A stretch of DNA of 64,000 nucleotides from NCBI GenBank assembly GCA_009773355.1, contig WRPG01000022.1:1-64000 (forward strand). Reading direction: 5' to 3'. Made by a program: the position numbers and the translations under genes. Within the stretch, counting starts at the first letter, position 1; each line of letters starts with the position of its first letter. Of the stretch, positions 1 through 64,000 are shown in pieces. Source of the stretch: Limisphaerales bacterium. GTDB taxonomy: Bacteria; Verrucomicrobiota; Verrucomicrobiia; Limisphaerales; SXTU01. The notes beneath the pieces were generated by a model. That model saw nothing but the letters and a program-made list of their open reading frames with translations. It made no database searches and was not told where the DNA came from.

Positions 1-43
1 TGCGTCCCGCACCCCCAGCCGGGGAAACGGACAACCAACAACA

Positions 44-97
44 CAGGGGACATTCTCTCGTGAGTTAAACAGGGGACATTTCTAAAGAGTTTTGACA
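44..97. repeat. Imperfect 26-bp tandem repeat at window edge, possible IS terminus remnant
   Basis: The string CAGGGGACATT occurs at 44-54 and again at 70-80, so two imperfect copies of a 26-bp unit lie head to tail, the second ending in GAGTTTTGACA. Multiple short terminal repeats of this kind are seen at ends of some transposon families such as IS21. No transposase is present in the window, so the assignment to a mobile-element end is inference only. Confidence 0.35.
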
Positions 98-155
98 CGA
101 ACCCCCGGATGTTTCCGCTGGCTTTCTCCGGCCGTTCGCCTACTGAACCACGCCC

Positions 156-595
156 ATGATGCTCATCCGCACGCGCGGCGCACCCAGCACGATTCACGGC
201 ATGGGACTGTTCACGGTCGAAGCTGTCGCTCGCGGCACGCCCGTCTGGCGCTTCGAGCCGGGCTTCGACCACGACTTCTCGCCGGAGCAATTCGCCGCGC
301 TCCCGCCGCTGGCGCGCGAGCACACGCGCTGGTTCTGCTTCGTCAGCAAGGCGGACGGCCACGTCATCCTCAGCGGCGACCACGCGTGCTTCATCAACCA
401 CTCGCCGACGAACAACACCGGTGCGCCGCCAAATCCGCAGCCACCCGTCACCACCGTCGCGCTGCGCGACCTGGCCGCTGGCGAGGAAATCACCTGTGAC
501 TACTGGAGCTACGACGCGGACACGCCGTGGAAGCTGGGGCTGGTGACGCGTGATGCGCCGCTGGGAGCCAAGTCGGGAGCGGGCGGCACCAAGGC

Positions 596-599
<4 letters not shown>
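156..599 (+). CDS. SET-domain protein (putative protein lysine methyltransferase)
   Basis: A 147-residue single-domain SET protein. Visible motifs are the N-terminal GMGLFTVEAVARGT segment (about 15-28), the FINHSPTNN pseudoknot motif (about 81-89, equivalent to the family's NHS..PN), and GEEITCDYWSYD (about 108-119) near the C terminus. SET enzymes transfer methyl groups from S-adenosylmethionine to lysine side chains; the substrate here is unknown. Pre-SET and post-SET cysteine clusters are absent, as is usual for short bacterial members. A second ATG at 159 is equally possible. The gene converges on fabF, and the two stop codons overlap (TAA at 597-599, TTA at 596-598). Confidence 0.85.
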
Positions 600-1855
<1,256 letters not shown>

Positions 1856-1856
1856 A

Positions 1857-1897
1857 AAAGAAAAGGGGCAGCGCGCTGGTGTCAGCCCGGCTGCCCC
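1857..1897 (-). terminator. Intergenic hairpin plus T-run between acpP and fabF (attenuator-like)
   Basis: On the minus strand GGGGCAGC (complement of 1890-1897) pairs with GCTGCCCC (complement of 1865-1872) across a 17-nt loop. TTTTCTTTT follows immediately, two bases before the fabF ATG. This has the form of an intrinsic terminator placed inside the operon; partial read-through is inferred. Confidence 0.6.
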
Positions 1898-1914
1898 GGA
1901 GAAAGCGTGACCGC

Positions 1915-2157
1915 CTACTTCTTGTTCTCCTCGATGTAGCGGGTGACGTCGCCGACGCTGACGAGCTTCTCAGCCTCCTCGTCGGGGACTTCGATGCCGA
2001 ACTCCTCCTCGAGCGCCATGATCAGCTCGACGGTATCGAGCGAGTCCGCGCCGAGATCCTCGATGAACTTGGCCTCCTGGACGACCTGGTCGGCGTTGAC
2101 GCCGAGCTGCTCGACGATGATGTCCTTGACCTTCTGCTCAATGGTTTTATCAGCCAT
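1915..2157 (-). CDS. acpP: Acyl carrier protein
   Basis: An 80-residue acidic acyl carrier protein. Serine 39 in the [10 protein letters not shown] motif is the 4'-phosphopantetheine attachment site. The remaining helices (DIIVEQLGV at the start, [15 protein letters not shown] in helix III) match canonical AcpP. It carries the growing chain for FabF encoded immediately downstream. About 210 bp of non-coding DNA lies upstream, so the promoter of the acpP-fabF unit is probably there. Confidence 0.97.
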
Positions 2158-2366
2158 GTTCGTGTTCGTTTAGTTGGTTGTCTGTAGGCGACGTGCCGGA
2201 GGGCGTCAAGCCCTGTTTCCGCCACTCACCGACGCGCTGCCGGGGCTGGCCGTTGGGCGCCGCCGCACCGACTTTTCAGCGACGCGGCGGACTGTCTAAC
2301 GGCTCGCACGCGGGGCGTCGAGAGGAATAATTTCGCCCTCCGGCGCGCGCCTCCGGCAAACCGGCC

Positions 2367-3566
2367 TCAAGTGGCCGCCACTTCCTCGACCGCCTCGCGA
2401 ATCAACGCCTTGAACTTGGGCATGCCCTCGTCGAACGCCGCAGCAATGGGCAGCACCGGCGTGCGCGGGATGCGACGCTTGAACTTCTTGAGGTTCGCCT
2501 CGGCCACCGGCTCGTCCATCTTGTTCGCCACGACGAGGCGCGGCTTGTCCAGCAGCACGGGGTCGTAAAGTTCCAGCTCGCTCAGGAGCTGCTTGTAATC
2601 GCTCCACGGCTCGCGTCCGTCGGTGCCCGCCATGTCGAGCAGGATGACGAGGATTTTGCAGCGCGTGATGTGGCGCAGAAAGGCGTGGCCAAGGCCGACG
2701 TTTTCGTGTGCGCCCTCGATGAGGCCGGGCACGTCGCAAAGCGTGAGGCGCTTGAAGTCGGCGTATTCCACGATGCCCACCTGCGGCGTGAGCGTGGTGA
2801 AGGGGTAGGCCGCAATCTTCGGCCGCGCGCGGGAAATCGCCGTGAGCAGCGTGGACTTGCCGGCGTTTGGATAGCCTACGATGCCGACATCCGCCATCAT
2901 CCGCAGCTCGAAGCGATAAAAGCCCTCGCCGCCCGGCTCGCCCGGCTGCGCGAAGCGCGGCGTCTGGTTGCGCGCGGTGGCGAAGTTGCGGTTGCCCATG
3001 CCGCCGCGTCCGCCCTTGCACAGCACGAACTGCTGGCCGTGGACGGTGAGGTCGGCGACGAGTTCGGCGTCATCCGGCCCAAACTGGTGCGGCCCCGCGT
3101 CGTCGTCCGCCGCAAGGTCTATCTCCTCCGCCAAGTCGTTGCCGGCGACGCGCAGCAGCGGACGCTTGGCCGTCGCGATGAGCATCGGTTCCTGCGCGAC
3201 AGACTTTTTCCGCGTCTCGACCGGAGCGGTCGCCTGTGCCTCGGACGGGACCGCTTCCTCCAGCGGGTCGGGAAGCTTCCAGACCAGCGTGCCGCAGGGC
3301 ACCTTGATGATGAGGTCTTTGCCCGCGTGGCCATCCATGCCCTTGCCCAGGCCGTGCTGGCCCTTCTCCGCGATGAGCCGGGGGACGTAGTATTGCCCGA
3401 TGAGGTTGTTCAGGTCGTGGTCCGCTTGGAGGATCACGCTGCCGCCGCGCCCGCCGTTGCCGCCGTCGGGACCGCCCTTGGGCCGGTAAGCCTCGCGGCA
3501 GAACGCGATGCAGCCTTTGCCGCCGTGTCCGGCCTGCGCGAAGATTTTGACCTCGTCAATGAACAT
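2367..3566 (-). CDS. obgE: Obg-family GTPase with an extra segment in the Obg domain
   Basis: A 399-residue GTPase linked to late 50S assembly and stringent control. The glycine-rich Obg fold occupies about 1-205. The G domain has G1 GYPNAGKST (near 229), G3 [10 protein letters not shown] and G4 NKMD. Between VPCGTLV (residue 95) and ADLTVHGQ (about 171) lie some 75 residues where Bacillus Obg, from memory, has about eight: an acidic and proline-rich insertion (about 3057-3281). There is no C-terminal OCT extension. It follows rplU-rpmA, the usual gene order, but a strong terminator separates it from rpmA. A shorter minus-strand reading starting inside it is a shadow. Confidence 0.95.
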
Positions 3567-3651
3567 GAGGAGCGAATGCCGCGAATGAACCGCGAAGGTC
3601 GGAGCCGTGCCAGTCAGTTGCCATCAGTGCCTCAACTCTGCCTTAACCAAC

Positions 3652-3677
3652 AAAAAAGGCGAGGCCGGAGCCTCGCC
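3652..3677 (-). terminator. Rho-independent terminator after rpmA
   Basis: On the minus strand GGCGAGGC and GCCTCGCC form a perfect 8-bp stem around a TCCG tetraloop, directly followed by six T residues (3652-3657 on the plus strand are A). It lies about 20 bp past the rpmA stop and about 85 bp before obgE. It probably ends most rplU-rpmA transcripts. Confidence 0.85.
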
Positions 3678-3697
3678 GAGAATGGGTGCAGGCGGGG

Positions 3698-3982
3698 TCA
3701 GTTCTTGGCCGCGGCTTCCGTAGCGGCGGCGGGTGCGGCGAGGGGCGTGACCCCCACGCGGCGCTTGCCCTTCTCGAACTTGACGTGCCCGTCCACGAGG
3801 GCGAACAGCGTCCAGTCGCGGCCGGTGCCGACGTTCACGCCGGCGTTAAACTTGGAGCCGACCTGGCGGACGATGATGCTGCCGGCGGAGACATACTCGC
3901 CGCCGAACGCCTTGACGCCGCGGCGCTTCGAGTTTGAATCGCGCCCGTTGCGGCTGCTGCCTTGACCTTTCTTGTGTGCCAT
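3698..3982 (-). CDS. rpmA: 50S ribosomal protein L27
   Basis: 94 residues beginning [20 protein letters not shown], the characteristic basic N terminus of L27 that reaches the peptidyl transferase centre. It continues with [16 protein letters not shown] and the [16 protein letters not shown] core. There is a short alanine-rich C-terminal tail. It lies 39 bp downstream of rplU, forming the conserved rplU-rpmA pair, and is followed by a clear terminator. Confidence 0.97.
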
Positions 3983-4021
3983 AAAAGTTCTTTCCGGCGA
4001 GCTGGCGAAACCAGCCCGCGC

Positions 4022-4333
4022 TTAAGCTTTGATTTCCTTGATTTTGACGACCGTGAGTTCCTGCCGGTGGCCGACCGTGCGGTGGTAGCCCTTGCGGCGC
4101 TTCATCTTGAAGGCGATGACCTTGTCGCCGCGCTTGTGCGCGACCACGTCGGCCAGCACGCTCGCGGAGGCGACCGTGGGGCTGCCGACACTGAGCTTGC
4201 CGTCGGCGTTGACGAGCAGCACGCGGTCAAACGTGACCGGCTGCCCGGCCTCGATGGCGAGCCGCTCGATTTCGAGCGTGTCACCGGCGCTGACGCGATA
4301 CTGCTTCCCGCCCGTCTCTAAAACTGCATACAT
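4022..4333 (-). CDS. rplU: 50S ribosomal protein L21
   Basis: 103 residues starting MYAVLETGGKQYRVSAGDTL, the normal L21 N terminus, and ending in the RRKGYHRTVGHRQELTVVKI segment that contacts 23S rRNA. The frame stays open upstream to a GTG at 4366, but L21 proteins begin at the ATG at 4333, so that start is chosen. It is first in rplU-rpmA and about 100 bp downstream of the ABC exporter on the same strand. Confidence 0.96.
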   Translation of the reverse strand: MYAVLETGGKQYRVSAGDTLEIERLAIEAGQPVTFDRVLLVNADGKLSVGSPTVASASVLADVVAHKRGDKVIAFKMKRRKGYHRTVGHRQELTVVKIKEIKA

Positions 4334-4432
4334 AAGTTTGGTCCCGAAAAGGGAGGGAGATGGCACCAGAACGCCAAACTCGTGTCAACTGCTCATTTCG
4401 GGTTTTCAAGCCCGGCACCCGATTGCCAGCAC

Positions 4433-6277
4433 TCAATCCAGGGCGATCTGCCCATTCACCACCCGGGCGTAGTAGCCACCCTTGACCACCAACTCGTCGT
4501 GCGTGCCAGCCTCGCTCACTCGCCCGTCCTCCAGCACGAGAATCTGGTCCAGGTTGCGGATGGTGGACAGCCGATGCGCGACGATGAGCGTGGTGCGGCC
4601 GCGCATCAGGCGCTTGAGGCTCTCGACCACGAGCGCCTCGCTCTCGGCGTCGAGCGCGCTGGTCGGCTCGTCGAGCAGGAGGATGGGCGCGTCCTTGAGG
4701 AAGGCGCGGGCGAGGTTGAGCCGCTGGCGTTCGCCGACGCTGAGGCGGGCCGCGCCGTCACCGACGAGGGTGTCGTATTTCTGCGGGAGTTTCTCGATGT
4801 AGATGTGCGCGTTCGCAGCCTTGGCGGCGGCCTCGATTTCCGCGCGGGTCGCGCCGGGGCGTCCGTAGGCAATGTTCTCGGCAATGCTGGTGGGCAGGAG
4901 AATCGGCTCCTGCAACACGATGGCGACGTGTGCACGCAGGTCTCGGACACGCAGGGAACGCAGGTCCGCGCCATCAAGTTGAATGGCACCGCCGGTGGGG
5001 TCGAAGAAACGCGGCACCAAGTTGAGCAACGTGGTCTTGCCCACGCCGCTCGGCCCGATGATGGCGGCGGACTGGCCGGGCGCGAGCGTGAAGCTGACGC
5101 CGCGCAGAATCTCCCGGTCGTCGGAGTAGCGGAAGGTGACGGAGGAGAATGAAAGTTCGCCCTTGAGTTCCAAAGCATCCGGCGTGTTGCGTGTTGCGTG
5201 TTGCGTGTTGCGTGCGGACGCGGCAGGTGGTTTGGACACGAAACACGCACCACGCGTCACGGCCCTCGCATCCGGCGCGTCCTTCACTTCCTCCGGCGTG
5301 TCGAGGATTTCAAAGACGCGCCTGGCTCCGACGCTCGCGTTGCTGACCGTCGCGCCCACATGGGAGAGCTGGTTGAGCGGCTCGTAGAACTGGCCGAGGT
5401 AGGTGAGGAAGATGAGCAGCTCGCCGAGGGTCGCCGTGCCGCGCAACACCTCGTTGGCCCCCAGCCAGAGAATGCCCGCCGTGCCGCCGCCGAAAACCGC
5501 CGTGATGGCGAACCAATAGGCCACCTCCCAGCCGTGCTGTGCGAGCCGGCGTTCCTGCGCCTGCGCCGTGTGCGTGCCGAAGCGCGCGGCCTCGTGCTCC
5601 TCGCGCGTGTAGCTCTGCACGAGCGGCAACGCGGCGATGTTCTGCTGCACGAGCGACGTCACCTGGCTGTCGGCCTGCTGGGCGGTGGCCCCCTGCTCGG
5701 TCATGCGCCGGCCGAACGTGCGGATGACCAGCAGCAGCAACGGCACGGTGGCGAGCGCGATGAGCGTGAGCCGCCCGTTCAACTGCGCCATCACCACGAC
5801 CATCAACCCAAACGACAGCACCGCGCTGGCGCTGGTCATCATCCCCTGCTGGAAGAGCGTCTGGAACGAATACGTGTCCCACGCGGCGCGGTGGATGAGG
5901 TCGCCCGTGCTGCGGCCCTGGTGGAAACGGAGCGAAAGCCGCTGAAGCCAGCCGAACACCTCGTTGCGCACGCGCCGCAGCCCGCGCAGGCCGATGCTGA
6001 TGGCAAGGAAGTTTTGCGTGGCATTGAGGCCGCCTTGCAGGAGATGCAGCAGAACAGTCGCGCCGGCGAGCAAGGCGATGAGCGCGGCCTTGTCGTTCGA
6101 CCAGGCTTGCAGCGCGGCGGGCAGGGCCTTGGAGCCAAGCACACTGTCCACGAGCACGGCCATGGGCCAGGGCTTGAGCAGATTTGCCCCAATGCCCGCG
6201 AGCATGAGCGCCAGCACGCCCGCGATGCGCGCGCGCTCGGGACGGAAGAATTGCAGGGCGCGGAGGAGCGTGGTCAC
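4433..6277 (-). CDS. ABC exporter, fused membrane and ATPase domains (MsbA/lipid A type)
   Basis: A 614-residue half-transporter. An N-terminal six-helix membrane domain spans about 1-320. The nucleotide-binding domain has Walker A GPSGVGKTT (near 409), signature LSVGERQRLNLARA (near 514) and Walker B ILLLDEPTSALD. The architecture matches homodimeric lipid or drug exporters of the MsbA/BmrA class; the substrate cannot be told from sequence. Between the two domains (about 355-366) the protein reads through a GTGTTGC heptamer tandem repeat, giving the unusual ARNTQHATRNT stretch. It is first in a minus-strand run leading to rplU. Confidence 0.93.
   Translation of the reverse strand: MTTLLRALQFFRPERARIAGVLALMLAGIGANLLKPWPMAVLVDSVLGSKALPAALQAWSNDKAALIALLAGATVLLHLLQGGLNATQNFLAISIGLRGLRRVRNEVFGWLQRLSLRFHQGRSTGDLIHRAAWDTYSFQTLFQQGMMTSASAVLSFGLMVVVMAQLNGRLTLIALATVPLLLLVIRTFGRRMTEQGATAQQADSQVTSLVQQNIAALPLVQSYTREEHEAARFGTHTAQAQERRLAQHGWEVAYWFAITAVFGGGTAGILWLGANEVLRGTATLGELLIFLTYLGQFYEPLNQLSHVGATVSNASVGARRVFEILDTPEEVKDAPDARAVTRGACFVSKPPAASARNTQHATRNTPDALELKGELSFSSVTFRYSDDREILRGVSFTLAPGQSAAIIGPSGVGKTTLLNLVPRFFDPTGGAIQLDGADLRSLRVRDLRAHVAIVLQEPILLPTSIAENIAYGRPGATRAEIEAAAKAANAHIYIEKLPQKYDTLVGDGAARLSVGERQRLNLARAFLKDAPILLLDEPTSALDAESEALVVESLKRLMRGRTTLIVAHRLSTIRNLDQILVLEDGRVSEAGTHDELVVKGGYYARVVNGQIALD
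5182..5215 (-). repeat. Heptamer tandem repeat inside the ABC exporter gene
   Basis: On the plus strand GCGTGTT is repeated four times from 5182 to 5209, with a partial fifth copy to about 5215. It falls in the linker between the membrane and ATPase domains. Because the unit is not a multiple of three, gain or loss of one copy would shift the frame before the ATPase domain. Confidence 0.9.
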
Positions 6278-6284
6278 GGGTGGC

Positions 6285-6351
6285 GGAGCTCAGGTGTCCA
6301 ACCTGCGCGGTGCGCGCGGAGCCAGACGCGCAGGTTGGACACCTGCGCTCC
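6285..6351. repeat. Dispersed palindrome, GGAGCGC family (paired arms)
   Basis: Two inverted arms lie at 6285-6309 and 6328-6351. Each contains a CAGGTGTCCAACCTG-type core bordered by GGAGC and GCG, and each arm is itself an imperfect palindrome. It fills the gap between the DUF1844 gene and the ABC exporter. Near-identical paired arms occur at 24291-24357. Confidence 0.88.
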
Positions 6352-6358
6352 CGCGCGC

Positions 6359-6802
6359 TCAATACTTCTTAGAGAACTTCTTGCGGGATTCATCGTCGGT
6401 CGGGGCGGCGGCGGGCGTTTCAATCGCGGGCGTTGGGGCTGCGCTGTCTGCCGTGACTGACGCGGGTGCGGATGCGGCTGGAGCCTTCGCCCCCTTCTCC
6501 TGCTGCTCGATGGCCGCGACGAACGCCATGCGCGTGCCGACGAGGCTTTGTTTCAGGAGCTGCGCCTCGTCCTTGCTGAGGTTGCCCTGGGTCTTCACCT
6601 CCAGCATCTCGAGCTGGTCAATGAACATCCGCGCGCCCTCCAGATCCATGACGGCCTCGCCCGTCTCGGGATGCGGCATCTGGCCGAGGAGCATGAGCGC
6701 CATCTGCGCGGTCTGCATGACCATGGAGGCGAAGTGCGCGGCCATGATCTCGTCGCGGCTGGCGTGGGGGTGGGCGTCGGTGGGCGGGCTGGTCGGGGTC
6801 AT
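6359..6802 (-). CDS. DUF1844 family protein
   Basis: 147 residues. The central helical block (about 17-100) contains MAAHFASMVMQTAQMALMLLG and TGEAVMDLEGARMFIDQLEM, the signature of DUF1844, a small family of unknown function found in Acidobacteria, Planctomycetes and Verrucomicrobia. An alanine/proline-rich, probably disordered C-terminal tail ends in a basic FSKKY. Its start overlaps the stop of the Lon-domain gene by four bases, so the two are co-translated. Confidence 0.85.
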   Translation of the reverse strand: MTPTSPPTDAHPHASRDEIMAAHFASMVMQTAQMALMLLGQMPHPETGEAVMDLEGARMFIDQLEMLEVKTQGNLSKDEAQLLKQSLVGTRMAFVAAIEQQEKGAKAPAASAPASVTADSAAPTPAIETPAAAPTDDESRKKFSKKY

Positions 6803-7485
6803 GAGGTTGGGTGGTCGGCGCGGAATTCGATGGCTTGCAGCAGTTGGTGCAACCGCTTGAGTCGCTCCTCAATCTGCGGCGTGGCCAGGAGAATCTGCCG
6901 CGCCAACGGGTCGCCGATGAGCGTGCTCGCCACGAGGTCGGCGAGCTGCTCGGGGGACTTGATGCGGGCGAGGTGCTTTCCGAACTGCTGGAAGGAGGCG
7001 TTCGCGAGCATCTGCATGTCCTGTAGCTGCTTGGCCTTCGCCGGGTCGGCGGGCATGGGGATGCCGAGGTCGAAGCCCTGCTTCACGCGCTTGCGCACGA
7101 GGGCGCGGACCTTCTTCGCCAGCGCGTCGGCCTGCGGCGTGTCCGTCGGCGGCGCCGCCAGCGCGCGGATGGCCTCGATGCGGTAGGGCTTGAGCTGCAC
7201 GGGGCCAAGGAACTCCACGCGCGCCAGCCCCAGCAAGGTCAGCAGGCTCGTGCCGTCGGGCTGCTCCACCGAGGTGCTGACGAGGCCCAGGCCGCCGATG
7301 GACATGGGGGTTTCGCCCTTGGCCTTGGGGTTGCGCAGCGCGACGGCGAACATGCGCCCGCCCTCCAGCACGTCCGCGAGCATCCGCCGGTAGCGCGGCT
7401 CGAAGATGCGCAAGGGCAGCGTCATCTGCGGAAACAACGTGGTCTCCGGCAGAATCATCACGGGCACTTCGGCGGGCACTTTCAC
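6799..7485 (-). CDS. Lon substrate-binding-domain protein (LON N-terminal-like)
   Basis: About 228 residues related to the N-terminal domain of Lon protease without the ATPase or protease parts. Visible family features are VMILPETTLFPQMTLPLRIFEPRYRRM at the start and a helical C-terminal half with QMLANASFQQFGKHLA. Stand-alone LON-domain proteins are thought to bind protein substrates; the role here is unknown. The start is uncertain: GTG 7485 is chosen, ATG 7458 and TTG 7521 are alternatives. It overlaps the DUF1844 gene by four bases. Confidence 0.82.
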   Translation of the reverse strand: MKVPAEVPVMILPETTLFPQMTLPLRIFEPRYRRMLADVLEGGRMFAVALRNPKAKGETPMSIGGLGLVSTSVEQPDGTSLLTLLGLARVEFLGPVQLKPYRIEAIRALAAPPTDTPQADALAKKVRALVRKRVKQGFDLGIPMPADPAKAKQLQDMQMLANASFQQFGKHLARIKSPEQLADLVASTLIGDPLARQILLATPQIEERLKRLHQLLQAIEFRADHPTS

Positions 7486-7564
7486 CGGGGCAAAGTCTAG
7501 GCGCGACGGCGGGCAAAGCAAGCGGGCGGCAAACCACCTGCGAATCGGTCATCGTCTCGCCCCC

Positions 7565-7590
7565 CCGGAACTTGGCATTTGGAACTTGCC
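7565..7590. repeat. GGAACTT-type short repeat in the intergenic region before grpE
   Basis: GGAACTTGGCATTTGGAACTT is a short direct duplication of GGAACTT, similar in wording to the CTTTGAA/GGAACTTG heptamer arrays at 11823-11853 and 63763-63868. No CIRCE element or other recognised heat-shock operator is visible between 7522 and 7633. Confidence 0.5.
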
Positions 7591-7633
7591 CGGCAGTCGT
7601 GTAACCTCCGCGTCCTGAAATTGAATCAGAATC

Positions 7634-8191
7634 ATGAGTGACGACCCGACGAACCCTGAGACCGACGCCGCGCCGGCGGAATCCCTTGCGCCTCCAACTC
7701 CCGCCGAACTCGGCGAGCTGCGTGCCAAGGCCGCCAAGGCGGACGAGCATTGGGACCGCCTCCTGCGCCAGGCCGCCGACTTCGAGAACTTCAAGAAGCG
7801 CGCCGCCCGCGACCGCCAGGAGGACATCCGCTACGCCAACAAGGGCCTGCTCGACAAGCTCATCCCCGTCCTCGACAACTTCGAGATGGCCATGGCCGCC
7901 GCAAACAACGCGCAGGCCGGCAATGCCGACGCGCTCAAGGTCGGCGTGAGCATGATTCACAACCAGTTCAAGGCCGCGCTCTGCGAGGCCGGCCTCGAGG
8001 AGGTGGACGCCACGGGCAAGCCCTTCGACCCAAACTGGCAGGAGGCCGTCTCGCATCAGGAGTCCGCCGACGTGCCCGAGGGTCAGGTGCTCCAGCAGCT
8101 TCGCAGGGGCTACAAGCTCCGCGACCGCCTGCTGCGCCCCGCCACCGTCATCGTCGCCAAGGCACCCGCCACCACCCCCGCCACCACATGA
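7634..8191 (+). CDS. grpE: GrpE nucleotide exchange factor
   Basis: 185 residues. The acidic, proline-rich N terminus is followed by a long coiled coil and the GrpE core: [22 protein letters not shown] (about 41-62) and, at the C-terminal beta domain, [32 protein letters not shown]. GrpE drives ADP release from DnaK. dnaK is not in the window. The stop overlaps the dnaJ ATG by four bases, so GrpE and DnaJ are made together. Confidence 0.96.
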
Positions 8192-9351
8192 GCGCGAAAC
8201 GCGACTACTACGAGGTGCTCGGTGTCGAGCGCGGCGCGTCCGCCGAGGACATCAAGAAGTCCTACCGCAAGCTCGCGGTGAAATATCACCCGGACAAGAA
8301 CCCCGGCGACAAGGCCGCCGAGGAGAAGTTCAAGGAACTCGGCGAGGCCTACGAGGCGTTGAGCGACCCGCAGAAGCGCGGGGCCTACGACCAGTTCGGC
8401 CACGCAGCCTTCGACCCCCGCATGAGGGCGGGCGCGGGCGGCGGACGCGGCGGCGGCTTCCACGACCCCGCCGACATCTTCCGCGAAGTCTTCGGCGGCG
8501 GTGGTGGTGCCAGCATCTTCGAGGAACTCTTCGGCGAGCAGCAGCACCGCAACCCCACCGGCCCCCGGCGCGGCTCCGACCTGCGCTACGACCTTGAGCT
8601 GGACTTCGAGGAAGCCGTGCTCGGCTGCGAAAAGGAAATCAACATCTCCAAGCTGGACCAGTGCGAGAGCTGCCACGGCGAGGGTGGCGAGAAGGGTTCC
8701 TCCATCAAGCCCTGCGGCACCTGCGGCGGACGCGGGCAGATCATCCGCTCCAAAGGCATATTCAGCGTCGCCCAGACCTGCCCGGACTGCGACGGTGCGG
8801 GCCAGAAGATTGACAAGCCCTGCCGCACCTGTCGCGGCAGCGGGCGGCGCGAGCGCGCCTCCAAAATCAAGCTCAAGATTCCCCCCGGCGTGGACAACGG
8901 CGCGCGCCTGCGCTCCGCCGGCAACGGCGAGAGCGGCACCCGCGGCGGGCCGCCCGGCGACCTCTACGTCGTCCTGCACGTCCGCGAGCACGGCCTCTTC
9001 AACCGCGACGGCGACGACCTCATCTGCGAGGTGCCGGTGAGCTTCACGCAGGCCGCGCTGGGTGCGGACATCGAGGTGCCCACCATGGCGGGCCGCAGCA
9101 CCGTGCGGATGCCCTCGGGCACGCAGCACGGCACCGTCTTTCGCCTGCGCGGCAAGGGCGTGCAAAACATCCAGGGCCACGGCGTCGGCGACCTCCTCGT
9201 GCGCGTGCAGGTCGAAGTGCCGACCAAGCTCACCGCCGAGCAGCGCGCCAAACTCGTCGAGTTCGCCGAACTCTGCAAAGACGACAACGTCCACGACGAC
9301 GCCACCGGCTTCTTCACGAAGGCGAAGGGGTTTTTCAAGAAGGGGGATTAG
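8188..9351 (+). CDS. dnaJ: Molecular chaperone DnaJ
   Basis: 387 residues, a full type I J-protein. Domains in order: J domain 1-70 with the HPDKN loop, Gly/Phe-rich linker, zinc domain with four repeats ([32 protein letters not shown], about 160-220), then the substrate-binding C-terminal beta domains. It stimulates the DnaK ATPase and holds unfolded clients. The ATG at 8188 overlaps the grpE stop; the longer upstream open frame is out of register with the family start and is rejected. Confidence 0.97.
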
Positions 9352-9353
9352 CA

Positions 9354-10091
9354 ATGCGCGGAACCGCCAGCGGCAGATCGCATTCGGCTAGCTGGCGCAT
9401 CTGCCTGTCGCTAGCGATGATGGCCTTCGGCTGGCTTGCCGCTTTCCGGTGCGAGGGCGCAGCGGCGAAGGTGAAGTTGCCGCGGGGAGTTGTCATCACT
9501 TCGGAAAGCAAGACCCACGTTCACGCCCACATCTCAGACCTTCGGTTGCAGGAGTATCCGGCTCTGACCAATCTCCACGCGCTCTTCACGGTCTATTACG
9601 TTGGGGCCGGCACGACCGACGAGAAGCTGGAGGCGCTTTCCAAACTTCGTTTCACCAACATGGTCTGCGTGGTTTTCACCGATTGCCCAACCGTCACGGA
9701 CAAGGGCATCGAGCATTTGGCGAAGATAAACACACTGACCAATCTCGGACTGCGGCAGATGACCATGACCGACGTGTCGTGCCAGGCGCTTGCGGAACGA
9801 TTCCATCTTGATGGAATAAACATGCCAAAGTGCGGACGTGTCACGGTCGAAGGATTGGTGCGGGTGGCCCAGTCGAAATCACTCTCGCACTTCGGATTTT
9901 CGCTGGGCAAACTGGGACAAGCTGGGTTGCTGCGCATACTCGGTGCGGCCGGGCCAAAGCTGAAGCGGATTGACCTCGACTTGGATGACGCCAATGAAGC
10001 GTTGCTGGATTTCCCGGCCGTTCGTCAAGCGGCCAACGCAAAAGGAATTTCGCTATTCGCAGTCAGGAAGAACGGAGTTAGCAAGTTCTGA
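9354..10091 (+). CDS. Secreted leucine-rich-repeat-like protein
   Basis: 245 residues. A hydrophobic N-terminal stretch (about 17-36, ICLSLAMMAFGWLAAF) predicts export. The rest has leucine-rich-repeat-like segments such as GIEHLAKINTLTNLGLRQM, LAERFHLDGINMP and LVRVAQSKSLSHFGF, each about 24 residues long, as in other PVC leucine-rich proteins. It starts two bases after dnaJ. No enzymatic motif is visible. Function unknown; a binding role is inferred only from the repeat type. Confidence 0.65.
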   Translation: MRGTASGRSHSASWRICLSLAMMAFGWLAAFRCEGAAAKVKLPRGVVITSESKTHVHAHISDLRLQEYPALTNLHALFTVYYVGAGTTDEKLEALSKLRFTNMVCVVFTDCPTVTDKGIEHLAKINTLTNLGLRQMTMTDVSCQALAERFHLDGINMPKCGRVTVEGLVRVAQSKSLSHFGFSLGKLGQAGLLRILGAAGPKLKRIDLDLDDANEALLDFPAVRQAANAKGISLFAVRKNGVSKF

Positions 10092-10138
10092 GTTGGGTTC
10101 AAATTTGCATCACGCCTGACCTGCTCTTCCTGATTTTC

Positions 10139-10897
10139 ATGCACCGCTTCCACATCCCGCCCGGCAGCGCGAACGGCGCGGAGGTTTTGCTCTCGCCGGA
10201 GGAATCCCATCACGCCCTGCGCGTGCTGCGGCTCGGAGTCGGTGACGCGGTGACGTTGCTGGACGGCGCGGGCGTCGAGGCGCACGGCTCCGTCCTCGCG
10301 GCGGACAAGCGCGCGGTGCGCGTCGGCGTGCGCGAGCGCATCGTGCATCCGCCGTTGCCCTGTGCGGTGACGCTCCTCCAGGCGTTGCCCAAGGGCCGGC
10401 TCATGGACACCATCGTCGAGAAGGCCACCGAGCTGGGCGCGGCGCGCATCGTGCCACTGCTCACCGAGCACACCATCTCCCGCCCCGACGAGGACCACGC
10501 CGCGAGCAAGCTGGAGAAATGGCGCACCACCGCGCTCGAAGCCGTGAAGCAATGCGGCAACCCCTGGCTTCCGCGCATCGAGCCGCCCGTGACCTTCGCG
10601 GAGCAACTGCGGCGCAACGAGCGCTTCGACCTCGCCCTCGTCGCGTCGCTGCATCCCGGCGCGCGACCGCTGCGCTTGGTGTTCGAGGAATTTCACGCCC
10701 GCAAGAAGCGCCGGCCCGCCACGCTCGCCGTGTGGGTCGGCCCGGAAGGGGATTTCACGCCGGAGGAAATCGCGGCGCTGGTGGAGAACGGCGTGCAGCC
10801 CATCACCCTCGGCCGCCTCGTGCTGCGCTGCGACACGGCGGCGGTGGCGTTGCTGGCGCGAGTGTTGGGCGAGGTGGAGGCGCTGGAGGGAAAGTAA
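10139..10897 (+). CDS. rsmE: 16S rRNA (uracil1498-N3)-methyltransferase
   Basis: 252 residues, a SPOUT-class enzyme that methylates U1498 of 16S rRNA. The N-terminal PUA-like part (MHRFHIPPGSANGAEVLLSPEESHHALRVLRL) is typical. The C-terminal trefoil knot carries WVGPEGDFTPEEI (near 199) and LGRLVLRCDTAAVALLA, the SAM-binding loops. It follows grpE-dnaJ and the leucine-rich gene on the plus strand. Confidence 0.95.
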   Translation: MHRFHIPPGSANGAEVLLSPEESHHALRVLRLGVGDAVTLLDGAGVEAHGSVLAADKRAVRVGVRERIVHPPLPCAVTLLQALPKGRLMDTIVEKATELGAARIVPLLTEHTISRPDEDHAASKLEKWRTTALEAVKQCGNPWLPRIEPPVTFAEQLRRNERFDLALVASLHPGARPLRLVFEEFHARKKRRPATLAVWVGPEGDFTPEEIAALVENGVQPITLGRLVLRCDTAAVALLARVLGEVEALEGK

Positions 10898-10941
10898 TCC
10901 GGGTTCAACCCGAATCCCAAAGCTGGAGGTCACACTGCCAA

Positions 10942-10962
10942 AGTGGGGCGGACAGCCCCACT
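10942..10962. repeat. Short palindrome AGTGGGGC-GCCCCACT
   Basis: AGTGGGGC at 10942-10949 pairs with GCCCCACT at 10955-10962 across a five-base loop. It lies in the 170-bp space between the convergent rsmE and tsaB genes. It has no T-run, so it is more likely a dispersed repeat than a terminator. Confidence 0.6.
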
Positions 10963-11048
10963 ACGCCGGGGGCTTCGGGGTTCGGGTTCAACGTGGGGAG
11001 GCGGCGCGTATCCAGCCTGCTCAACATGCGCCGAGGTCGGATAGTGAA

Positions 11049-11069
11049 GCGGACTGAAGTCCGCGCTCC
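11049..11069 (-). repeat. Dispersed palindrome, GGAGCGC family (GGACTTCAGTCC core)
   Basis: Read on the minus strand it is GGAGCGC followed by the palindrome GGACTTCAGTCC and GC. It begins two bases past the tsaB stop codon and shares the GGAGCGC border with the elements at 6285, 20147, 24291, 28386 and 51907, although the core differs. Confidence 0.75.
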
Positions 11070-11070
11070 T

Positions 11071-11757
11071 TCAGTAGTGCCTCGGCGGCGGGGTTTTTAC
11101 GAACGTCGTCTCGCGCAGGTAAATCGGCTCCAGCTTCTCGCCCGGTTGGAAGTCGCTGCGCTGGGAGGCCAGCCGTCCGAGTTCGCCAGCGGCAGGCGAG
11201 AGCAATCTGGCTCCGGCGAACGGACACTTCGCGTCCGGGCTGACGAGCAATTCGCCGCCCACTGCAAGCGCTTCGACGGCCTCGCGTTTAAGCAGTCGCA
11301 GCGGAGCCGCCTCGTTCCATCCCTCGGCCGTGAGTTCGTAGCTGGCCGAGTAGAACTCGCCCCGCAGCGCATCAATCGCCACCGCGACGCGTCCGGTCAG
11401 CCCAGCCGACCGCGCCGTGGCCGCCAGCACTTCCGCGCTGCTGATGCCGAGCAGCTTCACTCCCAAGGCAAGCTGCCAGCCTTGCGCAACCGCGATGGCC
11501 GAACGCACGCCGGTGTAAGAGCCAGGCCCCAGCCCAACAGCGATGCACTCGACTTGCCCGCGCTCAAGACCAGCCGCGCGCAATGCCGACTCAACCAGCT
11601 CGAACGGCCCCGGCGTGATGCCTTCCGCCTCGGCGAGGCCGAGCACGCGCGCGTCCTGTGCCGGCGATTTGCAATCGCCGTCGGTGGCAGCCGGCACGGC
11701 CTCGACGACCGCCACGCCACGCCGCGCGGAGGAGAATTCAAGCGCCAAAATCTTCAT
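11071..11757 (-). CDS. tsaB: tRNA t6A biosynthesis protein TsaB
   Basis: 228 residues, an ASKHA-fold partner of TsaD needed for threonylcarbamoyladenosine at tRNA position 37. Family marks are MKILALEFSS at the start and GLGPGSYTGVRSAIAVAQGW (near 78). Residues 21-34 read ATDGDCKSPAQD and derive from a palindromic repeat (11658-11697) lying in frame near the N terminus. The start overlaps the tsaE end by 20 bases. tsaD is not in the window. Confidence 0.94.
   Translation of the reverse strand: MKILALEFSSARRGVAVVEAVPAATDGDCKSPAQDARVLGLAEAEGITPGPFELVESALRAAGLERGQVECIAVGLGPGSYTGVRSAIAVAQGWQLALGVKLLGISSAEVLAATARSAGLTGRVAVAIDALRGEFYSASYELTAEGWNEAAPLRLLKREAVEALAVGGELLVSPDAKCPFAGARLLSPAAGELGRLASQRSDFQPGEKLEPIYLRETTFVKTPPPRHY
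11658..11697. repeat. In-frame palindromic repeat within tsaB (GTGCCGGCG family)
   Basis: Fixed borders GTGCCGGCG and CGCCGT surround the palindromic core ATTTGCAAT (11658-11681). An inverted CCGGCAC closes the element at 11691-11697. The same borders with different palindromic cores occur at 27575-27673. It contributes about 14 residues to TsaB without breaking the frame. Confidence 0.85.
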
Positions 11758-12196
11758 ACTCGATGCGCCGCCGCGTCTCGCTTTCGGAAGTGAACTTCAC
11801 CCAGCGCAACCGTCCACCGGGGCTTTGAACTTTGAACTTTGAACTTTGAACTTCATCCCACCAGCGCTCCGCCCATTCCACCACCGTCACGCCGCGCGGG
11901 GTGAAGAAGTATTCGTCCAGCCCGGCACCAACGATTTGCGCGCGGGTGTCGAGGCGGTAGAGGTCGAGGTGGAAGAGCGGCAGGCTTCCGCCGGTGTATT
12001 CGTTGACGAGCGCAAAGGTCGGCGAGGCGACGCGGCCCGTGAAGCCCAGCCCGCGCGCAAGGCCCTTCACGAGCTGTGTCTTGCCCGCGCCGAGGTCGCC
12101 GCAGAGCGCGAGCGTCCAGCCGGGGGCGGCCTCCCGCGCCCACGCCTCGCCCAGCGCGGCGGTTTCCTCCGGCGAATTGGTGACGATTTCCTTCAA
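11738..12196 (-). CDS. tsaE: tRNA t6A biosynthesis ATPase TsaE
   Basis: 152 residues, the P-loop ATPase of the TsaBDE complex. Visible are Walker A GDLGAGKTQLVKGLARGLG (about 33-51), SPTFALVNEY, HLDLYRL and VVEWAER. The start is taken as TTG at 12196, because it overlaps the thiL stop by four bases and gives the family N terminus KEIVTNSPEETAALG; the frame is open further upstream. Residues 115-125 (EVQSSKFKVQS) come from a CTTTGAA heptamer array inside the gene, beyond the conserved motifs. Confidence 0.9.
   Translation of the reverse strand: MKEIVTNSPEETAALGEAWAREAAPGWTLALCGDLGAGKTQLVKGLARGLGFTGRVASPTFALVNEYTGGSLPLFHLDLYRLDTRAQIVGAGLDEYFFTPRGVTVVEWAERWWDEVQSSKFKVQSPGGRLRWVKFTSESETRRRIEYEDFGA
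11823..11853 (-). repeat. CTTTGAA heptamer array within tsaE
   Basis: On the plus strand CTTTGAA is repeated exactly four times (11823-11850) with three further bases. It encodes the SSKFKVQS peptide of TsaE on the minus strand. A related array at 63773-63797 encodes the same peptide at the end of an unrelated methyltransferase. Confidence 0.92.
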
Positions 12197-13128
12197 CTGG
12201 TGAAGTGCTCGTAGCCGCGCAGGTTGAACTCCCGCAGGCCGCGCTCGTCGCGGAGGCGCAGGCCGGAGGCGGCAGTGATCTTGCCGACGCACGAGAGCTT
12301 CACGTCGGGGAACTGCGCCTTCCACGCGTCCAGCAGCGGCACGGCGGTCCGGCTGGCGACGGTGAAGAGCAGCTCAAAATCCTCGCCGTCGGTCAACGCG
12401 GCGAGCAGCGGCGGCTTGGCGGAGGACTCCGCCCGGGCCTGGAGTTTTGCGGCGCGGCTGACAGGAACGGCGCTCGACAGCAGTTCCGCGCCGACACCGC
12501 TGGCATCGAGGATGTGCCGCAGGTCGCCGGCCAGGCCGTCGCTCAGGTCAATCATCGCGTGGACGGTGAAGCGCTCGGCCAGCCAGCGCGCCTCGGCCAA
12601 TCGCGGCTCGAAGTCGAGGTGCCGCCCCGCCAGCGAACCGCCCAGCGTGCCGGTGACAAAGATGGCGTCACCGACCTTCGCGCCGGAGCGGAGCACCTGC
12701 CGGCTGCGCGGCACGGTGCCGAGCAGCGCGATGGAGAGCAGCAGCCGCCCGGGGTTCGTGGTGGTCTCGCCGCCGACGATGGCGATGCCGTGCTTCCGTG
12801 CGAGCGCGTTCATGCCGGCGTAGATGGTCTCGACGCGTGCGAGGTCGAACTCCTGCGGCAGCGCGAGCGTGACGACGGCGTGCGTGGGCGTGCCAGCCAT
12901 CGCGGCGACGTCGCTGAGGCAGCGGGCGAGCGCCTTGTGCCCGACCTTTTCCGGCGGTGCGTCGGCGGAGAAGTGAACGCCCTCGACCACGGCATCGGTC
13001 TTGAAGAGCAGCAGGTGATGCGGCAGGCCGAGGTCGAGCACCGCGCAGTCATCGCCCGCGCCGGCCAGCACGGAATCATGCGTGGGCAGCGTGGCCTTGA
13101 GCCGGGCGATGAGGTCGAACTCTTTCAC
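12193..13128 (-). CDS. thiL: Thiamine-monophosphate kinase
   Basis: 311 residues. ThiL phosphorylates thiamine monophosphate to the diphosphate cofactor. Family features are GAGDDCAVLD (about 24-33), KTDAVVEGVHFS, VGHKALARCLSDVAAMAGTP, IVGGETT, MIDLSDGLAGDL and LTDGEDFELLFTV, which together hold the Mg2+/ATP sites. Its start overlaps the CPBP gene stop by four bases and its stop overlaps the proposed tsaE start, so it sits in a tightly coupled operon. Confidence 0.95.
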   Translation of the reverse strand: MKEFDLIARLKATLPTHDSVLAGAGDDCAVLDLGLPHHLLLFKTDAVVEGVHFSADAPPEKVGHKALARCLSDVAAMAGTPTHAVVTLALPQEFDLARVETIYAGMNALARKHGIAIVGGETTTNPGRLLLSIALLGTVPRSRQVLRSGAKVGDAIFVTGTLGGSLAGRHLDFEPRLAEARWLAERFTVHAMIDLSDGLAGDLRHILDASGVGAELLSSAVPVSRAAKLQARAESSAKPPLLAALTDGEDFELLFTVASRTAVPLLDAWKAQFPDVKLSCVGKITAASGLRLRDERGLREFNLRGYEHFTS

Positions 13129-13865
13129 GATGGCAGCTTGAAGAACTGCCTCAGCTCGCCCTGGAAGACGAGGGCGCAGTAGTTCGCCGCGTTGAACAGG
13201 CTGTGCGTCAGGATGGGCGCAAGCAGGTTGCCGGTGCGCTCGTAGAGGAACACCAGCACCATCGCGAGAAAGGTCAGCGGGAGGAAGGTCGCCGTGTTCG
13301 CGTGCGTGAGCGCGAAGAGCAGCGACGTGCCCCAGAGCGCCATCTGCGGCCAGCCGCGCTGCTTGACGGCGGGATAGAGGATGCCACGAAAGAGGATTTC
13401 CTCGACCACCGGCGCGCCGAGGATGGCGACGAACGCGAAGAACACGCGCTGTTGCAGGGTCTGCGTCTCCTGCAAGGTCTGCACGACCACCTGCACCTCG
13501 GGCTGCACGCTCACGCTCTTCATGCCCATCGCGGAGAGCTGCTGGAGCGCCAGCGCCACCGGCAGGGCGACCAGCACGCCGGCCAGCGCCAGCCCCAGTG
13601 TGCGGACGATGCCTTCCCGCCGGAATCCGAAGCCCTCACACCACCCGATGCCATGCTGGCGCAGCAGGACCGCCACCAGCAGCAGCGTGCCGCCGTGCAG
13701 CACCAGCGAGTTGGTCACGAACAGGAAGAACTTGCCCTCCTGCGTGGCGAAGGCGGCCTTGGGCAGCACCGCGCTGGACGCCAACGCTCCGATGGAAAGG
13801 CAGAAGCACACCCCCGCGACGAAGCGCAGCAGCGGTTCAGCTTCCCATTTTCGTTCCGGCAACAC
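13125..13865 (-). CDS. CPBP-family intramembrane metalloprotease
   Basis: 246 residues with about seven or eight hydrophobic segments. The CPBP/Rce1 active-site motifs are present: VVEEILFRG (near 153-161) with the glutamate pair, FALTHANT, and a C-terminal HSLFNAAN. Members cleave membrane proteins or CAAX-like substrates; the target here is unknown. It is first in the CPBP-thiL-tsaE-tsaB run, with a four-base overlap into thiL. Confidence 0.9.
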   Translation of the reverse strand: MLPERKWEAEPLLRFVAGVCFCLSIGALASSAVLPKAAFATQEGKFFLFVTNSLVLHGGTLLLVAVLLRQHGIGWCEGFGFRREGIVRTLGLALAGVLVALPVALALQQLSAMGMKSVSVQPEVQVVVQTLQETQTLQQRVFFAFVAILGAPVVEEILFRGILYPAVKQRGWPQMALWGTSLLFALTHANTATFLPLTFLAMVLVFLYERTGNLLAPILTHSLFNAANYCALVFQGELRQFFKLPS

Positions 13866-13967
13866 GCGCGCAGGCTAGTCGGCGGAAGAAACTGAGAGAA
13901 TGAAAAAGGTGCGCCGCGGCCAGCAGTGCAACGCTCATCACCACCCGGCGAAGCAGGCGGGGCTGCG

Positions 13968-16631
13968 CTATGCGGCCGGCGCTTCCTCGCCGCGCTCCTC
14001 GCTGATGACGGGGGCGATGGCCTGGAGCTTGTCGCCGGGGTCGAGGTTCACGAGCTTCACGCCCATCGTGTTGCGGCCCGCCTCGCGGATGCCCTGCACG
14101 GGGATGCGGACCATCTGGCCGCCGCTGGTGATGAGCATGATCTCGTCGGCATCCCGCACGGTGAGCGCGCCCACCACGCCGCCGGTCTTGTCGCCGACCT
14201 TCATGGTGATGCGGCCCTTGCCGCCGCGCGACTGCTTGCGGGTGCCGCTCTCGCCCTGCACCAGATACTCGTCGAAGGAAGTGCGCTTGCCGATGCCGTT
14301 CTCGCCGGCCACCAGCAACGCCGCGTCCGGCACCACCACCGCGAGCGCCACGACCTCGTCGCCCTTTTCCAAGGTGATGCCCTTCACGCCGCCGGCGCTG
14401 CGGCCCATGCTGCGCACGTCGGACTCGCTGAAGCGGATGCTCATGCCGTCCTTGGTGATGAGGATCACGTCGTCGCCATCGTCGCCGCCCGGCGCGCTGC
14501 CGCGCGTCTGCTTCACGTCAATCAGCGTGTCGCCCTCGTCAATGGTGATGGCGATGATGCCACCTTTGCGGACGTTGCCGAACTCGTTGAGGGTGGTCTT
14601 CTTCACCGTGCCTTGCTGCGTGGCGAAGAACAGCTCACCGGGCTGCTGCCAGGTCACGTCCTCCTTGTTCGCGTCGGTCTTGGACAGGATGCGGATGAGG
14701 GCGGCGACTTTTTCGTCGGCCTTCAACTCAAGGAGGTTCGCGATGCTGCGGCCCTTCGAGGCGCGGCCCATGTCGGGAATCTCGTGCACGCGCTCGACAT
14801 ACACTCGGCCCGTGTTCGTGAAGAACATGAGATAGTCGTGCGTGCTGGCGGTGAAGAGATGCTCGATGAAGTCGCTCTCCTCCGGCGTGTCCGCCTCGCG
14901 CGTGGTCATGCCGATGACGCCCTTGCCGCCGCGCCGCTGGGCGCGGTAGGCGGAGACGGCGGTGCGCTTGATGAGGCCGGCGTGGGTGAGCGTGATGATG
15001 ACGCCCTCGTTGGCGATGAGGTCTTCGATGGCGATCTCGCCCTCGTCGGGCACGATTTGAGTCATGCGCGGCGTGGCGTGCTTTTCCTTAATGGTCTTCA
15101 GCTCGCCCTTGATGATGGCCATGACGCGCGACTCCTTGGCGAGGATGTCGAGCAGGTCCTTGATGACTTCGAGGAGCGCCTTGTATTCGGCCTCGACCTT
15201 GTCGATTTCGAGTCCCGTGAGCTGGTAGAGGCGAAGCTCAAGAATGGCGTCCACCTGACGCTCGCTGAGCGCGAAACGACCTTCCGTGAGCTGGCTTTCG
15301 TGGCGGATGAGGATGCCCCAGCGCTCGACTTGCTCGCGGGTCCACTCGTAGGCGAGCAGCTTCACGCGGGCTTCCTCCTTGTTGTCGCTGCTGCGGATGA
15401 TGTGAATGAACTCGTCGAGGTTCGCGAGCGCAACGAGGTAGCCTTCGAGCAGTTCGGCGCGCTCCTCGGCCTTCTTCAGCTCGAAGCGCGTGCGGCGCAG
15501 GATGACCTCGCGGCGATGGTCAATGTAGGCGGAGATGAGCTGCTTGAGATTCAGCGTCTTGGGCTTGCCGTGGTCAATGGCGAGGGCGTTGACGCTGAAG
15601 GAAATCTCGAGCTGGGTGTGCTGGAAAAGATTGTTGATGACGACCTTGGGCAGGGCGTCGCGCTTCAGCTCGATGACGAGGCGGCAGTGCTCGTCGGACT
15701 CGTTGCGCATCGCGGAGATGTCCGTGATGACCTTCTGGTTCACGAGGTCGGCGATGCTCGATTCGAGCGCCGCGCGGTTCACGTTGAAGGGAATTTCCGT
15801 GATGACGAGCTGCTCGCGGTTGCCCTTGAGCTCCTCGCTGCCGATCTTGCCGCGCAGCTTGATGGAGCCGCGCCCGGTCTCGAAATAGTTCTTGATGCCC
15901 TCGATGCCGCAGATGAAGCCGCCGGTCGGGAAGTCGGGGCCTTTGATGAACTTCATCAGGCCCGGGATGGAGATGGTCGGGTCATCAATCTGCGCGCAGA
16001 TGCCGTCAATGACTTCGCCGAGGTTGTGCGGCGGCATGTTCGTGGCCATGCCGACCGCGATGCCGGTGCCGCCGTTGACGAGCAGATTGGGAAACGCCGC
16101 CGGGAAGACCGTCGGCTCCGTCATGCGCTCGTCGTAGTTCGGGACGAAGTCCACCGTGTCCCGGTCCATGTCCTGCATGAGCGCCGCGCCTAGGTGCGTC
16201 AGCCGGGCCTCGGTGTAACGCATCGCGGCGGGCGGGTCGGCCTCGACGGAGCCGAAGTTGCCTTTGCCGTCCACGAGTTTCTCGCGCATCACCCACGGCT
16301 GGGCCATGTGGACGAGCGTGGGGTAAATCACCGCCTCGCCGTGCGGGTGGTAGTTGCCGGAGGTGTCACCACAGATCTTGGCGCACTTGTAGTGCTTGCG
16401 CCCAGGAAAGAGCGACAACTCGTGCATCGCGTAGAGGATGCGGCGCTGGGAAGGCTTGAGGCCGTCGCGCACGTCGGGCAATGCGCGCGAGATGATGACC
16501 GACATCGAGTAGTCGAGGAACGAGTTCTTAATCTCGTCGGCGACGTTGATCTTGGTGATCTTCTCGCCTTGCGTGTAGGCGGAGCCGGTCGGCTGCGCGG
16601 GCGGGGGAGGGGGGGGAGTTTCTTCAGGCAT
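13968..16631 (-). CDS. gyrA: DNA gyrase subunit A
   Basis: 887 residues. The catalytic tyrosine is Y139 in AAMRYTEARL. The breakage-reunion domain continues through FPNLLVNGGTGIAVGMATNMPPHN. The gyrase-specific GyrA box QRRGGKG (near 562) separates it from topoisomerase IV. The proline-rich N-terminal extension (EETPPPPPPAQP) is unusual but short. It lies downstream of gyrB on the same strand, with a toxin-antitoxin pair between them; only nine bases separate the toxin stop codon (16641) from the gyrA ATG. Confidence 0.97.
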   Translation of the reverse strand: MPEETPPPPPPAQPTGSAYTQGEKITKINVADEIKNSFLDYSMSVIISRALPDVRDGLKPSQRRILYAMHELSLFPGRKHYKCAKICGDTSGNYHPHGEAVIYPTLVHMAQPWVMREKLVDGKGNFGSVEADPPAAMRYTEARLTHLGAALMQDMDRDTVDFVPNYDERMTEPTVFPAAFPNLLVNGGTGIAVGMATNMPPHNLGEVIDGICAQIDDPTISIPGLMKFIKGPDFPTGGFICGIEGIKNYFETGRGSIKLRGKIGSEELKGNREQLVITEIPFNVNRAALESSIADLVNQKVITDISAMRNESDEHCRLVIELKRDALPKVVINNLFQHTQLEISFSVNALAIDHGKPKTLNLKQLISAYIDHRREVILRRTRFELKKAEERAELLEGYLVALANLDEFIHIIRSSDNKEEARVKLLAYEWTREQVERWGILIRHESQLTEGRFALSERQVDAILELRLYQLTGLEIDKVEAEYKALLEVIKDLLDILAKESRVMAIIKGELKTIKEKHATPRMTQIVPDEGEIAIEDLIANEGVIITLTHAGLIKRTAVSAYRAQRRGGKGVIGMTTREADTPEESDFIEHLFTASTHDYLMFFTNTGRVYVERVHEIPDMGRASKGRSIANLLELKADEKVAALIRILSKTDANKEDVTWQQPGELFFATQQGTVKKTTLNEFGNVRKGGIIAITIDEGDTLIDVKQTRGSAPGGDDGDDVILITKDGMSIRFSESDVRSMGRSAGGVKGITLEKGDEVVALAVVVPDAALLVAGENGIGKRTSFDEYLVQGESGTRKQSRGGKGRITMKVGDKTGGVVGALTVRDADEIMLITSGGQMVRIPVQGIREAGRNTMGVKLVNLDPGDKLQAIAPVISEERGEEAPAA

Positions 16632-16640
16632 GAGGGGAAA

Positions 16641-17078
16641 TCAAGTGGCGGCACTGTCCGCTGGAAACACGTCGTGGCCGAGCAGCTTCGCGGCGTCGCG
16701 CAAACGGCCATCGGTCGTGACTAGCGGAAAATCATGGCACAACTCCGCCGTGGCGAGGTGGAAGGCGTCGAGGGTGCGGAGCGGCACTTTGGGGTGACAG
16801 TGCTCGAGCAGATGCCGGGCTTTCCGCTGCACGGTGGGGTTCAACGGCTCGATGCGAATCTCCCCGGCCGCGATGCGCGTATCGAGCTCGGCCCACGCAC
16901 GTCGCCGGTCGGGCAGACCGATTTTCCCGGCGCGCTCACGGGCGAGCAACGCCGAGAAAACCTCGGTCAGCGCGAGTTCGGAGGTGACGAGCGGCTGGCC
17001 TTCCAGTGAGCGCACGAACAGTTCGCTGTCCGGCTCGGCCACGAGCAGTTTCACGAAGATGCAGGAGTCGAGATACAT
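16641..17078 (-). CDS. PIN-domain toxin (VapC-like ribonuclease)
   Basis: 145 residues. Acidic residues of the PIN active site are visible in MYLDSCIFVKLL (D4), LALTEVFSALL (E), LRTLDAFHLATA (D) and LVTTDGRL (D). PIN toxins cleave tRNA or other RNA in a Mg2+-dependent way. It follows the antitoxin gene by three bases, and both lie between gyrB and gyrA. The family is an RNase, so there is no reason to think it attacks gyrase. Confidence 0.88.
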   Translation of the reverse strand: MYLDSCIFVKLLVAEPDSELFVRSLEGQPLVTSELALTEVFSALLARERAGKIGLPDRRRAWAELDTRIAAGEIRIEPLNPTVQRKARHLLEHCHPKVPLRTLDAFHLATAELCHDFPLVTTDGRLRDAAKLLGHDVFPADSAAT

Positions 17079-17081
17079 GAG

Positions 17082-17417
17082 CTACCAGCCCCGCCCATCG
17101 CGGTCTTCGCGGATGAGTTCCTCCGCCGTCGGCCCGCCCCGCCACGGCGGCATTTTTTTAAGGTGCTCCCAAGTGCCGGTGAACACCTTGCGCTGCTCGT
17201 GCTTGGCGACGGGCGACAGAACCGCCTTCGGCACGCCATCGCTGGTGATGGTGACCTGCTGGCCACCCGCCACCAACTCGAGCAGTGCCGAGAGCCGGGC
17301 CTTGGCCGCGCGCACCGGGATGGAAAGCCCCACACCCGGCAGCGCCATGGTTTCGCGAAGCTCCATCGGCTCCGATTTGGCTTCTGGGAATTTGGTGATG
17401 CGTGTTTTCGACTTCAT
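17082..17417 (-). CDS. Phd/YefM-type antitoxin
   Basis: 111 residues. The segment IPVRAAKARLSALLELVAGG followed by QQVTITSDGVPKAVLSPV is the classic Phd/YefM DNA-binding fold. The C-terminal tail (KMPPWRGGPTAEELIREDRD) would wrap the PIN toxin. ATG 17417 is chosen rather than an upstream start at 17465, because the latter would place the 20-bp operator-like palindrome inside the gene. Confidence 0.85.
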   Translation of the reverse strand: MKSKTRITKFPEAKSEPMELRETMALPGVGLSIPVRAAKARLSALLELVAGGQQVTITSDGVPKAVLSPVAKHEQRKVFTGTWEHLKKMPPWRGGPTAEELIREDRDGRGW

Positions 17418-17425
17418 GGCGGCAA

Positions 17426-17445
17426 TGTAGTCACGCGTGACTACA
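17426..17445. promoter_or_regulatory. Perfect 20-bp palindromic operator upstream of the antitoxin
   Basis: Half-site TGTAGTCACG is followed immediately by its reverse complement, with no mismatch. The site ends nine bases upstream of the antitoxin ATG. Phd/YefM antitoxins repress their own operons through such palindromes, so autoregulation is a reasonable inference. Confidence 0.8.
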
Positions 17446-17461
17446 CTCGTCAAATTCTTTT

Positions 17462-20256
<2,795 letters not shown>

Positions 20257-20727
20257 TCAGTTGAAGTTCAACACCACGAACCACGCGGTGTTGTTCTTGT
20301 CGTCACCGGCGAGGACGAGGGCGTCGGGCTTGGCGAGGGAATGACGGCGGGTGACGATGGTCTTGCCTTTGCCGATGAGTTTCACCTCGGCCATGTTTTC
20401 CGGGAGGATTTTGATGTCCACGGAGCACTCCTCGCTCAACTTGACCGTCTGCGGCTTGCTGGCGGTGACTCCAGCGGTCTTGCGGTTGACCTCGAAGTAG
20501 TTCTGCCACTTGAAGATTTTGCCAAGCTTCTCGCGGAGCTTGGCGTCCACCTCCTTGAGGGTCTTGCCCGTGGGTTTGGCTTCATCCGTTCCCCAGACAA
20601 GGACGGCTTGGACGCGGGTCTCCACCGGCACCGAAGCGGCGACGACTTGGAGCAACCCCCACCCCAATCCCAACAGCAGGACAAGGAAGTGCCAGCGCGA
20701 CGGTTTACTTGTCGGCTTCTGGCGCAT
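20257..20727 (-). CDS. Hypothetical membrane-anchored or secreted protein
   Basis: 156 residues. A basic N terminus is followed by one hydrophobic segment (about 13-30, HFLVLLLGLGWGLLQVVAA), so the protein is exported or anchored. The remainder reads as a beta-rich domain with no motif I recognise. It overlaps the anti-sigma gene by 23 bases, so it probably belongs to the same ECF sigma regulon operon and may act with it at the membrane. Confidence 0.7.
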   Translation of the reverse strand: MRQKPTSKPSRWHFLVLLLGLGWGLLQVVAASVPVETRVQAVLVWGTDEAKPTGKTLKEVDAKLREKLGKIFKWQNYFEVNRKTAGVTASKPQTVKLSEECSVDIKILPENMAEVKLIGKGKTIVTRRHSLAKPDALVLAGDDKNNTAWFVVLNFN

Positions 20728-21205
20728 TTTTCACTTCCTCGCTGACGGGGCTGAAGTTGCCGTTTTCGTCGGCCACATAGACCACGGACATCTGCTCCGA
20801 CTCAGAGCGGAAGCTGACGGCGTTCACGTCCTCGGGCACGCTCTCGCTGTCGGCCCCGTCGGTGGAGCGGCCACCGCTGACGACGAACATGACGGCGACC
20901 ATCGCGGCCAAGCCCGTGGCCGGATAGAGCAGCTTGAGCCACCAAGAGCGCTCGGCGGGGGCGGTCGCAGCGGCCTTCTTTTCCTCGATCGCAATGGTGC
21001 GCTCAATCTTGCTCCAGAAAAACTCGCGGGTCTCGGGCAGCGCCAGCTCGGCGTCATTGCCCACGAGGGCGCCCTTGGTCCACTTAAGCTCCTGCATCAG
21101 CGCGGCGCTTTGGGCGTCCTGCGCGAGGAGGGCCTCAACTTCCCGCACTTCGCGGGCGTCGAGTTCGCCATCCACCAGAGCCTGCAACTTCAATTCCGTG
21201 TTCAT
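20705..21205 (-). CDS. Putative anti-sigma factor
   Basis: About 166 residues. The N-terminal cytoplasmic part resembles zinc-less anti-sigma domains (LQALVDGELDAREVREVEALLAQDA). One transmembrane helix follows (about 98-112, LYPATGLAAMVAVMFVV) and then a short periplasmic tail. ATG 21205 is chosen because a GAAGG sequence precedes it; GTG 21217 is the alternative. It starts 16 bases after the ECF sigma gene, the standard arrangement for a sigma factor and its membrane-bound inhibitor. Confidence 0.8.
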   Translation of the reverse strand: MNTELKLQALVDGELDAREVREVEALLAQDAQSAALMQELKWTKGALVGNDAELALPETREFFWSKIERTIAIEEKKAAATAPAERSWWLKLLYPATGLAAMVAVMFVVSGGRSTDGADSESVPEDVNAVSFRSESEQMSVVYVADENGNFSPVSEEVKNAPEADK

Positions 21206-21221
21206 AACTGCCTTCACTTTC

Positions 21222-21824
21222 TCAACTTTGCTGTTCTTTCTTCAAACTTTGCAACAACGACGCCAAGCGCCGCCGCGCGTAAAAGAGCCGGGACATCACC
21301 GTGCCAATCGAGCAGTTCATCACCTTCGCGATCTGCTTGTATTCCATCTCTTCGAATTCATGCAGAATCAGCACGGTGCGGTGCTCGTAGGAGAGCTGGT
21401 TCATCGCCTTATCAATTCGCTTCCGCAACTCGGAGCGTTCCAGCCCTTCCGACGGATTTGTCGCAACTACCGGCATCTGACGTTCGACCCCTCCCAGCTC
21501 TTCATCCAGTTGTTCGATGGACTCCGCGCGCGTCCGTTTCTGCCGCCGGAGCTGGTCCAGGCAGAGGTTGATGACGATGCGCGTCATCCAGGTGGCGAAG
21601 CTGGAATCACCCTGAAACTGCTTGAGCCGTTGCCACGCCTTGACCCACGCCTCCTGCGCGAGGTCAATCGCCTCCTCCTCGTTGCGCATCATGCTGAACG
21701 CGCGCGCGTAAATCTTGTCGCGATGCCGCGCGACCAGCTCCTCGAACGCCAGCATGTCGCCGGCCTGGGAGGCGGCCACCAGTTGCACGTCGAGCGCGGT
21801 CTTATGGTCAATCGGCTGCGGCAT
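21222..21824 (-). CDS. ECF RNA polymerase sigma factor
   Basis: 200 residues, a sigma-70 family ECF factor. Region 2 spans about 25-95 (FEELVARHRDKIYARAFSMM, then DLAQEAWVKAW and TRIVINLCLDQLRRQ). Region 4 spans about 135-195 (LSYEHRTVLILHEFEEMEYK then IGTVMSRLFYARRRL), with the helix-turn-helix recognising the -35 element. It lies five bases after hisB and directly before the anti-sigma gene. The signal sensed is unknown. Confidence 0.93.
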   Translation of the reverse strand: MPQPIDHKTALDVQLVAASQAGDMLAFEELVARHRDKIYARAFSMMRNEEEAIDLAQEAWVKAWQRLKQFQGDSSFATWMTRIVINLCLDQLRRQKRTRAESIEQLDEELGGVERQMPVVATNPSEGLERSELRKRIDKAMNQLSYEHRTVLILHEFEEMEYKQIAKVMNCSIGTVMSRLFYARRRLASLLQSLKKEQQS

Positions 21825-21829
21825 CGCGG

Positions 21830-22492
21830 CTACAGTTTGCCTTTCGTGCTCGGAATCTGACCGGCAATTCGCGGGTCACGCTGGCAGGCGAAGTCCGTCG
21901 CCTTCGCGAAGGCCTTGAACAGCCCCTCCACGACATGGTGCGGCTCGCCCCCGTAAAGCAGTTCCAAATGCAGATTGCACCGCGCCTCGTTCGCAAAGCC
22001 CTGGAAAAACTCCCGCGCCAATCCAAATCGAAACGCGCTCGACATGTCCTGCGTCCGCTCCGACTTGGAAATCTTCTTCTGCGACAAATCATCCATCCCG
22101 CGCCATACGAGGTATGGCCGCCCGCTGAAGTCAATCACGCAACGCGCCAGACATTCGTCCATCGGCACGAACGCCTCGCCGGTGAACGGATTCCTCGGGT
22201 CGAAGCCCGTTCCGTAACGGCGGATGCCCTTCTTGTCGCCCAGCGCCTGCACGAACGCCTGCCCCAGCGCGATGCCGCAATCCTCCACCGTATGGTGCGC
22301 GTCCACGTCGAGGTCACCCTTGCAGCGCAGCTTGAGGTCCATGACCGCGTGCTTCGCGAACAGCGTCAGCATGTGGTCGAAGAACGGCACGCCCGTGCGG
22401 ATGGCGGACTTCCCGGTGCCATCCACATTTAGGTCGAGACTGATTTGTGTCTCTTTGGTTGCGCGACGAATTCGCGCCCGCCGTTCGTTCAT
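21830..22492 (-). CDS. hisB: Imidazoleglycerol-phosphate dehydratase
   Basis: 220 residues, the stand-alone dehydratase of histidine synthesis, converting imidazole glycerol phosphate to imidazole acetol phosphate. The manganese-binding motifs DAHHTVED (about 64-71) and EPHHVVEGLFKAFAKA are present, as is the FFDHMLTLFAKH segment. A few extra residues occur in a PRNPFTGEAF loop. It is the only histidine gene here and is tightly followed by the ECF sigma gene. Confidence 0.94.
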   Translation of the reverse strand: MNERRARIRRATKETQISLDLNVDGTGKSAIRTGVPFFDHMLTLFAKHAVMDLKLRCKGDLDVDAHHTVEDCGIALGQAFVQALGDKKGIRRYGTGFDPRNPFTGEAFVPMDECLARCVIDFSGRPYLVWRGMDDLSQKKISKSERTQDMSSAFRFGLAREFFQGFANEARCNLHLELLYGGEPHHVVEGLFKAFAKATDFACQRDPRIAGQIPSTKGKL

Positions 22493-22571
22493 GGGCTTTT
22501 TCTAAAGCAACGCCGCCCGAAAAGAAGCTGAAACTACGTCTGCGTCCTTTCCGGGACCGTTGGCAGACGAC

Positions 22572-22886
22572 TCAATAGCGCGGCGAATTCGCATCCACCT
22601 CCACCGACCAGCGGTCAATGCCCCCGGTCAGGTTGTGCAAATTGGTGAAACCCTGATGCCGCAGCCAGCCAATCGCGTGCGCGCTGCGCATCCCGTGGTG
22701 GCAATAAACGACTACCTCCTGCTCGCGCCAGCCCGCCAGCTCGCCGACGCGCTCCGGCAGCTCGTTCAGCGGAATCAGCTTCGCGCCCGGCAGCGCCACG
22801 ATGGCGAACTCGTCTGGTTGCCGCACATCCAGCAGACGCGGCGGGTTCGGGGCGGCAAGGCGCTCGGCAAGTTCGGTGGGCGTCAT
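22572..22886 (-). CDS. Rhodanese-like domain protein
   Basis: 104 residues, a single rhodanese domain. The catalytic cysteine lies in VVYCHHGMRSAHAIGWL. The RLLDVRQPDEFAIVALPGA segment is typical of small single-domain sulfurtransferases. ATG 22886 is used; it lies one base after the stop of the upstream gene. The position after trxB suggests a thiol or persulfide role, which is inference. Confidence 0.9.
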   Translation of the reverse strand: MTPTELAERLAAPNPPRLLDVRQPDEFAIVALPGAKLIPLNELPERVGELAGWREQEVVVYCHHGMRSAHAIGWLRHQGFTNLHNLTGGIDRWSVEVDANSPRY

Positions 22887-22887
22887 G

Positions 22888-23304
22888 TCAAAAGCGAAAC
22901 CAGACCAGCACGACAATGAGCACCGCCAGTAAAGCCAGGACTGCCGTGCATCCTGACTTCGCGTGCGCTGTGAACTTCTCCGGATGCTGTGTGCGCAGCC
23001 CGGCTTCGAGTTGCTCCACCGCCTCCTTCGATTCCTTCAGCCCGGCGCCCGGTTGCATCTGCTCGCGATAGAGTTTGATGGCGTCAATCTTCCGGCCTGC
23101 GAACAGCAAGTCCGCAACGGGCGACAAAGCGCCACCTTCCGGCGCGGGCGAAAGTAGTGCCTCCGGAGAAGTCTCCAGCCGCTCCACGAAGTCCTTCGCC
23201 TCCGCCAAGCCCAGCCCGGTCGCCTCGCGGCACAGCTTGATGGCCGTGATTTTGTTTCCGCCTTTGACCTCGGCGAGGATGGCTTCGCGCTGGGCCGGCG
23301 TCAT
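22888..23304 (-). CDS. Protein with two L7/L12 C-terminal-domain-like repeats and a TM tail
   Basis: 138 residues. Two related segments, KITAIKLCREATGLGLAEAK (about 18-37) and KIDAIKLYREQMQPGAGLKE (about 72-91), resemble the factor-binding C-terminal domain of ribosomal protein L7/L12. A C-terminal hydrophobic helix (VLALLAVLIVVLVW) follows. It is not a ribosomal L7/L12, which has an extra N-terminal dimer domain and no membrane helix. Similar proteins are known as ribosomal L7/L12-like. Role unknown; it is translationally coupled to the rhodanese gene. Confidence 0.7.
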   Translation of the reverse strand: MTPAQREAILAEVKGGNKITAIKLCREATGLGLAEAKDFVERLETSPEALLSPAPEGGALSPVADLLFAGRKIDAIKLYREQMQPGAGLKESKEAVEQLEAGLRTQHPEKFTAHAKSGCTAVLALLAVLIVVLVWFRF

Positions 23305-23311
23305 GCGTGCC

Positions 23312-24244
23312 TCACTGGTTTAGTGAGCCGAGATACCGCTCGGCGTCAATCGCCGCCGCGCAGCCCATGCCCGCCGCCGTGATGGCCTGGCGATACACAT
23401 GGTCCGAGCAGTCGCCCGCGACGAACACGCCCTCGACCGTCGTCTGCGAACCCTTCGCGCGCACCACGTAGCCGTTCTCGTCGAGCGCGATCTGGCCCTT
23501 GAAGAGCTGCGTGTTCGGGTAGTGTCCGATGGCGACGAACACCCCCGCGCAGGGCAGCAGGCTCTCCGCGCCGGTCTTGGTGTTCTTGAGCTTCACGCCC
23601 GTGACCTTGCCCGCCGACACGTCGAGCACCTCGGTCACGACCGAGTCCCACACCGGCTTGATTTTCGGATTCGACAACGCGCGCTCGGCCATGACCTTCG
23701 AGGCGCGGAGCGAATCGCGGCGATGCACGAGATACACCGTCGAGGCGAAGCGCGTGAGATAGGTCGCCTCCTCGCATGCGGAGTCGCCGCCGCCCACGAC
23801 GACCAGCGGCTGGTTGCGGAACATCGGCAGCGCACCGTCGCACGTCGCGCAGTAGGTCACGCCTTTCTTCTCCAGCAAGTCTTCGCCGGGCACGTCGAGG
23901 TGTTTGTGACCCGCGCCAGTGGCGATGATGATGGTCTTGGTCTCCACCTTCTCGCCATCAATGTTCACGACGAACGGGCGCTTGCCCAAGTCCACCGCCT
24001 CGACCGTCGCGCCGAACTGCACGCGCGCGCCGAACCGCTCGGCCTGCGCCTGCATCTTCATCATCAGCTCAGTGCCATCCACGCCCTCGGGGAAGCCGGG
24101 AAAGTTCTCCACGATGCTCGTGGTGGTGAGCAGCCCGCCGGGCGTCGCGCCGGTGACGACGATGGGATTCAAGCTCGCGCGCGCCGTGTAGAGCGCCGCC
24201 GTCCAACCCGCGCAGCCCGACCCGATGATGACGACATTTTCCAT
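23312..24244 (-). CDS. trxB: Thioredoxin reductase
   Basis: 310 residues. FAD-binding GSGCAGWTAALYTARA at the N terminus, the redox disulfide C132-A-T-C135 followed by DGA, and the NADPH-binding VVGGGDSACEEA motif identify TrxB. The C-terminal FAD site GVFVAGDCSDHVYRQAITAAGMG is intact. ATG 24244 is used, because the longer open frame to 24403 runs through a dispersed palindrome and is not part of the family. It reduces thioredoxin with NADPH. Confidence 0.96.
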   Translation of the reverse strand: MENVVIIGSGCAGWTAALYTARASLNPIVVTGATPGGLLTTTSIVENFPGFPEGVDGTELMMKMQAQAERFGARVQFGATVEAVDLGKRPFVVNIDGEKVETKTIIIATGAGHKHLDVPGEDLLEKKGVTYCATCDGALPMFRNQPLVVVGGGDSACEEATYLTRFASTVYLVHRRDSLRASKVMAERALSNPKIKPVWDSVVTEVLDVSAGKVTGVKLKNTKTGAESLLPCAGVFVAIGHYPNTQLFKGQIALDENGYVVRAKGSQTTVEGVFVAGDCSDHVYRQAITAAGMGCAAAIDAERYLGSLNQ

Positions 24245-24290
24245 AGGCGCGGAAAAGTAGGAGTGAACTTCCGCGCTGGCAAGCGCGGTG

Positions 24291-24357
24291 GGAGCGCAGG
24301 TGTCCAACCTGCGTGTCGGGCTTCGGCTGCAACGCGCAGGTTGGACACCTGCGCTCC
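24291..24357. repeat. Dispersed palindrome, GGAGCGC family (paired arms)
   Basis: Arm 24291-24313 and the inverted arm 24334-24357 match each other. Both contain the core AGGTGTCCAACCT between the borders GGAGCGC and GCG. The element separates the divergent trxB and oxidoreductase genes and is nearly identical to that at 6285-6351. Confidence 0.9.
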
Positions 24358-24397
24358 GCACGCTTGCAATTCTCCCTCGCTCCGAAATGCTCCCGCC

Positions 24398-25537
24398 ATG
24401 CATTCACCGTCCTCCACCTCCCGCCGCGATTTTCTCGCCGCCGCCGGCTCCACCGTCCTCGCCGCAGCCGCGTCCGCCGCCACCGGGCCGCTCACCACCT
24501 ACGGCCCGGCCAAGCCCATGCGCATCGGCGTCATCTCCTCCAGCATCGGCGGCAAGCCGCAGAAGACCAACGGCCACACCTTCCACTTCGCGCACGGCTT
24601 CCACCCCACCATGGACCTGAAGATGATTGAGAAGCATCTCAGCAAAGGCCCCGTGGACCTCTTCAAATCCCACTTCCGCAACCCCAAGGAAGACTTCGCC
24701 AAGCTCCCCTTCGACAACACCGTCATCTCCTGCTACTACGATGCCGACCCCGCCAGCGCGCAGATGTTCGCCGACTGCTTCCCCGGCGTCCAAGTCGCCC
24801 GCACCCTCGACGAGCTGGTGAAGAACTGCGACGCCGTCTGGGTCGGCGACGCCAGCGGGCGCGGCGAAGACCACTTCGAGCTGTGCGCCCCCGGCCTCGC
24901 CAAGGGCCTGCCCACCTTCTGCGACAAGCCCATCGGCGGCACCGTCATCGAGACGCGGCGCATCCTCGAATTCGCCCGCAAGCACAAGGCCCCCATCATG
25001 TCCTCCAGCCTCTACCGCCACCAATGGGGCACCGAGGAAGCCCTCCGCATGAAGGCCAGCGGCGACTTCGGCTCCCTCCAATACGTCGTCGCCAGCCAGG
25101 GCGGCGGCTTCAGCTACCAGAGCTGGTTCATCTACGGGCAGCACCCCGTCTGGATGTGCATGACCCTCTGCGGCGCGGGCGTGAAAGCCGTCTCCATGTA
25201 TGCGCGCGAAGCCACCTGCCACGCCCTCATCACCTACGACGACCGCATGCCTGCCGAGGTCTGGTATGGCCGGCCCGACGTGACGCCCACCTATTGCAGC
25301 ACCAGCGCGCACTTCGCCAAGAAGACCCACGAGTGGACACCCGCCATTGATGGCAATTACTGGTTTGGCCACCACTATCAAATCTTCCGCATGGCCCACA
25401 CCTTCCTGAAAATGGCCGAGACCCGCGTCGAGCCGGTGCCGCACCAGGAAATCCTCGAAGTCACCGCCATCATCGCCGCCGCCGCCAAATCCGTGAACGA
25501 GCGCAGCCGGCTGGTGGAGCTGGCGGAGGTGATGTAG
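24398..25537 (+). CDS. Tat-exported Gfo/Idh/MocA-type oxidoreductase
   Basis: 379 residues. The N terminus has a twin-arginine signal, SRRDFLAAAGSTVLAAAASA. A Rossmann-like NAD(P) domain follows (MRIGVISSSIGG), with DAVWVGDASGRGEDHFELC and FCDKPIGGT equivalent to the family's EKP motif. The C-terminal half is the mixed beta domain. Such secreted dehydrogenase-like proteins are expanded in PVC bacteria and act on sugars or cyclitols; the substrate is unknown. ATG 24398 is used, because the upstream open frame crosses the repeat and trxB. Confidence 0.88.
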   Translation: MHSPSSTSRRDFLAAAGSTVLAAAASAATGPLTTYGPAKPMRIGVISSSIGGKPQKTNGHTFHFAHGFHPTMDLKMIEKHLSKGPVDLFKSHFRNPKEDFAKLPFDNTVISCYYDADPASAQMFADCFPGVQVARTLDELVKNCDAVWVGDASGRGEDHFELCAPGLAKGLPTFCDKPIGGTVIETRRILEFARKHKAPIMSSSLYRHQWGTEEALRMKASGDFGSLQYVVASQGGGFSYQSWFIYGQHPVWMCMTLCGAGVKAVSMYAREATCHALITYDDRMPAEVWYGRPDVTPTYCSTSAHFAKKTHEWTPAIDGNYWFGHHYQIFRMAHTFLKMAETRVEPVPHQEILEVTAIIAAAAKSVNERSRLVELAEVM

Positions 25538-25563
25538 CTATCGGGATCGAATACAAGCCGCCG

Positions 25564-25708
25564 AAAAGCGGTGCTGAAGCCACCGCAGACCGCTTCCCGC
25601 GCTGGTGATTAACTCCGGAAACCGTATCAGTCCAAACGCTGGTGCGAGTGTGTGTGGTCCACGAGCTTCGCGAAGCGTCTGGACTGCGGCGCGTTCACCG
25701 CCGCTTTT
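25564..25708. repeat. Dispersed inverted repeat, AAAGCGG family (imperfect copy)
   Basis: Arm 25564-25588 (AAAAGCGGTGCTGAA then GCCACCGCAG) faces an inverted arm at 25684-25708 whose middle differs. Both keep AAAGCGG at the outer end and CCGCAG at the inner end. A perfect pair of the same family is at 52485-52586. It fills the space before the SGNH hydrolase gene. Confidence 0.8.
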
Positions 25709-25793
25709 CCCCCGTAGACGCACGACGACGTGCGCTGCACAAAGGGTTCGCCGTTTGCACTGAGTTTCGCTATCCCATCTCAAACTCACAGTC

Positions 25794-27557
25794 GTGCCAG
25801 AGTCAGAACCCCCATCGTCATCCCCCAACCTGCGCACGCGACCCGTCCGCTCGCGCAGCTGGAGCTTCCGGCTCGCGGCGGTGGCGGTCGGATTGTCGCC
25901 GCTGGTCATCGCGGAGATTGCGCTGCGTGTGTTCGGCGTGGCGGCCCCGGCCAGTGGCACGGACCCGCTCGCGGGCTTCAACCGCCAGCTCCGCCTTTTC
26001 GAGCGCGCGGGCGACCGATACCAAGTCATCCGGTCGCGCGAGCCGTTCTTCCAGCCGCAGAATTTCGCGGCGGTGAAGCCGACGAATGGCTTCCGCATTT
26101 TCTCCTTTGGCGGCAGCACGGTTTACGGTCATCCCTATCTCGCGGACACCTCCTTTCCGAAATGGCTCGAACTGGAGCTGGCTGCGACGCATCCCAACCG
26201 GCGTGTGGAGTCGGTGAACTGTGGCGGCATCTCCTACGCGAGCTACCGGCTCGCACCCATCGTGCGCGAGGTCCTGGCCTACCAGCCCGACCTCATCGTG
26301 CTGGCGATGGGTCACAATGACTTTCTGGAGGACCGCACTTACCAGCCGTTGAAGTCGCGCTCCGGCGCGCGGCGCTGGTGGGAAGACCGGTTGAACAAGC
26401 TGCGCATCATCGCGCTCATACGAAGCTTTTTCGTCCACCCCACGCGCGACCAGTCCATGAGCGCGTCTCCGCAGGGCAAGGAGCAACTGCCTGCCGAAGT
26501 CAGCGCGCGGCTGGACCAGCCCACCGGTTACGCGTCGTATCACCGCGACGACGCGTGGCGGGAGCAGGTGACCGCACAGTTCGGCGACTCGTTCCGGGCC
26601 ATGATCGCCGCGTGCCGGGCCGCGAAGGTGCCGGTGCTGGTCGTCGCGCTTGGCTCCAATCTCCGCGACTGCCCGCCGTTCAAGTCCGAGCATCGCGCCG
26701 GGCTGTCCGCGCAGGATGAGTTGCGCTGGCAGGTGGCGTTCGATGCCGGGACTGCGGTGGAGAAACGCGACTTGAACGCGGCGCTGTCGCACTACCAGTC
26801 AGCCGCTGCAATTGATGACCAGCACGCGCTGCTCGCCTTCCGCATGGCGCGCGTCCACGACCGGCTTGGGCACACGAACGAGGCGCGCGAACTCTTCCTC
26901 CGTGCGAAGGAGCTGGATGTCTGCCCCCTGCGGATGATCGAGGAGGTTTACGAGTTGCAGCACCAGATTGCCAAGGAGACGCAGGCACCGGTCGTGGATG
27001 CGCGCCGTGCGACCGAAGCGCGCAGCCCGCAGGGCATTCCCGGCCATGACGAGTTCCTCGACCACGTGCATCCCACCGTGGCCGGCCACCAACGCATCGC
27101 GCAGGCCATCGCGGCAAAGCTGGCGGTCGCGGGACTCATCGAGACCGGCGAACCATGGCCGCTGGCCGTGCGGCGCGGGGCATATCGCGACCACTTGCGC
27201 ACGCTGCCGACCAGCTACTTCCCCAATGGCCACCGGCGCGTCGAGTGGCTGGAGAAGTGGGCGAAGCGGGAGCGCCTGCGCGAGGAAACCGCCCCGATGG
27301 ATGCGCACGGGTTCCTCCATCTTGGCTTCCGGCTGCTCGATCTCGGCGAGGAGTCCGAGGCCTGGGACGCTTGTCGTGCGGCCATCAAACTACGTCCTGA
27401 ATCGCTCGCTGACCTGATGCAGCACGCGGATGAGCTGGCGGACCAAGGCCGCCCCGAGGCGGCGGCGGCGCTCATGCGTCGGCTCGCTGAGATGACGGGT
27501 GATGCGGAGTTGCGCAGGCGGATAGAGGTGACTGCGGCGCGGTATTTGGAACGGTGA
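25794..27557 (+). CDS. SGNH/GDSL-type hydrolase with N-terminal membrane segment
   Basis: 587 residues with a GTG start. A hydrophobic segment at about 25-45 anchors or exports it. The SGNH blocks are FSFGGSTVYG (near 104-113, nucleophile serine), an LAMGHNDFLED block (near 171), and DHVHPTVAGH (near 423) with the catalytic Asp and His. Between them a TPR-like helical region (about 310-390) is inserted, and another helical tail follows. Likely an extracytoplasmic esterase or acetylhydrolase, perhaps on a polysaccharide; the substrate is not known. Confidence 0.85.
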   Translation: MPESEPPSSSPNLRTRPVRSRSWSFRLAAVAVGLSPLVIAEIALRVFGVAAPASGTDPLAGFNRQLRLFERAGDRYQVIRSREPFFQPQNFAAVKPTNGFRIFSFGGSTVYGHPYLADTSFPKWLELELAATHPNRRVESVNCGGISYASYRLAPIVREVLAYQPDLIVLAMGHNDFLEDRTYQPLKSRSGARRWWEDRLNKLRIIALIRSFFVHPTRDQSMSASPQGKEQLPAEVSARLDQPTGYASYHRDDAWREQVTAQFGDSFRAMIAACRAAKVPVLVVALGSNLRDCPPFKSEHRAGLSAQDELRWQVAFDAGTAVEKRDLNAALSHYQSAAAIDDQHALLAFRMARVHDRLGHTNEARELFLRAKELDVCPLRMIEEVYELQHQIAKETQAPVVDARRATEARSPQGIPGHDEFLDHVHPTVAGHQRIAQAIAAKLAVAGLIETGEPWPLAVRRGAYRDHLRTLPTSYFPNGHRRVEWLEKWAKRERLREETAPMDAHGFLHLGFRLLDLGEESEAWDACRAAIKLRPESLADLMQHADELADQGRPEAAAALMRRLAEMTGDAELRRRIEVTAARYLER

Positions 27558-27574
27558 AGCCAAGCTCATCTCCC

Positions 27575-27673
27575 GTGCCGGCGGCTTCCAGCCGCCGTGT
27601 TGCGGGTGGATAGCTTGAAGCCGTCTTCTTAGTTCCGCACACGATGGACGGCGACTGGAAGTCGCCGGCACGG
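27575..27673. repeat. Dispersed palindrome pair, GTGCCGGCG family
   Basis: Left arm: GTGCCGGCG, core GCTTCCAGC, CGCCGT. The inverted right arm (27650-27673) has the same borders with core ACTTCCAGT. Each core is palindromic except at its middle. It lies between the convergent SGNH and BatA-like genes. Confidence 0.88.
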
Positions 27674-27680
27674 CGCGCAG

Positions 27681-29720
27681 TCACGCCACGTCCACCAAGT
27701 CGCGACTACGGACAGCGGGAACGTCGAACGGGTCGGCGGTGGCGGGTTTCTTGTTCGGCAGCACCAGCCACGCTTCGAGGAAGAGGAAGGCCAGCATGCC
27801 GATGAGGAAGAGCCGCCAGATTTCCCCTTGGAGCGCGTCGCTGCGGACGGTGCGCTCTTGGAGGAGTTGCAAGGGGAGCGGGCCGAGGAGCTTCTTCGCG
27901 GCGGCGGGTTCGAGGAGGGAGCGGTCGTCTTCGGCGCTCGGGCGGTTGACGGCGAGGAGGCGTTCGCCGGCGCGATAGACTCCGGCGTTGAGGAGGATGC
28001 TCTTGCCGATGGAGCCGTCGGCGGAGGTCCATTGTTTTGCGCGGTCGAGGGCGCTGAGTTCGCCGCATGCGACCATGGTCTCCTGATTCAGCCGACGCGC
28101 GCCGGTCTGGAGGAGGCGTTGCAACATCGGCACGAGGACGGGGCCGTCGCCGAGGGTGGACCAGTCGTCGTGCGGGACTGTGGCGCAAAAGAAGAACTGG
28201 CCCTTGCCCAGCGCGCGGCGGGTGAGGAGCGGCGAGCCGTCGGCGAAGGACGCGAGCGCGGTCGTCTCGCCGGTGATGGGCTGGCGGCGCGTGATGTCGA
28301 GGTCGGCGAGCGGGAGGCTCAGGCCTTCGTCGGTCTTCGCGAGCGGGCCTTCCTGCTGCTCCCACTTGGCGACCTTGAAGGCGGCGGAGCGCCGAGCATC
28401 GCTCGGCTCGCCAAGCAATGCTTGGCGCTCCACTTCGCCCCAGCCGAAGCCGAGGAATTTTCCCGTCGCCCTGCCCGGCGGGAGGAAAAGCACGGCGCCG
28501 CCCTCCTCGATGAAGCCACGCAGACGCTTCTCCCCGGCGGCGTCGGGAAGCGGCGCGTGCCAGACGAGGAGCGTGGCGTCGGAGCCGGTGCGCTCGGCGA
28601 AGGCGGCAGGCGCAAGCACCTCGGCGGGCTGGCGCGTGGCGGGCGAAAGCGCGGCGAGTTGGGCGTTGCGAATGAGTGCGGGCTGGTCGCTCACGACGGT
28701 GGCGCGGAGGGCGGAGTCGGAGCCGAAGACGAAGTAGGCGGCGTTGTCGCGGGCGTTGGCGTCGGCGGGGAGTTCGAGCGCACCCCAGCCGAGACCCTTC
28801 GCCGCGCCGAGGTCCACCTTGTGCCGCCAGCGGAGCGCTGCGCCGTCCATGTCGAGTTCGGTCTGTGACTTAACGCCGTTGAGCGTGAGCGCGAGCGGGA
28901 AGCGCGCGGGGCTGCTGCCGGTCGGGGCGTTGCGCGCAAGGTCGAGCGCGAGGTTGAGTTCCGCGCCGTCCGGGCGGGCGCGACGAAAGACCTCGGCGAG
29001 CGTGGCGGAGGTGTTCGGCTCGCGGTCATCATCGAAGGCGAGGAGGCGGACGCGGATGCCTTGCGGGAGCTTGCCGAGCTGGGCGGTCACGGCCTTCCAG
29101 CGCTCGTCGTCGGGGAGCCAGTTGCTGCGTTGAAGGTCGGAGGCGAGCCAGAGTTCAGCGGCCCCGGCGCGGTTCTCGACCAGCCAGTTGTGCGCGAGTT
29201 GAAGCAGCGTTGGCAGGTCAGCGGCGGTGTCGGTGGGACCGGTGAGCGTGGGTTCGAGCAGGGATTTTGCGTTCGCGAGCTGCTGCGGGATGCGCGTGGC
29301 GGAGTCGAGCAGGACGAGGTGGGACTTGTCTTGAAATTCGCGCGCGGCCTCGGCGAGGAGTTTCACGGCCTGCTCGCGCTTGGTCACAGTCTGCCCGGCG
29401 AGGCGCGATTCCATGCTGGCCGAGCGGTCGAGCACGATGATGATGACATCGGGCGCGGGCGAGAGGGTCCAGCCGAGCCAGCCGCCGGCGAGCGGGCGCG
29501 CGATGAAGAGCACGAGCGCGAGGACGGCGAGCGTGCGGAAGAGCAGGACGAGCCACTGGCGGAGCTTGGCGTGGCTGGTGGACGCGCGCGTGGCCTGGAG
29601 CAGGAACATCATCGCCGCCCACGGCTGCGGCTTGTGGCGCAGGCGGTTGATGAGGTGGATGATGACCGGCACCAAGACCAGCGGCAGGCCCCAGAGGAGG
29701 AAGGGTTGGAGGAAGGTCAT
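27681..29720 (-). CDS. BatA-like membrane protein with von Willebrand A domain
   Basis: 679 residues. The BatA N-terminal domain (TFLQPFLLWGLPLVLVPVII, then HLINRLRHKPQPW) has two membrane helices. A VWA domain follows with the metal site DRSASMES (near 96). A long extracytoplasmic part and a C-terminal helix (LIGMLAFLFLEAWLVLPN) complete it. ATG 29720 is used. Residues about 431-446 (VERQALLGEPSDARRSAA) come from a double palindrome at 28386-28431. It belongs with the MoxR and DUF58 genes upstream. Confidence 0.88.
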   Translation of the reverse strand: MTFLQPFLLWGLPLVLVPVIIHLINRLRHKPQPWAAMMFLLQATRASTSHAKLRQWLVLLFRTLAVLALVLFIARPLAGGWLGWTLSPAPDVIIIVLDRSASMESRLAGQTVTKREQAVKLLAEAAREFQDKSHLVLLDSATRIPQQLANAKSLLEPTLTGPTDTAADLPTLLQLAHNWLVENRAGAAELWLASDLQRSNWLPDDERWKAVTAQLGKLPQGIRVRLLAFDDDREPNTSATLAEVFRRARPDGAELNLALDLARNAPTGSSPARFPLALTLNGVKSQTELDMDGAALRWRHKVDLGAAKGLGWGALELPADANARDNAAYFVFGSDSALRATVVSDQPALIRNAQLAALSPATRQPAEVLAPAAFAERTGSDATLLVWHAPLPDAAGEKRLRGFIEEGGAVLFLPPGRATGKFLGFGWGEVERQALLGEPSDARRSAAFKVAKWEQQEGPLAKTDEGLSLPLADLDITRRQPITGETTALASFADGSPLLTRRALGKGQFFFCATVPHDDWSTLGDGPVLVPMLQRLLQTGARRLNQETMVACGELSALDRAKQWTSADGSIGKSILLNAGVYRAGERLLAVNRPSAEDDRSLLEPAAAKKLLGPLPLQLLQERTVRSDALQGEIWRLFLIGMLAFLFLEAWLVLPNKKPATADPFDVPAVRSRDLVDVA
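28386..28431. repeat. In-frame double palindrome in the BatA-like gene (GGAGCGC family)
   Basis: Outer borders GGAGCGCC and GGCGCTCC enclose two smaller hairpins, CCGAGCATCGCTCGG and CGCCAAGCAATGCTTGGCG. The 46-bp element is read through in frame in a region between the conserved BatA domains. Confidence 0.88.
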
Positions 29721-29742
29721 GGGATTGCCGATTGGAAGGAAG

Positions 29743-30252
29743 TCACGACGCCACCTCGTCGTCCTGAAAGAAGCTGTTAAGGCGTTCCTCGGTAAAGCGC
29801 CAAGCCTCGGGTATCGCATCAATGGTGCCTGAACCATGCGCCCGCGCAGTCCACTCCTTGTGCTCGTAGAGAATTGTTTCCCCGCGGCCGCGCGCAGTGG
29901 CTCTCAGCCGTTGAGCAATTTCAATCGGCTTGGCCAGATACGCACGCGGGCACTCCCCCAATGCGACACCCTTGAATTGAATCAAGCAGAACAGCAACCG
30001 CCGACCCTGTTCAGCCAGCCAATCGTCAATCGCGCGTTGGTAATCGGCATTCTTGATAAACTTTTGGGTCAATCCCCAGCTTCCGTCCTGACTTCCCTTT
30101 ACTGAAACCTTGATGACCTTGTCTCCCCGGACGGAGAGCAAATCATAACGGGGCTGATTCGCACCATACTGGACTGAGACATCGCACCCTGCGTGGGCAA
30201 AGAGAGCGGCAGCGTAAGCTTCTGCGGCGACCTTGACGTGGTATGAGTTCAT
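29743..30252 (-). CDS. PD-(D/E)XK nuclease-like protein
   Basis: 169 residues. The N-terminal half has YHVKVAAEAYAAALFAHAGC followed by RYDLLSVRGDKVIKVSVKGS. The acidic residue in YDLL and the later K-V-S-V-K-G strand fit the minimal PD-(D/E)XK nuclease core seen in small DUF-type relatives of Holliday-junction resolvases. The C-terminal part is unrecognised. Nuclease activity is inference from the fold pattern. It lies in the insertion that splits the moxR/DUF58/batA cluster. Confidence 0.6.
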   Translation of the reverse strand: MNSYHVKVAAEAYAAALFAHAGCDVSVQYGANQPRYDLLSVRGDKVIKVSVKGSQDGSWGLTQKFIKNADYQRAIDDWLAEQGRRLLFCLIQFKGVALGECPRAYLAKPIEIAQRLRATARGRGETILYEHKEWTARAHGSGTIDAIPEAWRFTEERLNSFFQDDEVAS

Positions 30253-30359
30253 AAGCTGGGTTTCGTTCTCCGGTTCGCTTCTCGGTTAACCGACTTCAAC
30301 TTCCGGAAGCAGTCCGCCATAGCGATTCAATTCACCGTTTGTCCGAGAAAGTTTCACGA

Positions 30360-30761
30360 CTAAGTGAGCAGCGCCTTGAAGCCTGCCTGCTCGAAGTGAT
30401 GGTCGCCGGTCAGCGCGTCCTTCAGCCCGCGCTCCTGCATCACGACGAAGGAAATGCAGTCGGTGAGTGACCAGTCCTTGTCGGGGCGGGAAGAGTAGAG
30501 CTTCAGCCCACGCTCCCAAAGCTCCTCGCTGGCAGGGACAATCTCCATTCTTGGGTCATCCAGCAGAGACTGGTAAAACTGCACGAAGCCCGTCCGTTGC
30601 GTGGTTTTTCCAAAGGCATCAGCCAGTTCGGTCAGCACCCAAGAGGTTGTCAGCAACGCGCCGTCATAACTTGCCGACCAGTCTGTTGCCTGGGCGTGAT
30701 GAGCGTCCGTGGGGCAAAGAATCGCCAAGTAGAAGAAGGTGTCGGCGAAGACCGGCTTCAT
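30360..30761 (-). CDS. PIN-domain toxin (second TA module)
   Basis: 133 residues starting MKPVFADTFFYLAILCP. Expected PIN acidic residues are in FADTFFYL, VLTELADAF, SLTDCISFVV and ALTGDHHF. The same frame is open far upstream, but that part is the shadow of the DUF58 gene, so ATG 30761 is used; it overlaps the antitoxin stop by four bases. Probably a ribonuclease toxin. Confidence 0.88.
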   Translation of the reverse strand: MKPVFADTFFYLAILCPTDAHHAQATDWSASYDGALLTTSWVLTELADAFGKTTQRTGFVQFYQSLLDDPRMEIVPASEELWERGLKLYSSRPDKDWSLTDCISFVVMQERGLKDALTGDHHFEQAGFKALLT

Positions 30762-30976
30762 CGCTTGGGCGTGCCGTGGATGTAGTGGTCGTGCTGCTCG
30801 GCGAAGTCGGAGGGGAGCGGCGGCATCTTGGCGGCGATTTCGAGCAAGCGACGCGTGCGCTCGTTCATCGGCTTGCGCTCGGCCAGAGGGGAAACTTGAA
30901 CCTGCTCGCCCTCGCGGAGCTTCGCTTCGGGCGGCAGTTCGACCACGCCGTTTTTGACTGTGCCGATGTAGCTCAT
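30758..30976 (-). CDS. Antitoxin of the second PIN module (AF2212/AbrB-like)
   Basis: 72 residues. The N-terminal GTVKNGVVELPPEAKLREGE is a swapped-hairpin-like strand pattern found in AF2212-type and AbrB-like antitoxins. A basic helix and a DFAEQHDHYIHG tail follow, suited to bind the toxin. ATG 30976 is chosen over an upstream start at 31027. It overlaps the toxin start by four bases. Confidence 0.82.
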   Translation of the reverse strand: MSYIGTVKNGVVELPPEAKLREGEQVQVSPLAERKPMNERTRRLLEIAAKMPPLPSDFAEQHDHYIHGTPKR

Positions 30977-31041
30977 GGCTTTGTCCGTTGTTGGCGGGAA
31001 GGTAGTCGGCTTGGGCGCGGCCAGCAATGCGGTTTTTCCCG

Positions 31042-31959
31042 TCAGTGCGCCCCGACTTGATGCGCGCGCTCGGTGAGGAAGTCCGCCAGCACCTTGCCGG
31101 GTTCCTGGTCGGTGACGACCTCGCGGTAGTCGGCGTTGAATTCGAGGCAGGCCTGGCGGAGGCGGGCGCGGTGGGCGTCGAAGGCGCGGAGGTATTCGTC
31201 GCGCACCATCGCCGGCTCGGTGACGAGGCTGAAGGGGCTTTCCAAATCCTGGAAGCGCAGCGGACGGTCGAACTTAAACTCCATCTCCATCCGGTCGAGC
31301 AGGTGGAACACGGCGAGGTCGTGCTTCTGGAAGCGCAGGTGTTGCAGGCAGCCCAGCAGCGGCTCCAGCTCGCAGAAGAAGTCGGAGAACACGATGACCA
31401 GCGCGCGGCGGCGGATTTTCTCGGCGAGGTCGTGCAGCGCGCGGAGGATGGTGGTGGGGCCGCGAGGTTCGAGGGTTTCGAGGGCGTTGAGGATTTCCTG
31501 GAGGTGCGCGGGGTTGCGGCGCGGCGGGAGTTCAGGCGAAGTGTTTTCACCGACGCAGTAGAGGCCGGCGGCGTCGCCCTGCTGCACGGCGAGGTAGGCG
31601 AGCGTGCCGGCGAGCTGGCGGGCGAAGGCGAACTTGCTCGGGCCGGTCTTGCCCGCGAAGGCCATCGAGGCGCTGGCGTCGAGGATAAGGCAGCAGCGGA
31701 GGTTCGTGTCCGCCTCGAACTCCTTCATGTAGTAGCGGTCGGTGCGGCCCAGCACGCGCCAGTCGAGGCGGCGCAGGTCGTCGCCCGGCACGTAGCTGCG
31801 ATACTCGGCGAACTCGACGCTGGAGCCGCGGTGCGGGCTTTTGTGGTGGCCGGAGACGCTGCCCTCCATCGCGAAGCGCGACACCAGCGGCAGGTGCGCG
31901 AGCTGCGCAAGCACGCCGGCGTCGAGGAAGGAATGGGGTTTGGTGTCGGGGGCGGACAT
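31042..31959 (-). CDS. DUF58 domain protein
   Basis: 305 residues. The DUF58 signature is EFAEYRSYVPGDDLRRLDWR, then TDRYYMKEFEAD (about 50-85). A VWA-like fold follows, with the metal site LILDASASM and FSDFFCELEPLL. DUF58 proteins work with MoxR ATPases and Bat-type VWA proteins in a chaperone-like system at the membrane. ATG 31959 is preferred over one 15 bases upstream. MoxR is 1.3 kb upstream with an opposite-strand gene between. Confidence 0.9.
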   Translation of the reverse strand: MSAPDTKPHSFLDAGVLAQLAHLPLVSRFAMEGSVSGHHKSPHRGSSVEFAEYRSYVPGDDLRRLDWRVLGRTDRYYMKEFEADTNLRCCLILDASASMAFAGKTGPSKFAFARQLAGTLAYLAVQQGDAAGLYCVGENTSPELPPRRNPAHLQEILNALETLEPRGPTTILRALHDLAEKIRRRALVIVFSDFFCELEPLLGCLQHLRFQKHDLAVFHLLDRMEMEFKFDRPLRFQDLESPFSLVTEPAMVRDEYLRAFDAHRARLRQACLEFNADYREVVTDQEPGKVLADFLTERAHQVGAH

Positions 31960-32081
31960 TATCGGTTCAGACAACGCTGGGTGCAGGAAACGAACTGGAA
32001 CGTTTCGGCTCAGGAGTTTGCTCCTTGTGACGCAATCTTCGTGCTGTTAGCTTCTGCCTGATTTGAAGAGACGCTAGTGTC

Positions 32082-33260
32082 ATGAGCGAAGGTAAATCAA
32101 GTTCTGATCTCACAGGGACGGTAAAGCCGTTTACGGTTTACGACGTATTCGGATACCTCGTTCCCGGGGTCACACTATTGGCCTGCATCTACGCGTTCGA
32201 GGAGGCTGCAAAGTCTTTTCTCGGTGCCCATGCACCAATGCACTCGCTTCTGACCCGGCTCTCGCCTGCGAAGGACGCGCCGGCCTTCGCTCAAGCGTGC
32301 GTGACAATTGTGGCTGTCGTGTTCACGTATGTGCTTGGTCACGCTATCGCCGGTGTGTCGAGTCTGTGTATCGACAGGATATTGATACAAAAGGGGCATG
32401 GCTATCCATACGAGGCACTCCTCCGTGTGCCCGGCGAGCACACTCGACACCGGGTTGTATGCGAACGAGAATTTTACAAGGGCACCTTTTTCTGGCTCAA
32501 CTTTGCTGCGTGGCTCTTTCTGCTCGCCGCTCTCGGGATTTGGCCGAAAGCATTGCACTATGTAGCTTGGATTGCAGTCCTCTCTCTCTGTTTTGCAATT
32601 GCTGGGAAGCAAGTGCTCAAGAAATTCTACCCCCGGCGCGTCAACAAACCAAGGCCCGCCGGGACTGACTGGATAGCTCCCACAAGAGTCGAGTTGATAG
32701 TTGGGCTCGTGAAGGCTTTTTCCGCACCCTACAATCTCACAGCCAGCATCATTCGTAGTTATCTGCGGAGTCGAGACTTGGATGGCAACATTGCCCAGAA
32801 GTATCGGGAGTTTTTTTATGAGCGTTTCCAAATGAAGGCCGAGGACGCCGGAAGCAACAATTATTGGCTGCCCTATTTTTACGTCGCCGAGAAGTCGCCA
32901 CAGCTTGCGCGGACGCTCGACAGTTGGTTCCAGCAATACAGTTTTGCAAGGAACGCCGCTACCGCGTTCCACATGGCTTTCGCTTACATGGTGATTTCAG
33001 TTTGGACCACGCAGACCCTCCATAGCCAAACTCCTGCTTCCGCAACTGCAACCACATGTTTGCTTGGAGTAGCCGGGCTGTTTTTTAGCTTATCCGTAGT
33101 GATGCTAATTCGTTACTACTACCTTTACGCTACCTACTACAGCAAAGCTCTCTTCCGAAGCTTCGTTTATCTCAATCTAGGGGACGCTCCCGCAGCCAAA
33201 CTGGTTCAGCCCGGCTTGAACATTCAAGCGGTATCTGATACTGAGCATCCCTCTATTTAG
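32082..33260 (+). CDS. Multi-pass membrane protein, unrecognised
   Basis: 392 residues with about six hydrophobic segments: an N-terminal pair (VFGYLVPGVTLLACIY, then VTIVAVVFTYVLGHAIAG), a middle pair (about 135-175), and a C-terminal pair (about 290-345). The N-terminal YDVFGYLVPG pattern is reminiscent of hypothetical membrane proteins often seen in accessory regions; this is only an impression. Base composition is visibly less GC-rich than its neighbours, and the gene runs opposite to the moxR and DUF58 genes it separates. Function unknown; likely acquired. Confidence 0.72.
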   Translation: MSEGKSSSDLTGTVKPFTVYDVFGYLVPGVTLLACIYAFEEAAKSFLGAHAPMHSLLTRLSPAKDAPAFAQACVTIVAVVFTYVLGHAIAGVSSLCIDRILIQKGHGYPYEALLRVPGEHTRHRVVCEREFYKGTFFWLNFAAWLFLLAALGIWPKALHYVAWIAVLSLCFAIAGKQVLKKFYPRRVNKPRPAGTDWIAPTRVELIVGLVKAFSAPYNLTASIIRSYLRSRDLDGNIAQKYREFFYERFQMKAEDAGSNNYWLPYFYVAEKSPQLARTLDSWFQQYSFARNAATAFHMAFAYMVISVWTTQTLHSQTPASATATTCLLGVAGLFFSLSVVMLIRYYYLYATYYSKALFRSFVYLNLGDAPAAKLVQPGLNIQAVSDTEHPSI

Positions 33261-33282
33261 CGGCCGAAAAACGCGGCCGCTG

Positions 33283-34341
33283 TCATCGATTTCGCATCAC
33301 GGGTTGCGTTTCCTTCCCACGCAATTCCCCCAACAGCCGCTCAATAATCTTCGGACTCGTCACGCCTTCGGTCTGCGCTTGGAAGTTGGTCAGGATGCGG
33401 TGCGTAAGCACGGGCTGGGCGACGGCTTCGATGTCTTCCATGCGGACGAGGTAGCTGCCGTTGAGAACGGCGTGGGCCTTCGCGCCGCGGATGAGGTATT
33501 GCACGGCGCGCGGGCCAGCTCCCCAGGTGACCCACTTCTTGATCCACGCGGGCGCGGACTCGTCGGCGGGACGGGTCATGCGGACGAGTTCCACGGCGGT
33601 GTCGTAGATGTGGTCGGGCACGGGCACGCGCTGGATGAGCTGCTGGAACGCGAGAACCTGCTCGCCGCTGATGAGCTTCTCCAGCGCGGCGGGTGCGTTT
33701 CCGGTGGTGGCGCGGGCAATCTGTCGCTCCTCCTCCATGCTCGGGTAATGCACGTGGATGAAGAACATGAAGCGGTCGAGCTGCGCTTCGGGAAGCTGGT
33801 AGGTGCCTTCCTGCTCGATGGGATTCTGCGTGGCGAGGACGAAGAACGGCTCGGGCAGTTTGAAGACCTTGCCGCTGGCCGTGACCTTGTGCTCCTGCAT
33901 GGCTTCGAGCAGCGCGGACTGCGTCTTGGGCGGCGTGCGGTTGATTTCGTCGGCGAGGACGATGTTTGAGAACAACGGGCCTTTCAGGAAGACGAAGGCA
34001 CGTTTGCCGGGCTGGTCGGTCTCCTGGAGGATGTCAGTGCCGGTGATGTCGCTGGGCATCAGGTCGGGTGTGAACTGGATGCGGTTGAACTGAAGATTCA
34101 TCACCTCGGCGAGCGCGTGGACCATGGTGGTTTTGGCGAGACCGGGCACACCCATGAGCAGCGCGTGCCCACGTGAGAGAATGGCGATAAGCAGCTCCTC
34201 AATGACCGCCTCCTGGCCGATGATGACCTTCGCGACCTCGGCACGGAGCTGCGCGTGGAGCGTGCGCATCGCGTCAATGGCGGCGACATCGGCATCGGAG
34301 ACTTGCGGCGGGAGCGAAGCGGGAGCGGGAGCGTCAGGCAT
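33283..34341 (-). CDS. MoxR-family AAA+ ATPase
   Basis: 352 residues. Walker A GVPGLAKTT (near 63-71), Walker B VLADEINRTPPKTQSALLEAM (near 126), sensor 1 LATQNPIEQEGTYQLPEAQ and the C-terminal lid are all visible. MoxR ATPases remodel or activate protein partners, usually with DUF58 and VWA proteins. ATG 34341 is used; the open frame extends upstream without family similarity. It is divergent from the response regulator gene. Confidence 0.94.
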   Translation of the reverse strand: MPDAPAPASLPPQVSDADVAAIDAMRTLHAQLRAEVAKVIIGQEAVIEELLIAILSRGHALLMGVPGLAKTTMVHALAEVMNLQFNRIQFTPDLMPSDITGTDILQETDQPGKRAFVFLKGPLFSNIVLADEINRTPPKTQSALLEAMQEHKVTASGKVFKLPEPFFVLATQNPIEQEGTYQLPEAQLDRFMFFIHVHYPSMEEERQIARATTGNAPAALEKLISGEQVLAFQQLIQRVPVPDHIYDTAVELVRMTRPADESAPAWIKKWVTWGAGPRAVQYLIRGAKAHAVLNGSYLVRMEDIEAVAQPVLTHRILTNFQAQTEGVTSPKIIERLLGELRGKETQPVMRNR

Positions 34342-34478
34342 GGCTTGGTGGTGAATTTGCGGCGGACTGTAGCGGCGGGGTGAAGGGGTGCAAAGGAGTT
34401 TCACCGCCGCTGCCGCACGCGCTGCTTGACGCGCCCCGGCCTTCTTGGAAGTCTCCCGTCGCTTCACAGCCCAAGCAC

Positions 34479-35069
34479 ATGAAAGTCCTGATCGTTGAAG
34501 ATGACCCGGTGGTCCGGCGGATCCTCGAAGACCTGCTGACCCGCTGGCAATACGAGGTGGTGAGCACCACCAACGGCGAGCAGGCCATCCAGGCGCTCCA
34601 AGTCGAGAACCCTCCCCGGCTCGCGGTGATTGACTGGCAGATGCCCGGCATGGACGGCGTGGAGCTGTGCTGCCGCGCCCGCCACCAGCTCAAGCTCTCG
34701 CCGCTCTACATGATCCTGCTCACCATCCGGGGCGGGAAGGCGAACATCGTGCAGGGCCTCGAATCCGGCGCGGACGACTACATCACCAAGCCCTTCGATC
34801 AGGAGGAGTTGAAAGCCCGCGTCCAGGTCGGCGCGCGCGTGGTGCACCTCCAGACCGAGCTGGCCGCGCGCGTGAAGGATCTCGAGGCCGCGCTCGATCA
34901 CGTCAAACAGCTTCAGGGCCTGCTGCCCATCTGCTGCTACTGCAAGAAAATCCGCGACGACCGGAACTACTGGCACGAGGTCGAGTCCTACATCACGACG
35001 CACTCGCAGGCCAAGTTCACCCACGGCATCTGCCCGGAGTGCTACCAGAAGGTCGTGCAGCAGATTTAG
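34479..35069 (+). CDS. Response regulator with C-terminal CxxC...CxxC module
   Basis: 196 residues. Receiver domain 1-120: acidic EDD at the N terminus, phospho-acceptor D52 in AVIDWQMPGMDG and a conserved lysine in ITKPF. A coiled linker (ELAARVKDLEAALDHVKQLQ) leads to a short module with LPICCYCKKIRDDRNYW and GICPECY, two CxxC pairs that may bind a metal. This module is found after receiver or PAS domains in other bacteria. There is no DNA-binding domain, so the output is unclear. No partner kinase is adjacent. Confidence 0.88.
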   Translation: MKVLIVEDDPVVRRILEDLLTRWQYEVVSTTNGEQAIQALQVENPPRLAVIDWQMPGMDGVELCCRARHQLKLSPLYMILLTIRGGKANIVQGLESGADDYITKPFDQEELKARVQVGARVVHLQTELAARVKDLEAALDHVKQLQGLLPICCYCKKIRDDRNYWHEVESYITTHSQAKFTHGICPECYQKVVQQI

Positions 35070-35175
35070 CCCGCTGGCCGGATTGGGCCGCGGAGTTCCT
35101 GGCTGGCTGCCTCGGCGGTCAACTTCCCGCAAGTTTTAGTCGCCCCCTCTTGCCCGTGTCGTTACGTTGCGCGCG

Positions 35176-36141
35176 ATGAAAACCGTGTTCCATTCCGCCG
35201 TTCGCCTCGTCGCGCTGCTGGCCGTTCTCGCCCCGTTGCTCGGCCACGCGCAGAAAAGCTATTCCTTCGGGATGATTGCCAAGTCGCAGGGCAACATGTT
35301 CTTCCTCGCCGCCCGCGCCGGAGCCGAGGACATGGCGAAGGAACTCGGCGCCAAGCACGGCATCAGAATCAAAATTGACTGGCGCACGCCCAACGAGGAG
35401 GACGCCCAGCGCCAGGCCGAGTTCATCGAGCAGCTCCTGCTTGCGGGCACCGACGGCGTCATCATCTCCTGCTCCGACGCGAACAAGCTGACCGACGCCA
35501 TCAACAAGGCCGACCGCCAAGGCGTGCCGGTCGTGACCTTCTCCGGCGACGCGCCCGCGAGCCGGCGCTTCGTGAGCATCGGCATTGATGACTTTCAGTG
35601 CGGCGAGCGGACCTTCGTCGAGCTGGCGAAGCTGATGGGCGGCAAGGGCACGGTCGCTGCGATTGACGGCAATCCCAACGCGCAAAACCTCCAGCAGCGC
35701 GCCGCCGGTTTCCGCGCTGCGGCCAAGCGCTCGCCCGGCATCAGGATTCTCGACATCTACTACCACAAGGAGACGCCGCAGGACGCTGTCGCCAAGATCG
35801 AGCAAGTGCAGCAGTCGAACCCCGACATCACCGGCTGGGGTTTGCTGGGCGGCTGGCCGCTTTTCACCGACAACGCGCTCAAGTGGCCCGCCGGCGCCGT
35901 CAAGTGCGTCTCCGTGGACGCCCTCCCGCCGCAGCTTGCCTACGTCCGCAGCGGCCATGTGGAAATGCTCCTGGCCCAGGACGTGTATGGCTACGGCCAG
36001 CGCGCCGTGCAGCACCTCGTCAACAAGCTGCACCTCAAGAAAAGCCCCGGCTCCCCGCAGGACGTGACCCCGCTCATCGCCGTCACCAAGGCGAACGTGG
36101 ACGCCTACGCGAAGAACTGGGAGAAGTGGCTGCCCAAGTAG
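35176..36141 (+). CDS. Periplasmic sugar-binding protein (Peripla_BP_4 family)
   Basis: 321 residues. The signal peptide HSAVRLVALLAVLAPLLGHA is followed by the two-lobed ribose-binding-type fold: SFGMIAKSQGNMFFLAARAG, then DGVIISCSDANKLTDAINKA, then GVPVVTFSGDAP and IGIDDFQCGERTFVELAKLM. ATG 35176 follows a GCGCG start region; an in-frame ATG nine bases earlier is possible. No permease or ATPase genes are adjacent, so it is an orphan solute-binding protein or a sensor partner. Confidence 0.88.
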   Translation: MKTVFHSAVRLVALLAVLAPLLGHAQKSYSFGMIAKSQGNMFFLAARAGAEDMAKELGAKHGIRIKIDWRTPNEEDAQRQAEFIEQLLLAGTDGVIISCSDANKLTDAINKADRQGVPVVTFSGDAPASRRFVSIGIDDFQCGERTFVELAKLMGGKGTVAAIDGNPNAQNLQQRAAGFRAAAKRSPGIRILDIYYHKETPQDAVAKIEQVQQSNPDITGWGLLGGWPLFTDNALKWPAGAVKCVSVDALPPQLAYVRSGHVEMLLAQDVYGYGQRAVQHLVNKLHLKKSPGSPQDVTPLIAVTKANVDAYAKNWEKWLPK

Positions 36142-36199
36142 CCGTTTCCGGCGGCCCGCGCGCCCGGATTCCCCCGCTGGTAATGGAACAAATAAGCAG

Positions 36200-36230
36200 T
36201 TGCCAAACGTCGGGGTTTTCCCCATATAGG
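36200..36230 (+). promoter_or_regulatory. Possible promoter for the RRM gene
   Basis: TTGCCA at 36200-36205 and TATAGG at 36225-36230 could be -35 and -10 boxes, although the 19-bp spacing is long. It would give an untranslated leader of roughly 120 nt before the RRM gene, which has an AGGAGC ribosome-binding site. Low-confidence motif match. Confidence 0.25.
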
Positions 36231-36356
36231 CTGCCGCATTCGGTCGCGCCGGTTGCAGGATTTGGTGAATCGTCAGGTGAACGTGGTTCAGTGATGATTT
36301 GAAACCCGGTGGTCGGGAACAGTCGGAGCAGTAGGAGCGACAGGAGCAAATCATCA

Positions 36357-36749
36357 ATGAACAACAAACTGTTCGTCGGCAACCTCGCGTTCGCCACGAC
36401 CGAGAACGACCTGCAGGACGCCTTCGCCGCGTTCGGCACGGTCATGGAAGTCAACCTCATGCTCGACCGCATGACCGGCAAGTCCCGTGGCTTCGCCTTC
36501 GTCACCATGTCCACGCCCGAGGAGGCCCAGAAGGCCATCGAAGGCATGCACGGCAAGAACGTCGGCGGCCGCGACCTCACCGTGAACATCGCCCGCCCCC
36601 GTGAAGAGCGGCCGGGCGGCGGTGGCGGCGGCTATCGCGGCGGTGGCGGTGGCGGTGGCGGCGGCTACCGTGGCGGTGGCGGCGGTGGCGGCGGCTATCG
36701 CGGGGATCGCGGCGGCGAACGCCGCGAGCGCGGCGGCGACCGTTACTAA
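36357..36749 (+). CDS. RRM RNA-binding protein with glycine-rich tail
   Basis: 130 residues. A single RRM spans about 3-80: RNP2 LFVGNL at 5-10, RNP1 RGFAFVTM near 41. The tail (about 85-130) is made of GGGGGYRGG repeats with arginines, like RGG boxes of eukaryotic and cyanobacterial glycine-rich RNA-binding proteins. Such bacterial proteins are often cold-induced and bind RNA or chaperone it. ATG 36357 is used, after an AGGAGC site; upstream in-frame codons are poor. Confidence 0.93.
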   Translation: MNNKLFVGNLAFATTENDLQDAFAAFGTVMEVNLMLDRMTGKSRGFAFVTMSTPEEAQKAIEGMHGKNVGGRDLTVNIARPREERPGGGGGGYRGGGGGGGGGYRGGGGGGGGYRGDRGGERRERGGDRY

Positions 36750-36768
36750 TCGCGTCTGAGATTTCGCA

Positions 36769-36807
36769 CGCGGGCGGCTGGTGACAGCCGCCCGCGTTTT
36801 GCTTTTT
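36769..36807 (+). terminator. Rho-independent terminator after the RRM gene
   Basis: A 12-bp stem CGCGGGCGGCTG pairs with CAGCCGCCCGCG around a GTGA loop (36769-36796) and is followed by TTTTGCTTTTT. It starts 20 bp past the RRM stop codon. Confidence 0.92.
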
Positions 36808-36897
36808 CCGCCTGCCTGGCCCGTGCCTGGGCGACAACGCGGCAGCCCAACGAGAGGTTTGCGCCCGCGCCGGCCCTCGGTTACGTTCGCCCCACTT

Positions 36898-37353
36898 ATG
36901 CGCAAACTGTTTTGCTCCCTCGCCATCACGCTCGCGCTCCTGCCGAGCGGTCTCGCCGCCGACCTCACCTGGCTCACCGATCTGCCCAAGGCCAAGGAGC
37001 AGGCCAAGGCTCAGGGCAGGCTGGTCTTGCTGGATTTCACCGGGTCGGACTTCTGCTCCAGTTGCATCCGGCTTCACAAAGAGGTGTTTGCGACCAAGGA
37101 GTTCGCCGAATACGCGAAGAAGCGGCTCGTGCTCATGGAGCTGGATTTCCCGCTCAAAAAGAAGCAGCCCGACGCGCTCAAGGAAGCCAACGCGGCGCTG
37201 GCCAAGGAGTTCAAGGTGGACGGCTACCCGACGCTCATCGTGCTCGCGTCGGACGGCAAGAAGCTCGGCGAGGTGGAGTTCGACCTGTTCGACGCGACGG
37301 CGAAGGACTTGATCACCGGCATCGAGAAGCTCGTGAAGCCGGCCAAGAAATAG
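36898..37353 (+). CDS. Secreted thioredoxin-fold protein
   Basis: 151 residues. A signal peptide (KLFCSLAITLALLPSGLAA) is followed by a thioredoxin-like domain with the redox motif FCSSC (near 43-47) in DFTGSDFCSSCIRLHKEV and a cis-proline loop VDGYPTLIVL. It resembles thioredoxin_7/DUF255-like periplasmic disulfide reductases. ATG 36898 is chosen because the upstream frame is not family-like. One base separates its stop codon from the tag ATG, so the two are likely coupled. Confidence 0.9.
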   Translation: MRKLFCSLAITLALLPSGLAADLTWLTDLPKAKEQAKAQGRLVLLDFTGSDFCSSCIRLHKEVFATKEFAEYAKKRLVLMELDFPLKKKQPDALKEANAALAKEFKVDGYPTLIVLASDGKKLGEVEFDLFDATAKDLITGIEKLVKPAKK

Positions 37354-37354
37354 C

Positions 37355-37921
37355 ATGAGCCGCTGCGCTTGGGCGAAGACGGAGCTGTCCATCCCCTACC
37401 ACGACCGCGAGTGGGGCGTGCCGGTGCATGGCGACTGGGTGCTCTTCGAGTTCCTCAACCTCGAAGGCGCGCAGGCGGGCCTGAGCTGGGAGACGATCCT
37501 CAAGAAGCGCGAGACCTACCGCGCGGCCTTCGACCAGTGGGACGCCCGGAAGATCGCCCGCTACGACACGAAGAAGGTGGCGGAACTGCTCGCCAACCCC
37601 GGCATTGTGCGCAACCGGCTCAAGGTGGCGGCGACGATTGCCAACGCGCAGGCGTTCCTCGCCGTGCAAAAGGAGTTCGGCAGCTTCGACAAGTTCCTGT
37701 GGCAGTTCGTCGGCGGGAAGCCGATCCAGAACGCGCGCGGGGGCCTGAAGGACATTCCTCCGCGCACAGCGGAGGCGGAGGCGATGAGCAAGGCGCTGCT
37801 CAAGCGCGGGTTCAAGTTCGTCGGCCCGACGATTTGCTACGCGCTGATGCAGGCGGTCGGGATGGTGAATGACCACTGCGTGGACTGCCCGAGGTGGCGG
37901 CAGTTGGGCGGACGACGATGA
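37355..37921 (+). CDS. tag: DNA-3-methyladenine glycosylase I
   Basis: 188 residues. Tag removes 3-methyladenine from alkylated DNA in base excision repair. The zinc ligands are recognisable: C4 in MSRCAWA, H16 in PYHDREWG, H174 and C178 in MVNDHCVDCPRW. The LFEFLNLEGAQAGLSWETIL and FVGPTICYALMQAVGMVNDH blocks are canonical. The next small gene starts in its stop codon (ATGA). Confidence 0.95.
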   Translation: MSRCAWAKTELSIPYHDREWGVPVHGDWVLFEFLNLEGAQAGLSWETILKKRETYRAAFDQWDARKIARYDTKKVAELLANPGIVRNRLKVAATIANAQAFLAVQKEFGSFDKFLWQFVGGKPIQNARGGLKDIPPRTAEAEAMSKALLKRGFKFVGPTICYALMQAVGMVNDHCVDCPRWRQLGGRR

Positions 37922-38139
37922 ACGTGGACACGCTTTGGGCCTCGATGCTCTGGGGAGCGGTCGGCAGCGGCTTCGCCCTCTACGGCAAGAAGCAGGGCCG
38001 GCCGGTGCCGATGATCGGCGGGCTGGTGGTGATCGGGGCGACCTACTTCTGCGAGACGGCGCTGGTGATGTCGGTCGTGGGTGTCGGGTTGATCGCCGGC
38101 ATCTGGTGGCTGACGAAGCAGGGCTTTGGCGAGAACTGA
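37918..38139 (+). CDS. Small two-helix membrane protein
   Basis: 73 residues. Hydrophobic helices lie at about 8-25 (SMLWGAVGSGFALYG) and 31-60, with a glycine-rich character and a short KQGFGEN tail. Its ATG overlaps the tag stop codon by four bases. No function can be assigned; similar small membrane proteins are common near unrelated genes. Confidence 0.65.
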   Translation: MNVDTLWASMLWGAVGSGFALYGKKQGRPVPMIGGLVVIGATYFCETALVMSVVGVGLIAGIWWLTKQGFGEN

Positions 38140-38156
38140 AGCGTCCGCACGCCGAA

Positions 38157-38993
38157 TTACCGGAAATAGTCAGGCACTGATTGGGCTTGGTATTTTCGCC
38201 AGCCGGTGATGCGCAGACACAAGCCCCGCCACAAGGCACGCATCAGGACCGGCAGAAGCCAAATGAAGAATTGGGGGCTGAAAATCCAGCACGCCATGGA
38301 TTTTTGGCGATTTACTTCGACCGGAAAGCGATGAAACAGCTCAAGGCCCATCTCCTTTTTCAACCCGTCCAACTCCTCTTGTTTGAATGAGGAATAAGCT
38401 GCAAACGTTGCCGCACTAACAAGAATCCGGTGCCGTTTGTCGCCAGCCTCCTCATTTCGGAAGAACTTGGTCACCGAACCTCGAGGTTTTATCAACCGTG
38501 AGTAGCTCTCACCGAAGCACATGATCCAGTTCACTCTGGTCAGTCCGAGGCCGATCCCAAGGGGAGTCTGATACTCGCCAACCCTTTCCCTGCCGCCGTA
38601 GACAATCACGTATTCCAAATCGAATGACTCGATCAAAGTAATCGCCAGTTGTAGTAATTGCTCCAACTCCATCTGCTCCATTACATCAATGCTGACATAC
38701 GAGGGCGGAAATTCGTAGCCAGAGCGGCGATAAGCTTGATTGTCGATGTCTGCGGCAAAGCGATCGCGTGTGTAAAAGGAAACGCATCTGTGTTGGTTCA
38801 ACTTCTGCAATCCAGACGTGAATCTAAACTGCGCTCCTTCTGTGCGACGTGATCCGGCCGCGAGAGAAAAATGAAAATCCTTCGTCTTGAAAGTCGTCTC
38901 GGCTATCCGAACAAGAGATTTTAACTCAGCTTCTCCGTTGATTTCGCGCCTGCTGTAACCGACCAACGTTATGTGGCCACTCCAGTCAGGCAT
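38157..38993 (-). CDS. Hypothetical protein with C-terminal hydrophobic helix, lower GC
   Basis: 278 residues with no motif I recognise. The N-terminal two thirds reads as a soluble alpha/beta protein. A single hydrophobic stretch near 233-255 (WIFSPQFFIWLLPVLMRALW) suggests membrane association. The DNA is less GC-rich than its neighbours. It starts four bases after the preceding 78-codon gene, so it is probably transcribed at the end of the rpmH-yidC-khpB run. It could be an accessory gene recruited there. Confidence 0.65.
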   Translation of the reverse strand: MPDWSGHITLVGYSRREINGEAELKSLVRIAETTFKTKDFHFSLAAGSRRTEGAQFRFTSGLQKLNQHRCVSFYTRDRFAADIDNQAYRRSGYEFPPSYVSIDVMEQMELEQLLQLAITLIESFDLEYVIVYGGRERVGEYQTPLGIGLGLTRVNWIMCFGESYSRLIKPRGSVTKFFRNEEAGDKRHRILVSAATFAAYSSFKQEELDGLKKEMGLELFHRFPVEVNRQKSMACWIFSPQFFIWLLPVLMRALWRGLCLRITGWRKYQAQSVPDYFR

Positions 38994-38997
38994 GCGT

Positions 38998-39234
38998 TCA
39001 TCCTTGGTGGTAGCGGCGGTTGAAGTCGCGGGCGAGGTAGTGCTCGACGGCCTTGAACTGTTCCATCCAGTGCAAGTATTCCGCCGACTGCTCCTGACCG
39101 CGGGCCTTCAAGTCATCGAGGACCGCCTGATAGCCGAACTGGTGGTCTTGCAGGAAGGTGAAGTAGAGCTTGTCGTCCCATTCGGAGACTTCGTCGGGCA
39201 GCTCGAAGACGCGCGGCAAATCCATGGCGACCAT
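38998..39234 (-). CDS. Small conserved-looking hypothetical protein after khpB
   Basis: 78 residues, acidic and aromatic, helical in appearance: ELPDEVSEWDDKLYFTFLQD, then EYLHWMEQFKAVEHYLARDF. Its ATG lies three bases past the khpB stop codon, so it is co-translated with KhpB. The frame extends upstream only as a shadow of khpB. ATG at 39225 is an alternative start. Function unknown. Confidence 0.7.
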   Translation of the reverse strand: MVAMDLPRVFELPDEVSEWDDKLYFTFLQDHQFGYQAVLDDLKARGQEQSAEYLHWMEQFKAVEHYLARDFNRRYHQG

Positions 39235-39236
39235 GC

Positions 39237-39695
39237 TCACGCCTTCCGTTTGGGCCGCAGCAGCATCGCCTTCTTGTCCGTGCCCTCGACTTCGACGCTC
39301 TGGGTCTCGATGTCCGGGTCTTCGCGGAGGGCTTGGTGCACCACGCGGCGGTCGTAGGCGTTCATCGGCTCCAGCTCGACGATGTCGCCCCACTTGCGAA
39401 CCTTGTCGGCAGCTTCCTTGGCCTTCTTGATGAGGGCGTCGCTGGCCTGGGCGCGGTAGCCGCCCACGTCCACGGTGATGCGCGGGGCCTCGGGGTTCTG
39501 GTTGAAGACGATGCGGTTGGCGAGGTATTGGAGGTCGCCGAGCGTCTGGCCGGCGCGGCCAATGAGGCGGCCCGACTCCTCGGTCTTCACGTCAAGGAAG
39601 AGGCCGCCGTCGTCGAGCTTGCGCTCCTCGATGGTGGCGGTGAAGCCAAGGTGGGTGAGGAGTTCGGCGAGGATGGTTTTGGGTTCGTTGGGCAT
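39237..39695 (-). CDS. khpB: KH/R3H RNA-binding protein KhpB (Jag)
   Basis: 152 residues. The KH-like domain includes LIGRAGQTLGDLQYLANRIV, and the R3H motif is in VELEPMNAYDRRVVHQALRE. The N-terminal Jag_N domain seen in Firmicutes is absent. KhpB binds RNA with KhpA in other bacteria and influences cell division and envelope genes. It follows yidC by 24 bp, as in many genomes. Confidence 0.93.
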   Translation of the reverse strand: MPNEPKTILAELLTHLGFTATIEERKLDDGGLFLDVKTEESGRLIGRAGQTLGDLQYLANRIVFNQNPEAPRITVDVGGYRAQASDALIKKAKEAADKVRKWGDIVELEPMNAYDRRVVHQALREDPDIETQSVEVEGTDKKAMLLRPKRKA

Positions 39696-39719
39696 GGCAG
39701 GAAAATGAATGTGCGTGGG

Positions 39720-41522
39720 TTACTTCTTCTTCGGCTTCTCAGCTTCGGCTTTCGCGGGTGCGCCGTTGGTGGTGGCGGCTTTCTTCGCGTCGTGAATCTT
39801 CGTGAGCTTTGTTTGCAGGATGGTTAACAGATTCTGGACAGTCCAGTAAAGCGTGAGCGCGGCGCTGAAGCGGTAGAGGATGACCACGAACATCATGGGC
39901 ATGTATTTCATGATCTTCTGCTGCATCGGATCCATGCCGGGCGAGGGCGGCGTGAGCTTGGCCTGCCAGAACATCGTCACGGCCATGATGATGGGCAGCG
40001 GGTTGACGGGGAAGCCGAGCAGGTAGGCGACGGTGTCCTCCTGCGAGAGGTCGTGCGCCCAGAGGAACGACTCGCCGCGCAGCTCCATGCAGCTTTGGAG
40101 CATCGTGTAGAAGCCGATGAAGACGGGGAATTGCACGAGCATCGGGAGGCAGCCGGCCATGGGGTTGACCTTGTTCTCGCGCATGAACTCCATGGTCTTC
40201 TGCTGGCCCTTGGCGGGATCGTCCTTGTGTTTGTCCTGAATGGCCTTCATCTGCGGCTGCAACTCGGCCATGCGCTTCATCGAGCGGGTGCTGATGGCAG
40301 TGAGCGGCCAGAAGAGGAGCTTGATGATGACGGTGATCGCGATAATGCACCACGCGTATGGCAGACCGAAGCTGTGCAGGCCATTCATCGAGAGCAGCAG
40401 CCCTTTGGCGAAGAATCCAAAAAACCCGCCGTAGTCCATGATGAGGTCCAGCTCGTTGCCCATCTGCACGCCGAGCTTGGCGAGCCGCTGATATTCCTTC
40501 GGGCCGACGTAGAGGGTGAATTCGCGGTGGACGGAGTTGGTGCCGCCGGGATAAATGGTCTGGGCCGGATACGCGAACGCGCTCTGAAAGCCAAACGGCG
40601 CGGCGAACGCGGTGTCGCCGGCGGGCACGTCGTCGGGGTCGTGCGCGGGCAGGCTCACACGGCGCGTGACCAGCTTTTCCGCGGCCTGCTTCGGCACCGC
40701 AGCCATCGTGAAAAACTGGTTCTGCGCGGCGGCCCACGCGAACTTGCCCACGACCTCCTGTTCGGTGCGCTTGGTGCCGGGGAAGCAGCCGAGCGTGGCG
40801 TTCTCGAAATACGCCTCCGTGACCGAGTCGCTCTTGCCCGCGCCGAACCAGCTCACCTTCATCAACGGCCCCTTGTCCAGCGGGTTGATGGGCGTGGCCG
40901 TGGCGAATACCCATTGCTGCTCCGGCACGGCGATGGGTTCGCCCTTGGTGTTCTCCAGCCACACGCTGACCTGCATCAGGTAGTTCGTGCCCGGCGTGAA
41001 CTCCTTCACGATGCGCAGGCCGGTGGGGAGAAGTTTCTCCGCGCGCACGCCTTTCTCCGACTTCGCGAGTGTGAACAGGCCGTCGCCCTGAATCAAATCG
41101 CCGCCCAGCAGCGTCATCGCGGCGACGGGAGCTTTCGTGTTCAACGTCACGACGCGCGCGGAGTCGGTGACCTTGCGGTTGCCGACGATTTTTGGGAAGC
41201 GCTTCAGTTCCGCGAGCTTCAAGCCGCCGCCGTGCGACGTGAACGTGTATTTCACCTCCGCCGTCTCGACCGTGACCAACTGCTCCTCGGCCTTCGGCGC
41301 GGTCCACTGCGTCGCGCCGGGCGCTGGAGCGGAGAGCGTCGGCGCGGGAAGGTTGGTTCCGGCGGGAGCGCCCGGGGCTTGGTTCGTCGCGCTAGCGACT
41401 GCGTTCGTGCCCTTCATCGCCGGACGCGGCGGCGGGGGCGGATACATGATCTTGACCAACTCGAACCAGCCGATGATGAGCAGGAACGAAACGAGCAGGA
41501 TGAGGATGGATTTGCGGTCCAT
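39720..41522 (-). CDS. yidC: Membrane protein insertase YidC
   Basis: 600 residues. An N-terminal transmembrane anchor (SILILLVSFLLIIGWFELVK) is followed by a proline/alanine-rich linker, the large periplasmic beta-sandwich domain (about 75-350), and a five-helix C-terminal core (LPYAWCIIAITVIIKLLFWP, then CLPMLVQFPVFIGFYTMLQS). A lysine-rich C-terminal tail ends in KPKKK. YidC inserts inner-membrane proteins, alone or with SecYEG. It is flanked by yidD and khpB. Confidence 0.96.
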   Translation of the reverse strand: MDRKSILILLVSFLLIIGWFELVKIMYPPPPPRPAMKGTNAVASATNQAPGAPAGTNLPAPTLSAPAPGATQWTAPKAEEQLVTVETAEVKYTFTSHGGGLKLAELKRFPKIVGNRKVTDSARVVTLNTKAPVAAMTLLGGDLIQGDGLFTLAKSEKGVRAEKLLPTGLRIVKEFTPGTNYLMQVSVWLENTKGEPIAVPEQQWVFATATPINPLDKGPLMKVSWFGAGKSDSVTEAYFENATLGCFPGTKRTEQEVVGKFAWAAAQNQFFTMAAVPKQAAEKLVTRRVSLPAHDPDDVPAGDTAFAAPFGFQSAFAYPAQTIYPGGTNSVHREFTLYVGPKEYQRLAKLGVQMGNELDLIMDYGGFFGFFAKGLLLSMNGLHSFGLPYAWCIIAITVIIKLLFWPLTAISTRSMKRMAELQPQMKAIQDKHKDDPAKGQQKTMEFMRENKVNPMAGCLPMLVQFPVFIGFYTMLQSCMELRGESFLWAHDLSQEDTVAYLLGFPVNPLPIIMAVTMFWQAKLTPPSPGMDPMQQKIMKYMPMMFVVILYRFSAALTLYWTVQNLLTILQTKLTKIHDAKKAATTNGAPAKAEAEKPKKK

Positions 41523-41531
41523 GAAAGAATG

Positions 41532-41816
41532 CTAGTGAGCGGCGAGCGAAGCTGGCGTGGTGCGTGGCGCAGGGTGCGCGGCAGTTTCGGGAACGGGATC
41601 GCAGCCGCAGCCACCCCACGGCTGGCAGCGGGCGAGGCGCTTCACCGCGAGCCACCCGCCGCGCACCGCACCGTGCCGGCGAACCGCTTCCATCGCATAC
41701 ACCGAGCACGTCGGCTCGTAACGGCACGCCGCGCCGAAGAGCAGCGTCAGCGCAGGCGACACGAACCAGCGGTAAAGCCGGAGCGCGAAGAGGAGAATGT
41801 GTTGGGCCAGATTCAC
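41532..41816 (-). CDS. yidD: Membrane protein insertion efficiency factor YidD
   Basis: 94 residues. Family core [20 protein letters not shown] then [19 protein letters not shown], with [10 protein letters not shown] near the C terminus, matches YidD. An amphipathic N terminus probably contacts the membrane. YidD sits between rnpA and yidC, as in most bacteria, with a 25-bp gap after rnpA and 9 bp before yidC. Confidence 0.93.
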
Positions 41817-41841
41817 GGGTCAGCCACCGGAGCGGCAGCGT

Positions 41842-42213
41842 TCAAGTCTTGAGCAGTCCCGCGACTCGCAGCGCGGCTAGGTAGTCGCGTTCCACGTCCG
41901 CGAACGCCTTGCCGGCAATCGAGTCACGGGCCACGAGGACGATTTCCGAGGGCACGCGCAGGTCGTGCTGATGGAGCCGGAATGCCTGCCGCAGGAGCCG
42001 CTTGGCCCGGCTGCGAACGACGGAGTTGCCGATGCGTTTTGCCGCGACAATTCCCAGCCGGGATTTGCCGGCGACGGGGAGTTCCGCCCAGTTCAGCAGC
42101 ACGCAACCGCGTGCGAGCCGGCGGCCTTTTGCCTTGAGCCGCGCGAAATCGCGCGTCTGCTTGAGGCGCTGGCCGGCTCCGAGCGTCAGCCGCGTGGACG
42201 GGCTGGCGGACAT
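41842..42213 (-). CDS. rnpA: Ribonuclease P protein component
   Basis: 123 residues, basic. The RNR-like motif is VVRSRAKRLLRQAFRLH (near 67-83), with RLGIVAAKRIGNSVVRSRAK giving the rest of the RNA-binding cleft. It assists the RNase P RNA in removing 5' leaders from tRNA precursors. It begins four bases after the rpmH stop codon. Confidence 0.93.
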   Translation of the reverse strand: MSASPSTRLTLGAGQRLKQTRDFARLKAKGRRLARGCVLLNWAELPVAGKSRLGIVAAKRIGNSVVRSRAKRLLRQAFRLHQHDLRVPSEIVLVARDSIAGKAFADVERDYLAALRVAGLLKT

Positions 42214-42217
42214 GGGA

Positions 42218-42355
42218 TCACACCGGGGTGAGCTTTTTGCGACCGGTGCGGCGACGGTTGGCGAGGACTTTCCGGCCGCCCCGGGTGGCCATGCGGGCGC
42301 GGAAGCCGTGCTGGCGCTGGCGGCGGATTTTCGAGGGCTGATACTGGCGTTTCAT
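42218..42355 (-). CDS. rpmH: 50S ribosomal protein L34
   Basis: 45 residues, not captured as a long reading frame because of its size. Read on the minus strand it gives [20 protein letters not shown] followed by [20 protein letters not shown] and KLTPV, the full L34 sequence. It heads the rpmH-rnpA-yidD-yidC-khpB cluster. No dnaA gene or DnaA-box cluster lies upstream in this window. Confidence 0.96.
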
Positions 42356-42492
42356 AGGCTAAAACTTCGTTTGAAAATGTTTTGGGCGCGGCTCACCGCG
42401 CGATGCCCGCCTCAAGCGGAACGCGGAGGTTAGCGGAGGAAGGGGGGGTGTCAAGCGCCGCGCCAGCGGGACAGGGGCGAGAGCAGGATCAG

Positions 42493-42536
42493 GATTACGA
42501 GCAGGAGGGAGGGCGCACTTCCTCCTGCTCGTAATC
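42493..42536. terminator. 16-bp hairpin between tauE-like gene and rpmH
   Basis: GATTACGAGCAGGAGG at 42493-42508 pairs perfectly with its reverse complement at 42521-42536 across a 12-base loop. It lies past the stop of the TauE-like gene and could terminate it, but there is no T-run on the minus strand. The AGGATTACGAGC wording recurs at 58357-58372, so it may also be a dispersed repeat. Confidence 0.65.
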
Positions 42537-42571
42537 TGAATCTTAATCCTACTCCTCCCCGCAACCGCCGT

Positions 42572-43336
42572 TCACCGCAGCCACTTCACCGGGTTGAAGC
42601 CCGTGATGAGCTGCACGCCGGTCAGGAAGGTCATGGTATAGACCACCCGCATGAAAACCCTCTCGGAAATCCTGCGGTTCAGCCACACCCCCAGCCAGAC
42701 GCCCAGCGGAATCAGCGGCAGGAACGCCAGGCTCGTCATCAACGTGTCGCGGCTGATGATCTGGTTGCCAAAGAAGAACGGCATCTTGATCCAGTTGATG
42801 CAGGTGAAGACCAGCACCGTCGTGGCCACGTAACGCTCCTTGGGCATCTGCTGCGGGATGAGGAAGACGCTCACCACCGGCCCCGCCCCGTGCGCGAAGG
42901 TGCTCGTGATGCCCGCGCCGATGCCGCAGGGGATGCCGATTTTGTGGTTCGGCGCGAACGCGCCCTCCGCCGCGAAGATGCGCTCTTTCAGCAATTGGAA
43001 CGCGACGAATGCCACCGCCAGCAGACCGATGCACACGTTGAGTTCCCGCGCGGAGAACCGCCCGATGAGCTGCACGCCGATGACCACGCCGACCACCACG
43101 CCCGGCAGGAGGAATTTCAGGTTCTTGCGCTCCCACTTGCCCCAGTAGTGATACACGCTGAAGGCGTCGCCCGCGCAGAGCAGCGGCAGCAGGATGCCGA
43201 TGGCGTCCTTCGCGCCGAAGGCAATGACGCACAACGGCGTGGTGAGCATCCCCAGCCCGCCGCCAAAGCCCGCCTTCGACAGGCCGATGAACAGCACCGC
43301 CGTCGCCGCCAGCAGGATGGAGGACCAGTCTTGCAC
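42572..43336 (-). CDS. TauE/SafE-family membrane transporter
   Basis: 254 residues with about seven or eight hydrophobic segments. The N-terminal half-repeat has LFIGLSKAGFGGGLGMLTTP, and the second repeat has GIPCGIGAGITSTFAHGAGP, the paired signature of the family. Members export sulfite, sulfoacetate or other organosulfur anions. No sulfur metabolism genes adjoin it, so the substrate is open. Confidence 0.88.
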   Translation of the reverse strand: MQDWSSILLAATAVLFIGLSKAGFGGGLGMLTTPLCVIAFGAKDAIGILLPLLCAGDAFSVYHYWGKWERKNLKFLLPGVVVGVVIGVQLIGRFSARELNVCIGLLAVAFVAFQLLKERIFAAEGAFAPNHKIGIPCGIGAGITSTFAHGAGPVVSVFLIPQQMPKERYVATTVLVFTCINWIKMPFFFGNQIISRDTLMTSLAFLPLIPLGVWLGVWLNRRISERVFMRVVYTMTFLTGVQLITGFNPVKWLR

Positions 43337-43402
43337 GCGCGACGTGTAGAAGCGGCGGGGCAGGAAGTCGAGCCGTGAGCAGCACGAACTACTCGCCGCA
43401 GC

Positions 43403-44263
43403 TCACTTCTTCTCCTGCTTGCGCAAAATCTCCGCGTGGACGCGGGCCACGTCGCCCATGTAGCCGTTTTGGTCGGCGCGCTCGGCGGCCTTGAAGATGT
43501 AGTCGCGGGCCTGCTTGGTGTCGCCGATGGCCTCGAACCAGATGCCAAGGTAAAGGTTCGCGTAAAACATCGGTTCGCCTGCGCGGGTCTCGGCCAGCGC
43601 GGCCTTCGCGGCGGCGAGCACATCCTCGGGCTTGGCCTTGCCGGCGAAGAGCTGGTGGACCTGTGCCATCGGCACACGCCCGTCGCCCTCGATGGGGATG
43701 AGGCCCTTCTTCGCCGACGCCAGGCCGTCCGCGCGCGCGGCGCAGAGGAAATGCCAGACGGCGTTCTCCACGTCGTTCGAGTTCACCGTCTGGTGGATTT
43801 CGAACTGCTCCTTCCCGTCCTTGAAGCGGCCGGCGTAGTAGAGCGAGATGCCGCGCTGCCAGTGGTGCGGCTTCTGCGCGGGGACAAGCCCGAGGAACCG
43901 GTCAAAGTCCGCGATGGATTCGGCGATCTTGCCGACCTTGAAATGCGCCTCGCCGCGCGCCTGCCAGGCATTGGCGGACTGGGGGTCGAGCTTGATGACC
44001 TCGGAATAGTCGGCGGCGGCCTTGGCGTGCTGACGCTGCGCGACGTGGAGTTGGGCGCGGAGGAACCAGCTCTGCGGCTGCTTCGGCGCAGCCTCGATGA
44101 GCTTGGTGGCGAGCGCGGTGGCCCCCGGGAGGTCGCCCTTGCGATAGGCGGCGATGGCCTGCTGCGCGAGTTCGCTGGTGTCGGCCTCCTTCGGTCGGAG
44201 CGGCTGGGCAGAAGCGTGTGTGGCGGCGAGCAGCGTCGTGAGACCTAAGGTGAGGAGTTTCAT
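43403..44263 (-). CDS. Secreted TPR protein
   Basis: 286 residues. A signal peptide (KLLTLGLTTLLAATHASA) is followed by several TPR-like units: LAQQAIAAYRKGDLPGATAL, then SWFLRAQLHVAQRQHAKAAA, then NAWQARGEAHFKVGKIAESI and FYANLYLGIWFEAIGDTKQA. It resembles NlpI-like periplasmic scaffolds. It is followed by the TauE-like gene and preceded by two more secreted proteins, all minus strand. Confidence 0.85.
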   Translation of the reverse strand: MKLLTLGLTTLLAATHASAQPLRPKEADTSELAQQAIAAYRKGDLPGATALATKLIEAAPKQPQSWFLRAQLHVAQRQHAKAAADYSEVIKLDPQSANAWQARGEAHFKVGKIAESIADFDRFLGLVPAQKPHHWQRGISLYYAGRFKDGKEQFEIHQTVNSNDVENAVWHFLCAARADGLASAKKGLIPIEGDGRVPMAQVHQLFAGKAKPEDVLAAAKAALAETRAGEPMFYANLYLGIWFEAIGDTKQARDYIFKAAERADQNGYMGDVARVHAEILRKQEKK

Positions 44264-44275
44264 GGCAGGTGCAAA

Positions 44276-45079
44276 TCAGCGGCTGGCGGCGACGAACTTG
44301 AGCCGGGCATAGTCCTCGTAGCGGTGATAATTGACGGCGGTGAGCGGCGCGCAGCTTGTCAGGTCCGGCGACTCGAAGTGCTTCGAGTAGTCGTAGCGGC
44401 ACAGCGCGAAGCGCCAGGTGTCGCCGGGCTTCGGCGCGCCGCCGGTGCGGTTGAAATCCTTCCACGGGATGCGGCCCTCGACGGACCAGCCGGTGTCGTT
44501 GTCGCGCCAGTTGTTCAGCGTCCCGCGCAGCATGACGGCGGTCTTCATTTGAAACGCCCGGTCGTCCCCGGAGCTGCGCGCCCGCCGCAGGCTGCCCGCG
44601 CCGCGCGACGGGAAGAACGCGTGGAACTGCGCGTTGAGCGGATTGACCTGGAACTCGTAGTAGGCCAGCGCGCCCTCCGACGGACGGAAGAACAGCTCGA
44701 ACACGTCGTTCTCCCAGATGTAGCCGTTGGTCTCGCGCACGTCGGAGTAGAGGTCGGCGTCCTCCATCTCGGCGTGGAAGTAGAGGTGTTCGTCGTCCCA
44801 CATCAGGCGCGCCTTCGTCTTCGTCCGGCCGGCCTTGCCCGCCCAATACGCGACGAACGACTCGATGACGACGGCCTTCGCCCAGGCCGGCTCGTCGGCC
44901 ATCCCATCAATCTTCACCGGCCCGGTGGCGCGCGGGCACTCGAACGAGTCGGGGATGGCAAGACGGTCGGCGGCCTGGCTGATCGTGGCCGCGAGGCAGA
45001 GCAGCAGGGCGGGCAGTAGGACGGGTTTCACGCGGGCACGATAGGAATCAACTGGGCGGGCGTAAATCGTGAAGTTCAT
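44276..45079 (-). CDS. Secreted CBM9-like carbohydrate-binding protein
   Basis: About 267 residues. The sequence KIDGMADEPAWAKAVVIESF, the ARLMWDDEHLYFHAEMEDAD strand pair and NDVFELFFRPSEGA are the typical pattern of the family-9-like domain (DUF1083/CBM9-like) found in PVC and Bacteroidetes secreted proteins. The start is uncertain: ATG 45079 is used, and GTG 45031 would give a clean signal peptide (KPVLLPALLLCLAATISQA). The gene end of the propeller protein upstream overlaps this start by one base. Confidence 0.82.
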   Translation of the reverse strand: MNFTIYARPVDSYRARVKPVLLPALLLCLAATISQAADRLAIPDSFECPRATGPVKIDGMADEPAWAKAVVIESFVAYWAGKAGRTKTKARLMWDDEHLYFHAEMEDADLYSDVRETNGYIWENDVFELFFRPSEGALAYYEFQVNPLNAQFHAFFPSRGAGSLRRARSSGDDRAFQMKTAVMLRGTLNNWRDNDTGWSVEGRIPWKDFNRTGGAPKPGDTWRFALCRYDYSKHFESPDLTSCAPLTAVNYHRYEDYARLKFVAASR

Positions 45080-46200
45080 CACCGCACCCGCCCCAATCCG
45101 AACTGGTCGCCGTTGCGCACGGGCTTCCCGTCGGTGAAGTGGATTTCCACCATCTTCTCGCTCATCACGGGGCCGCTTCTCTCGTCGGTGAGCTGCGTCA
45201 CGGTCTTGCGCGTGGCCACCTCGATGACGTCGCCGGTCGAGGGATACGCGTAACGCCCGTCGAGGCTGAACGTCACCCAGCCCGGCTCGTCGCGGACCTT
45301 GAGGCTGGCGACCTGCTTCGGCGGCGAGACGGTGTTGTCGAAGACATGCACGCGCTGGTTGAAGGCGTCCACCACCCAGACCTCCTTCTCGTCCGGCGTG
45401 AGGCCGACGCCGTGGCTCGGGCAGCCGTGGCGCTTCACCGGGCCTTTCTGAAAGCCCTGCACCTCGACGCGATGCAGCATCTTGCCCGTCTTGAGGTCGC
45501 CGATTTCAAAGCCGAGCAGTTCGTTCACGTTCACGTAGCAGAGCGTCTGCCGACCGTTCACCGTGAAGGGCCGGATGGAATGCGAGAACGGCCCGACTTC
45601 GCGCGCGATGGTGTGCGTGCGCGTGTCAGTGACGCGCAGCAACGGCGACTTGAGGCCCGCGAGGTAGGCGTGCGCCCCGTCGAGGCCGACGATGGTGTTG
45701 TGCGCGCCGGACTTGGGCACGAGCTTCGCGAGCACCGCGCCGTCCGCATCCACGACATGCCAGTGGTCCTTCTCCAGTGACGGCAGGTAGATGAACTTCC
45801 CGTCCGGCGCGATGGACATGCGGTCGCAGCCGCCTTCGTAAGGTTTCTCCCAAAGCAGTTTCTCACTGACGAGGTCAAAGGCCATGAGCGTGCGCAGCGT
45901 GCTGACGTAAATCCGCTGCGTCACCGCGCAGGCGCAGACGCCCTTCACATTGATGGGCTTGCCCTGCGCGTCCACGCCCGCCGACGGGATGCGCTTCACG
46001 AAGCGGTGGCCGTTCTCGATGTTGAACACGAGAATGCCGTGCCCGCCGTATTCCAGGTAATTCCGCACGCCCGGCGCAGCGACGTAGAGGAGCTTCCGCG
46101 TGCCGCGCGCGGACGACTCGGCGGCGAGAGCCCCCGACGCGGCGAGTCCGGCGGCACTGGCAAGGACGCTGGCGAACTGACGGCGAGAGGTCGGCTTCAT
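45079..46200 (-). CDS. Tat-exported beta-propeller protein
   Basis: 373 residues. A twin-arginine signal (SRRQFASVLASAAGLAASGALA region) is followed by a propeller built from strand pairs such as RKLLYVAAPGVRNYLEYGGH, RMSIAPDGKFIYLPSLEKDH, HGVGLTPDEKEVWVVDAFNQ and GWVTFSLDGRYAYPSTGDVI, as in YVTN/SMP-30-like proteins. No catalytic motif is clear. ATG 46200 is used; the longer open frame to 46287 crosses the divergent promoter region of the nucleotidyltransferase pair. Confidence 0.83.
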   Translation of the reverse strand: MKPTSRRQFASVLASAAGLAASGALAAESSARGTRKLLYVAAPGVRNYLEYGGHGILVFNIENGHRFVKRIPSAGVDAQGKPINVKGVCACAVTQRIYVSTLRTLMAFDLVSEKLLWEKPYEGGCDRMSIAPDGKFIYLPSLEKDHWHVVDADGAVLAKLVPKSGAHNTIVGLDGAHAYLAGLKSPLLRVTDTRTHTIAREVGPFSHSIRPFTVNGRQTLCYVNVNELLGFEIGDLKTGKMLHRVEVQGFQKGPVKRHGCPSHGVGLTPDEKEVWVVDAFNQRVHVFDNTVSPPKQVASLKVRDEPGWVTFSLDGRYAYPSTGDVIEVATRKTVTQLTDERSGPVMSEKMVEIHFTDGKPVRNGDQFGLGRVR

Positions 46201-46285
46201 GGTCGCAGCGTGCGGGAATTGTTCGCCGCCAGCAAGCGCCGCCGCACTTGCCGCGCCTGCGGCCCGCCGATACCGTTGTCGCGTC

Positions 46286-46567
46286 ATGCCAAACGTCCAC
46301 GACGACCCCGCCGCGCTGAAGGCGCTGCAGGACGACCTTTACCGGGAGAAGGTGCTGCGTGCCCGGCGGATGTCCGTGGAGGAACGTCTGGCGGAGGTCT
46401 TCGAGCTGTCGAACCATCAGTTCGGCATGATGCTCGCCGGGGCCATGCACCGCATGGGCACGCGCGATGAAGCCGTCGGCTGGCAGGAAGTGCGCCGCTG
46501 GATGCAGCGCCTGGACCGCGTGCGTGACCACGGCCTCTATGTGACCGAGAAACCCGCAGGCAAATGA
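46286..46567 (+). CDS. Small protein paired with a nucleotidyltransferase (possible antitoxin)
   Basis: 93 residues, basic, helical: EKVLRARRMSVEERLAEVFE then FGMMLAGAMHRMGTRDEAVG. The stop overlaps the start of the nucleotidyltransferase gene by four bases. Short helical partners of this kind precede AbiEii- or MNT-type genes in other genomes. The antitoxin assignment is inference from context, not from a recognised domain. Confidence 0.6.
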   Translation: MPNVHDDPAALKALQDDLYREKVLRARRMSVEERLAEVFELSNHQFGMMLAGAMHRMGTRDEAVGWQEVRRWMQRLDRVRDHGLYVTEKPAGK

Positions 46568-47127
46568 CCTTGGAGTCCCTGGCCATCGCAGTGGTGGAAA
46601 CAACCGAGGCGGCAGCGGTTGACTTCATGCTGGTGGGCGCGATTGCCGCCGGGGCGTATGGCGTGCCCCGCTCCACCAAGGACGTGGATTTGCTGGTGGC
46701 CGTGAATGTGGCGGGCGGGCTGGACAAGGTCGTTCAATCGTTGGGTTCGCTCGTGGAGTTCGAGCCGCAGGTCGTTTTCGACACGTTGACGTGGGGGCGT
46801 CGTCATGTGGGTCAGAGCCGGTCCACGCCGCCGTTCAAGGTGGAGTTGTTCGAGCTTTTCGACGACCCGTTCGTGCAGGAGGAATTCCGCCGCCGCCAGC
46901 AGGTGTTCGTGCCGATGCTGGGCCGGCCGACCTGGCTGCCCACGCCCGAGGACGTCATCGTGCAAAAGCTCCGTTGGGGCCGCAGCAAAGACTTGGACGA
47001 CGCGCGCGATGTGCTCGCCGTGCAAGGTCCCGAGACGTTGGACATGTCCTACGTGACCGCCTGGTGCGCCCGCCACGACACCACCGCCCGACTCGAAGCC
47101 GCCCTCGCCGGCATCCCGCCGATGTGA
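46564..47127 (+). CDS. Nucleotidyltransferase-like protein (AbiEii/MNT-type)
   Basis: 187 residues. The minimal nucleotidyltransferase motif is VGAIAAGAYGVPRSTKDVDLLV (about 23-44), with the G then R-x-T-x-D-x-D acidic pair. The central part has LPTPEDVIVQKLRWGRSKDL, shared by AbiEii-like families. Such enzymes transfer nucleotides to tRNA or to protein; they are often toxins of type IV or VII pairs. It overlaps the small upstream gene by four bases. Confidence 0.78.
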   Translation: MTLESLAIAVVETTEAAAVDFMLVGAIAAGAYGVPRSTKDVDLLVAVNVAGGLDKVVQSLGSLVEFEPQVVFDTLTWGRRHVGQSRSTPPFKVELFELFDDPFVQEEFRRRQQVFVPMLGRPTWLPTPEDVIVQKLRWGRSKDLDDARDVLAVQGPETLDMSYVTAWCARHDTTARLEAALAGIPPM

Positions 47128-47134
47128 GCAGGTA

Positions 47135-47156
47135 GCTCGACATTCCAGTGTCGAGC
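47135..47156. repeat. Palindrome after the nucleotidyltransferase gene
   Basis: GCTCGACA pairs with TGTCGAGC across a six-base loop (TTCCAG), starting seven bases past the stop codon. It may be a weak terminator or another dispersed palindrome; the following T-run is poor. Confidence 0.55.
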
Positions 47157-47201
47157 GCGTCGTTTGACTCTTTGAGCAGGCGATGACACGCTCGAAGCGA
47201 A

Positions 47202-48695
47202 GTGAATCCCCGAGGCAAAGGTTTAACGAGGCTGCTCACTGCCTTGCTGTTGCTTTTCGTCGGCTGCGGCACGGCAAGCGCAAACGGCGTCGTGCCGCTG
47301 CTGACTGCTTTCACCCGCCCGGAGACAGCACTCCTCACATTGGGACTGACAGCCGGCATCATTCTGTTTGAGGCCTGGCTGCTGAGGCGGCTGTTTCGGG
47401 AAGGCACATACGTCCGCTGGCTACGCGTCAGCGCCATCATCAACGTCGCGTCCAGCCTGGCGGGGTCGGTTTACCTGTGGATGTTCAAAGACGCCTGGCA
47501 GCTCATGAGCCTTGGGTTCAGCGCCGTCTTCGAGTTGTTCCTGCTGACGGTCGTGGTGGAAGGCGCGCTGCTATGCCGACTCGCTGGCTCGGACAAGTCC
47601 AACACTGCCACGACGGTCCTGCGGGGAGTTGGACTGAACTTCATCAGCTACGCTGGGCTGTTCGTTCTCCAAATCGGATTCGTCTTCGCGCTCATCGGCT
47701 GGGGTTCACACACCGACAAGCAGCGGCTCGCGCAGTGGCAGGACAAATCCGTGCTGGAGGGGGCCTCCGGCTACATCTACGCCATTGGGCGGGGAACCAA
47801 CTCCGGCGGACGAGGGCTGAAGCGCTTCGACGTGGCGGCGCAGCGATGGGAATCCCTCGTCGCGAAATCGCCGGAGTTCAACCCGCTCTCGTGGGATGTG
47901 GTCGGCGACACCTTTGCCTGCTTTTCCGGCGTCAGCCACCACGGCGGCAGCGAAATCCGCATCTACCGGCTGCCGGACTTCGAGCCGGTTCGCGTCATCT
48001 CGTTCAATAGTTCTGAGTTCCGTCTCTCTCCGGATGCGCGGCTGGTTGCGGCGGTGGCAAACTCGGGCGAGGCGGTGGCGCAGAAGGACGGCAGCGGCTA
48101 CTACGAGTTCGGTCGCAAGGGGTCGCTCAAAGTGTTCAACCTCGACACTGGTGATGTAGTTGCCGAGTCCAAGCGCATGGGCTTGAACCGCGGGCTGGCA
48201 TGGTCGAGTGATGGCCGGGAAGTCTTTTTCGTTTCATTCTTGGACGAGGCGGTCTTTGGCCCGGGTCGGGAGCAGATGCGCGGTTCAACCAGCTACGGTC
48301 ATGTGTCCTTCGATGGTCCTCATGCTCAGGGCATCTACGCGCTGACGATTGCCAGCGGCGAAGTCCGGCTTGTCACCAAGGGAATTTATCCCGAAGTCGT
48401 GAACCCCGGCGGGCAGCTTTGGTTCCAAGCCGGCAAGGGCCTGCGCGTCCGGGAAGCCAACGGCCAGGAGCGCGGCATGGATTTGTCCGACCTTTCACAT
48501 CGCTTGCCGTCGTTGTCTCCGGACGGCAAAAGCGCGGTGATGCAGGTTCAAGGCCGGACTCCATTTCAAGGGAAGGCGTTTCTCACGGTGTTTCGCGTCA
48601 GCGCTCCCGAGAAACGCCTCATCGTTGATGCGGAATCCATCTATCATTACCGGTGGGCTGTGGGTTCGGCAGCAGTGACGGCGAAACAGCCGTAG
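47202..48695 (+). CDS. Membrane protein with C-terminal propeller-like domain
   Basis: 497 residues with a GTG start. A hydrophobic export signal or lipobox-like LLLLFVGC is followed by about four transmembrane helices (40-180). The C-terminal 300 residues show beta-propeller-like blocks: SEFRLSPDARLVAAVANSGE, NRGLAWSSDGREVFFVSFLD, HRLPSLSPDGKSAVMQVQGR. Function unknown; the topology suggests an extracytoplasmic sensor or binding domain on a membrane base. Confidence 0.72.
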   Translation: MNPRGKGLTRLLTALLLLFVGCGTASANGVVPLLTAFTRPETALLTLGLTAGIILFEAWLLRRLFREGTYVRWLRVSAIINVASSLAGSVYLWMFKDAWQLMSLGFSAVFELFLLTVVVEGALLCRLAGSDKSNTATTVLRGVGLNFISYAGLFVLQIGFVFALIGWGSHTDKQRLAQWQDKSVLEGASGYIYAIGRGTNSGGRGLKRFDVAAQRWESLVAKSPEFNPLSWDVVGDTFACFSGVSHHGGSEIRIYRLPDFEPVRVISFNSSEFRLSPDARLVAAVANSGEAVAQKDGSGYYEFGRKGSLKVFNLDTGDVVAESKRMGLNRGLAWSSDGREVFFVSFLDEAVFGPGREQMRGSTSYGHVSFDGPHAQGIYALTIASGEVRLVTKGIYPEVVNPGGQLWFQAGKGLRVREANGQERGMDLSDLSHRLPSLSPDGKSAVMQVQGRTPFQGKAFLTVFRVSAPEKRLIVDAESIYHYRWAVGSAAVTAKQP

Positions 48696-48756
48696 CCAGT
48701 CGGCTCGCCGTTTGAAGCTTCCCGCCGTGTCGTTCGTTTCCTACCGTGTGCCCGCT

Positions 48757-51700
48757 ATGAATCCTTTCCGCCCCGCCGCGCTGGCTGTCGCGACTTCGCT
48801 CGTCTTCACCGCCACGCTTTCCGCCGCTGACTATAAGGTGCCGCAGAAGAACCTCGGCTTCCCCACTTACAAAAACGCGCCGCCAGGGAAACAGATGTCC
48901 GGTCAGCACGCGCCCGCCACCACGCCCGCGCTCTCGCCGGAGGAGGCGCGGAAGAGGTTCACGCTCCCGCCAGGCTTTGAAATCCGCCTCTTCGCCAGCG
49001 AGCCGGAGGTGGTCAACCCCGTCGCGATGACGTGGGACGAGCGCGGGCGGCTGTGGGTGGTCGAGCTTTACGAATATCCGCTCGGTGCAAAGCCCGGCGC
49101 GAAGGGCCGCGACCGCATCAAGATTCTCGAAGACACCGATGGCGACGGGCGCGCGGACAAGGTCACGGTCTTCGCCGAAGGCTTTTCGCTCGCGACTGGC
49201 ATCCTCCTCGGCCACGGCGGTGTGTTCCTCGGCCAAGCGCCGCATCTGCTCTTCCTGCAAGACACGAACGCCCCGGCGGGCGCGGGCATCGGCGCGTTTC
49301 AGAAAGCGAACAAGCAAACGGTGTTGCTCAAAGGCTTCGGCCTCGAAGACCGCCACGAATTGCTCAACGGATTCACGTGGGGACCGGACGGCCAGCTCTA
49401 TATGACGCACGGCGTCTTCACGCGCGCGAATGTCTCCAGCCCCGAGCGCCCCGGCGAACCCGCTGTCCGCATGGACGCCGCCGTCGCGCGCTACAACGTG
49501 CAGACGCGCAAGTTCGAGGTCTATGCCGACGGCACGAGCAACCCGTGGGGCGTGGACTTCGACCGCGCGGGCAACGCGTTTCTCAGCGCGTGCGTGATTG
49601 ACCACATGTTCCACATGGCCCCCGGCGGCATCTACGTGCGGCAGGGCGGCCAGCCGATGTTTCCCTACGCCTACCAGATGCTGCCGAGCATCGTGGACCA
49701 TCGCCACAAGATGGCGGCCTACGCGGGCATCCAGGTCTATCTCGGCGACCAGTGGCCGGCGGAGCATTACGGCACCATCTTCTGCGGCAACCTCCACGAC
49801 AACGCGGTGCATCAGGACACGCTCACGCCCAACGGCAGCACGTTCAAAAGCTCCTTCAAGCAGGACTTCGTGCGCGCGAACGACGGCTGGTTCATGCCCG
49901 TGAGCCAGCAGGTCGGCCCCGACGGCGCGCTGTGGGTGATGGACTGGTATGACAAGTATCCCTGCTACCAAAACGCCCGCGCCGACCCCGAGGGCGTGGA
50001 CCGCGAGCACGGCCGCATCTGGCGCGTCGTTCACACTGGCGGCGAGAAGGGAAAGAAAGTCCCGTCGCGCCCCGAGGTGAACATGGACCTCGCGAAACTC
50101 ACCTCCGCTCAACTCGTCGAGCGTCTCGCGCACGCGAACGTGTGGCAGCGGAAGATGGCGCAGCGCGTCTTGAGCGAGCGCAACGACGACCGCATCAAGG
50201 CACCGTTGGAAAAACTATTCACTGACGGCGCGACGTTGGAAGCGCGGCTGACGTCGCTGTGGACGTTGCACAGCGCAGGCTTGCTGAAGCTCCCCGGTGA
50301 TTTGCTCCGCACTGCTGCCAACGACAAAGACCCCGCCATCCGCACTTGGACCGCACGACTCATCGGTGAAAGTCGGATTGGCACGCGGATGCACATGGCC
50401 CTCTTGAAGCAGCTTGCGGCTGACACGGAACCGACCGTGCGGCTCGCCGTGGCAACGGCCTGCCGCCAGTTCACATCCGGCTCACTGACCGTGAACACGC
50501 CTGTTTCGTTGACGGGTGCAGTCACGGGCCAGCCGGCGAATTTCGTCCAGCCCATCATCGAAAGTTTGCTGCACGCCAGCACCGACCCGAAAGACCTGAC
50601 CATCGGCCACATGATTTGGATGGCTTCCGAGCCGCTGGTGGCGCGTGGTGGCTCCTTCGCTTACGAGTTGCTCAACAAGGAAGGCGTCCGCAAGACCGCA
50701 CTCGCCGGCTCCTTCGCCTATAAATCTATGCGCCGCGTCTGCGACCTGCAAAACCCGGTGCAGCTTGATGCCGCGCTAGACTTCATCGGCGGCCTGCCCG
50801 CGACCGATGCGCTCCTGCCCTTCGCGCTCAACGGCCTCGTGGACGGCCAGAAGGGCAAGGCGCTCAAGCCCAACAAGCCCACCGATGCCGTGATGCAGCG
50901 CCTCCTCGCCAGCCCGCGCGAGGACGTGGTGCGCTTCGCCCGCCAGCTCGGCGCGCTCTGGGGCGATGCCGGTGCGATGCAGGCCAGCCTCGCCCTCGTG
51001 AACGACGCGAAGGCCCCGCTCGACGAGCGTCTCAAGGCCGCGCAGACCGCGCGCCAGCTCAAGAACGACGCCGCCCGCGATGCCCTGCTGAAGGCCATCA
51101 CACCGGGCAATCCCGAGCCGCTCGTGCTCGAAGCCATCGCCGGCCTCAGCCAGCTTGGCGCGGACACGACCGCCGAGGCGCTCTTCGCCCAGTGGAAGAA
51201 TTTTAGCCCCGCCGCCCGCCGCACCGCCGCTGAGACGCTTGCCTCGCGCGCCCGCTGGGCCTCGCAGCTCCTCAGCGAACTGGAGCAGAAGCGCATTCTC
51301 GCCAGTGACATTCCCGCCGCGACCATCCGCACGCTCACGCGCAGCGAGGCGGACTTCGGGATGCTCGCCAAGCGCGCCACCGCCGTCTTCGGCCGCGTGC
51401 GCGATGCGAACGCCGACAAGCTCAAGCTCATCGCCGCGAAGAAGAGCATGATTCTTGGCGCGAAGGGCCAGCCGGACTTGAAGGCCGGTTACGAGGTCGC
51501 GAAGAAGACGTGTTTCACCTGCCACAAGCTCCACGGCGAGGGCGCGGACATCGGCCCCGACCTGACGGGCGTGGGCCGCAGCAGCCTCGATGCGTTGCTG
51601 GCCAACATCATTGACCCGAACCAGATCATCGGCGCGGGCTACGAGATGGTGGAGATCACGACCAAGGACGACCGCAGCGTAAGCGGCCGCATGGTCGAGC

Positions 51701-52464
51701 ACACCGACACCCGCGTGCGTCTCCTGAGCGCCGGCCCGAAGGAGGACGTGGTGGCCAAGAGCGACATCGCCAAGCTGCGCGTGAGCGAATTGAGCGTGAT
51801 GGCCGAGGGCCTGGAGCAGATGCCCGACGCCGACTTCCGCAACCTCATCGCCTACATCTTGAACCCGCCCGGCGACAAAGCGCCGTTCAGTTGGAAGAAC
51901 GACGCCGGGAGCGCAGGTGTCCAACCTGCGTCAGCTCCGAAAGCCGGCAAGGCTCCCGAGAAGAAATCCAGCACCGGCAGCCCCGAACCGCGGCTTGGAC
52001 AGCCGCGCTCCGACGCGCGCGTGGACTGGGAATCCGTCTCCCTTTGGAACCCCGAGTGGCGCGTCGTCGCGCCCGAGTTCGAGGGCACGCCGGCCAAGCT
52101 CCTCGACTTTGCCGGGAAGCAAAACGTCCTGCTCACACATCCCTTCGACCGCGAGAAACCCGCCGCCCTCGAACGCGAGCTGACCATCCCCGCCGGCCAG
52201 AAGACCACGCTGAAACTCCTCGTCGCCGCCCACGAGAAAGGCGATTGGGAACTCCGCGTCCTCGCCAACGGCAAGCCGCTCCTCAAGCAGCTCATCGCCC
52301 GCCAAGGCACCGAAACTTGGCAACCCGTGACCGTGGACCTCACCCCGCTCGCCGGGCGGAAGGTCACGCTCCGGCTGGAGAACGCGGCGAACGGGTGGAG
52401 CTGGGAGTTCGGCTACTGGAGCATCATTGAAGTGAAGTCCGAGCGAGTGGCGGCGGCACGGTGA
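48757..52464 (+). CDS. Large secreted dehydrogenase/HEAT/cytochrome c protein (PVC type)
   Basis: 1235 residues. Order: signal peptide (about 1-28), membrane-bound dehydrogenase-type propeller (about 55-430), HEAT-like helical region (about 430-900), c-type cytochrome domain with CFTCHK at C919 (CxxCH haem site) continuing GEGADIGPDLTGVGRSSLDA, then a repeat-derived linker (about 1051-1086) and a galactose-binding-like C-terminal domain. Proteins of this layout are numerous in planctomycetes and verrucomicrobia and are thought to oxidise sugars or alcohols at the cell surface. ATG 48757 is chosen over TTG 48712. Confidence 0.9.
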   Translation: MNPFRPAALAVATSLVFTATLSAADYKVPQKNLGFPTYKNAPPGKQMSGQHAPATTPALSPEEARKRFTLPPGFEIRLFASEPEVVNPVAMTWDERGRLWVVELYEYPLGAKPGAKGRDRIKILEDTDGDGRADKVTVFAEGFSLATGILLGHGGVFLGQAPHLLFLQDTNAPAGAGIGAFQKANKQTVLLKGFGLEDRHELLNGFTWGPDGQLYMTHGVFTRANVSSPERPGEPAVRMDAAVARYNVQTRKFEVYADGTSNPWGVDFDRAGNAFLSACVIDHMFHMAPGGIYVRQGGQPMFPYAYQMLPSIVDHRHKMAAYAGIQVYLGDQWPAEHYGTIFCGNLHDNAVHQDTLTPNGSTFKSSFKQDFVRANDGWFMPVSQQVGPDGALWVMDWYDKYPCYQNARADPEGVDREHGRIWRVVHTGGEKGKKVPSRPEVNMDLAKLTSAQLVERLAHANVWQRKMAQRVLSERNDDRIKAPLEKLFTDGATLEARLTSLWTLHSAGLLKLPGDLLRTAANDKDPAIRTWTARLIGESRIGTRMHMALLKQLAADTEPTVRLAVATACRQFTSGSLTVNTPVSLTGAVTGQPANFVQPIIESLLHASTDPKDLTIGHMIWMASEPLVARGGSFAYELLNKEGVRKTALAGSFAYKSMRRVCDLQNPVQLDAALDFIGGLPATDALLPFALNGLVDGQKGKALKPNKPTDAVMQRLLASPREDVVRFARQLGALWGDAGAMQASLALVNDAKAPLDERLKAAQTARQLKNDAARDALLKAITPGNPEPLVLEAIAGLSQLGADTTAEALFAQWKNFSPAARRTAAETLASRARWASQLLSELEQKRILASDIPAATIRTLTRSEADFGMLAKRATAVFGRVRDANADKLKLIAAKKSMILGAKGQPDLKAGYEVAKKTCFTCHKLHGEGADIGPDLTGVGRSSLDALLANIIDPNQIIGAGYEMVEITTKDDRSVSGRMVEHTDTRVRLLSAGPKEDVVAKSDIAKLRVSELSVMAEGLEQMPDADFRNLIAYILNPPGDKAPFSWKNDAGSAGVQPASAPKAGKAPEKKSSTGSPEPRLGQPRSDARVDWESVSLWNPEWRVVAPEFEGTPAKLLDFAGKQNVLLTHPFDREKPAALERELTIPAGQKTTLKLLVAAHEKGDWELRVLANGKPLLKQLIARQGTETWQPVTVDLTPLAGRKVTLRLENAANGWSWEFGYWSIIEVKSERVAAAR
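51907..52012. repeat. In-frame dispersed palindrome arms within the cytochrome gene
   Basis: The left arm at 51907-51930 has GGAGCGC, core AGGTGTCCAACCT, GCG. An inverted arm at about 51987-52011 has the variant core GGCTGTCCAAGCC between the same borders. The 55 bases between them and both arms are translated in frame, giving SAGVQPASAPKAG...EPRLGQPRSDAR. Confidence 0.8.
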
Positions 52465-52484
52465 GTGACCGTCGTCCGACAAGC

Positions 52485-52586
52485 AAAGCGGTGCTGAAAG
52501 CCACCGCAGTCCAGACGCTTCGCGAGTCCGATGGCCGCTGGTGGTCGCGCTAGCGTTTGGACTGCGGTGGCTTTCAGCACCGCTTT
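52485..52586. repeat. 29-bp perfect inverted repeat, AAAGCGG family
   Basis: The 29-bp arm at 52485-52513 (beginning AAAGCGGTGCTGAAAGCC) is repeated exactly inverted at 52558-52586, with a 44-base loop. It starts 21 bp past the cytochrome gene stop. The same family occurs at 25564-25708 with a different core in one arm. Confidence 0.93.
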
Positions 52587-52665
52587 TCGGCGGGGGCCGG
52601 GGTGAGGCACTGCTCCGGGTTCCTGCCCAAGATTCAGAGACTCTTCACGTCGTCACCTACCGGAG

Positions 52666-52800
52666 TTAGGCGGCCACCGGCAACTGAATCTCCGTCAGAT
52701 GCTTCTTCGGGTTGCCTTTGAAGATCATGCCGGGGCTTTTGAGGTAAACCTCGCGCGTGGGCAGGATGATTTTCAGGCTGCGCTCGCGGACGTGTCCCAC
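52666..52800 (-). CDS. Short unrecognised reading frame, possible gene remnant
   Basis: A 44-codon frame from a GTG, reading SLKIILPTREVYLKSPGMIF then KGNPKKHLTEIQLPVAA, with GC-rich third positions like real genes here. No family is recognised, and its start is close to the sialate esterase gene on the other strand. It may be a small gene or the C-terminal end of a decayed one. Confidence 0.3.
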   Translation of the reverse strand: MGHVRERSLKIILPTREVYLKSPGMIFKGNPKKHLTEIQLPVAA

Positions 52801-52844
52801 GCCTTTCCGGTTGACGCACTGGTGGCCTTCGCGAGTATTTCGCC

Positions 52845-54428
52845 ATGCACAAACGATTGTTCCTCGCACGTCAGTCAGCTTCTTTTCTGGGACTCACGGT
52901 CCTTGCGCTGCTCGTCACCGCAACCAGCCTGCGCGCCGACGTCAAGCTGCCGACAGTTTTTTCCGATCACATGGTGCTTCAGCAGGGCATGAGCGTGCCG
53001 GTCTGGGGCTGGGCGGACGAGGGCGAGCTGGTCATCGTGCAATACCGCGACCAGGTCGTGCAGACGCGCGCCAGGAACGGCAAGTGGCAGGTGAAGCTCG
53101 CGCCGATGCAGGCCAGCGCGCGGCCCTTCAACCTCCGCGTGCTGGGCAACAACCGGGTCGAGCTGAAGAACGTCGTGGTGGGCGAGGTGTGGGTCGCCAG
53201 CGGGCAGTCGAACATGCAGTGGGCGCTGCGCCAGACGGTGAACTGGCAGGCCGCCGCCGCAGCCGCCGCAAACCCCAACCTCCGCCTCTTCTATGTGCCG
53301 CGCGTGAAGTCGCCCGCGCCGGTCGCCGACCTCCAGGGCCAATACAACAACGCCAAGCCGGCGTGGACGGTCGCCAGCCCGGAGACGACGCCGGATTTCT
53401 CGGCGGTGGCTTATTTCTTTGGCCGTGATTTGCAGAAGGCACGCGGGGTGCCGGTGGGCATCATCCACACGAGCTGGGGCGGTTCGCCCGCCGAGGTCTG
53501 GATGAGCGAGCGCGTGCTGGGCGGAAATCCGGCTTACAAAAAGGACATCCTCGACGCCTACCCGGTGGCCTACAAAAACTTCGAGGCGGCGAAGGCGCGC
53601 TTTCCCGAGCAGCTCGCCAAGGCGAAGCAGGCCGGCGCGAAGACGCTGCCGCAGGCACCGCGCGAGCCGTGGCGTCCGACCGAGCTTTACAACTCGATGA
53701 TCCACCCGCTCATCCCCTTCGCGATCAAGGGCGCGATCTGGTATCAGGGCGAGTCCAACGCGGGCCGCGCGTGGCAGTATCGCACGCTCTTCGCGGACAT
53801 GATCCAGAACTGGCGGCAGGACTGGGGCCAGAACTTCACCTTTCTCACCGTGCAGCTCGCGCCGTTCACGAAAATTCTGCCCGAGCCGGCGGACAGCAAC
53901 TGGGCCGAGCTGCGCGAGGCGCAAATCCTTGCCAGCAAGAACGTCGGCAACGCCGGCACCGTGGTCATCACCGACGTGGGTGAGGAGACCAACATCCACC
54001 CGCAGCAGAAGGAGCCGGTCGGCGCCCGCCTCGCGTTGCAGGCGCGCAAACTGGCCTATGGGGAAAACCTCCTCGCCAGCGGGCCGGCCTTCAAAAGCGT
54101 GAGCTTCAGCGGCGGCAAGGCGACGGTGGCTTTCACTGAGGTGGGCCAGGGACTCGAAGCCCGCGGCGGTGACTTGAAGGGCTTCGCCATTTGCGGTGCG
54201 GACGGCAAGTTCGTCTGGGCCAGCGCAAAGATCGTCGGCCGGGACAAGGTCGAGCTGTCCAGTTCCGCCGTGAAGCAGCCCGTCGCCGTGCGCTTCGGCT
54301 GGGCGAACTATCCGGTCGTGAACCTCTGGAACAAGGACGGCCTGCCCGCGCATCCGTTCCGCACGGACAGCTTTCCGGTGACGACGCAGCCCAAGCCGGC
54401 AGTCGCGGCGAAGGCTGACAAGAAATAG
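52845..54428 (+). CDS. Sialate O-acetylesterase family protein
   Basis: 527 residues. A signal peptide (FLGLTVLALLVTATSLRA) is followed by a beta-sandwich domain (LPTVFSDHMVLQQGMSVPVW) and the SGNH core: VASGQSNMQW (near 118-127, nucleophile serine), HTSWGGSPAEVWM, WYQGESNA and the DVGEETNIHPQQK region with Asp and His. Members remove acetyl groups from sialic acids or xylan. Abundant in PVC and Bacteroidetes polysaccharide degraders. Distinct from the upstream cytochrome gene. Confidence 0.92.
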   Translation: MHKRLFLARQSASFLGLTVLALLVTATSLRADVKLPTVFSDHMVLQQGMSVPVWGWADEGELVIVQYRDQVVQTRARNGKWQVKLAPMQASARPFNLRVLGNNRVELKNVVVGEVWVASGQSNMQWALRQTVNWQAAAAAAANPNLRLFYVPRVKSPAPVADLQGQYNNAKPAWTVASPETTPDFSAVAYFFGRDLQKARGVPVGIIHTSWGGSPAEVWMSERVLGGNPAYKKDILDAYPVAYKNFEAAKARFPEQLAKAKQAGAKTLPQAPREPWRPTELYNSMIHPLIPFAIKGAIWYQGESNAGRAWQYRTLFADMIQNWRQDWGQNFTFLTVQLAPFTKILPEPADSNWAELREAQILASKNVGNAGTVVITDVGEETNIHPQQKEPVGARLALQARKLAYGENLLASGPAFKSVSFSGGKATVAFTEVGQGLEARGGDLKGFAICGADGKFVWASAKIVGRDKVELSSSAVKQPVAVRFGWANYPVVNLWNKDGLPAHPFRTDSFPVTTQPKPAVAAKADKK

Positions 54429-54485
54429 CCTGCGGGTTTTTCCCTAGCGTCCCGCGCGGGCGGGCGGCGTCCGATTCCTTCGCGT

Positions 54486-55856
54486 ATGAGCAGTCAATGG
54501 CTTCCCGGCGATTCAAGCCGCACCAGGAGTCGCTGGCCGGCCGGGCTGTTCCTGGCGGTGGCCCTGCCGCTGGCCTTGTCCGCCGGAGAAATCCACGACG
54601 CCGTCCTCGCCCACGACCTGGCCCGGGTGAAGCAGTTGCTCAAGGCCAATCCCAAGCTGGTCAACGAGCGCACGGAAAAGGGTGACACGCCGCTCTACGT
54701 CGCGTCGCTCCTCGGCCAGTCCCCGCAGATGGTGCCGCTGCTGCTCCAGCTTGGCGCGGACCCGAACCCGGCGCCGAACCTCCGCATGGAGACGCCGCTG
54801 TCCATCGCCTACGAGATGAACAAGCGGCAGACGGTCGGCCTGCTGCTCCAGGCCGGGGCGCGGGAGGACGATCTTTCGCGCGGGGCGCGCATCCGCTACC
54901 TGACTTTGAAAAAGGACCTCGGCGAGCTGAACGCCCGGCTGGCGGAATTCCCGCGCCTGGTCAACGCGCGTGACGCCTACGGCCAGACGCCGTTGAACCT
55001 CGCCGTCTCCGGCCAGCAGGCGGATCCGGGCATCGTGCAGTTTCTGCTAAGTCGCGGCGCGGACCCGAACGCGACCAACCATTACGGCGGCACGCCTTAC
55101 TCCGTGGCGGTGGACCGGGGCCAGGCGAATCTGGCCGCGCTGCTGCGGCAGCATGGGGCGAAGGAGACGCCGGTCTCCCGCTCCGCGCCGCTGCGTCTCG
55201 CGGCGGTGAAAAACCAGCTCGCCGAGGCCGAGGCGCTGGTGAAGCGCAGCCCCGAGATGGTGAATGCCCACGACGACCTGCGCCGCACGCCGCTGCACTT
55301 CGCCTGCGCGCAGGCCGGGCTGCCGCTGGTCGAGCTGCTCCTCCAGCACGGCGCGGACGTGAATGCGGTGGACTTCGGCGACAACACGCCCCTGCATGGC
55401 GCCGCGTTTGCGGGCAAGCCGGAAATCATCAACGCGCTGCTGGCGCGGAAGGCGGACCCCAACGCCCGCAACCGCCAGCGCGTCACCCCGCTGTTCCACG
55501 CCGCCTTGCGCGGAGTGCTGCCGGCCGTCGAGGCGCTGCTGAAGGCGGGCGCGGATCCGAAGGCGGCGGACAACCTGGGCGAGACCGCCCTGCACCGGGC
55601 CGCCACCGGCGGCCATGTGGACGTGATCAAGGCGCTGCTGGAGCGCGGCATGGATGTGAATGCCCGCGACCGCCAGGGGCAGACGCCGCTGCACCAGGCC
55701 GCGCAACAGGGGAGGGCCGAGGCGGTGAAACTACTCCTGTCGCGGAAGGCGGATCCGTCTCTAACCGATGTCGCCGGCCAGACCGCCGGCGCGCTGGCCG
55801 CGAAGCGCAAGCACGAGGACGTGGTGCAACTCCTCCAAGCCGGCGCGCCGAAGTAG
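54486..55856 (+). CDS. Secreted ankyrin-repeat protein
   Basis: 456 residues. An N-terminal hydrophobic signal (about 18-36, AGLFLAVALPLALSAGE) is followed by about twelve ankyrin repeats such as GDTPLYVASLLGQSPQMVPL, RRTPLHFACAQAGLPLVELL and GQTPLHQAAQQGRAEAVKLL. Ankyrin repeats bind other proteins. In a free-living bacterium the target is unknown. Nothing in the sequence suggests a host-directed effector signal. Confidence 0.9.
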   Translation: MSSQWLPGDSSRTRSRWPAGLFLAVALPLALSAGEIHDAVLAHDLARVKQLLKANPKLVNERTEKGDTPLYVASLLGQSPQMVPLLLQLGADPNPAPNLRMETPLSIAYEMNKRQTVGLLLQAGAREDDLSRGARIRYLTLKKDLGELNARLAEFPRLVNARDAYGQTPLNLAVSGQQADPGIVQFLLSRGADPNATNHYGGTPYSVAVDRGQANLAALLRQHGAKETPVSRSAPLRLAAVKNQLAEAEALVKRSPEMVNAHDDLRRTPLHFACAQAGLPLVELLLQHGADVNAVDFGDNTPLHGAAFAGKPEIINALLARKADPNARNRQRVTPLFHAALRGVLPAVEALLKAGADPKAADNLGETALHRAATGGHVDVIKALLERGMDVNARDRQGQTPLHQAAQQGRAEAVKLLLSRKADPSLTDVAGQTAGALAAKRKHEDVVQLLQAGAPK

Positions 55857-55863
55857 CGGCGGA

Positions 55864-56649
55864 CTATTTCCCCACCGGCCGGCGGTGCAGCTTGTGGACC
55901 GCCGCCTGATCGGTGCATTTCACCAGCAGCTCGTCAATGCACACATGGGGCGGCCGGCTGGCGCACCAGACGAGGATTTCCGCGATGTCGTTGGCCGTGA
56001 GCGGCACGACGCCCTCATAGACCTTGTTCGAGCGCTGCTCGTCACCTTTGAAGCGCACCATCGAGAACTCGGTCTCCGCCATGCCGGGATCAATGGTGCC
56101 GACGCGCACGCCGGTGCCGCACAGCTCCAGGCGCAGCGAGCGGGTGATCATGATCTCCGCCGCCTTCACGCCGCAATACACCGAGCCGCCCTCGTAGGCC
56201 TGCCGGCCCGCGACCGAGCCGATGTTCAGGATGTAGCTGCCGGGGTTCTTGACCATGTAGGGCAGGATCGCGCGCGTCACGCGCATGACGCCCAGCAGGT
56301 TGACCTGCACCATCGCCTCCCAGTCCTCGTCCTTGCCGTTGGCCACGGTGTCCAGGCCGTGCGCGCCGCCGGCGTTGTTGACGAGCACGTCAATCTGCGG
56401 CGTGAGCGCGGGGATGCCCTCGGCGAACGTGTTCACGCTGCTGGTGCTGCCCACGTCGAGCTTGTGGAAGACGGCGGTGGGCGCGCCGAGCTTGCGCGCC
56501 TCGGCGGCGACGGCCTCGAGCTTGTCCGCGCGGCGCGCGCCCAGGATCAGGTTGCAGCCCTCGGCGGCGAAGGCGCGCGCGGCGGCGGCCCCGAACCCGC
56601 TGGAAGCTCCGGTGATGAGAACCCACTTGTTGGCAAGGCGTGATGGCAT
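55864..56649 (-). CDS. Short-chain dehydrogenase/reductase (YdfG-like)
   Basis: 261 residues. The NAD(P)-binding TGASSGFGAAAARAF motif, NNAGGAHG, the catalytic serine region and YCGVK (Tyr/Lys near 157-161) are all present. The ARRADKLEAV segment after the second strand points to NADP. It resembles 3-hydroxy acid (serine/allo-threonine) dehydrogenases of the YdfG type. ATG 56649 is used. It ends 7 bp from the ankyrin gene, convergent. Confidence 0.92.
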   Translation of the reverse strand: MPSRLANKWVLITGASSGFGAAAARAFAAEGCNLILGARRADKLEAVAAEARKLGAPTAVFHKLDVGSTSSVNTFAEGIPALTPQIDVLVNNAGGAHGLDTVANGKDEDWEAMVQVNLLGVMRVTRAILPYMVKNPGSYILNIGSVAGRQAYEGGSVYCGVKAAEIMITRSLRLELCGTGVRVGTIDPGMAETEFSMVRFKGDEQRSNKVYEGVVPLTANDIAEILVWCASRPPHVCIDELLVKCTDQAAVHKLHRRPVGK

Positions 56650-56777
56650 AGGAATCAATGTTGTTTCAGTGGCGAAGTTTTAGCGGTCGGGCGTGGGGCG
56701 GCAAAGGAAAAAGCCTTCCGGCATCGGGCACCCGCCCTCGTCGGACTGTCCCACGGACGAGCATCGAGGCGCGTGGT

Positions 56778-58286
56778 TCAGCGCGCGTTCCGCCCCGCCG
56801 TGTATTTCAAGTCGTCGAGCCAGACGCGCACGAGCTGGCCGCCGATGGTGGAGGTGAACAGGCCGAAGCGGTCGAACCGGCCGCCTTGCGCGCGGAGGCC
56901 GTCCTTCAAGGCGAGCGTCACGGACTCCTTGCCCAGCGTCACGCGCACTTCGCCCTTGCCGCCGTTCGCTGCCGGGTCATAGACAAACGACCACTCGAAG
57001 ACCTTCCCCGGCGTGAGCCGAGGGCCGCCTTCGGCCAGGCCATGCGTGCCCTTCGCGGTCGAGAACGCGGGGTGAAACCAGTGGCCCACGCGCGTCGGCC
57101 CTCCGATGTGGACGCCGAGGAAGTGCCCCGCGTCATACGGTTCCTTCACCGCGCTGTTGAACCAGCCGAGAAACATGTCCGAGTCCGGCGCGCCGACTTG
57201 CAGCACCACTCGGCCGCTGGCCTCCAGCCGGTCGTCGAACGACAGCGGGCCGATGCGGTCGGCATAGTAGCCGTAATCGCCGCTGCGCCAGAAGCCGCCG
57301 CCGACCTCGCCGGGCGCGCCGCCCGCATGGCTCGTCTTCGCGCTGAAGCCGAAGTCATGCGCGCCCACCTGCTCGCGGTCTTGATACGTCGCGCGGTTGC
57401 CGGAGCCAAGCCAGCCGGGGTCGCGCGCGAGGTTCTCGGTCTTGCCGTCATGCTGGAGGTCGGCGAAGTGCATGGTCATCGTGCCGCCGGACTTCATCAT
57501 GTTCATCATGCCGAAACGGTCGAAGCTCGCGCCCTCCTGCTGGTAGCCCTCCGGCAGGTCCACGGTGAACTTCGTCGTGTTCGGGAAGCGCGCCTGGGCT
57601 TCCCGTTGCGAATTCTCCGGCAGCGGGCCGTAGTCCTGCGCCGTGTGCGTGTCGCTGCGCATCGTGAAGGTGAAGCTGCCGCGTCCACCGGCGGCCTGCG
57701 GGTCGTAGTCGAGCGTCCAGTGGTAACGCGTGCCGTCCTTGCGGATGGGCGTGGGGCGGAACTTGCCCGGCAGATACGGCGTGATGAACGTGCCGCAGCT
57801 CCGGTTCGCGCTCGTGATGAGCCGCACCGCGAGCCGCCCGCCGCCGCCCTCGGTGTCGAAGTCCAGGCCGAGCGACTGCATCGGCCGCCCGCCGCCGCCG
57901 GGCTGGTTGGAGTTGAACCAGCCGAAAAACATCCCTGCGCCCGGCGAGGACTTGGTCATCGCGAACGTGCCCGAGGCCGTCAGCTTGTCATTCAGTGTCT
58001 TCGCAACCTTGTCGCCGTAGCTCGCCGGCTTCGTGGAGCGCGTGACCAGGCCACCGACCTCGCCCGGCGTCTTGCTGGCGAAAGTCGTCGCGCTCCAGCC
58101 GAAGTCCTGCGTGACCGTCGGCACGCGCTTCGGCTCGACGCGGTTGTTCAGCGCCTCCCAGCCGGGGTCGCGATCAAAGGACTCGGACTTGAGGAGAGTT
58201 CTGGCCGGGTCGGCGGCGTGTGTGGTGACGAGGATGGCGAGCCAGAGCAGCGCCGGAGTCGTGGCAATCAGGAGTGGGGCTTTCAT
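56778..58286 (-). CDS. Secreted protein with two copies of a beta-sandwich-like domain
   Basis: 502 residues. A signal peptide (KAPLLIATTPALLWLAILVT) is followed by two homologous halves (about 30-255 and 260-500). Both open with a DPGW...NR...DFG(W/F)SA motif followed by GEVGG and end with repeated FDRFG. No catalytic residues are recognised. A binding role for a polymer or surface is a guess. ATG 58286 is chosen; the divergent enolase-superfamily gene starts 100 bp away. Confidence 0.75.
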   Translation of the reverse strand: MKAPLLIATTPALLWLAILVTTHAADPARTLLKSESFDRDPGWEALNNRVEPKRVPTVTQDFGWSATTFASKTPGEVGGLVTRSTKPASYGDKVAKTLNDKLTASGTFAMTKSSPGAGMFFGWFNSNQPGGGGRPMQSLGLDFDTEGGGGRLAVRLITSANRSCGTFITPYLPGKFRPTPIRKDGTRYHWTLDYDPQAAGGRGSFTFTMRSDTHTAQDYGPLPENSQREAQARFPNTTKFTVDLPEGYQQEGASFDRFGMMNMMKSGGTMTMHFADLQHDGKTENLARDPGWLGSGNRATYQDREQVGAHDFGFSAKTSHAGGAPGEVGGGFWRSGDYGYYADRIGPLSFDDRLEASGRVVLQVGAPDSDMFLGWFNSAVKEPYDAGHFLGVHIGGPTRVGHWFHPAFSTAKGTHGLAEGGPRLTPGKVFEWSFVYDPAANGGKGEVRVTLGKESVTLALKDGLRAQGGRFDRFGLFTSTIGGQLVRVWLDDLKYTAGRNAR

Positions 58287-58356
58287 CACATCGGGTCTGC
58301 CTTGCCCGACTGCGCGAGACGAGGGCGAATTCAGCCGGAGAAAAAGGATTGGGATT

Positions 58357-58372
58357 AGGATTACGAGCGGGA
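58357..58372. repeat. AGGATTACGAGC short dispersed repeat
   Basis: AGGATTACGAGCGGGA differs by one base from AGGATTACGAGCAGGA at 42491-42506. It lies in the 100-bp space between two divergent genes. Confidence 0.55.
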
Positions 58373-58386
58373 TTAAGGTTTTGCCC

Positions 58387-59781
58387 GTGAGCAAGCCAAC
58401 CGACATCCGCTGCACGTCCGCCACGCTGTATTTCCTGCCGGTCCACACGCGCATGCCGCTCAAGTTCGGCGGCGAGACGGTCAGCTACGTGACCTGCGCG
58501 CGGGTGCGCGTGACGGTGCGCGACGCGGCGGGCCGCGAGGCCGAGGGCTGGGGCGAGACGCCGCTCTCGGTGACGTGGGTGTGGCCGAGCGCGTTGAGCT
58601 ACGAGGCGCGGCACGAGGCGATGAAGGAGTTCTGCCGCCGGCTCGCGGAGGCGTGGGCGAAATTCCCGGCCAGCGGGCATCCGATGGAGGTGGGGTATGA
58701 CTTTCAGGAGCACGAGCTGCTGAACCTGCTCAATGAGTTCAACGCCAGTCGCGCCGGTGCGGAGCCGATGCCCTGGCTCGGCGCGCTGGTGTGCTGCTCG
58801 CTCTTCGACATCGCGGTGCATGACGCCTACGGCAACCTGCACGGCGTGCCCAGCTACTCGACTTACACCGCGCCGTGGATGACCCGCACGCTGGCGGATT
58901 TCCTCAAGCCGGCGGCGGGCGCGGACGTGGCGTTCGCGGGCAAGTTCCCGGCGGACTTCTTCGTGGCGAAGCGCCCCGACCGCCTGCGCGCGTGGCATCT
59001 CGTCGGCGGCGTGGACCCGATTGACGCCCGCGAGCTGAAGGGCACCGAGCCGAACGACGGTTATCCCGTGCTGCTGCGCGACTGGATTCGCCGCGACGGG
59101 CTCAAGTGCCTGAAGATCAAACTGCGCGGCAACGACGGGGCTTGGGACTACGCGCGCACGGTGAAGATCGGGCAGATCGCCATCGAAGAGGGCGTCGAGT
59201 GGCTTACTGCGGACTTCAACTGCACGGTCCACGAGCCGGCTTATGTGAACGAGATTCTGGACCGCCTGCGCGACGAGCAGCCGCGCGTTCACGGGATGCT
59301 GCTTTATGTGGAGCAGCCGTTTCCCTACGACTTGGAGCAGCACCGCATTGACACGCACAGCGTCAGCGCGCGCAAGCCGCTCTTTCTCGACGAGTCGGCG
59401 CACGACTGGAAGCACGTCGCGCTCGGGCGCGAGCTGGGCTGGACCGGCGTGGCGCTCAAGACCTGCAAGACGCAGACTGGCGCGCTGCTCTCGCTCTGCT
59501 GGGCCAAGGCCCATGGCATGACGCTCATGGTGCAGGACCTGACGAACCCGATGCTCGCACAAGTCCCGCACGTCCTGCTCGCCGCGCACGCCGGCACCAT
59601 CATGGGCGTGGAGACCAACGCGATGCAGTTCTACCCGGAAGCCTCGCGGCTGGAGGCGACGGTGCATCCCGGCCTCTATCAACGGCGCGGCGGCGAGGTG
59701 GACTTGAGCACGCTGGGCGGGAGCGGGTTTGGCTACCGGCTGAAGGAAATTCCCACGCGGCCGGACCTGGTGGCGGCTTGA
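58387..59781 (+). CDS. Enolase-superfamily (mandelate racemase/muconate lactonizing-like) enzyme
   Basis: 464 residues with a GTG start. The barrel carries LKIKLRG (near 241, lysine general base), TADFNC (near 276, first metal Asp), YVEQPF (near 308, Glu) and LDESAHD (near 336, Asp), with a later KTCKTQTG lysine. The capping domain at the N terminus has FGGETVSYVTCARVRVTVRD. It would enolise a carboxylate substrate; which sugar acid is unknown. Confidence 0.87.
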   Translation: MSKPTDIRCTSATLYFLPVHTRMPLKFGGETVSYVTCARVRVTVRDAAGREAEGWGETPLSVTWVWPSALSYEARHEAMKEFCRRLAEAWAKFPASGHPMEVGYDFQEHELLNLLNEFNASRAGAEPMPWLGALVCCSLFDIAVHDAYGNLHGVPSYSTYTAPWMTRTLADFLKPAAGADVAFAGKFPADFFVAKRPDRLRAWHLVGGVDPIDARELKGTEPNDGYPVLLRDWIRRDGLKCLKIKLRGNDGAWDYARTVKIGQIAIEEGVEWLTADFNCTVHEPAYVNEILDRLRDEQPRVHGMLLYVEQPFPYDLEQHRIDTHSVSARKPLFLDESAHDWKHVALGRELGWTGVALKTCKTQTGALLSLCWAKAHGMTLMVQDLTNPMLAQVPHVLLAAHAGTIMGVETNAMQFYPEASRLEATVHPGLYQRRGGEVDLSTLGGSGFGYRLKEIPTRPDLVAA

Positions 59782-59822
59782 TTGCCCTTGCCAACCGATT
59801 AGGCCGCTCGGAAGGTTCGCGC

Positions 59823-60578
59823 ATGAACCGCCCGTTTCGCCTGGCCCTGAGAAGTTTCACGCTCGTGCTCGCCGTTGCCTGTGCCGCGTTCACGGCTTGC
59901 ACGACCGTTGCGCAAGAGGGAGCGAAGCCCGCGTCCCGCTACCAGCCTGGTGTCCGCACGCGCGACGGCATCGGCAAGTATTACTTCGGCCGGGAGATCG
60001 CCCACTACATGACGCATCTCGGCGCGCCGTGGCTGGACCGTCCCGAGCGCGACCAGGAGGAGCGGCCCGACCTCGTGATGAAGGCGCTCGCGCTCAAGCC
60101 CGGCGACGCGGTCGCGGACCTGGGCTGCGGCACGGGCTATTTCAGTTGGCGGATGGCCCAGGCGGTCGGGGCCAAGGGCGTCGTCTATGGCGTCGAGATT
60201 CAGCCGGAGATGCTGGACCTGCTCGCCACGAAGATGAAGGAGCGCGGCGTGACGAATGTCGTTGGCGTCCTGGGCACCACCACCGACCCGAAGCTGCCCA
60301 AGCCCGTGGACCTCGTCATCATGGTGGATGTTTATCACGAGTTCGACCACCCGTGGGAGATGATGGACGCGGTCTGCCGGCAGTTGAAGCCCGGCGGGCG
60401 CGTCGTGTTCGTGGAGTATCGCGGCGAGGATCCCGAGGTGCCCATCAAGCCGCTGCACAAGATGACCGAGGCGCAGGTGAGGAAGGAGATGGCCGCGCAG
60501 CCGCTGGAGTTCGTCGAGACCATCCGCACGCTGCCCCGGCAGCACATCATCATTTTCCGCAAGCGGACGGGAAAATGA
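59823..60578 (+). CDS. Exported class I methyltransferase (lipoprotein-like)
   Basis: 251 residues. The N terminus LRSFTLVLAVACAAFTACTT ends in a lipobox-like FTAC, so the protein appears lipid-anchored or secreted. The SAM-binding motif I is VADLGCGTGYFSWRMAQ (near 98), with VYGVEIQPEMLDLL, VDLVIMVDVYHEF and LKPGGRVVFVEY. A cytoplasmic cofactor such as SAM makes an exported methyltransferase puzzling. ATG 59823 is used. tRNA-His follows, convergent. Confidence 0.82.
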   Translation: MNRPFRLALRSFTLVLAVACAAFTACTTVAQEGAKPASRYQPGVRTRDGIGKYYFGREIAHYMTHLGAPWLDRPERDQEERPDLVMKALALKPGDAVADLGCGTGYFSWRMAQAVGAKGVVYGVEIQPEMLDLLATKMKERGVTNVVGVLGTTTDPKLPKPVDLVIMVDVYHEFDHPWEMMDAVCRQLKPGGRVVFVEYRGEDPEVPIKPLHKMTEAQVRKEMAAQPLEFVETIRTLPRQHIIIFRKRTGK

Positions 60579-60593
60579 CGGACGGAGGGAAGT

Positions 60594-60669
60594 TGGGGTG
60601 ACCGACGGGATTCGAACCCGCAACAGCCAGAATCACAATCTGGGACTCTACCATTGAGCTACGGCCACC
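60594..60669 (-). tRNA. tRNA-His (anticodon GTG)
   Basis: On the minus strand the acceptor stem GTGGCCG pairs with CGGTCAC, with an extra G at -1 opposite C73, the identity mark of tRNA-His. The anticodon loop TTGTGAT contains GTG (plus-strand CAC at 60634-60636), the T arm has GTTCGAATC, and a CCA end is encoded at 60594-60596. Between convergent genes. Confidence 0.95.
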
Positions 60670-60719
60670 GCTCGCGTGCGGGAAATTAGGGACTCACCCC
60701 CGGCGGGTCAAGCGCCTGC

Positions 60720-62096
60720 TCAGACTTCCACGAGTTGACCAGGGACCGGCTGAATCACGCGAATCTTCGGGTGGCGTTCGGCGATTTGCTCCGCAAACCA
60801 GCCGCGCGCCTCGGCATCGCCGTGGCCGAGGAGGACCGCGCGGGGCGAGACCTCGCCGACGAAGTCCAGCAGTTCGTCGCGATTCGCGTGGGCGGAAAGG
60901 TCGAAGTCCCGCACCTCGCACTTCCGCGTCAACTGGCCGGCGCTGGGGCTGAACAGGAAAGGCTTGCCGGGCTTGCTGGCCTTGAGGTGTCCGCCCGGAG
61001 TGTCCGGGTCCGCGTAGCCCACGAAGAAGATGCCGTGCCGCAGGTCGCCCATCATGCGCGCGGCGAGGTCGTGCGCGGCCGTGTGCTCGCTCATCATGCC
61101 GGCGGTGATGACGAAGATGCGCCCGCCGGCGAGTTTCATCGTCTCGGCCTGGCCCTTCTCCAGCACGATGAGGTTCAACGCCTCGTGCAGTTGGAGATTG
61201 CTGTGCTGCCGGTGCGTGCGGTGGGATTCGAGGTCGTAAATCTCGGTGAAGACGCGGCCGAGGCCGCCGATGTAGATGGGCTGGTGCTTGAGCTTTCCCG
61301 CGCGGGTCGCAAGCGCGAGGGCGGCGAGGATTTCCTGTGTGCGCCCCAGCGCGAAGGTCGGGATGAGGACGCTGCCCTTGCGCTTGAGCGTCTCCCGGAT
61401 GGCTTCGATGAGCCGGTCCAGCTCGGCCTCGCGCTGGAAGCCCGGCGTGGGCGCGCGGTTGCCGCGCGTGGTCTCCATGATGAGCACGTCCGCCTCCACG
61501 TCCTCGAAGCGCGCGCCCTTCAGGATGGTCTGGTCGCGGAAGCAGACATCGCCCGTGTAGAACAGCGTCTCCCGCCGGCCGCGCACGAGAATGCCGGCGG
61601 AGCCAAGCGCGTGCCCGGCGTCAAAAAACTCCAGCGTCGGCGAGCCGTTGGCCCCGCCGCGCGGCTTCTGGAAGGCCCACTCGATCTCCCGGTTGTATTT
61701 GAAGCCCTGAAACAGCGGCGCGATTTCGTCAAGCTCGTCGTGCGAATACAGCGGGTAGTCGCGGATGCCGGACTCCTCGCGCTGGCGCTTCATCACGTTG
61801 ACCGAGTTGTGCAGCACGCGCTCGACGAGGAAGTAGCTCAACTCCGTCATCAGCACATGCGCCTGCCGGTGGTGCCGAATCGCGACCGGCAGCCCGCCCA
61901 CATGGTCGTGGTGGCAGTGCGTGATGGCGATGGCGTCCAGCTCCTCGTGCTTCACCAAGTCCAGCAGCGGCAGGCTGTCACGCCCCTCGCGCTTGGGGTG
62001 GACGCCGGCGTCCATGAGCAGGCGGTGGCCGTCGAGTTCGAGCCACCAGGCGCTTGCGCCAATGTCGGCGTCGGGGTTCAGGTTGCGGATTCGCAT
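60720..62096 (-). CDS. MBL-fold beta-CASP ribonuclease-like protein
   Basis: 458 residues. Metal-binding HCHHDHVGG (near 58-66), followed by DAGHALGS, YTGDVCF and the beta-CASP domain with LIPTFALGRTQEIL and TAGMMSEHTAAHDLA, ending in HANRDELLDF and LLGHGD. The pattern is that of the CPSF73/RNase J-like exonucleases and the Ysh1-like bacterial enzymes. It probably degrades or processes RNA. ATG 62096 is used; tRNA-His lies downstream. Confidence 0.9.
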   Translation of the reverse strand: MRIRNLNPDADIGASAWWLELDGHRLLMDAGVHPKREGRDSLPLLDLVKHEELDAIAITHCHHDHVGGLPVAIRHHRQAHVLMTELSYFLVERVLHNSVNVMKRQREESGIRDYPLYSHDELDEIAPLFQGFKYNREIEWAFQKPRGGANGSPTLEFFDAGHALGSAGILVRGRRETLFYTGDVCFRDQTILKGARFEDVEADVLIMETTRGNRAPTPGFQREAELDRLIEAIRETLKRKGSVLIPTFALGRTQEILAALALATRAGKLKHQPIYIGGLGRVFTEIYDLESHRTHRQHSNLQLHEALNLIVLEKGQAETMKLAGGRIFVITAGMMSEHTAAHDLAARMMGDLRHGIFFVGYADPDTPGGHLKASKPGKPFLFSPSAGQLTRKCEVRDFDLSAHANRDELLDFVGEVSPRAVLLGHGDAEARGWFAEQIAERHPKIRVIQPVPGQLVEV

Positions 62097-62189
62097 GACA
62101 GGAACAAAACAGTTTTCGCCGCGTTTGGACACCGGAATCTCAGGCGGAGTGGGCGGGATGATTTTTTTGCGCTGGGAAAAGAAAAATTT

Positions 62190-62247
62190 GAAGTGTCCCC
62201 CAACGTGTGCGTCTGTAAGAGCGAAGTTGGTTTGGTTGTTGGGGTTG
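62190..62247 (+). ncRNA. Candidate small RNA upstream of a terminator
   Basis: CCCCCAAC at 62197-62204 can pair with GTTGGGG at 62238-62244 around a 33-base loop, followed directly by the strong terminator at 62248-62287. An AT-rich tract (62160-62190) precedes it. There is no adjacent reading frame of its own. Existence of a transcript is inference. Confidence 0.35.
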
Positions 62248-62287
62248 GGAGCGGGTGGCGAGCAATCGCTGCCCGCTCCTTCTTTTT
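62248..62287 (+). terminator. Rho-independent terminator with GCAA loop
   Basis: GGAGCGGG (62248-62255) pairs with CCCGCTCC (62272-62279). An inner GCGA/TCGC stem is closed by a GCAA loop. TTCTTTTT follows. No plus-strand gene ends here, so it either terminates the candidate small RNA or is a relic. Confidence 0.8.
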
Positions 62288-62380
62288 GCCCCGGAGGCTC
62301 CGGCCCGTCCCGCGAGGAGCTGCACAGCGCTGAACTTGCCCTTGCCGCCGGCCCCGCGCTGCCCGGATAGTCCGCGCGGC

Positions 62381-63145
62381 ATGGGCCAGCACGAGTCCTT
62401 CTACCGGAACAACGAAGCCTACGCGGAGTTTCTCGCGGGCTGGGATCCGGCGTTTTACGGGAAATACACCGACGCGCTGCGGCCCGGGCGGGCGGGCGGG
62501 CGGGCGCTGGACGTGGGCTGCGGTGTCGGGCAGGTGGTGGGCGCGCTCACGCGGGACGGCGTGGAGGCTTACGGCGTGGACGTGTCGGGGCCGAACATCG
62601 CGCGCGCGCGGGAGTTCAGCGAGCGGTGCCAGCTTTACGACGGCAAACGGCTGCCGTTCCCGGACCAGCACTTCGCCTGTGTCGGCGCGCTGAACGTGCT
62701 GGAGCATGTGGACGAGGCGGAGGCGTTCCTCGCCGAGCTGGTGCGGGTGACGGAGCCGGGCGGCAAGGTCGTTGTCTCCAGCCCGAACTTTCTGCGCGCG
62801 GTCGGCCTGCGCGACTACCACTACCGGATGCGCGGGCTGGGAAACAAGTGGCGGAACTTCCGGCGGCTGCTGGCCAAACGGCGGCAGATGCGGGAAGCGC
62901 CGGAGCAAGTCCGCTTCGAGCGCGTGGCCCCGGTGGTGAAGACGCCGTTCGAGCCGGACGACGACGCCATCATCATGACCAACGCGCTGGAGATGGCGTT
63001 TCAACTGGAGCGCTGCGGCTGCGTCATTGAGAAGGCGCTCTGCACGGACCGCTACGTGTTTCCGCCGCTGGACTGGCTGCTGAACCTCACGCCGCTGCGC
63101 TACGGAATGTTGTGCGCGTTTGTGGTGGCGCGGCGGAAGACTTGA
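62381..63145 (+). CDS. SAM-dependent methyltransferase (Methyltransf_11-like)
   Basis: 254 residues. SAM motif [18 protein letters not shown] (near 44-61), acidic residue in [10 protein letters not shown], and the [12 protein letters not shown] and [15 protein letters not shown] blocks place it in class I. A C-terminal lysine/arginine-rich part ([11 protein letters not shown]) and a hydrophobic end follow. Substrate unknown. ATG 62381 is used because the upstream frame is the terminator and promoter region. Confidence 0.85.
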
Positions 63146-63188
63146 ACTGCCCGCGAAACACGCGAATGAACGCGAAAGGAAAGACGGC

Positions 63189-63797
63189 ATGAGCACCACC
63201 GAGTGGGAGGCGCACTACCAACGCAACGAAACGCCCTGGGACAAGGGTGAACCATCGCCCGGGCTGGTGGACTGGCTGGCGACGCACCCCGACGCGCCGC
63301 GCGGCACGGTGCTGGTGCCGGGTTGCGGGCTGGGACATGACGTGCGCGCATGGGCGGCGGCGGGTTTTCGGGCGACGGGTTTTGACATCGCGCCGAGCGC
63401 GGTGGAGCGGGCGCGGGCAGCGGGAATGCCGCCGGGGACGGAGTTCCGGCTGGGGGATTTCCTCGTGGACGAGCCGCACGAGTCCTTCGACTGGGTGTTC
63501 GAGCACACCTGTTTCTGCGCCATCCAGCCGGACCGGCGCGAGGACTACGTGCGCGCGGTGCTGCGCTGGCTCAAACCGGGCGGGCATTACCTCGCGGTGA
63601 ACTATTTCATCCCGGACAAGGAAGGCCCGCCCTTCGGCGTGGACCGCGAGGAAATCTGGGCGCGGTTCTCACCGCACTTCGAGCTGCTCGAAGAGTGGAC
63701 GCCGCGCTCATATCCGAACCGCACCGGGCTGGAGCGGATGTTCCTTTGGCGAAGCCGATGCGAAGTTCCGAGTTCAAAGTTCAAGGTTCAAAGTTGA
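63189..63797 (+). CDS. TPMT-family methyltransferase
   Basis: 202 residues. Family features are WEAHYQRNETPWDKGEPSPG at the start, VLVPGCGLGHDVRAWAAAGF (SAM motif), FDIAPSAVERARA, and CFCAIQPDRREDYVRAVLRW. Thiopurine-methyltransferase relatives detoxify small thiols, selenium or tellurium compounds. The last residues CEVPSSKFKVQS come from a heptamer repeat (63773-63797), and the stop codon lies in it. Confidence 0.9.
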   Translation: MSTTEWEAHYQRNETPWDKGEPSPGLVDWLATHPDAPRGTVLVPGCGLGHDVRAWAAAGFRATGFDIAPSAVERARAAGMPPGTEFRLGDFLVDEPHESFDWVFEHTCFCAIQPDRREDYVRAVLRWLKPGGHYLAVNYFIPDKEGPPFGVDREEIWARFSPHFELLEEWTPRSYPNRTGLERMFLWRSRCEVPSSKFKVQS

Positions 63798-63868
63798 GGC
63801 ACGCCGCGGCTGGCCGGGCGCGGGCGAACGCAACCAACTTGGAACTTGGAACCTGAAACTTTGAACTG
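63763..63868. repeat. Heptamer repeat arrays around the end of the TPMT-like gene
   Basis: GTTCAAAGTTCAAGGTTCAAAG at 63772-63793 is an array of seven-base units closely related to the CTTTGAA array of 11823-11853 (reverse complement). An inverted array, GGAACTTGGAACCTGAAACT then TTGAACT, lies at 63841-63867. The pair flanks a 40-base spacer. Confidence 0.85.
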
Positions 63869-63870
63869 CC

Positions 63871-64000
63871 TTACGCGCCCTTGCCGTTGATGACGGCGGT
63901 GATTTCGCGGGCGAGTTCCTCGACTTTGTAGGGCTTGCCGACCATGCCGCGGAAGCCGTGCTGCTTGTGGTTCGCCATCTCCGGGCCGTGCGAGTAGCCG
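63871..64000 (-). CDS. C-terminal end of a receiver-domain protein (partial)
   Basis: The last 42 codons of a gene entering from the right edge. On the minus strand they read GYSHGPEMANHKQHGFRGMV then GKPYKVEELAREITAVING and a short GKGA tail. The KPY with preceding GF and the SGYS-like start match the C-terminal part of a receiver (response regulator) domain, often the final domain of hybrid histidine kinases. The catalytic aspartate lies outside the window. Confidence 0.75.
   Translation of the reverse strand, partial: GYSHGPEMANHKQHGFRGMVGKPYKVEELAREITAVINGKGA

Follow-up and report, generated by a model that had tools for sequence, protein, structure and literature searches.

An in-frame remnant of a GTGCC-tagged palindromic element in tsaB, and the family to which it belongs in a Limisphaerales genus

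The 64,000-nt stretch of DNA analysed here (the window) carries on its minus strand an intact tsaB encoding 228 aa (11071–11757), identified by NCBIfam model TIGR03725 (118 bits against a cut-off of 69) and interrupted in frame by a palindromic repeat. tsaB is an essential tRNA-modification gene; the next gene upstream on the same strand, tsaE (11738–12205, start approximate; PF02367/TIGR00150), also belongs to the t6A pathway. An Rfam search of the window returned one tRNA and nothing else, and neither Rfam nor Pfam matched an intron or intein family there. Elsewhere in the window, tsaE contains a heptamer run (CTTTGAACTTTGAACTTTGAAC; 11823–11854), translated in frame as VQSSKFKVQS, that recurs inverted at the opposite end of the window (63762–63793), and a 35-nt inverted repeat, 97% complementary with 32 nt between its arms, lies at 52485–52586.

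Read on the plus strand, the repeat in tsaB spans 40 nt (11658–11697; GTGCCGGCGATTTGCAATCGCC-GTCGGTGGCAG-CCGGCAC), exactly the interval in which the first-pass annotation had seen a palindrome read in frame inside tsaB. It opens with an intact 22-nt arm, GTGCC-GGCGATT-TGC-AATCGCC (11658–11679, plus strand; compared with the consensus of 79 two-armed copies described below), whose hairpin has a 7-bp stem—8 bp counting the closing C-G pair 11662/11680—and a 3-nt TGC loop; all six reading frames of the arm are open. From the opposite arm, the final 7 nt are left (GTGCCGG on the minus strand; 11691–11697) and the rest is deleted, as seen by comparison with L032 and L034 in two congeneric genomes, G002 and G007 (G000 denotes the genome of the window, G001–G010 the other members of the genus). 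Since a 70-nt unit stands at the same place in G002, the minus-strand feature represents 40 of ~70 nt, with the middle of the element gone. The palindrome does belong to a repeat family, as had been proposed, yet it is a deleted remnant rather than a whole element. The AGGC/AGGA repeat that flanks the unit is only suggestive of a target duplication.

Alignments with nine congeners (DNA and protein) and with named relatives set the net insert at 45 nt (11656–11700, minus strand; ends uncertain by 1–4 nt), or 15 residues (AVPAATDGDCKSPAQ; residues ~20–34) relative to the empty site, slightly more than the roughly 14 residues first estimated. The AlphaFold model of TsaB (mean pLDDT 90, pTM 0.87), whose best PDB matches are TsaB/YeaZ, places residues 20–36 in a loop connecting strands 12–19 and 37–45, with low confidence locally (pLDDT ~64 in block 21–30; most other blocks >90). 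The model thereby bears out the predicted position after the first beta strands and puts the insert in the loop between strands 2 and 3.

The tsaB site is empty in seven congeners (G001, G004, G005, G006, G008, G009, and G010), providing the vacant sister sites that had been named beforehand as proof of insertion. It is filled in G002 and G007 by an in-frame insertion of 75 nt, which adds 25 residues at one shared codon, and the 15 extra residues of G000 fall at that codon too. G002 keeps the 70-nt unit within its net insertion of 75 nt, and G007 keeps the length with a decayed right arm; relative to G002, G000 lacks 30 nt, a stretch covering the larger part of one arm and some of the interior, with the frame kept. 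Conservation of the same residues in distant TsaB proteins had been named as the observation that would speak against insertion; the 15-residue insert is absent from all 18 TsaB proteins of named relatives (MAGs mostly labelled Verrucomicrobia subdivision 3 or Limisphaerales). The interiors of the G002 and G007 copies are 0.62 identical, exceeding the value for G007 in each of 28 comparisons with paralogues. A TsaB tree and a 28-block concatenation left the backbone unresolved and did not group G000, G002, and G007 together, so that a single insertion requires several losses or gene exchange; the same turn may instead have received insertions repeatedly.

The tsaB remnant is one of many copies. 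Its core (GGCGATTTGCAATCGCC) has 182 matches at ≤2 mismatches across the 6.16-Mb genome of 162 contigs (89 forward, 93 reverse; one palindromic site may be counted on both strands), against zero for the control pattern read backwards. Among the matches listed, we collected 96 copies from G000, a set that favours well-kept arms, and found two facing arms in 79 of them. The element follows the plan CCCGTGCC-hairpin-variable interior-hairpin-GGCACGGG over ~70 or 96 nt; in the 79 two-armed copies, the arm consensus is CCCGTGCC-GGCGRYT-TSC-ARYCGCC-G(TC), followed by the interior and then the inverse. Measured from GTGCC to GGCAC, units form a short class of 54–75 nt (mostly 69–72) and a long class of 93–102 nt (96 nt in 28 of 35). 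Interiors of paralogues in the same orientation are 42–49% identical. The arms are near-invariant except at the R-Y pairs and the loop (TGC or TCC). Both variable pairs are Watson-Crick in 146 of 158 arms and only 27 of 79 units have an identical variable dinucleotide in both arms, arguing that arms stay complementary within themselves rather than to each other.

An exact search for the 22-nt arm found this GTGCC family in all but one of the eleven genomes of the genus: G000 has 161 matches, G007 65, G002 60, G003 46, G001 28, G004 18, G010 16, G009 12, G008 10, G005 5, and G006 none. The exact arm was absent from 17 genomes of other families of the order, and in a phylum sample of 388 genomes the window's own genome was the sole match (0/387 others). 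The window itself holds a second, complete copy of 97 nt with the TCC loop variant (27575–27671), with coding-like sequence on one side only. This copy follows a minus-strand coding stretch in an open frame (RAVPATSSRRPS...GGWKPPARE) and may extend the C-terminus of the preceding gene.

Calling coding flanks with a codon model that had long G000 ORFs as its training set, we found 33 of the 96 collected copies, besides that in tsaB, lying in frame between two coding flanks and free of stops; eight further copies have same-strand flanks in different frames. Thirty of the 33 sit well inside ORFs of 271–1582 aa, and 25 of these 30 host proteins have Pfam matches. Hosts include KsgA, LNT, glycosyltransferases, ApbE, an M20 peptidase, MFS and EamA transporters, MBOAT, DnaG, UvrB, a UvrD-type helicase, CheA, two protein kinases, a glycogen debranching enzyme, and a CCG/Fer4 iron-sulphur protein adjoining an FAD-binding one, among others. 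In at least nine hosts (e.g., KsgA, ApbE, the M20 peptidase, the UvrD-type helicase, and CheW), one domain match covers both sides of the insert. The short class is in frame more often than the long one (23/44 versus 6/35; p 0.002). Despite the absence of stops from every arm frame, the left arm is read in a biased manner (24 RAGDLQSP-type, 8 VPA-type, 1 PCRR-type; chi-square p 3e-6), which fits a scenario in which insertions survive when the residues they contribute are hydrophilic. Orthologue comparison showed many host-gene sites to be filled in some congeners and empty in others. The UvrB site is filled in G000, G004, and G007 and empty in G001; filled sites were likewise found for KsgA (G000, G002, G007), ApbE (G000, G003, G004, G007), the M20 peptidase (G000, G001, G002), and the debranching enzyme (G000, G002, G004, G007). 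In G005, the uvrB loop (L177) has a different, longer in-frame insert (RNATPAGRDSVEPHLERSEASAASYLAETV...).

What, then, is the sequence in tsaB? Very probably it is the remnant of a small non-autonomous mobile element that entered within the genus and was tolerated as a protein loop. A native TsaB loop, palindromic by chance and related to no repeat, would fit the RNA fold of the 76-nt site, which shows no extra stability over shuffles (z 0.29); this idea is nevertheless refuted by the 182 near-copies of the core against none in the control, the empty sites in seven congeners, and the full-length insertions in G002 and G007, and we consider it practically without chance. Removal of the insert before the protein is made or mature, by RNA processing or translational bypass, would leave TsaB normal and would explain tolerance in essential genes. 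We found no support for it, and it appears highly improbable: the internal copies keep the reading frame and lack stops, searches of the window matched no intron or intein family, and neither the 24:8:1 frame bias nor a 30-nt deletion that keeps the frame is expected if inserts are removed. The 45-nt insert would be translated as part of its host protein, TsaB, presumably under tolerance rather than benefit; nothing suggests a benefit to TsaB.

The stems themselves raise a separate issue. At orthologous intragenic sites, stem pair 9–17 was changed on both sides in 10 comparisons, on one side in 3, and on neither in 33 (Fisher 7e-8), and pair 10–16 in 15, 9, and 22, respectively (Fisher 7e-5), with the comparisons sharing species and so not fully independent. 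Stems therefore change on both sides at once, in a compensatory fashion, far more than independence predicts. The search pattern allows every R-Y combination at each side of the stem and so has no preference for paired changes over single ones. We give even chances to the view that it is the hairpins, rather than the peptide, that are actively kept in genes, either as functional nucleic-acid elements or as a record of hairpin-templated mutation. Selection on the hairpins as DNA or RNA (e.g., for mRNA stability, or gyrase or IHF binding), which would make the intragenic copies working elements, draws on the paired changes and on the fact that the double changes alter residues (RAGDLQSP to RAGGLQPP, VPATCSRR to VPAVCNRR), so that it is not the protein sequence that is being conserved. 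Moreover, across 15 orthologous filled pairs, all identical in unit length within the pair, arms are 0.89 identical against 0.77 for coding flanks and 0.65 for interiors, although the set comprises pairs with both arms at ≤4 mismatches, a filter that favours conserved arms and inflates the arm figure. Arms have, however, decayed at several occupied orthologous sites (tsaB of G007 and others), the species pairs are not independent, and G006 lives without any exact arm of the family; overall, we regard such selection as rather unlikely. Quasipalindrome correction, in which a mismatch is fixed by templated synthesis on the hairpin's other strand and the new base appears on both sides, is a process to which 7-bp stems with 3-nt loops are suited. 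It rests on the same paired-change counts, and the present data fit it and selection alike. At the ApbE site, G000, G003, and G004 share the locus-specific TGT loop on stems that differ from genome to genome and yet pair perfectly, which speaks against whole-arm replacement by another copy; yet the G003 interior is no closer to that of G000 (0.36) than a paralogue's would be, and the insertion there may differ from that of G000. Templated correction is put forward as a tentative possibility.

Other palindromes occupy some of the same places. The loop of G000 gene C104:15815 holds a GTGCC element in G000, a two-armed unit of another family (GGAGCGCGGACGCCCACGTCCGC...) in G007, other inserts in G002 and G005, and little or nothing in G001, G004, and G010. 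Units of this GGAGC type were also present at the C141:20846 site in G004 and at the C63:45507 site in G007, and near-matches number 75 in G000 and up to 206 in G010. In G010, a Y1_Tnp gene (L247; C18, 1333–2250) is flanked by GGAGC-tagged hairpins, so the GGAGC family looks like an ordinary RAYT/REP pair and, together with L247, is likely a REP/RAYT unit. Further Y1_Tnp genes (L061, L252, L256, and L253) are each flanked by a distinct hairpin of their own (e.g., CCTGGGGC-aac-GCCCCAGG). Within the window, two GGAGC-family arms (GGGAGCGCAGGTGTCCAACCTGCG ... CCGCGGCTTGGACAGCCGCGCTCC) lie between same-frame coding flanks (GSAGVQPAS...PRLGQPRS) at 51906–52011 on the plus strand, seemingly a second in-frame palindrome of a different family. 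Two-armed GGAGC-type units at 6283–6352 and 24290–24359 are 89% inverted copies of each other and do not have same-frame coding flanks on both sides. GTGCC elements also occur inside or beside GGAGC arms (G000:C74:20786–20940 [L015, L161], C44:11959, C2:44435, and C132:32427), as if one palindrome family had targeted the other.

In-frame palindrome insertion is an established phenomenon. The Rickettsia palindromic elements (RPEs) are summarised in a MITE review (PMC10969869), and Di Nocera et al. 2013 (PMC3733652) reported the like outside Rickettsia, in several phyla including the verrucomicrobium Opitutus terrae, so intragenic palindromes were already known in Verrucomicrobiota as well. The comparison with RPEs drawn at first pass captured the behaviour, and the family does differ from RPEs in its sequence features, but in-frame insertion outside Rickettsia is no novelty. 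Like RPEs (PMC10969869; RPE-4/RPE-6, PMC3733652), GTGCC elements are short multi-copy palindromes, many of them in frame in unrelated, often housekeeping genes (33/96 copies and tsaB), and no dedicated transposase is known for the CGTC class to which RPEs belong. The GTGCC family, in contrast, resides in another phylum and a GC-rich genome, is built as a two-hairpin unit with 3-nt loops, and carries no stem, loop, or tail of the CGTC families, judged by the published RPE-4/RPE-6 features. The intragenic GTAG REPs of O. terrae (PMC3733652) share the phylum, occur as single or paired hairpins in genes, add 20–30 residues when paired, and count DNA-repair genes among their hosts; species comparison and empty sites are new in the present study. 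A stem of 6–13 bp with a short loop and complementary variants, as in GTAG REPs, is seen here too (7-bp stem, 3-nt loop, covarying R-Y pairs). Unlike theirs, the outer tag is CCGTGCC, not GTAG or GTGG: in place of a terminal GTAG (or GYAG, GTRG, GTGG), the outer end reads GTGCC at 97–100% per position, usually as CCCGTGCC, and none of ten Y1_Tnp loci was a RAYT gene flanked by the same arms. With CGTC-tagged REPs (PMC3733652), which terminate in CGTC, TGTC, or CCTC, the family shares the lack of a known dedicated transposase. Of its 158 arms, 88 show CGTC at the inner end; there it faces inward, whereas CGTC REPs are mostly head-head dimers with an 8–9-bp stem starting A-T, a 4–5-nt loop, and a CCA tail, in contrast to a GGCGRYT stem starting G-C, a 3-nt loop (TGC or TCC), and no CCA tail. 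With neither a GTAG tag nor CGTC-family features, we filed it under neither REP class. Bacterial MITEs (15–30-bp inverted repeats, 70–300 bp, no ORF) are matched by the 22-nt arms, the lengths of mostly 69–72 or 95–97 nt, the inverted terminal sequences, and the want of coding capacity, yet each end of a GTGCC element is itself a hairpin, and neither a convincing target duplication nor, among the matches listed, a parent transposon was found. The literature searched held no description of the family, which appears undescribed; it is a new family that behaves like an RPE or an intragenic REP dimer.

How might it have moved? We propose that a REP-dimer or MITE-like element, its variable interior enclosed by a pair of inverted hairpin arms, entered tsaB within the genus at the turn between strands 2 and 3. 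As its net length was divisible by three and it contained no stop codon, tsaB stayed readable; an in-frame 30-nt deletion in the window's lineage would later have removed the bulk of one arm together with some interior sequence, and the extra residues would be tolerated because they form a flexible loop. Genome-wide spread would rely on a transposase, most likely a hairpin-recognising one of the Y1 type as for REPs, and insertions in genes would persist only where frame and protein loop permit. Over the 79 units, no convincing target-site duplication emerged (best z 3.3 among hundreds of offsets), and among the matches listed in G000 there was no parent transposon with the same ends; arm pairs 1.8–3.2 kb apart, considered as an autonomous partner, proved to be separate short elements. 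Y1_Tnp genes are present in G000 and seven congeners. GTGCC arms flank none of the ten loci closely examined in these incomplete assemblies; beside those loci stand other hairpins or none. The genomes with strong Y1_Tnp genes—G000, G002, G003, and G007—are the four richest in arms (161, 60, 46, and 65 versus 0–28), which is weak evidence coming from four genomes of one genus, and a RAYT as mobiliser was set aside, none of the strong genes being arm-flanked.

The GTGCC family, which can be followed through about thirty genes and eleven congeneric genomes, at sites either empty or filled and in copies either intact or decayed, offers a resource in which one can test how often proteins gain loops, whether such insertions are neutral, and what causes hairpin pairing. 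In some of the same loops, sister species have unrelated inserts, a second palindrome family among them, and these loops thereby stand out as places where a protein permits insertion. To us, the persistent pairing of hairpins that lie within genes is the point most worth explaining. Beyond Rickettsia, and in a GC-rich background, the family represents a further case of palindromes joining essential proteins.
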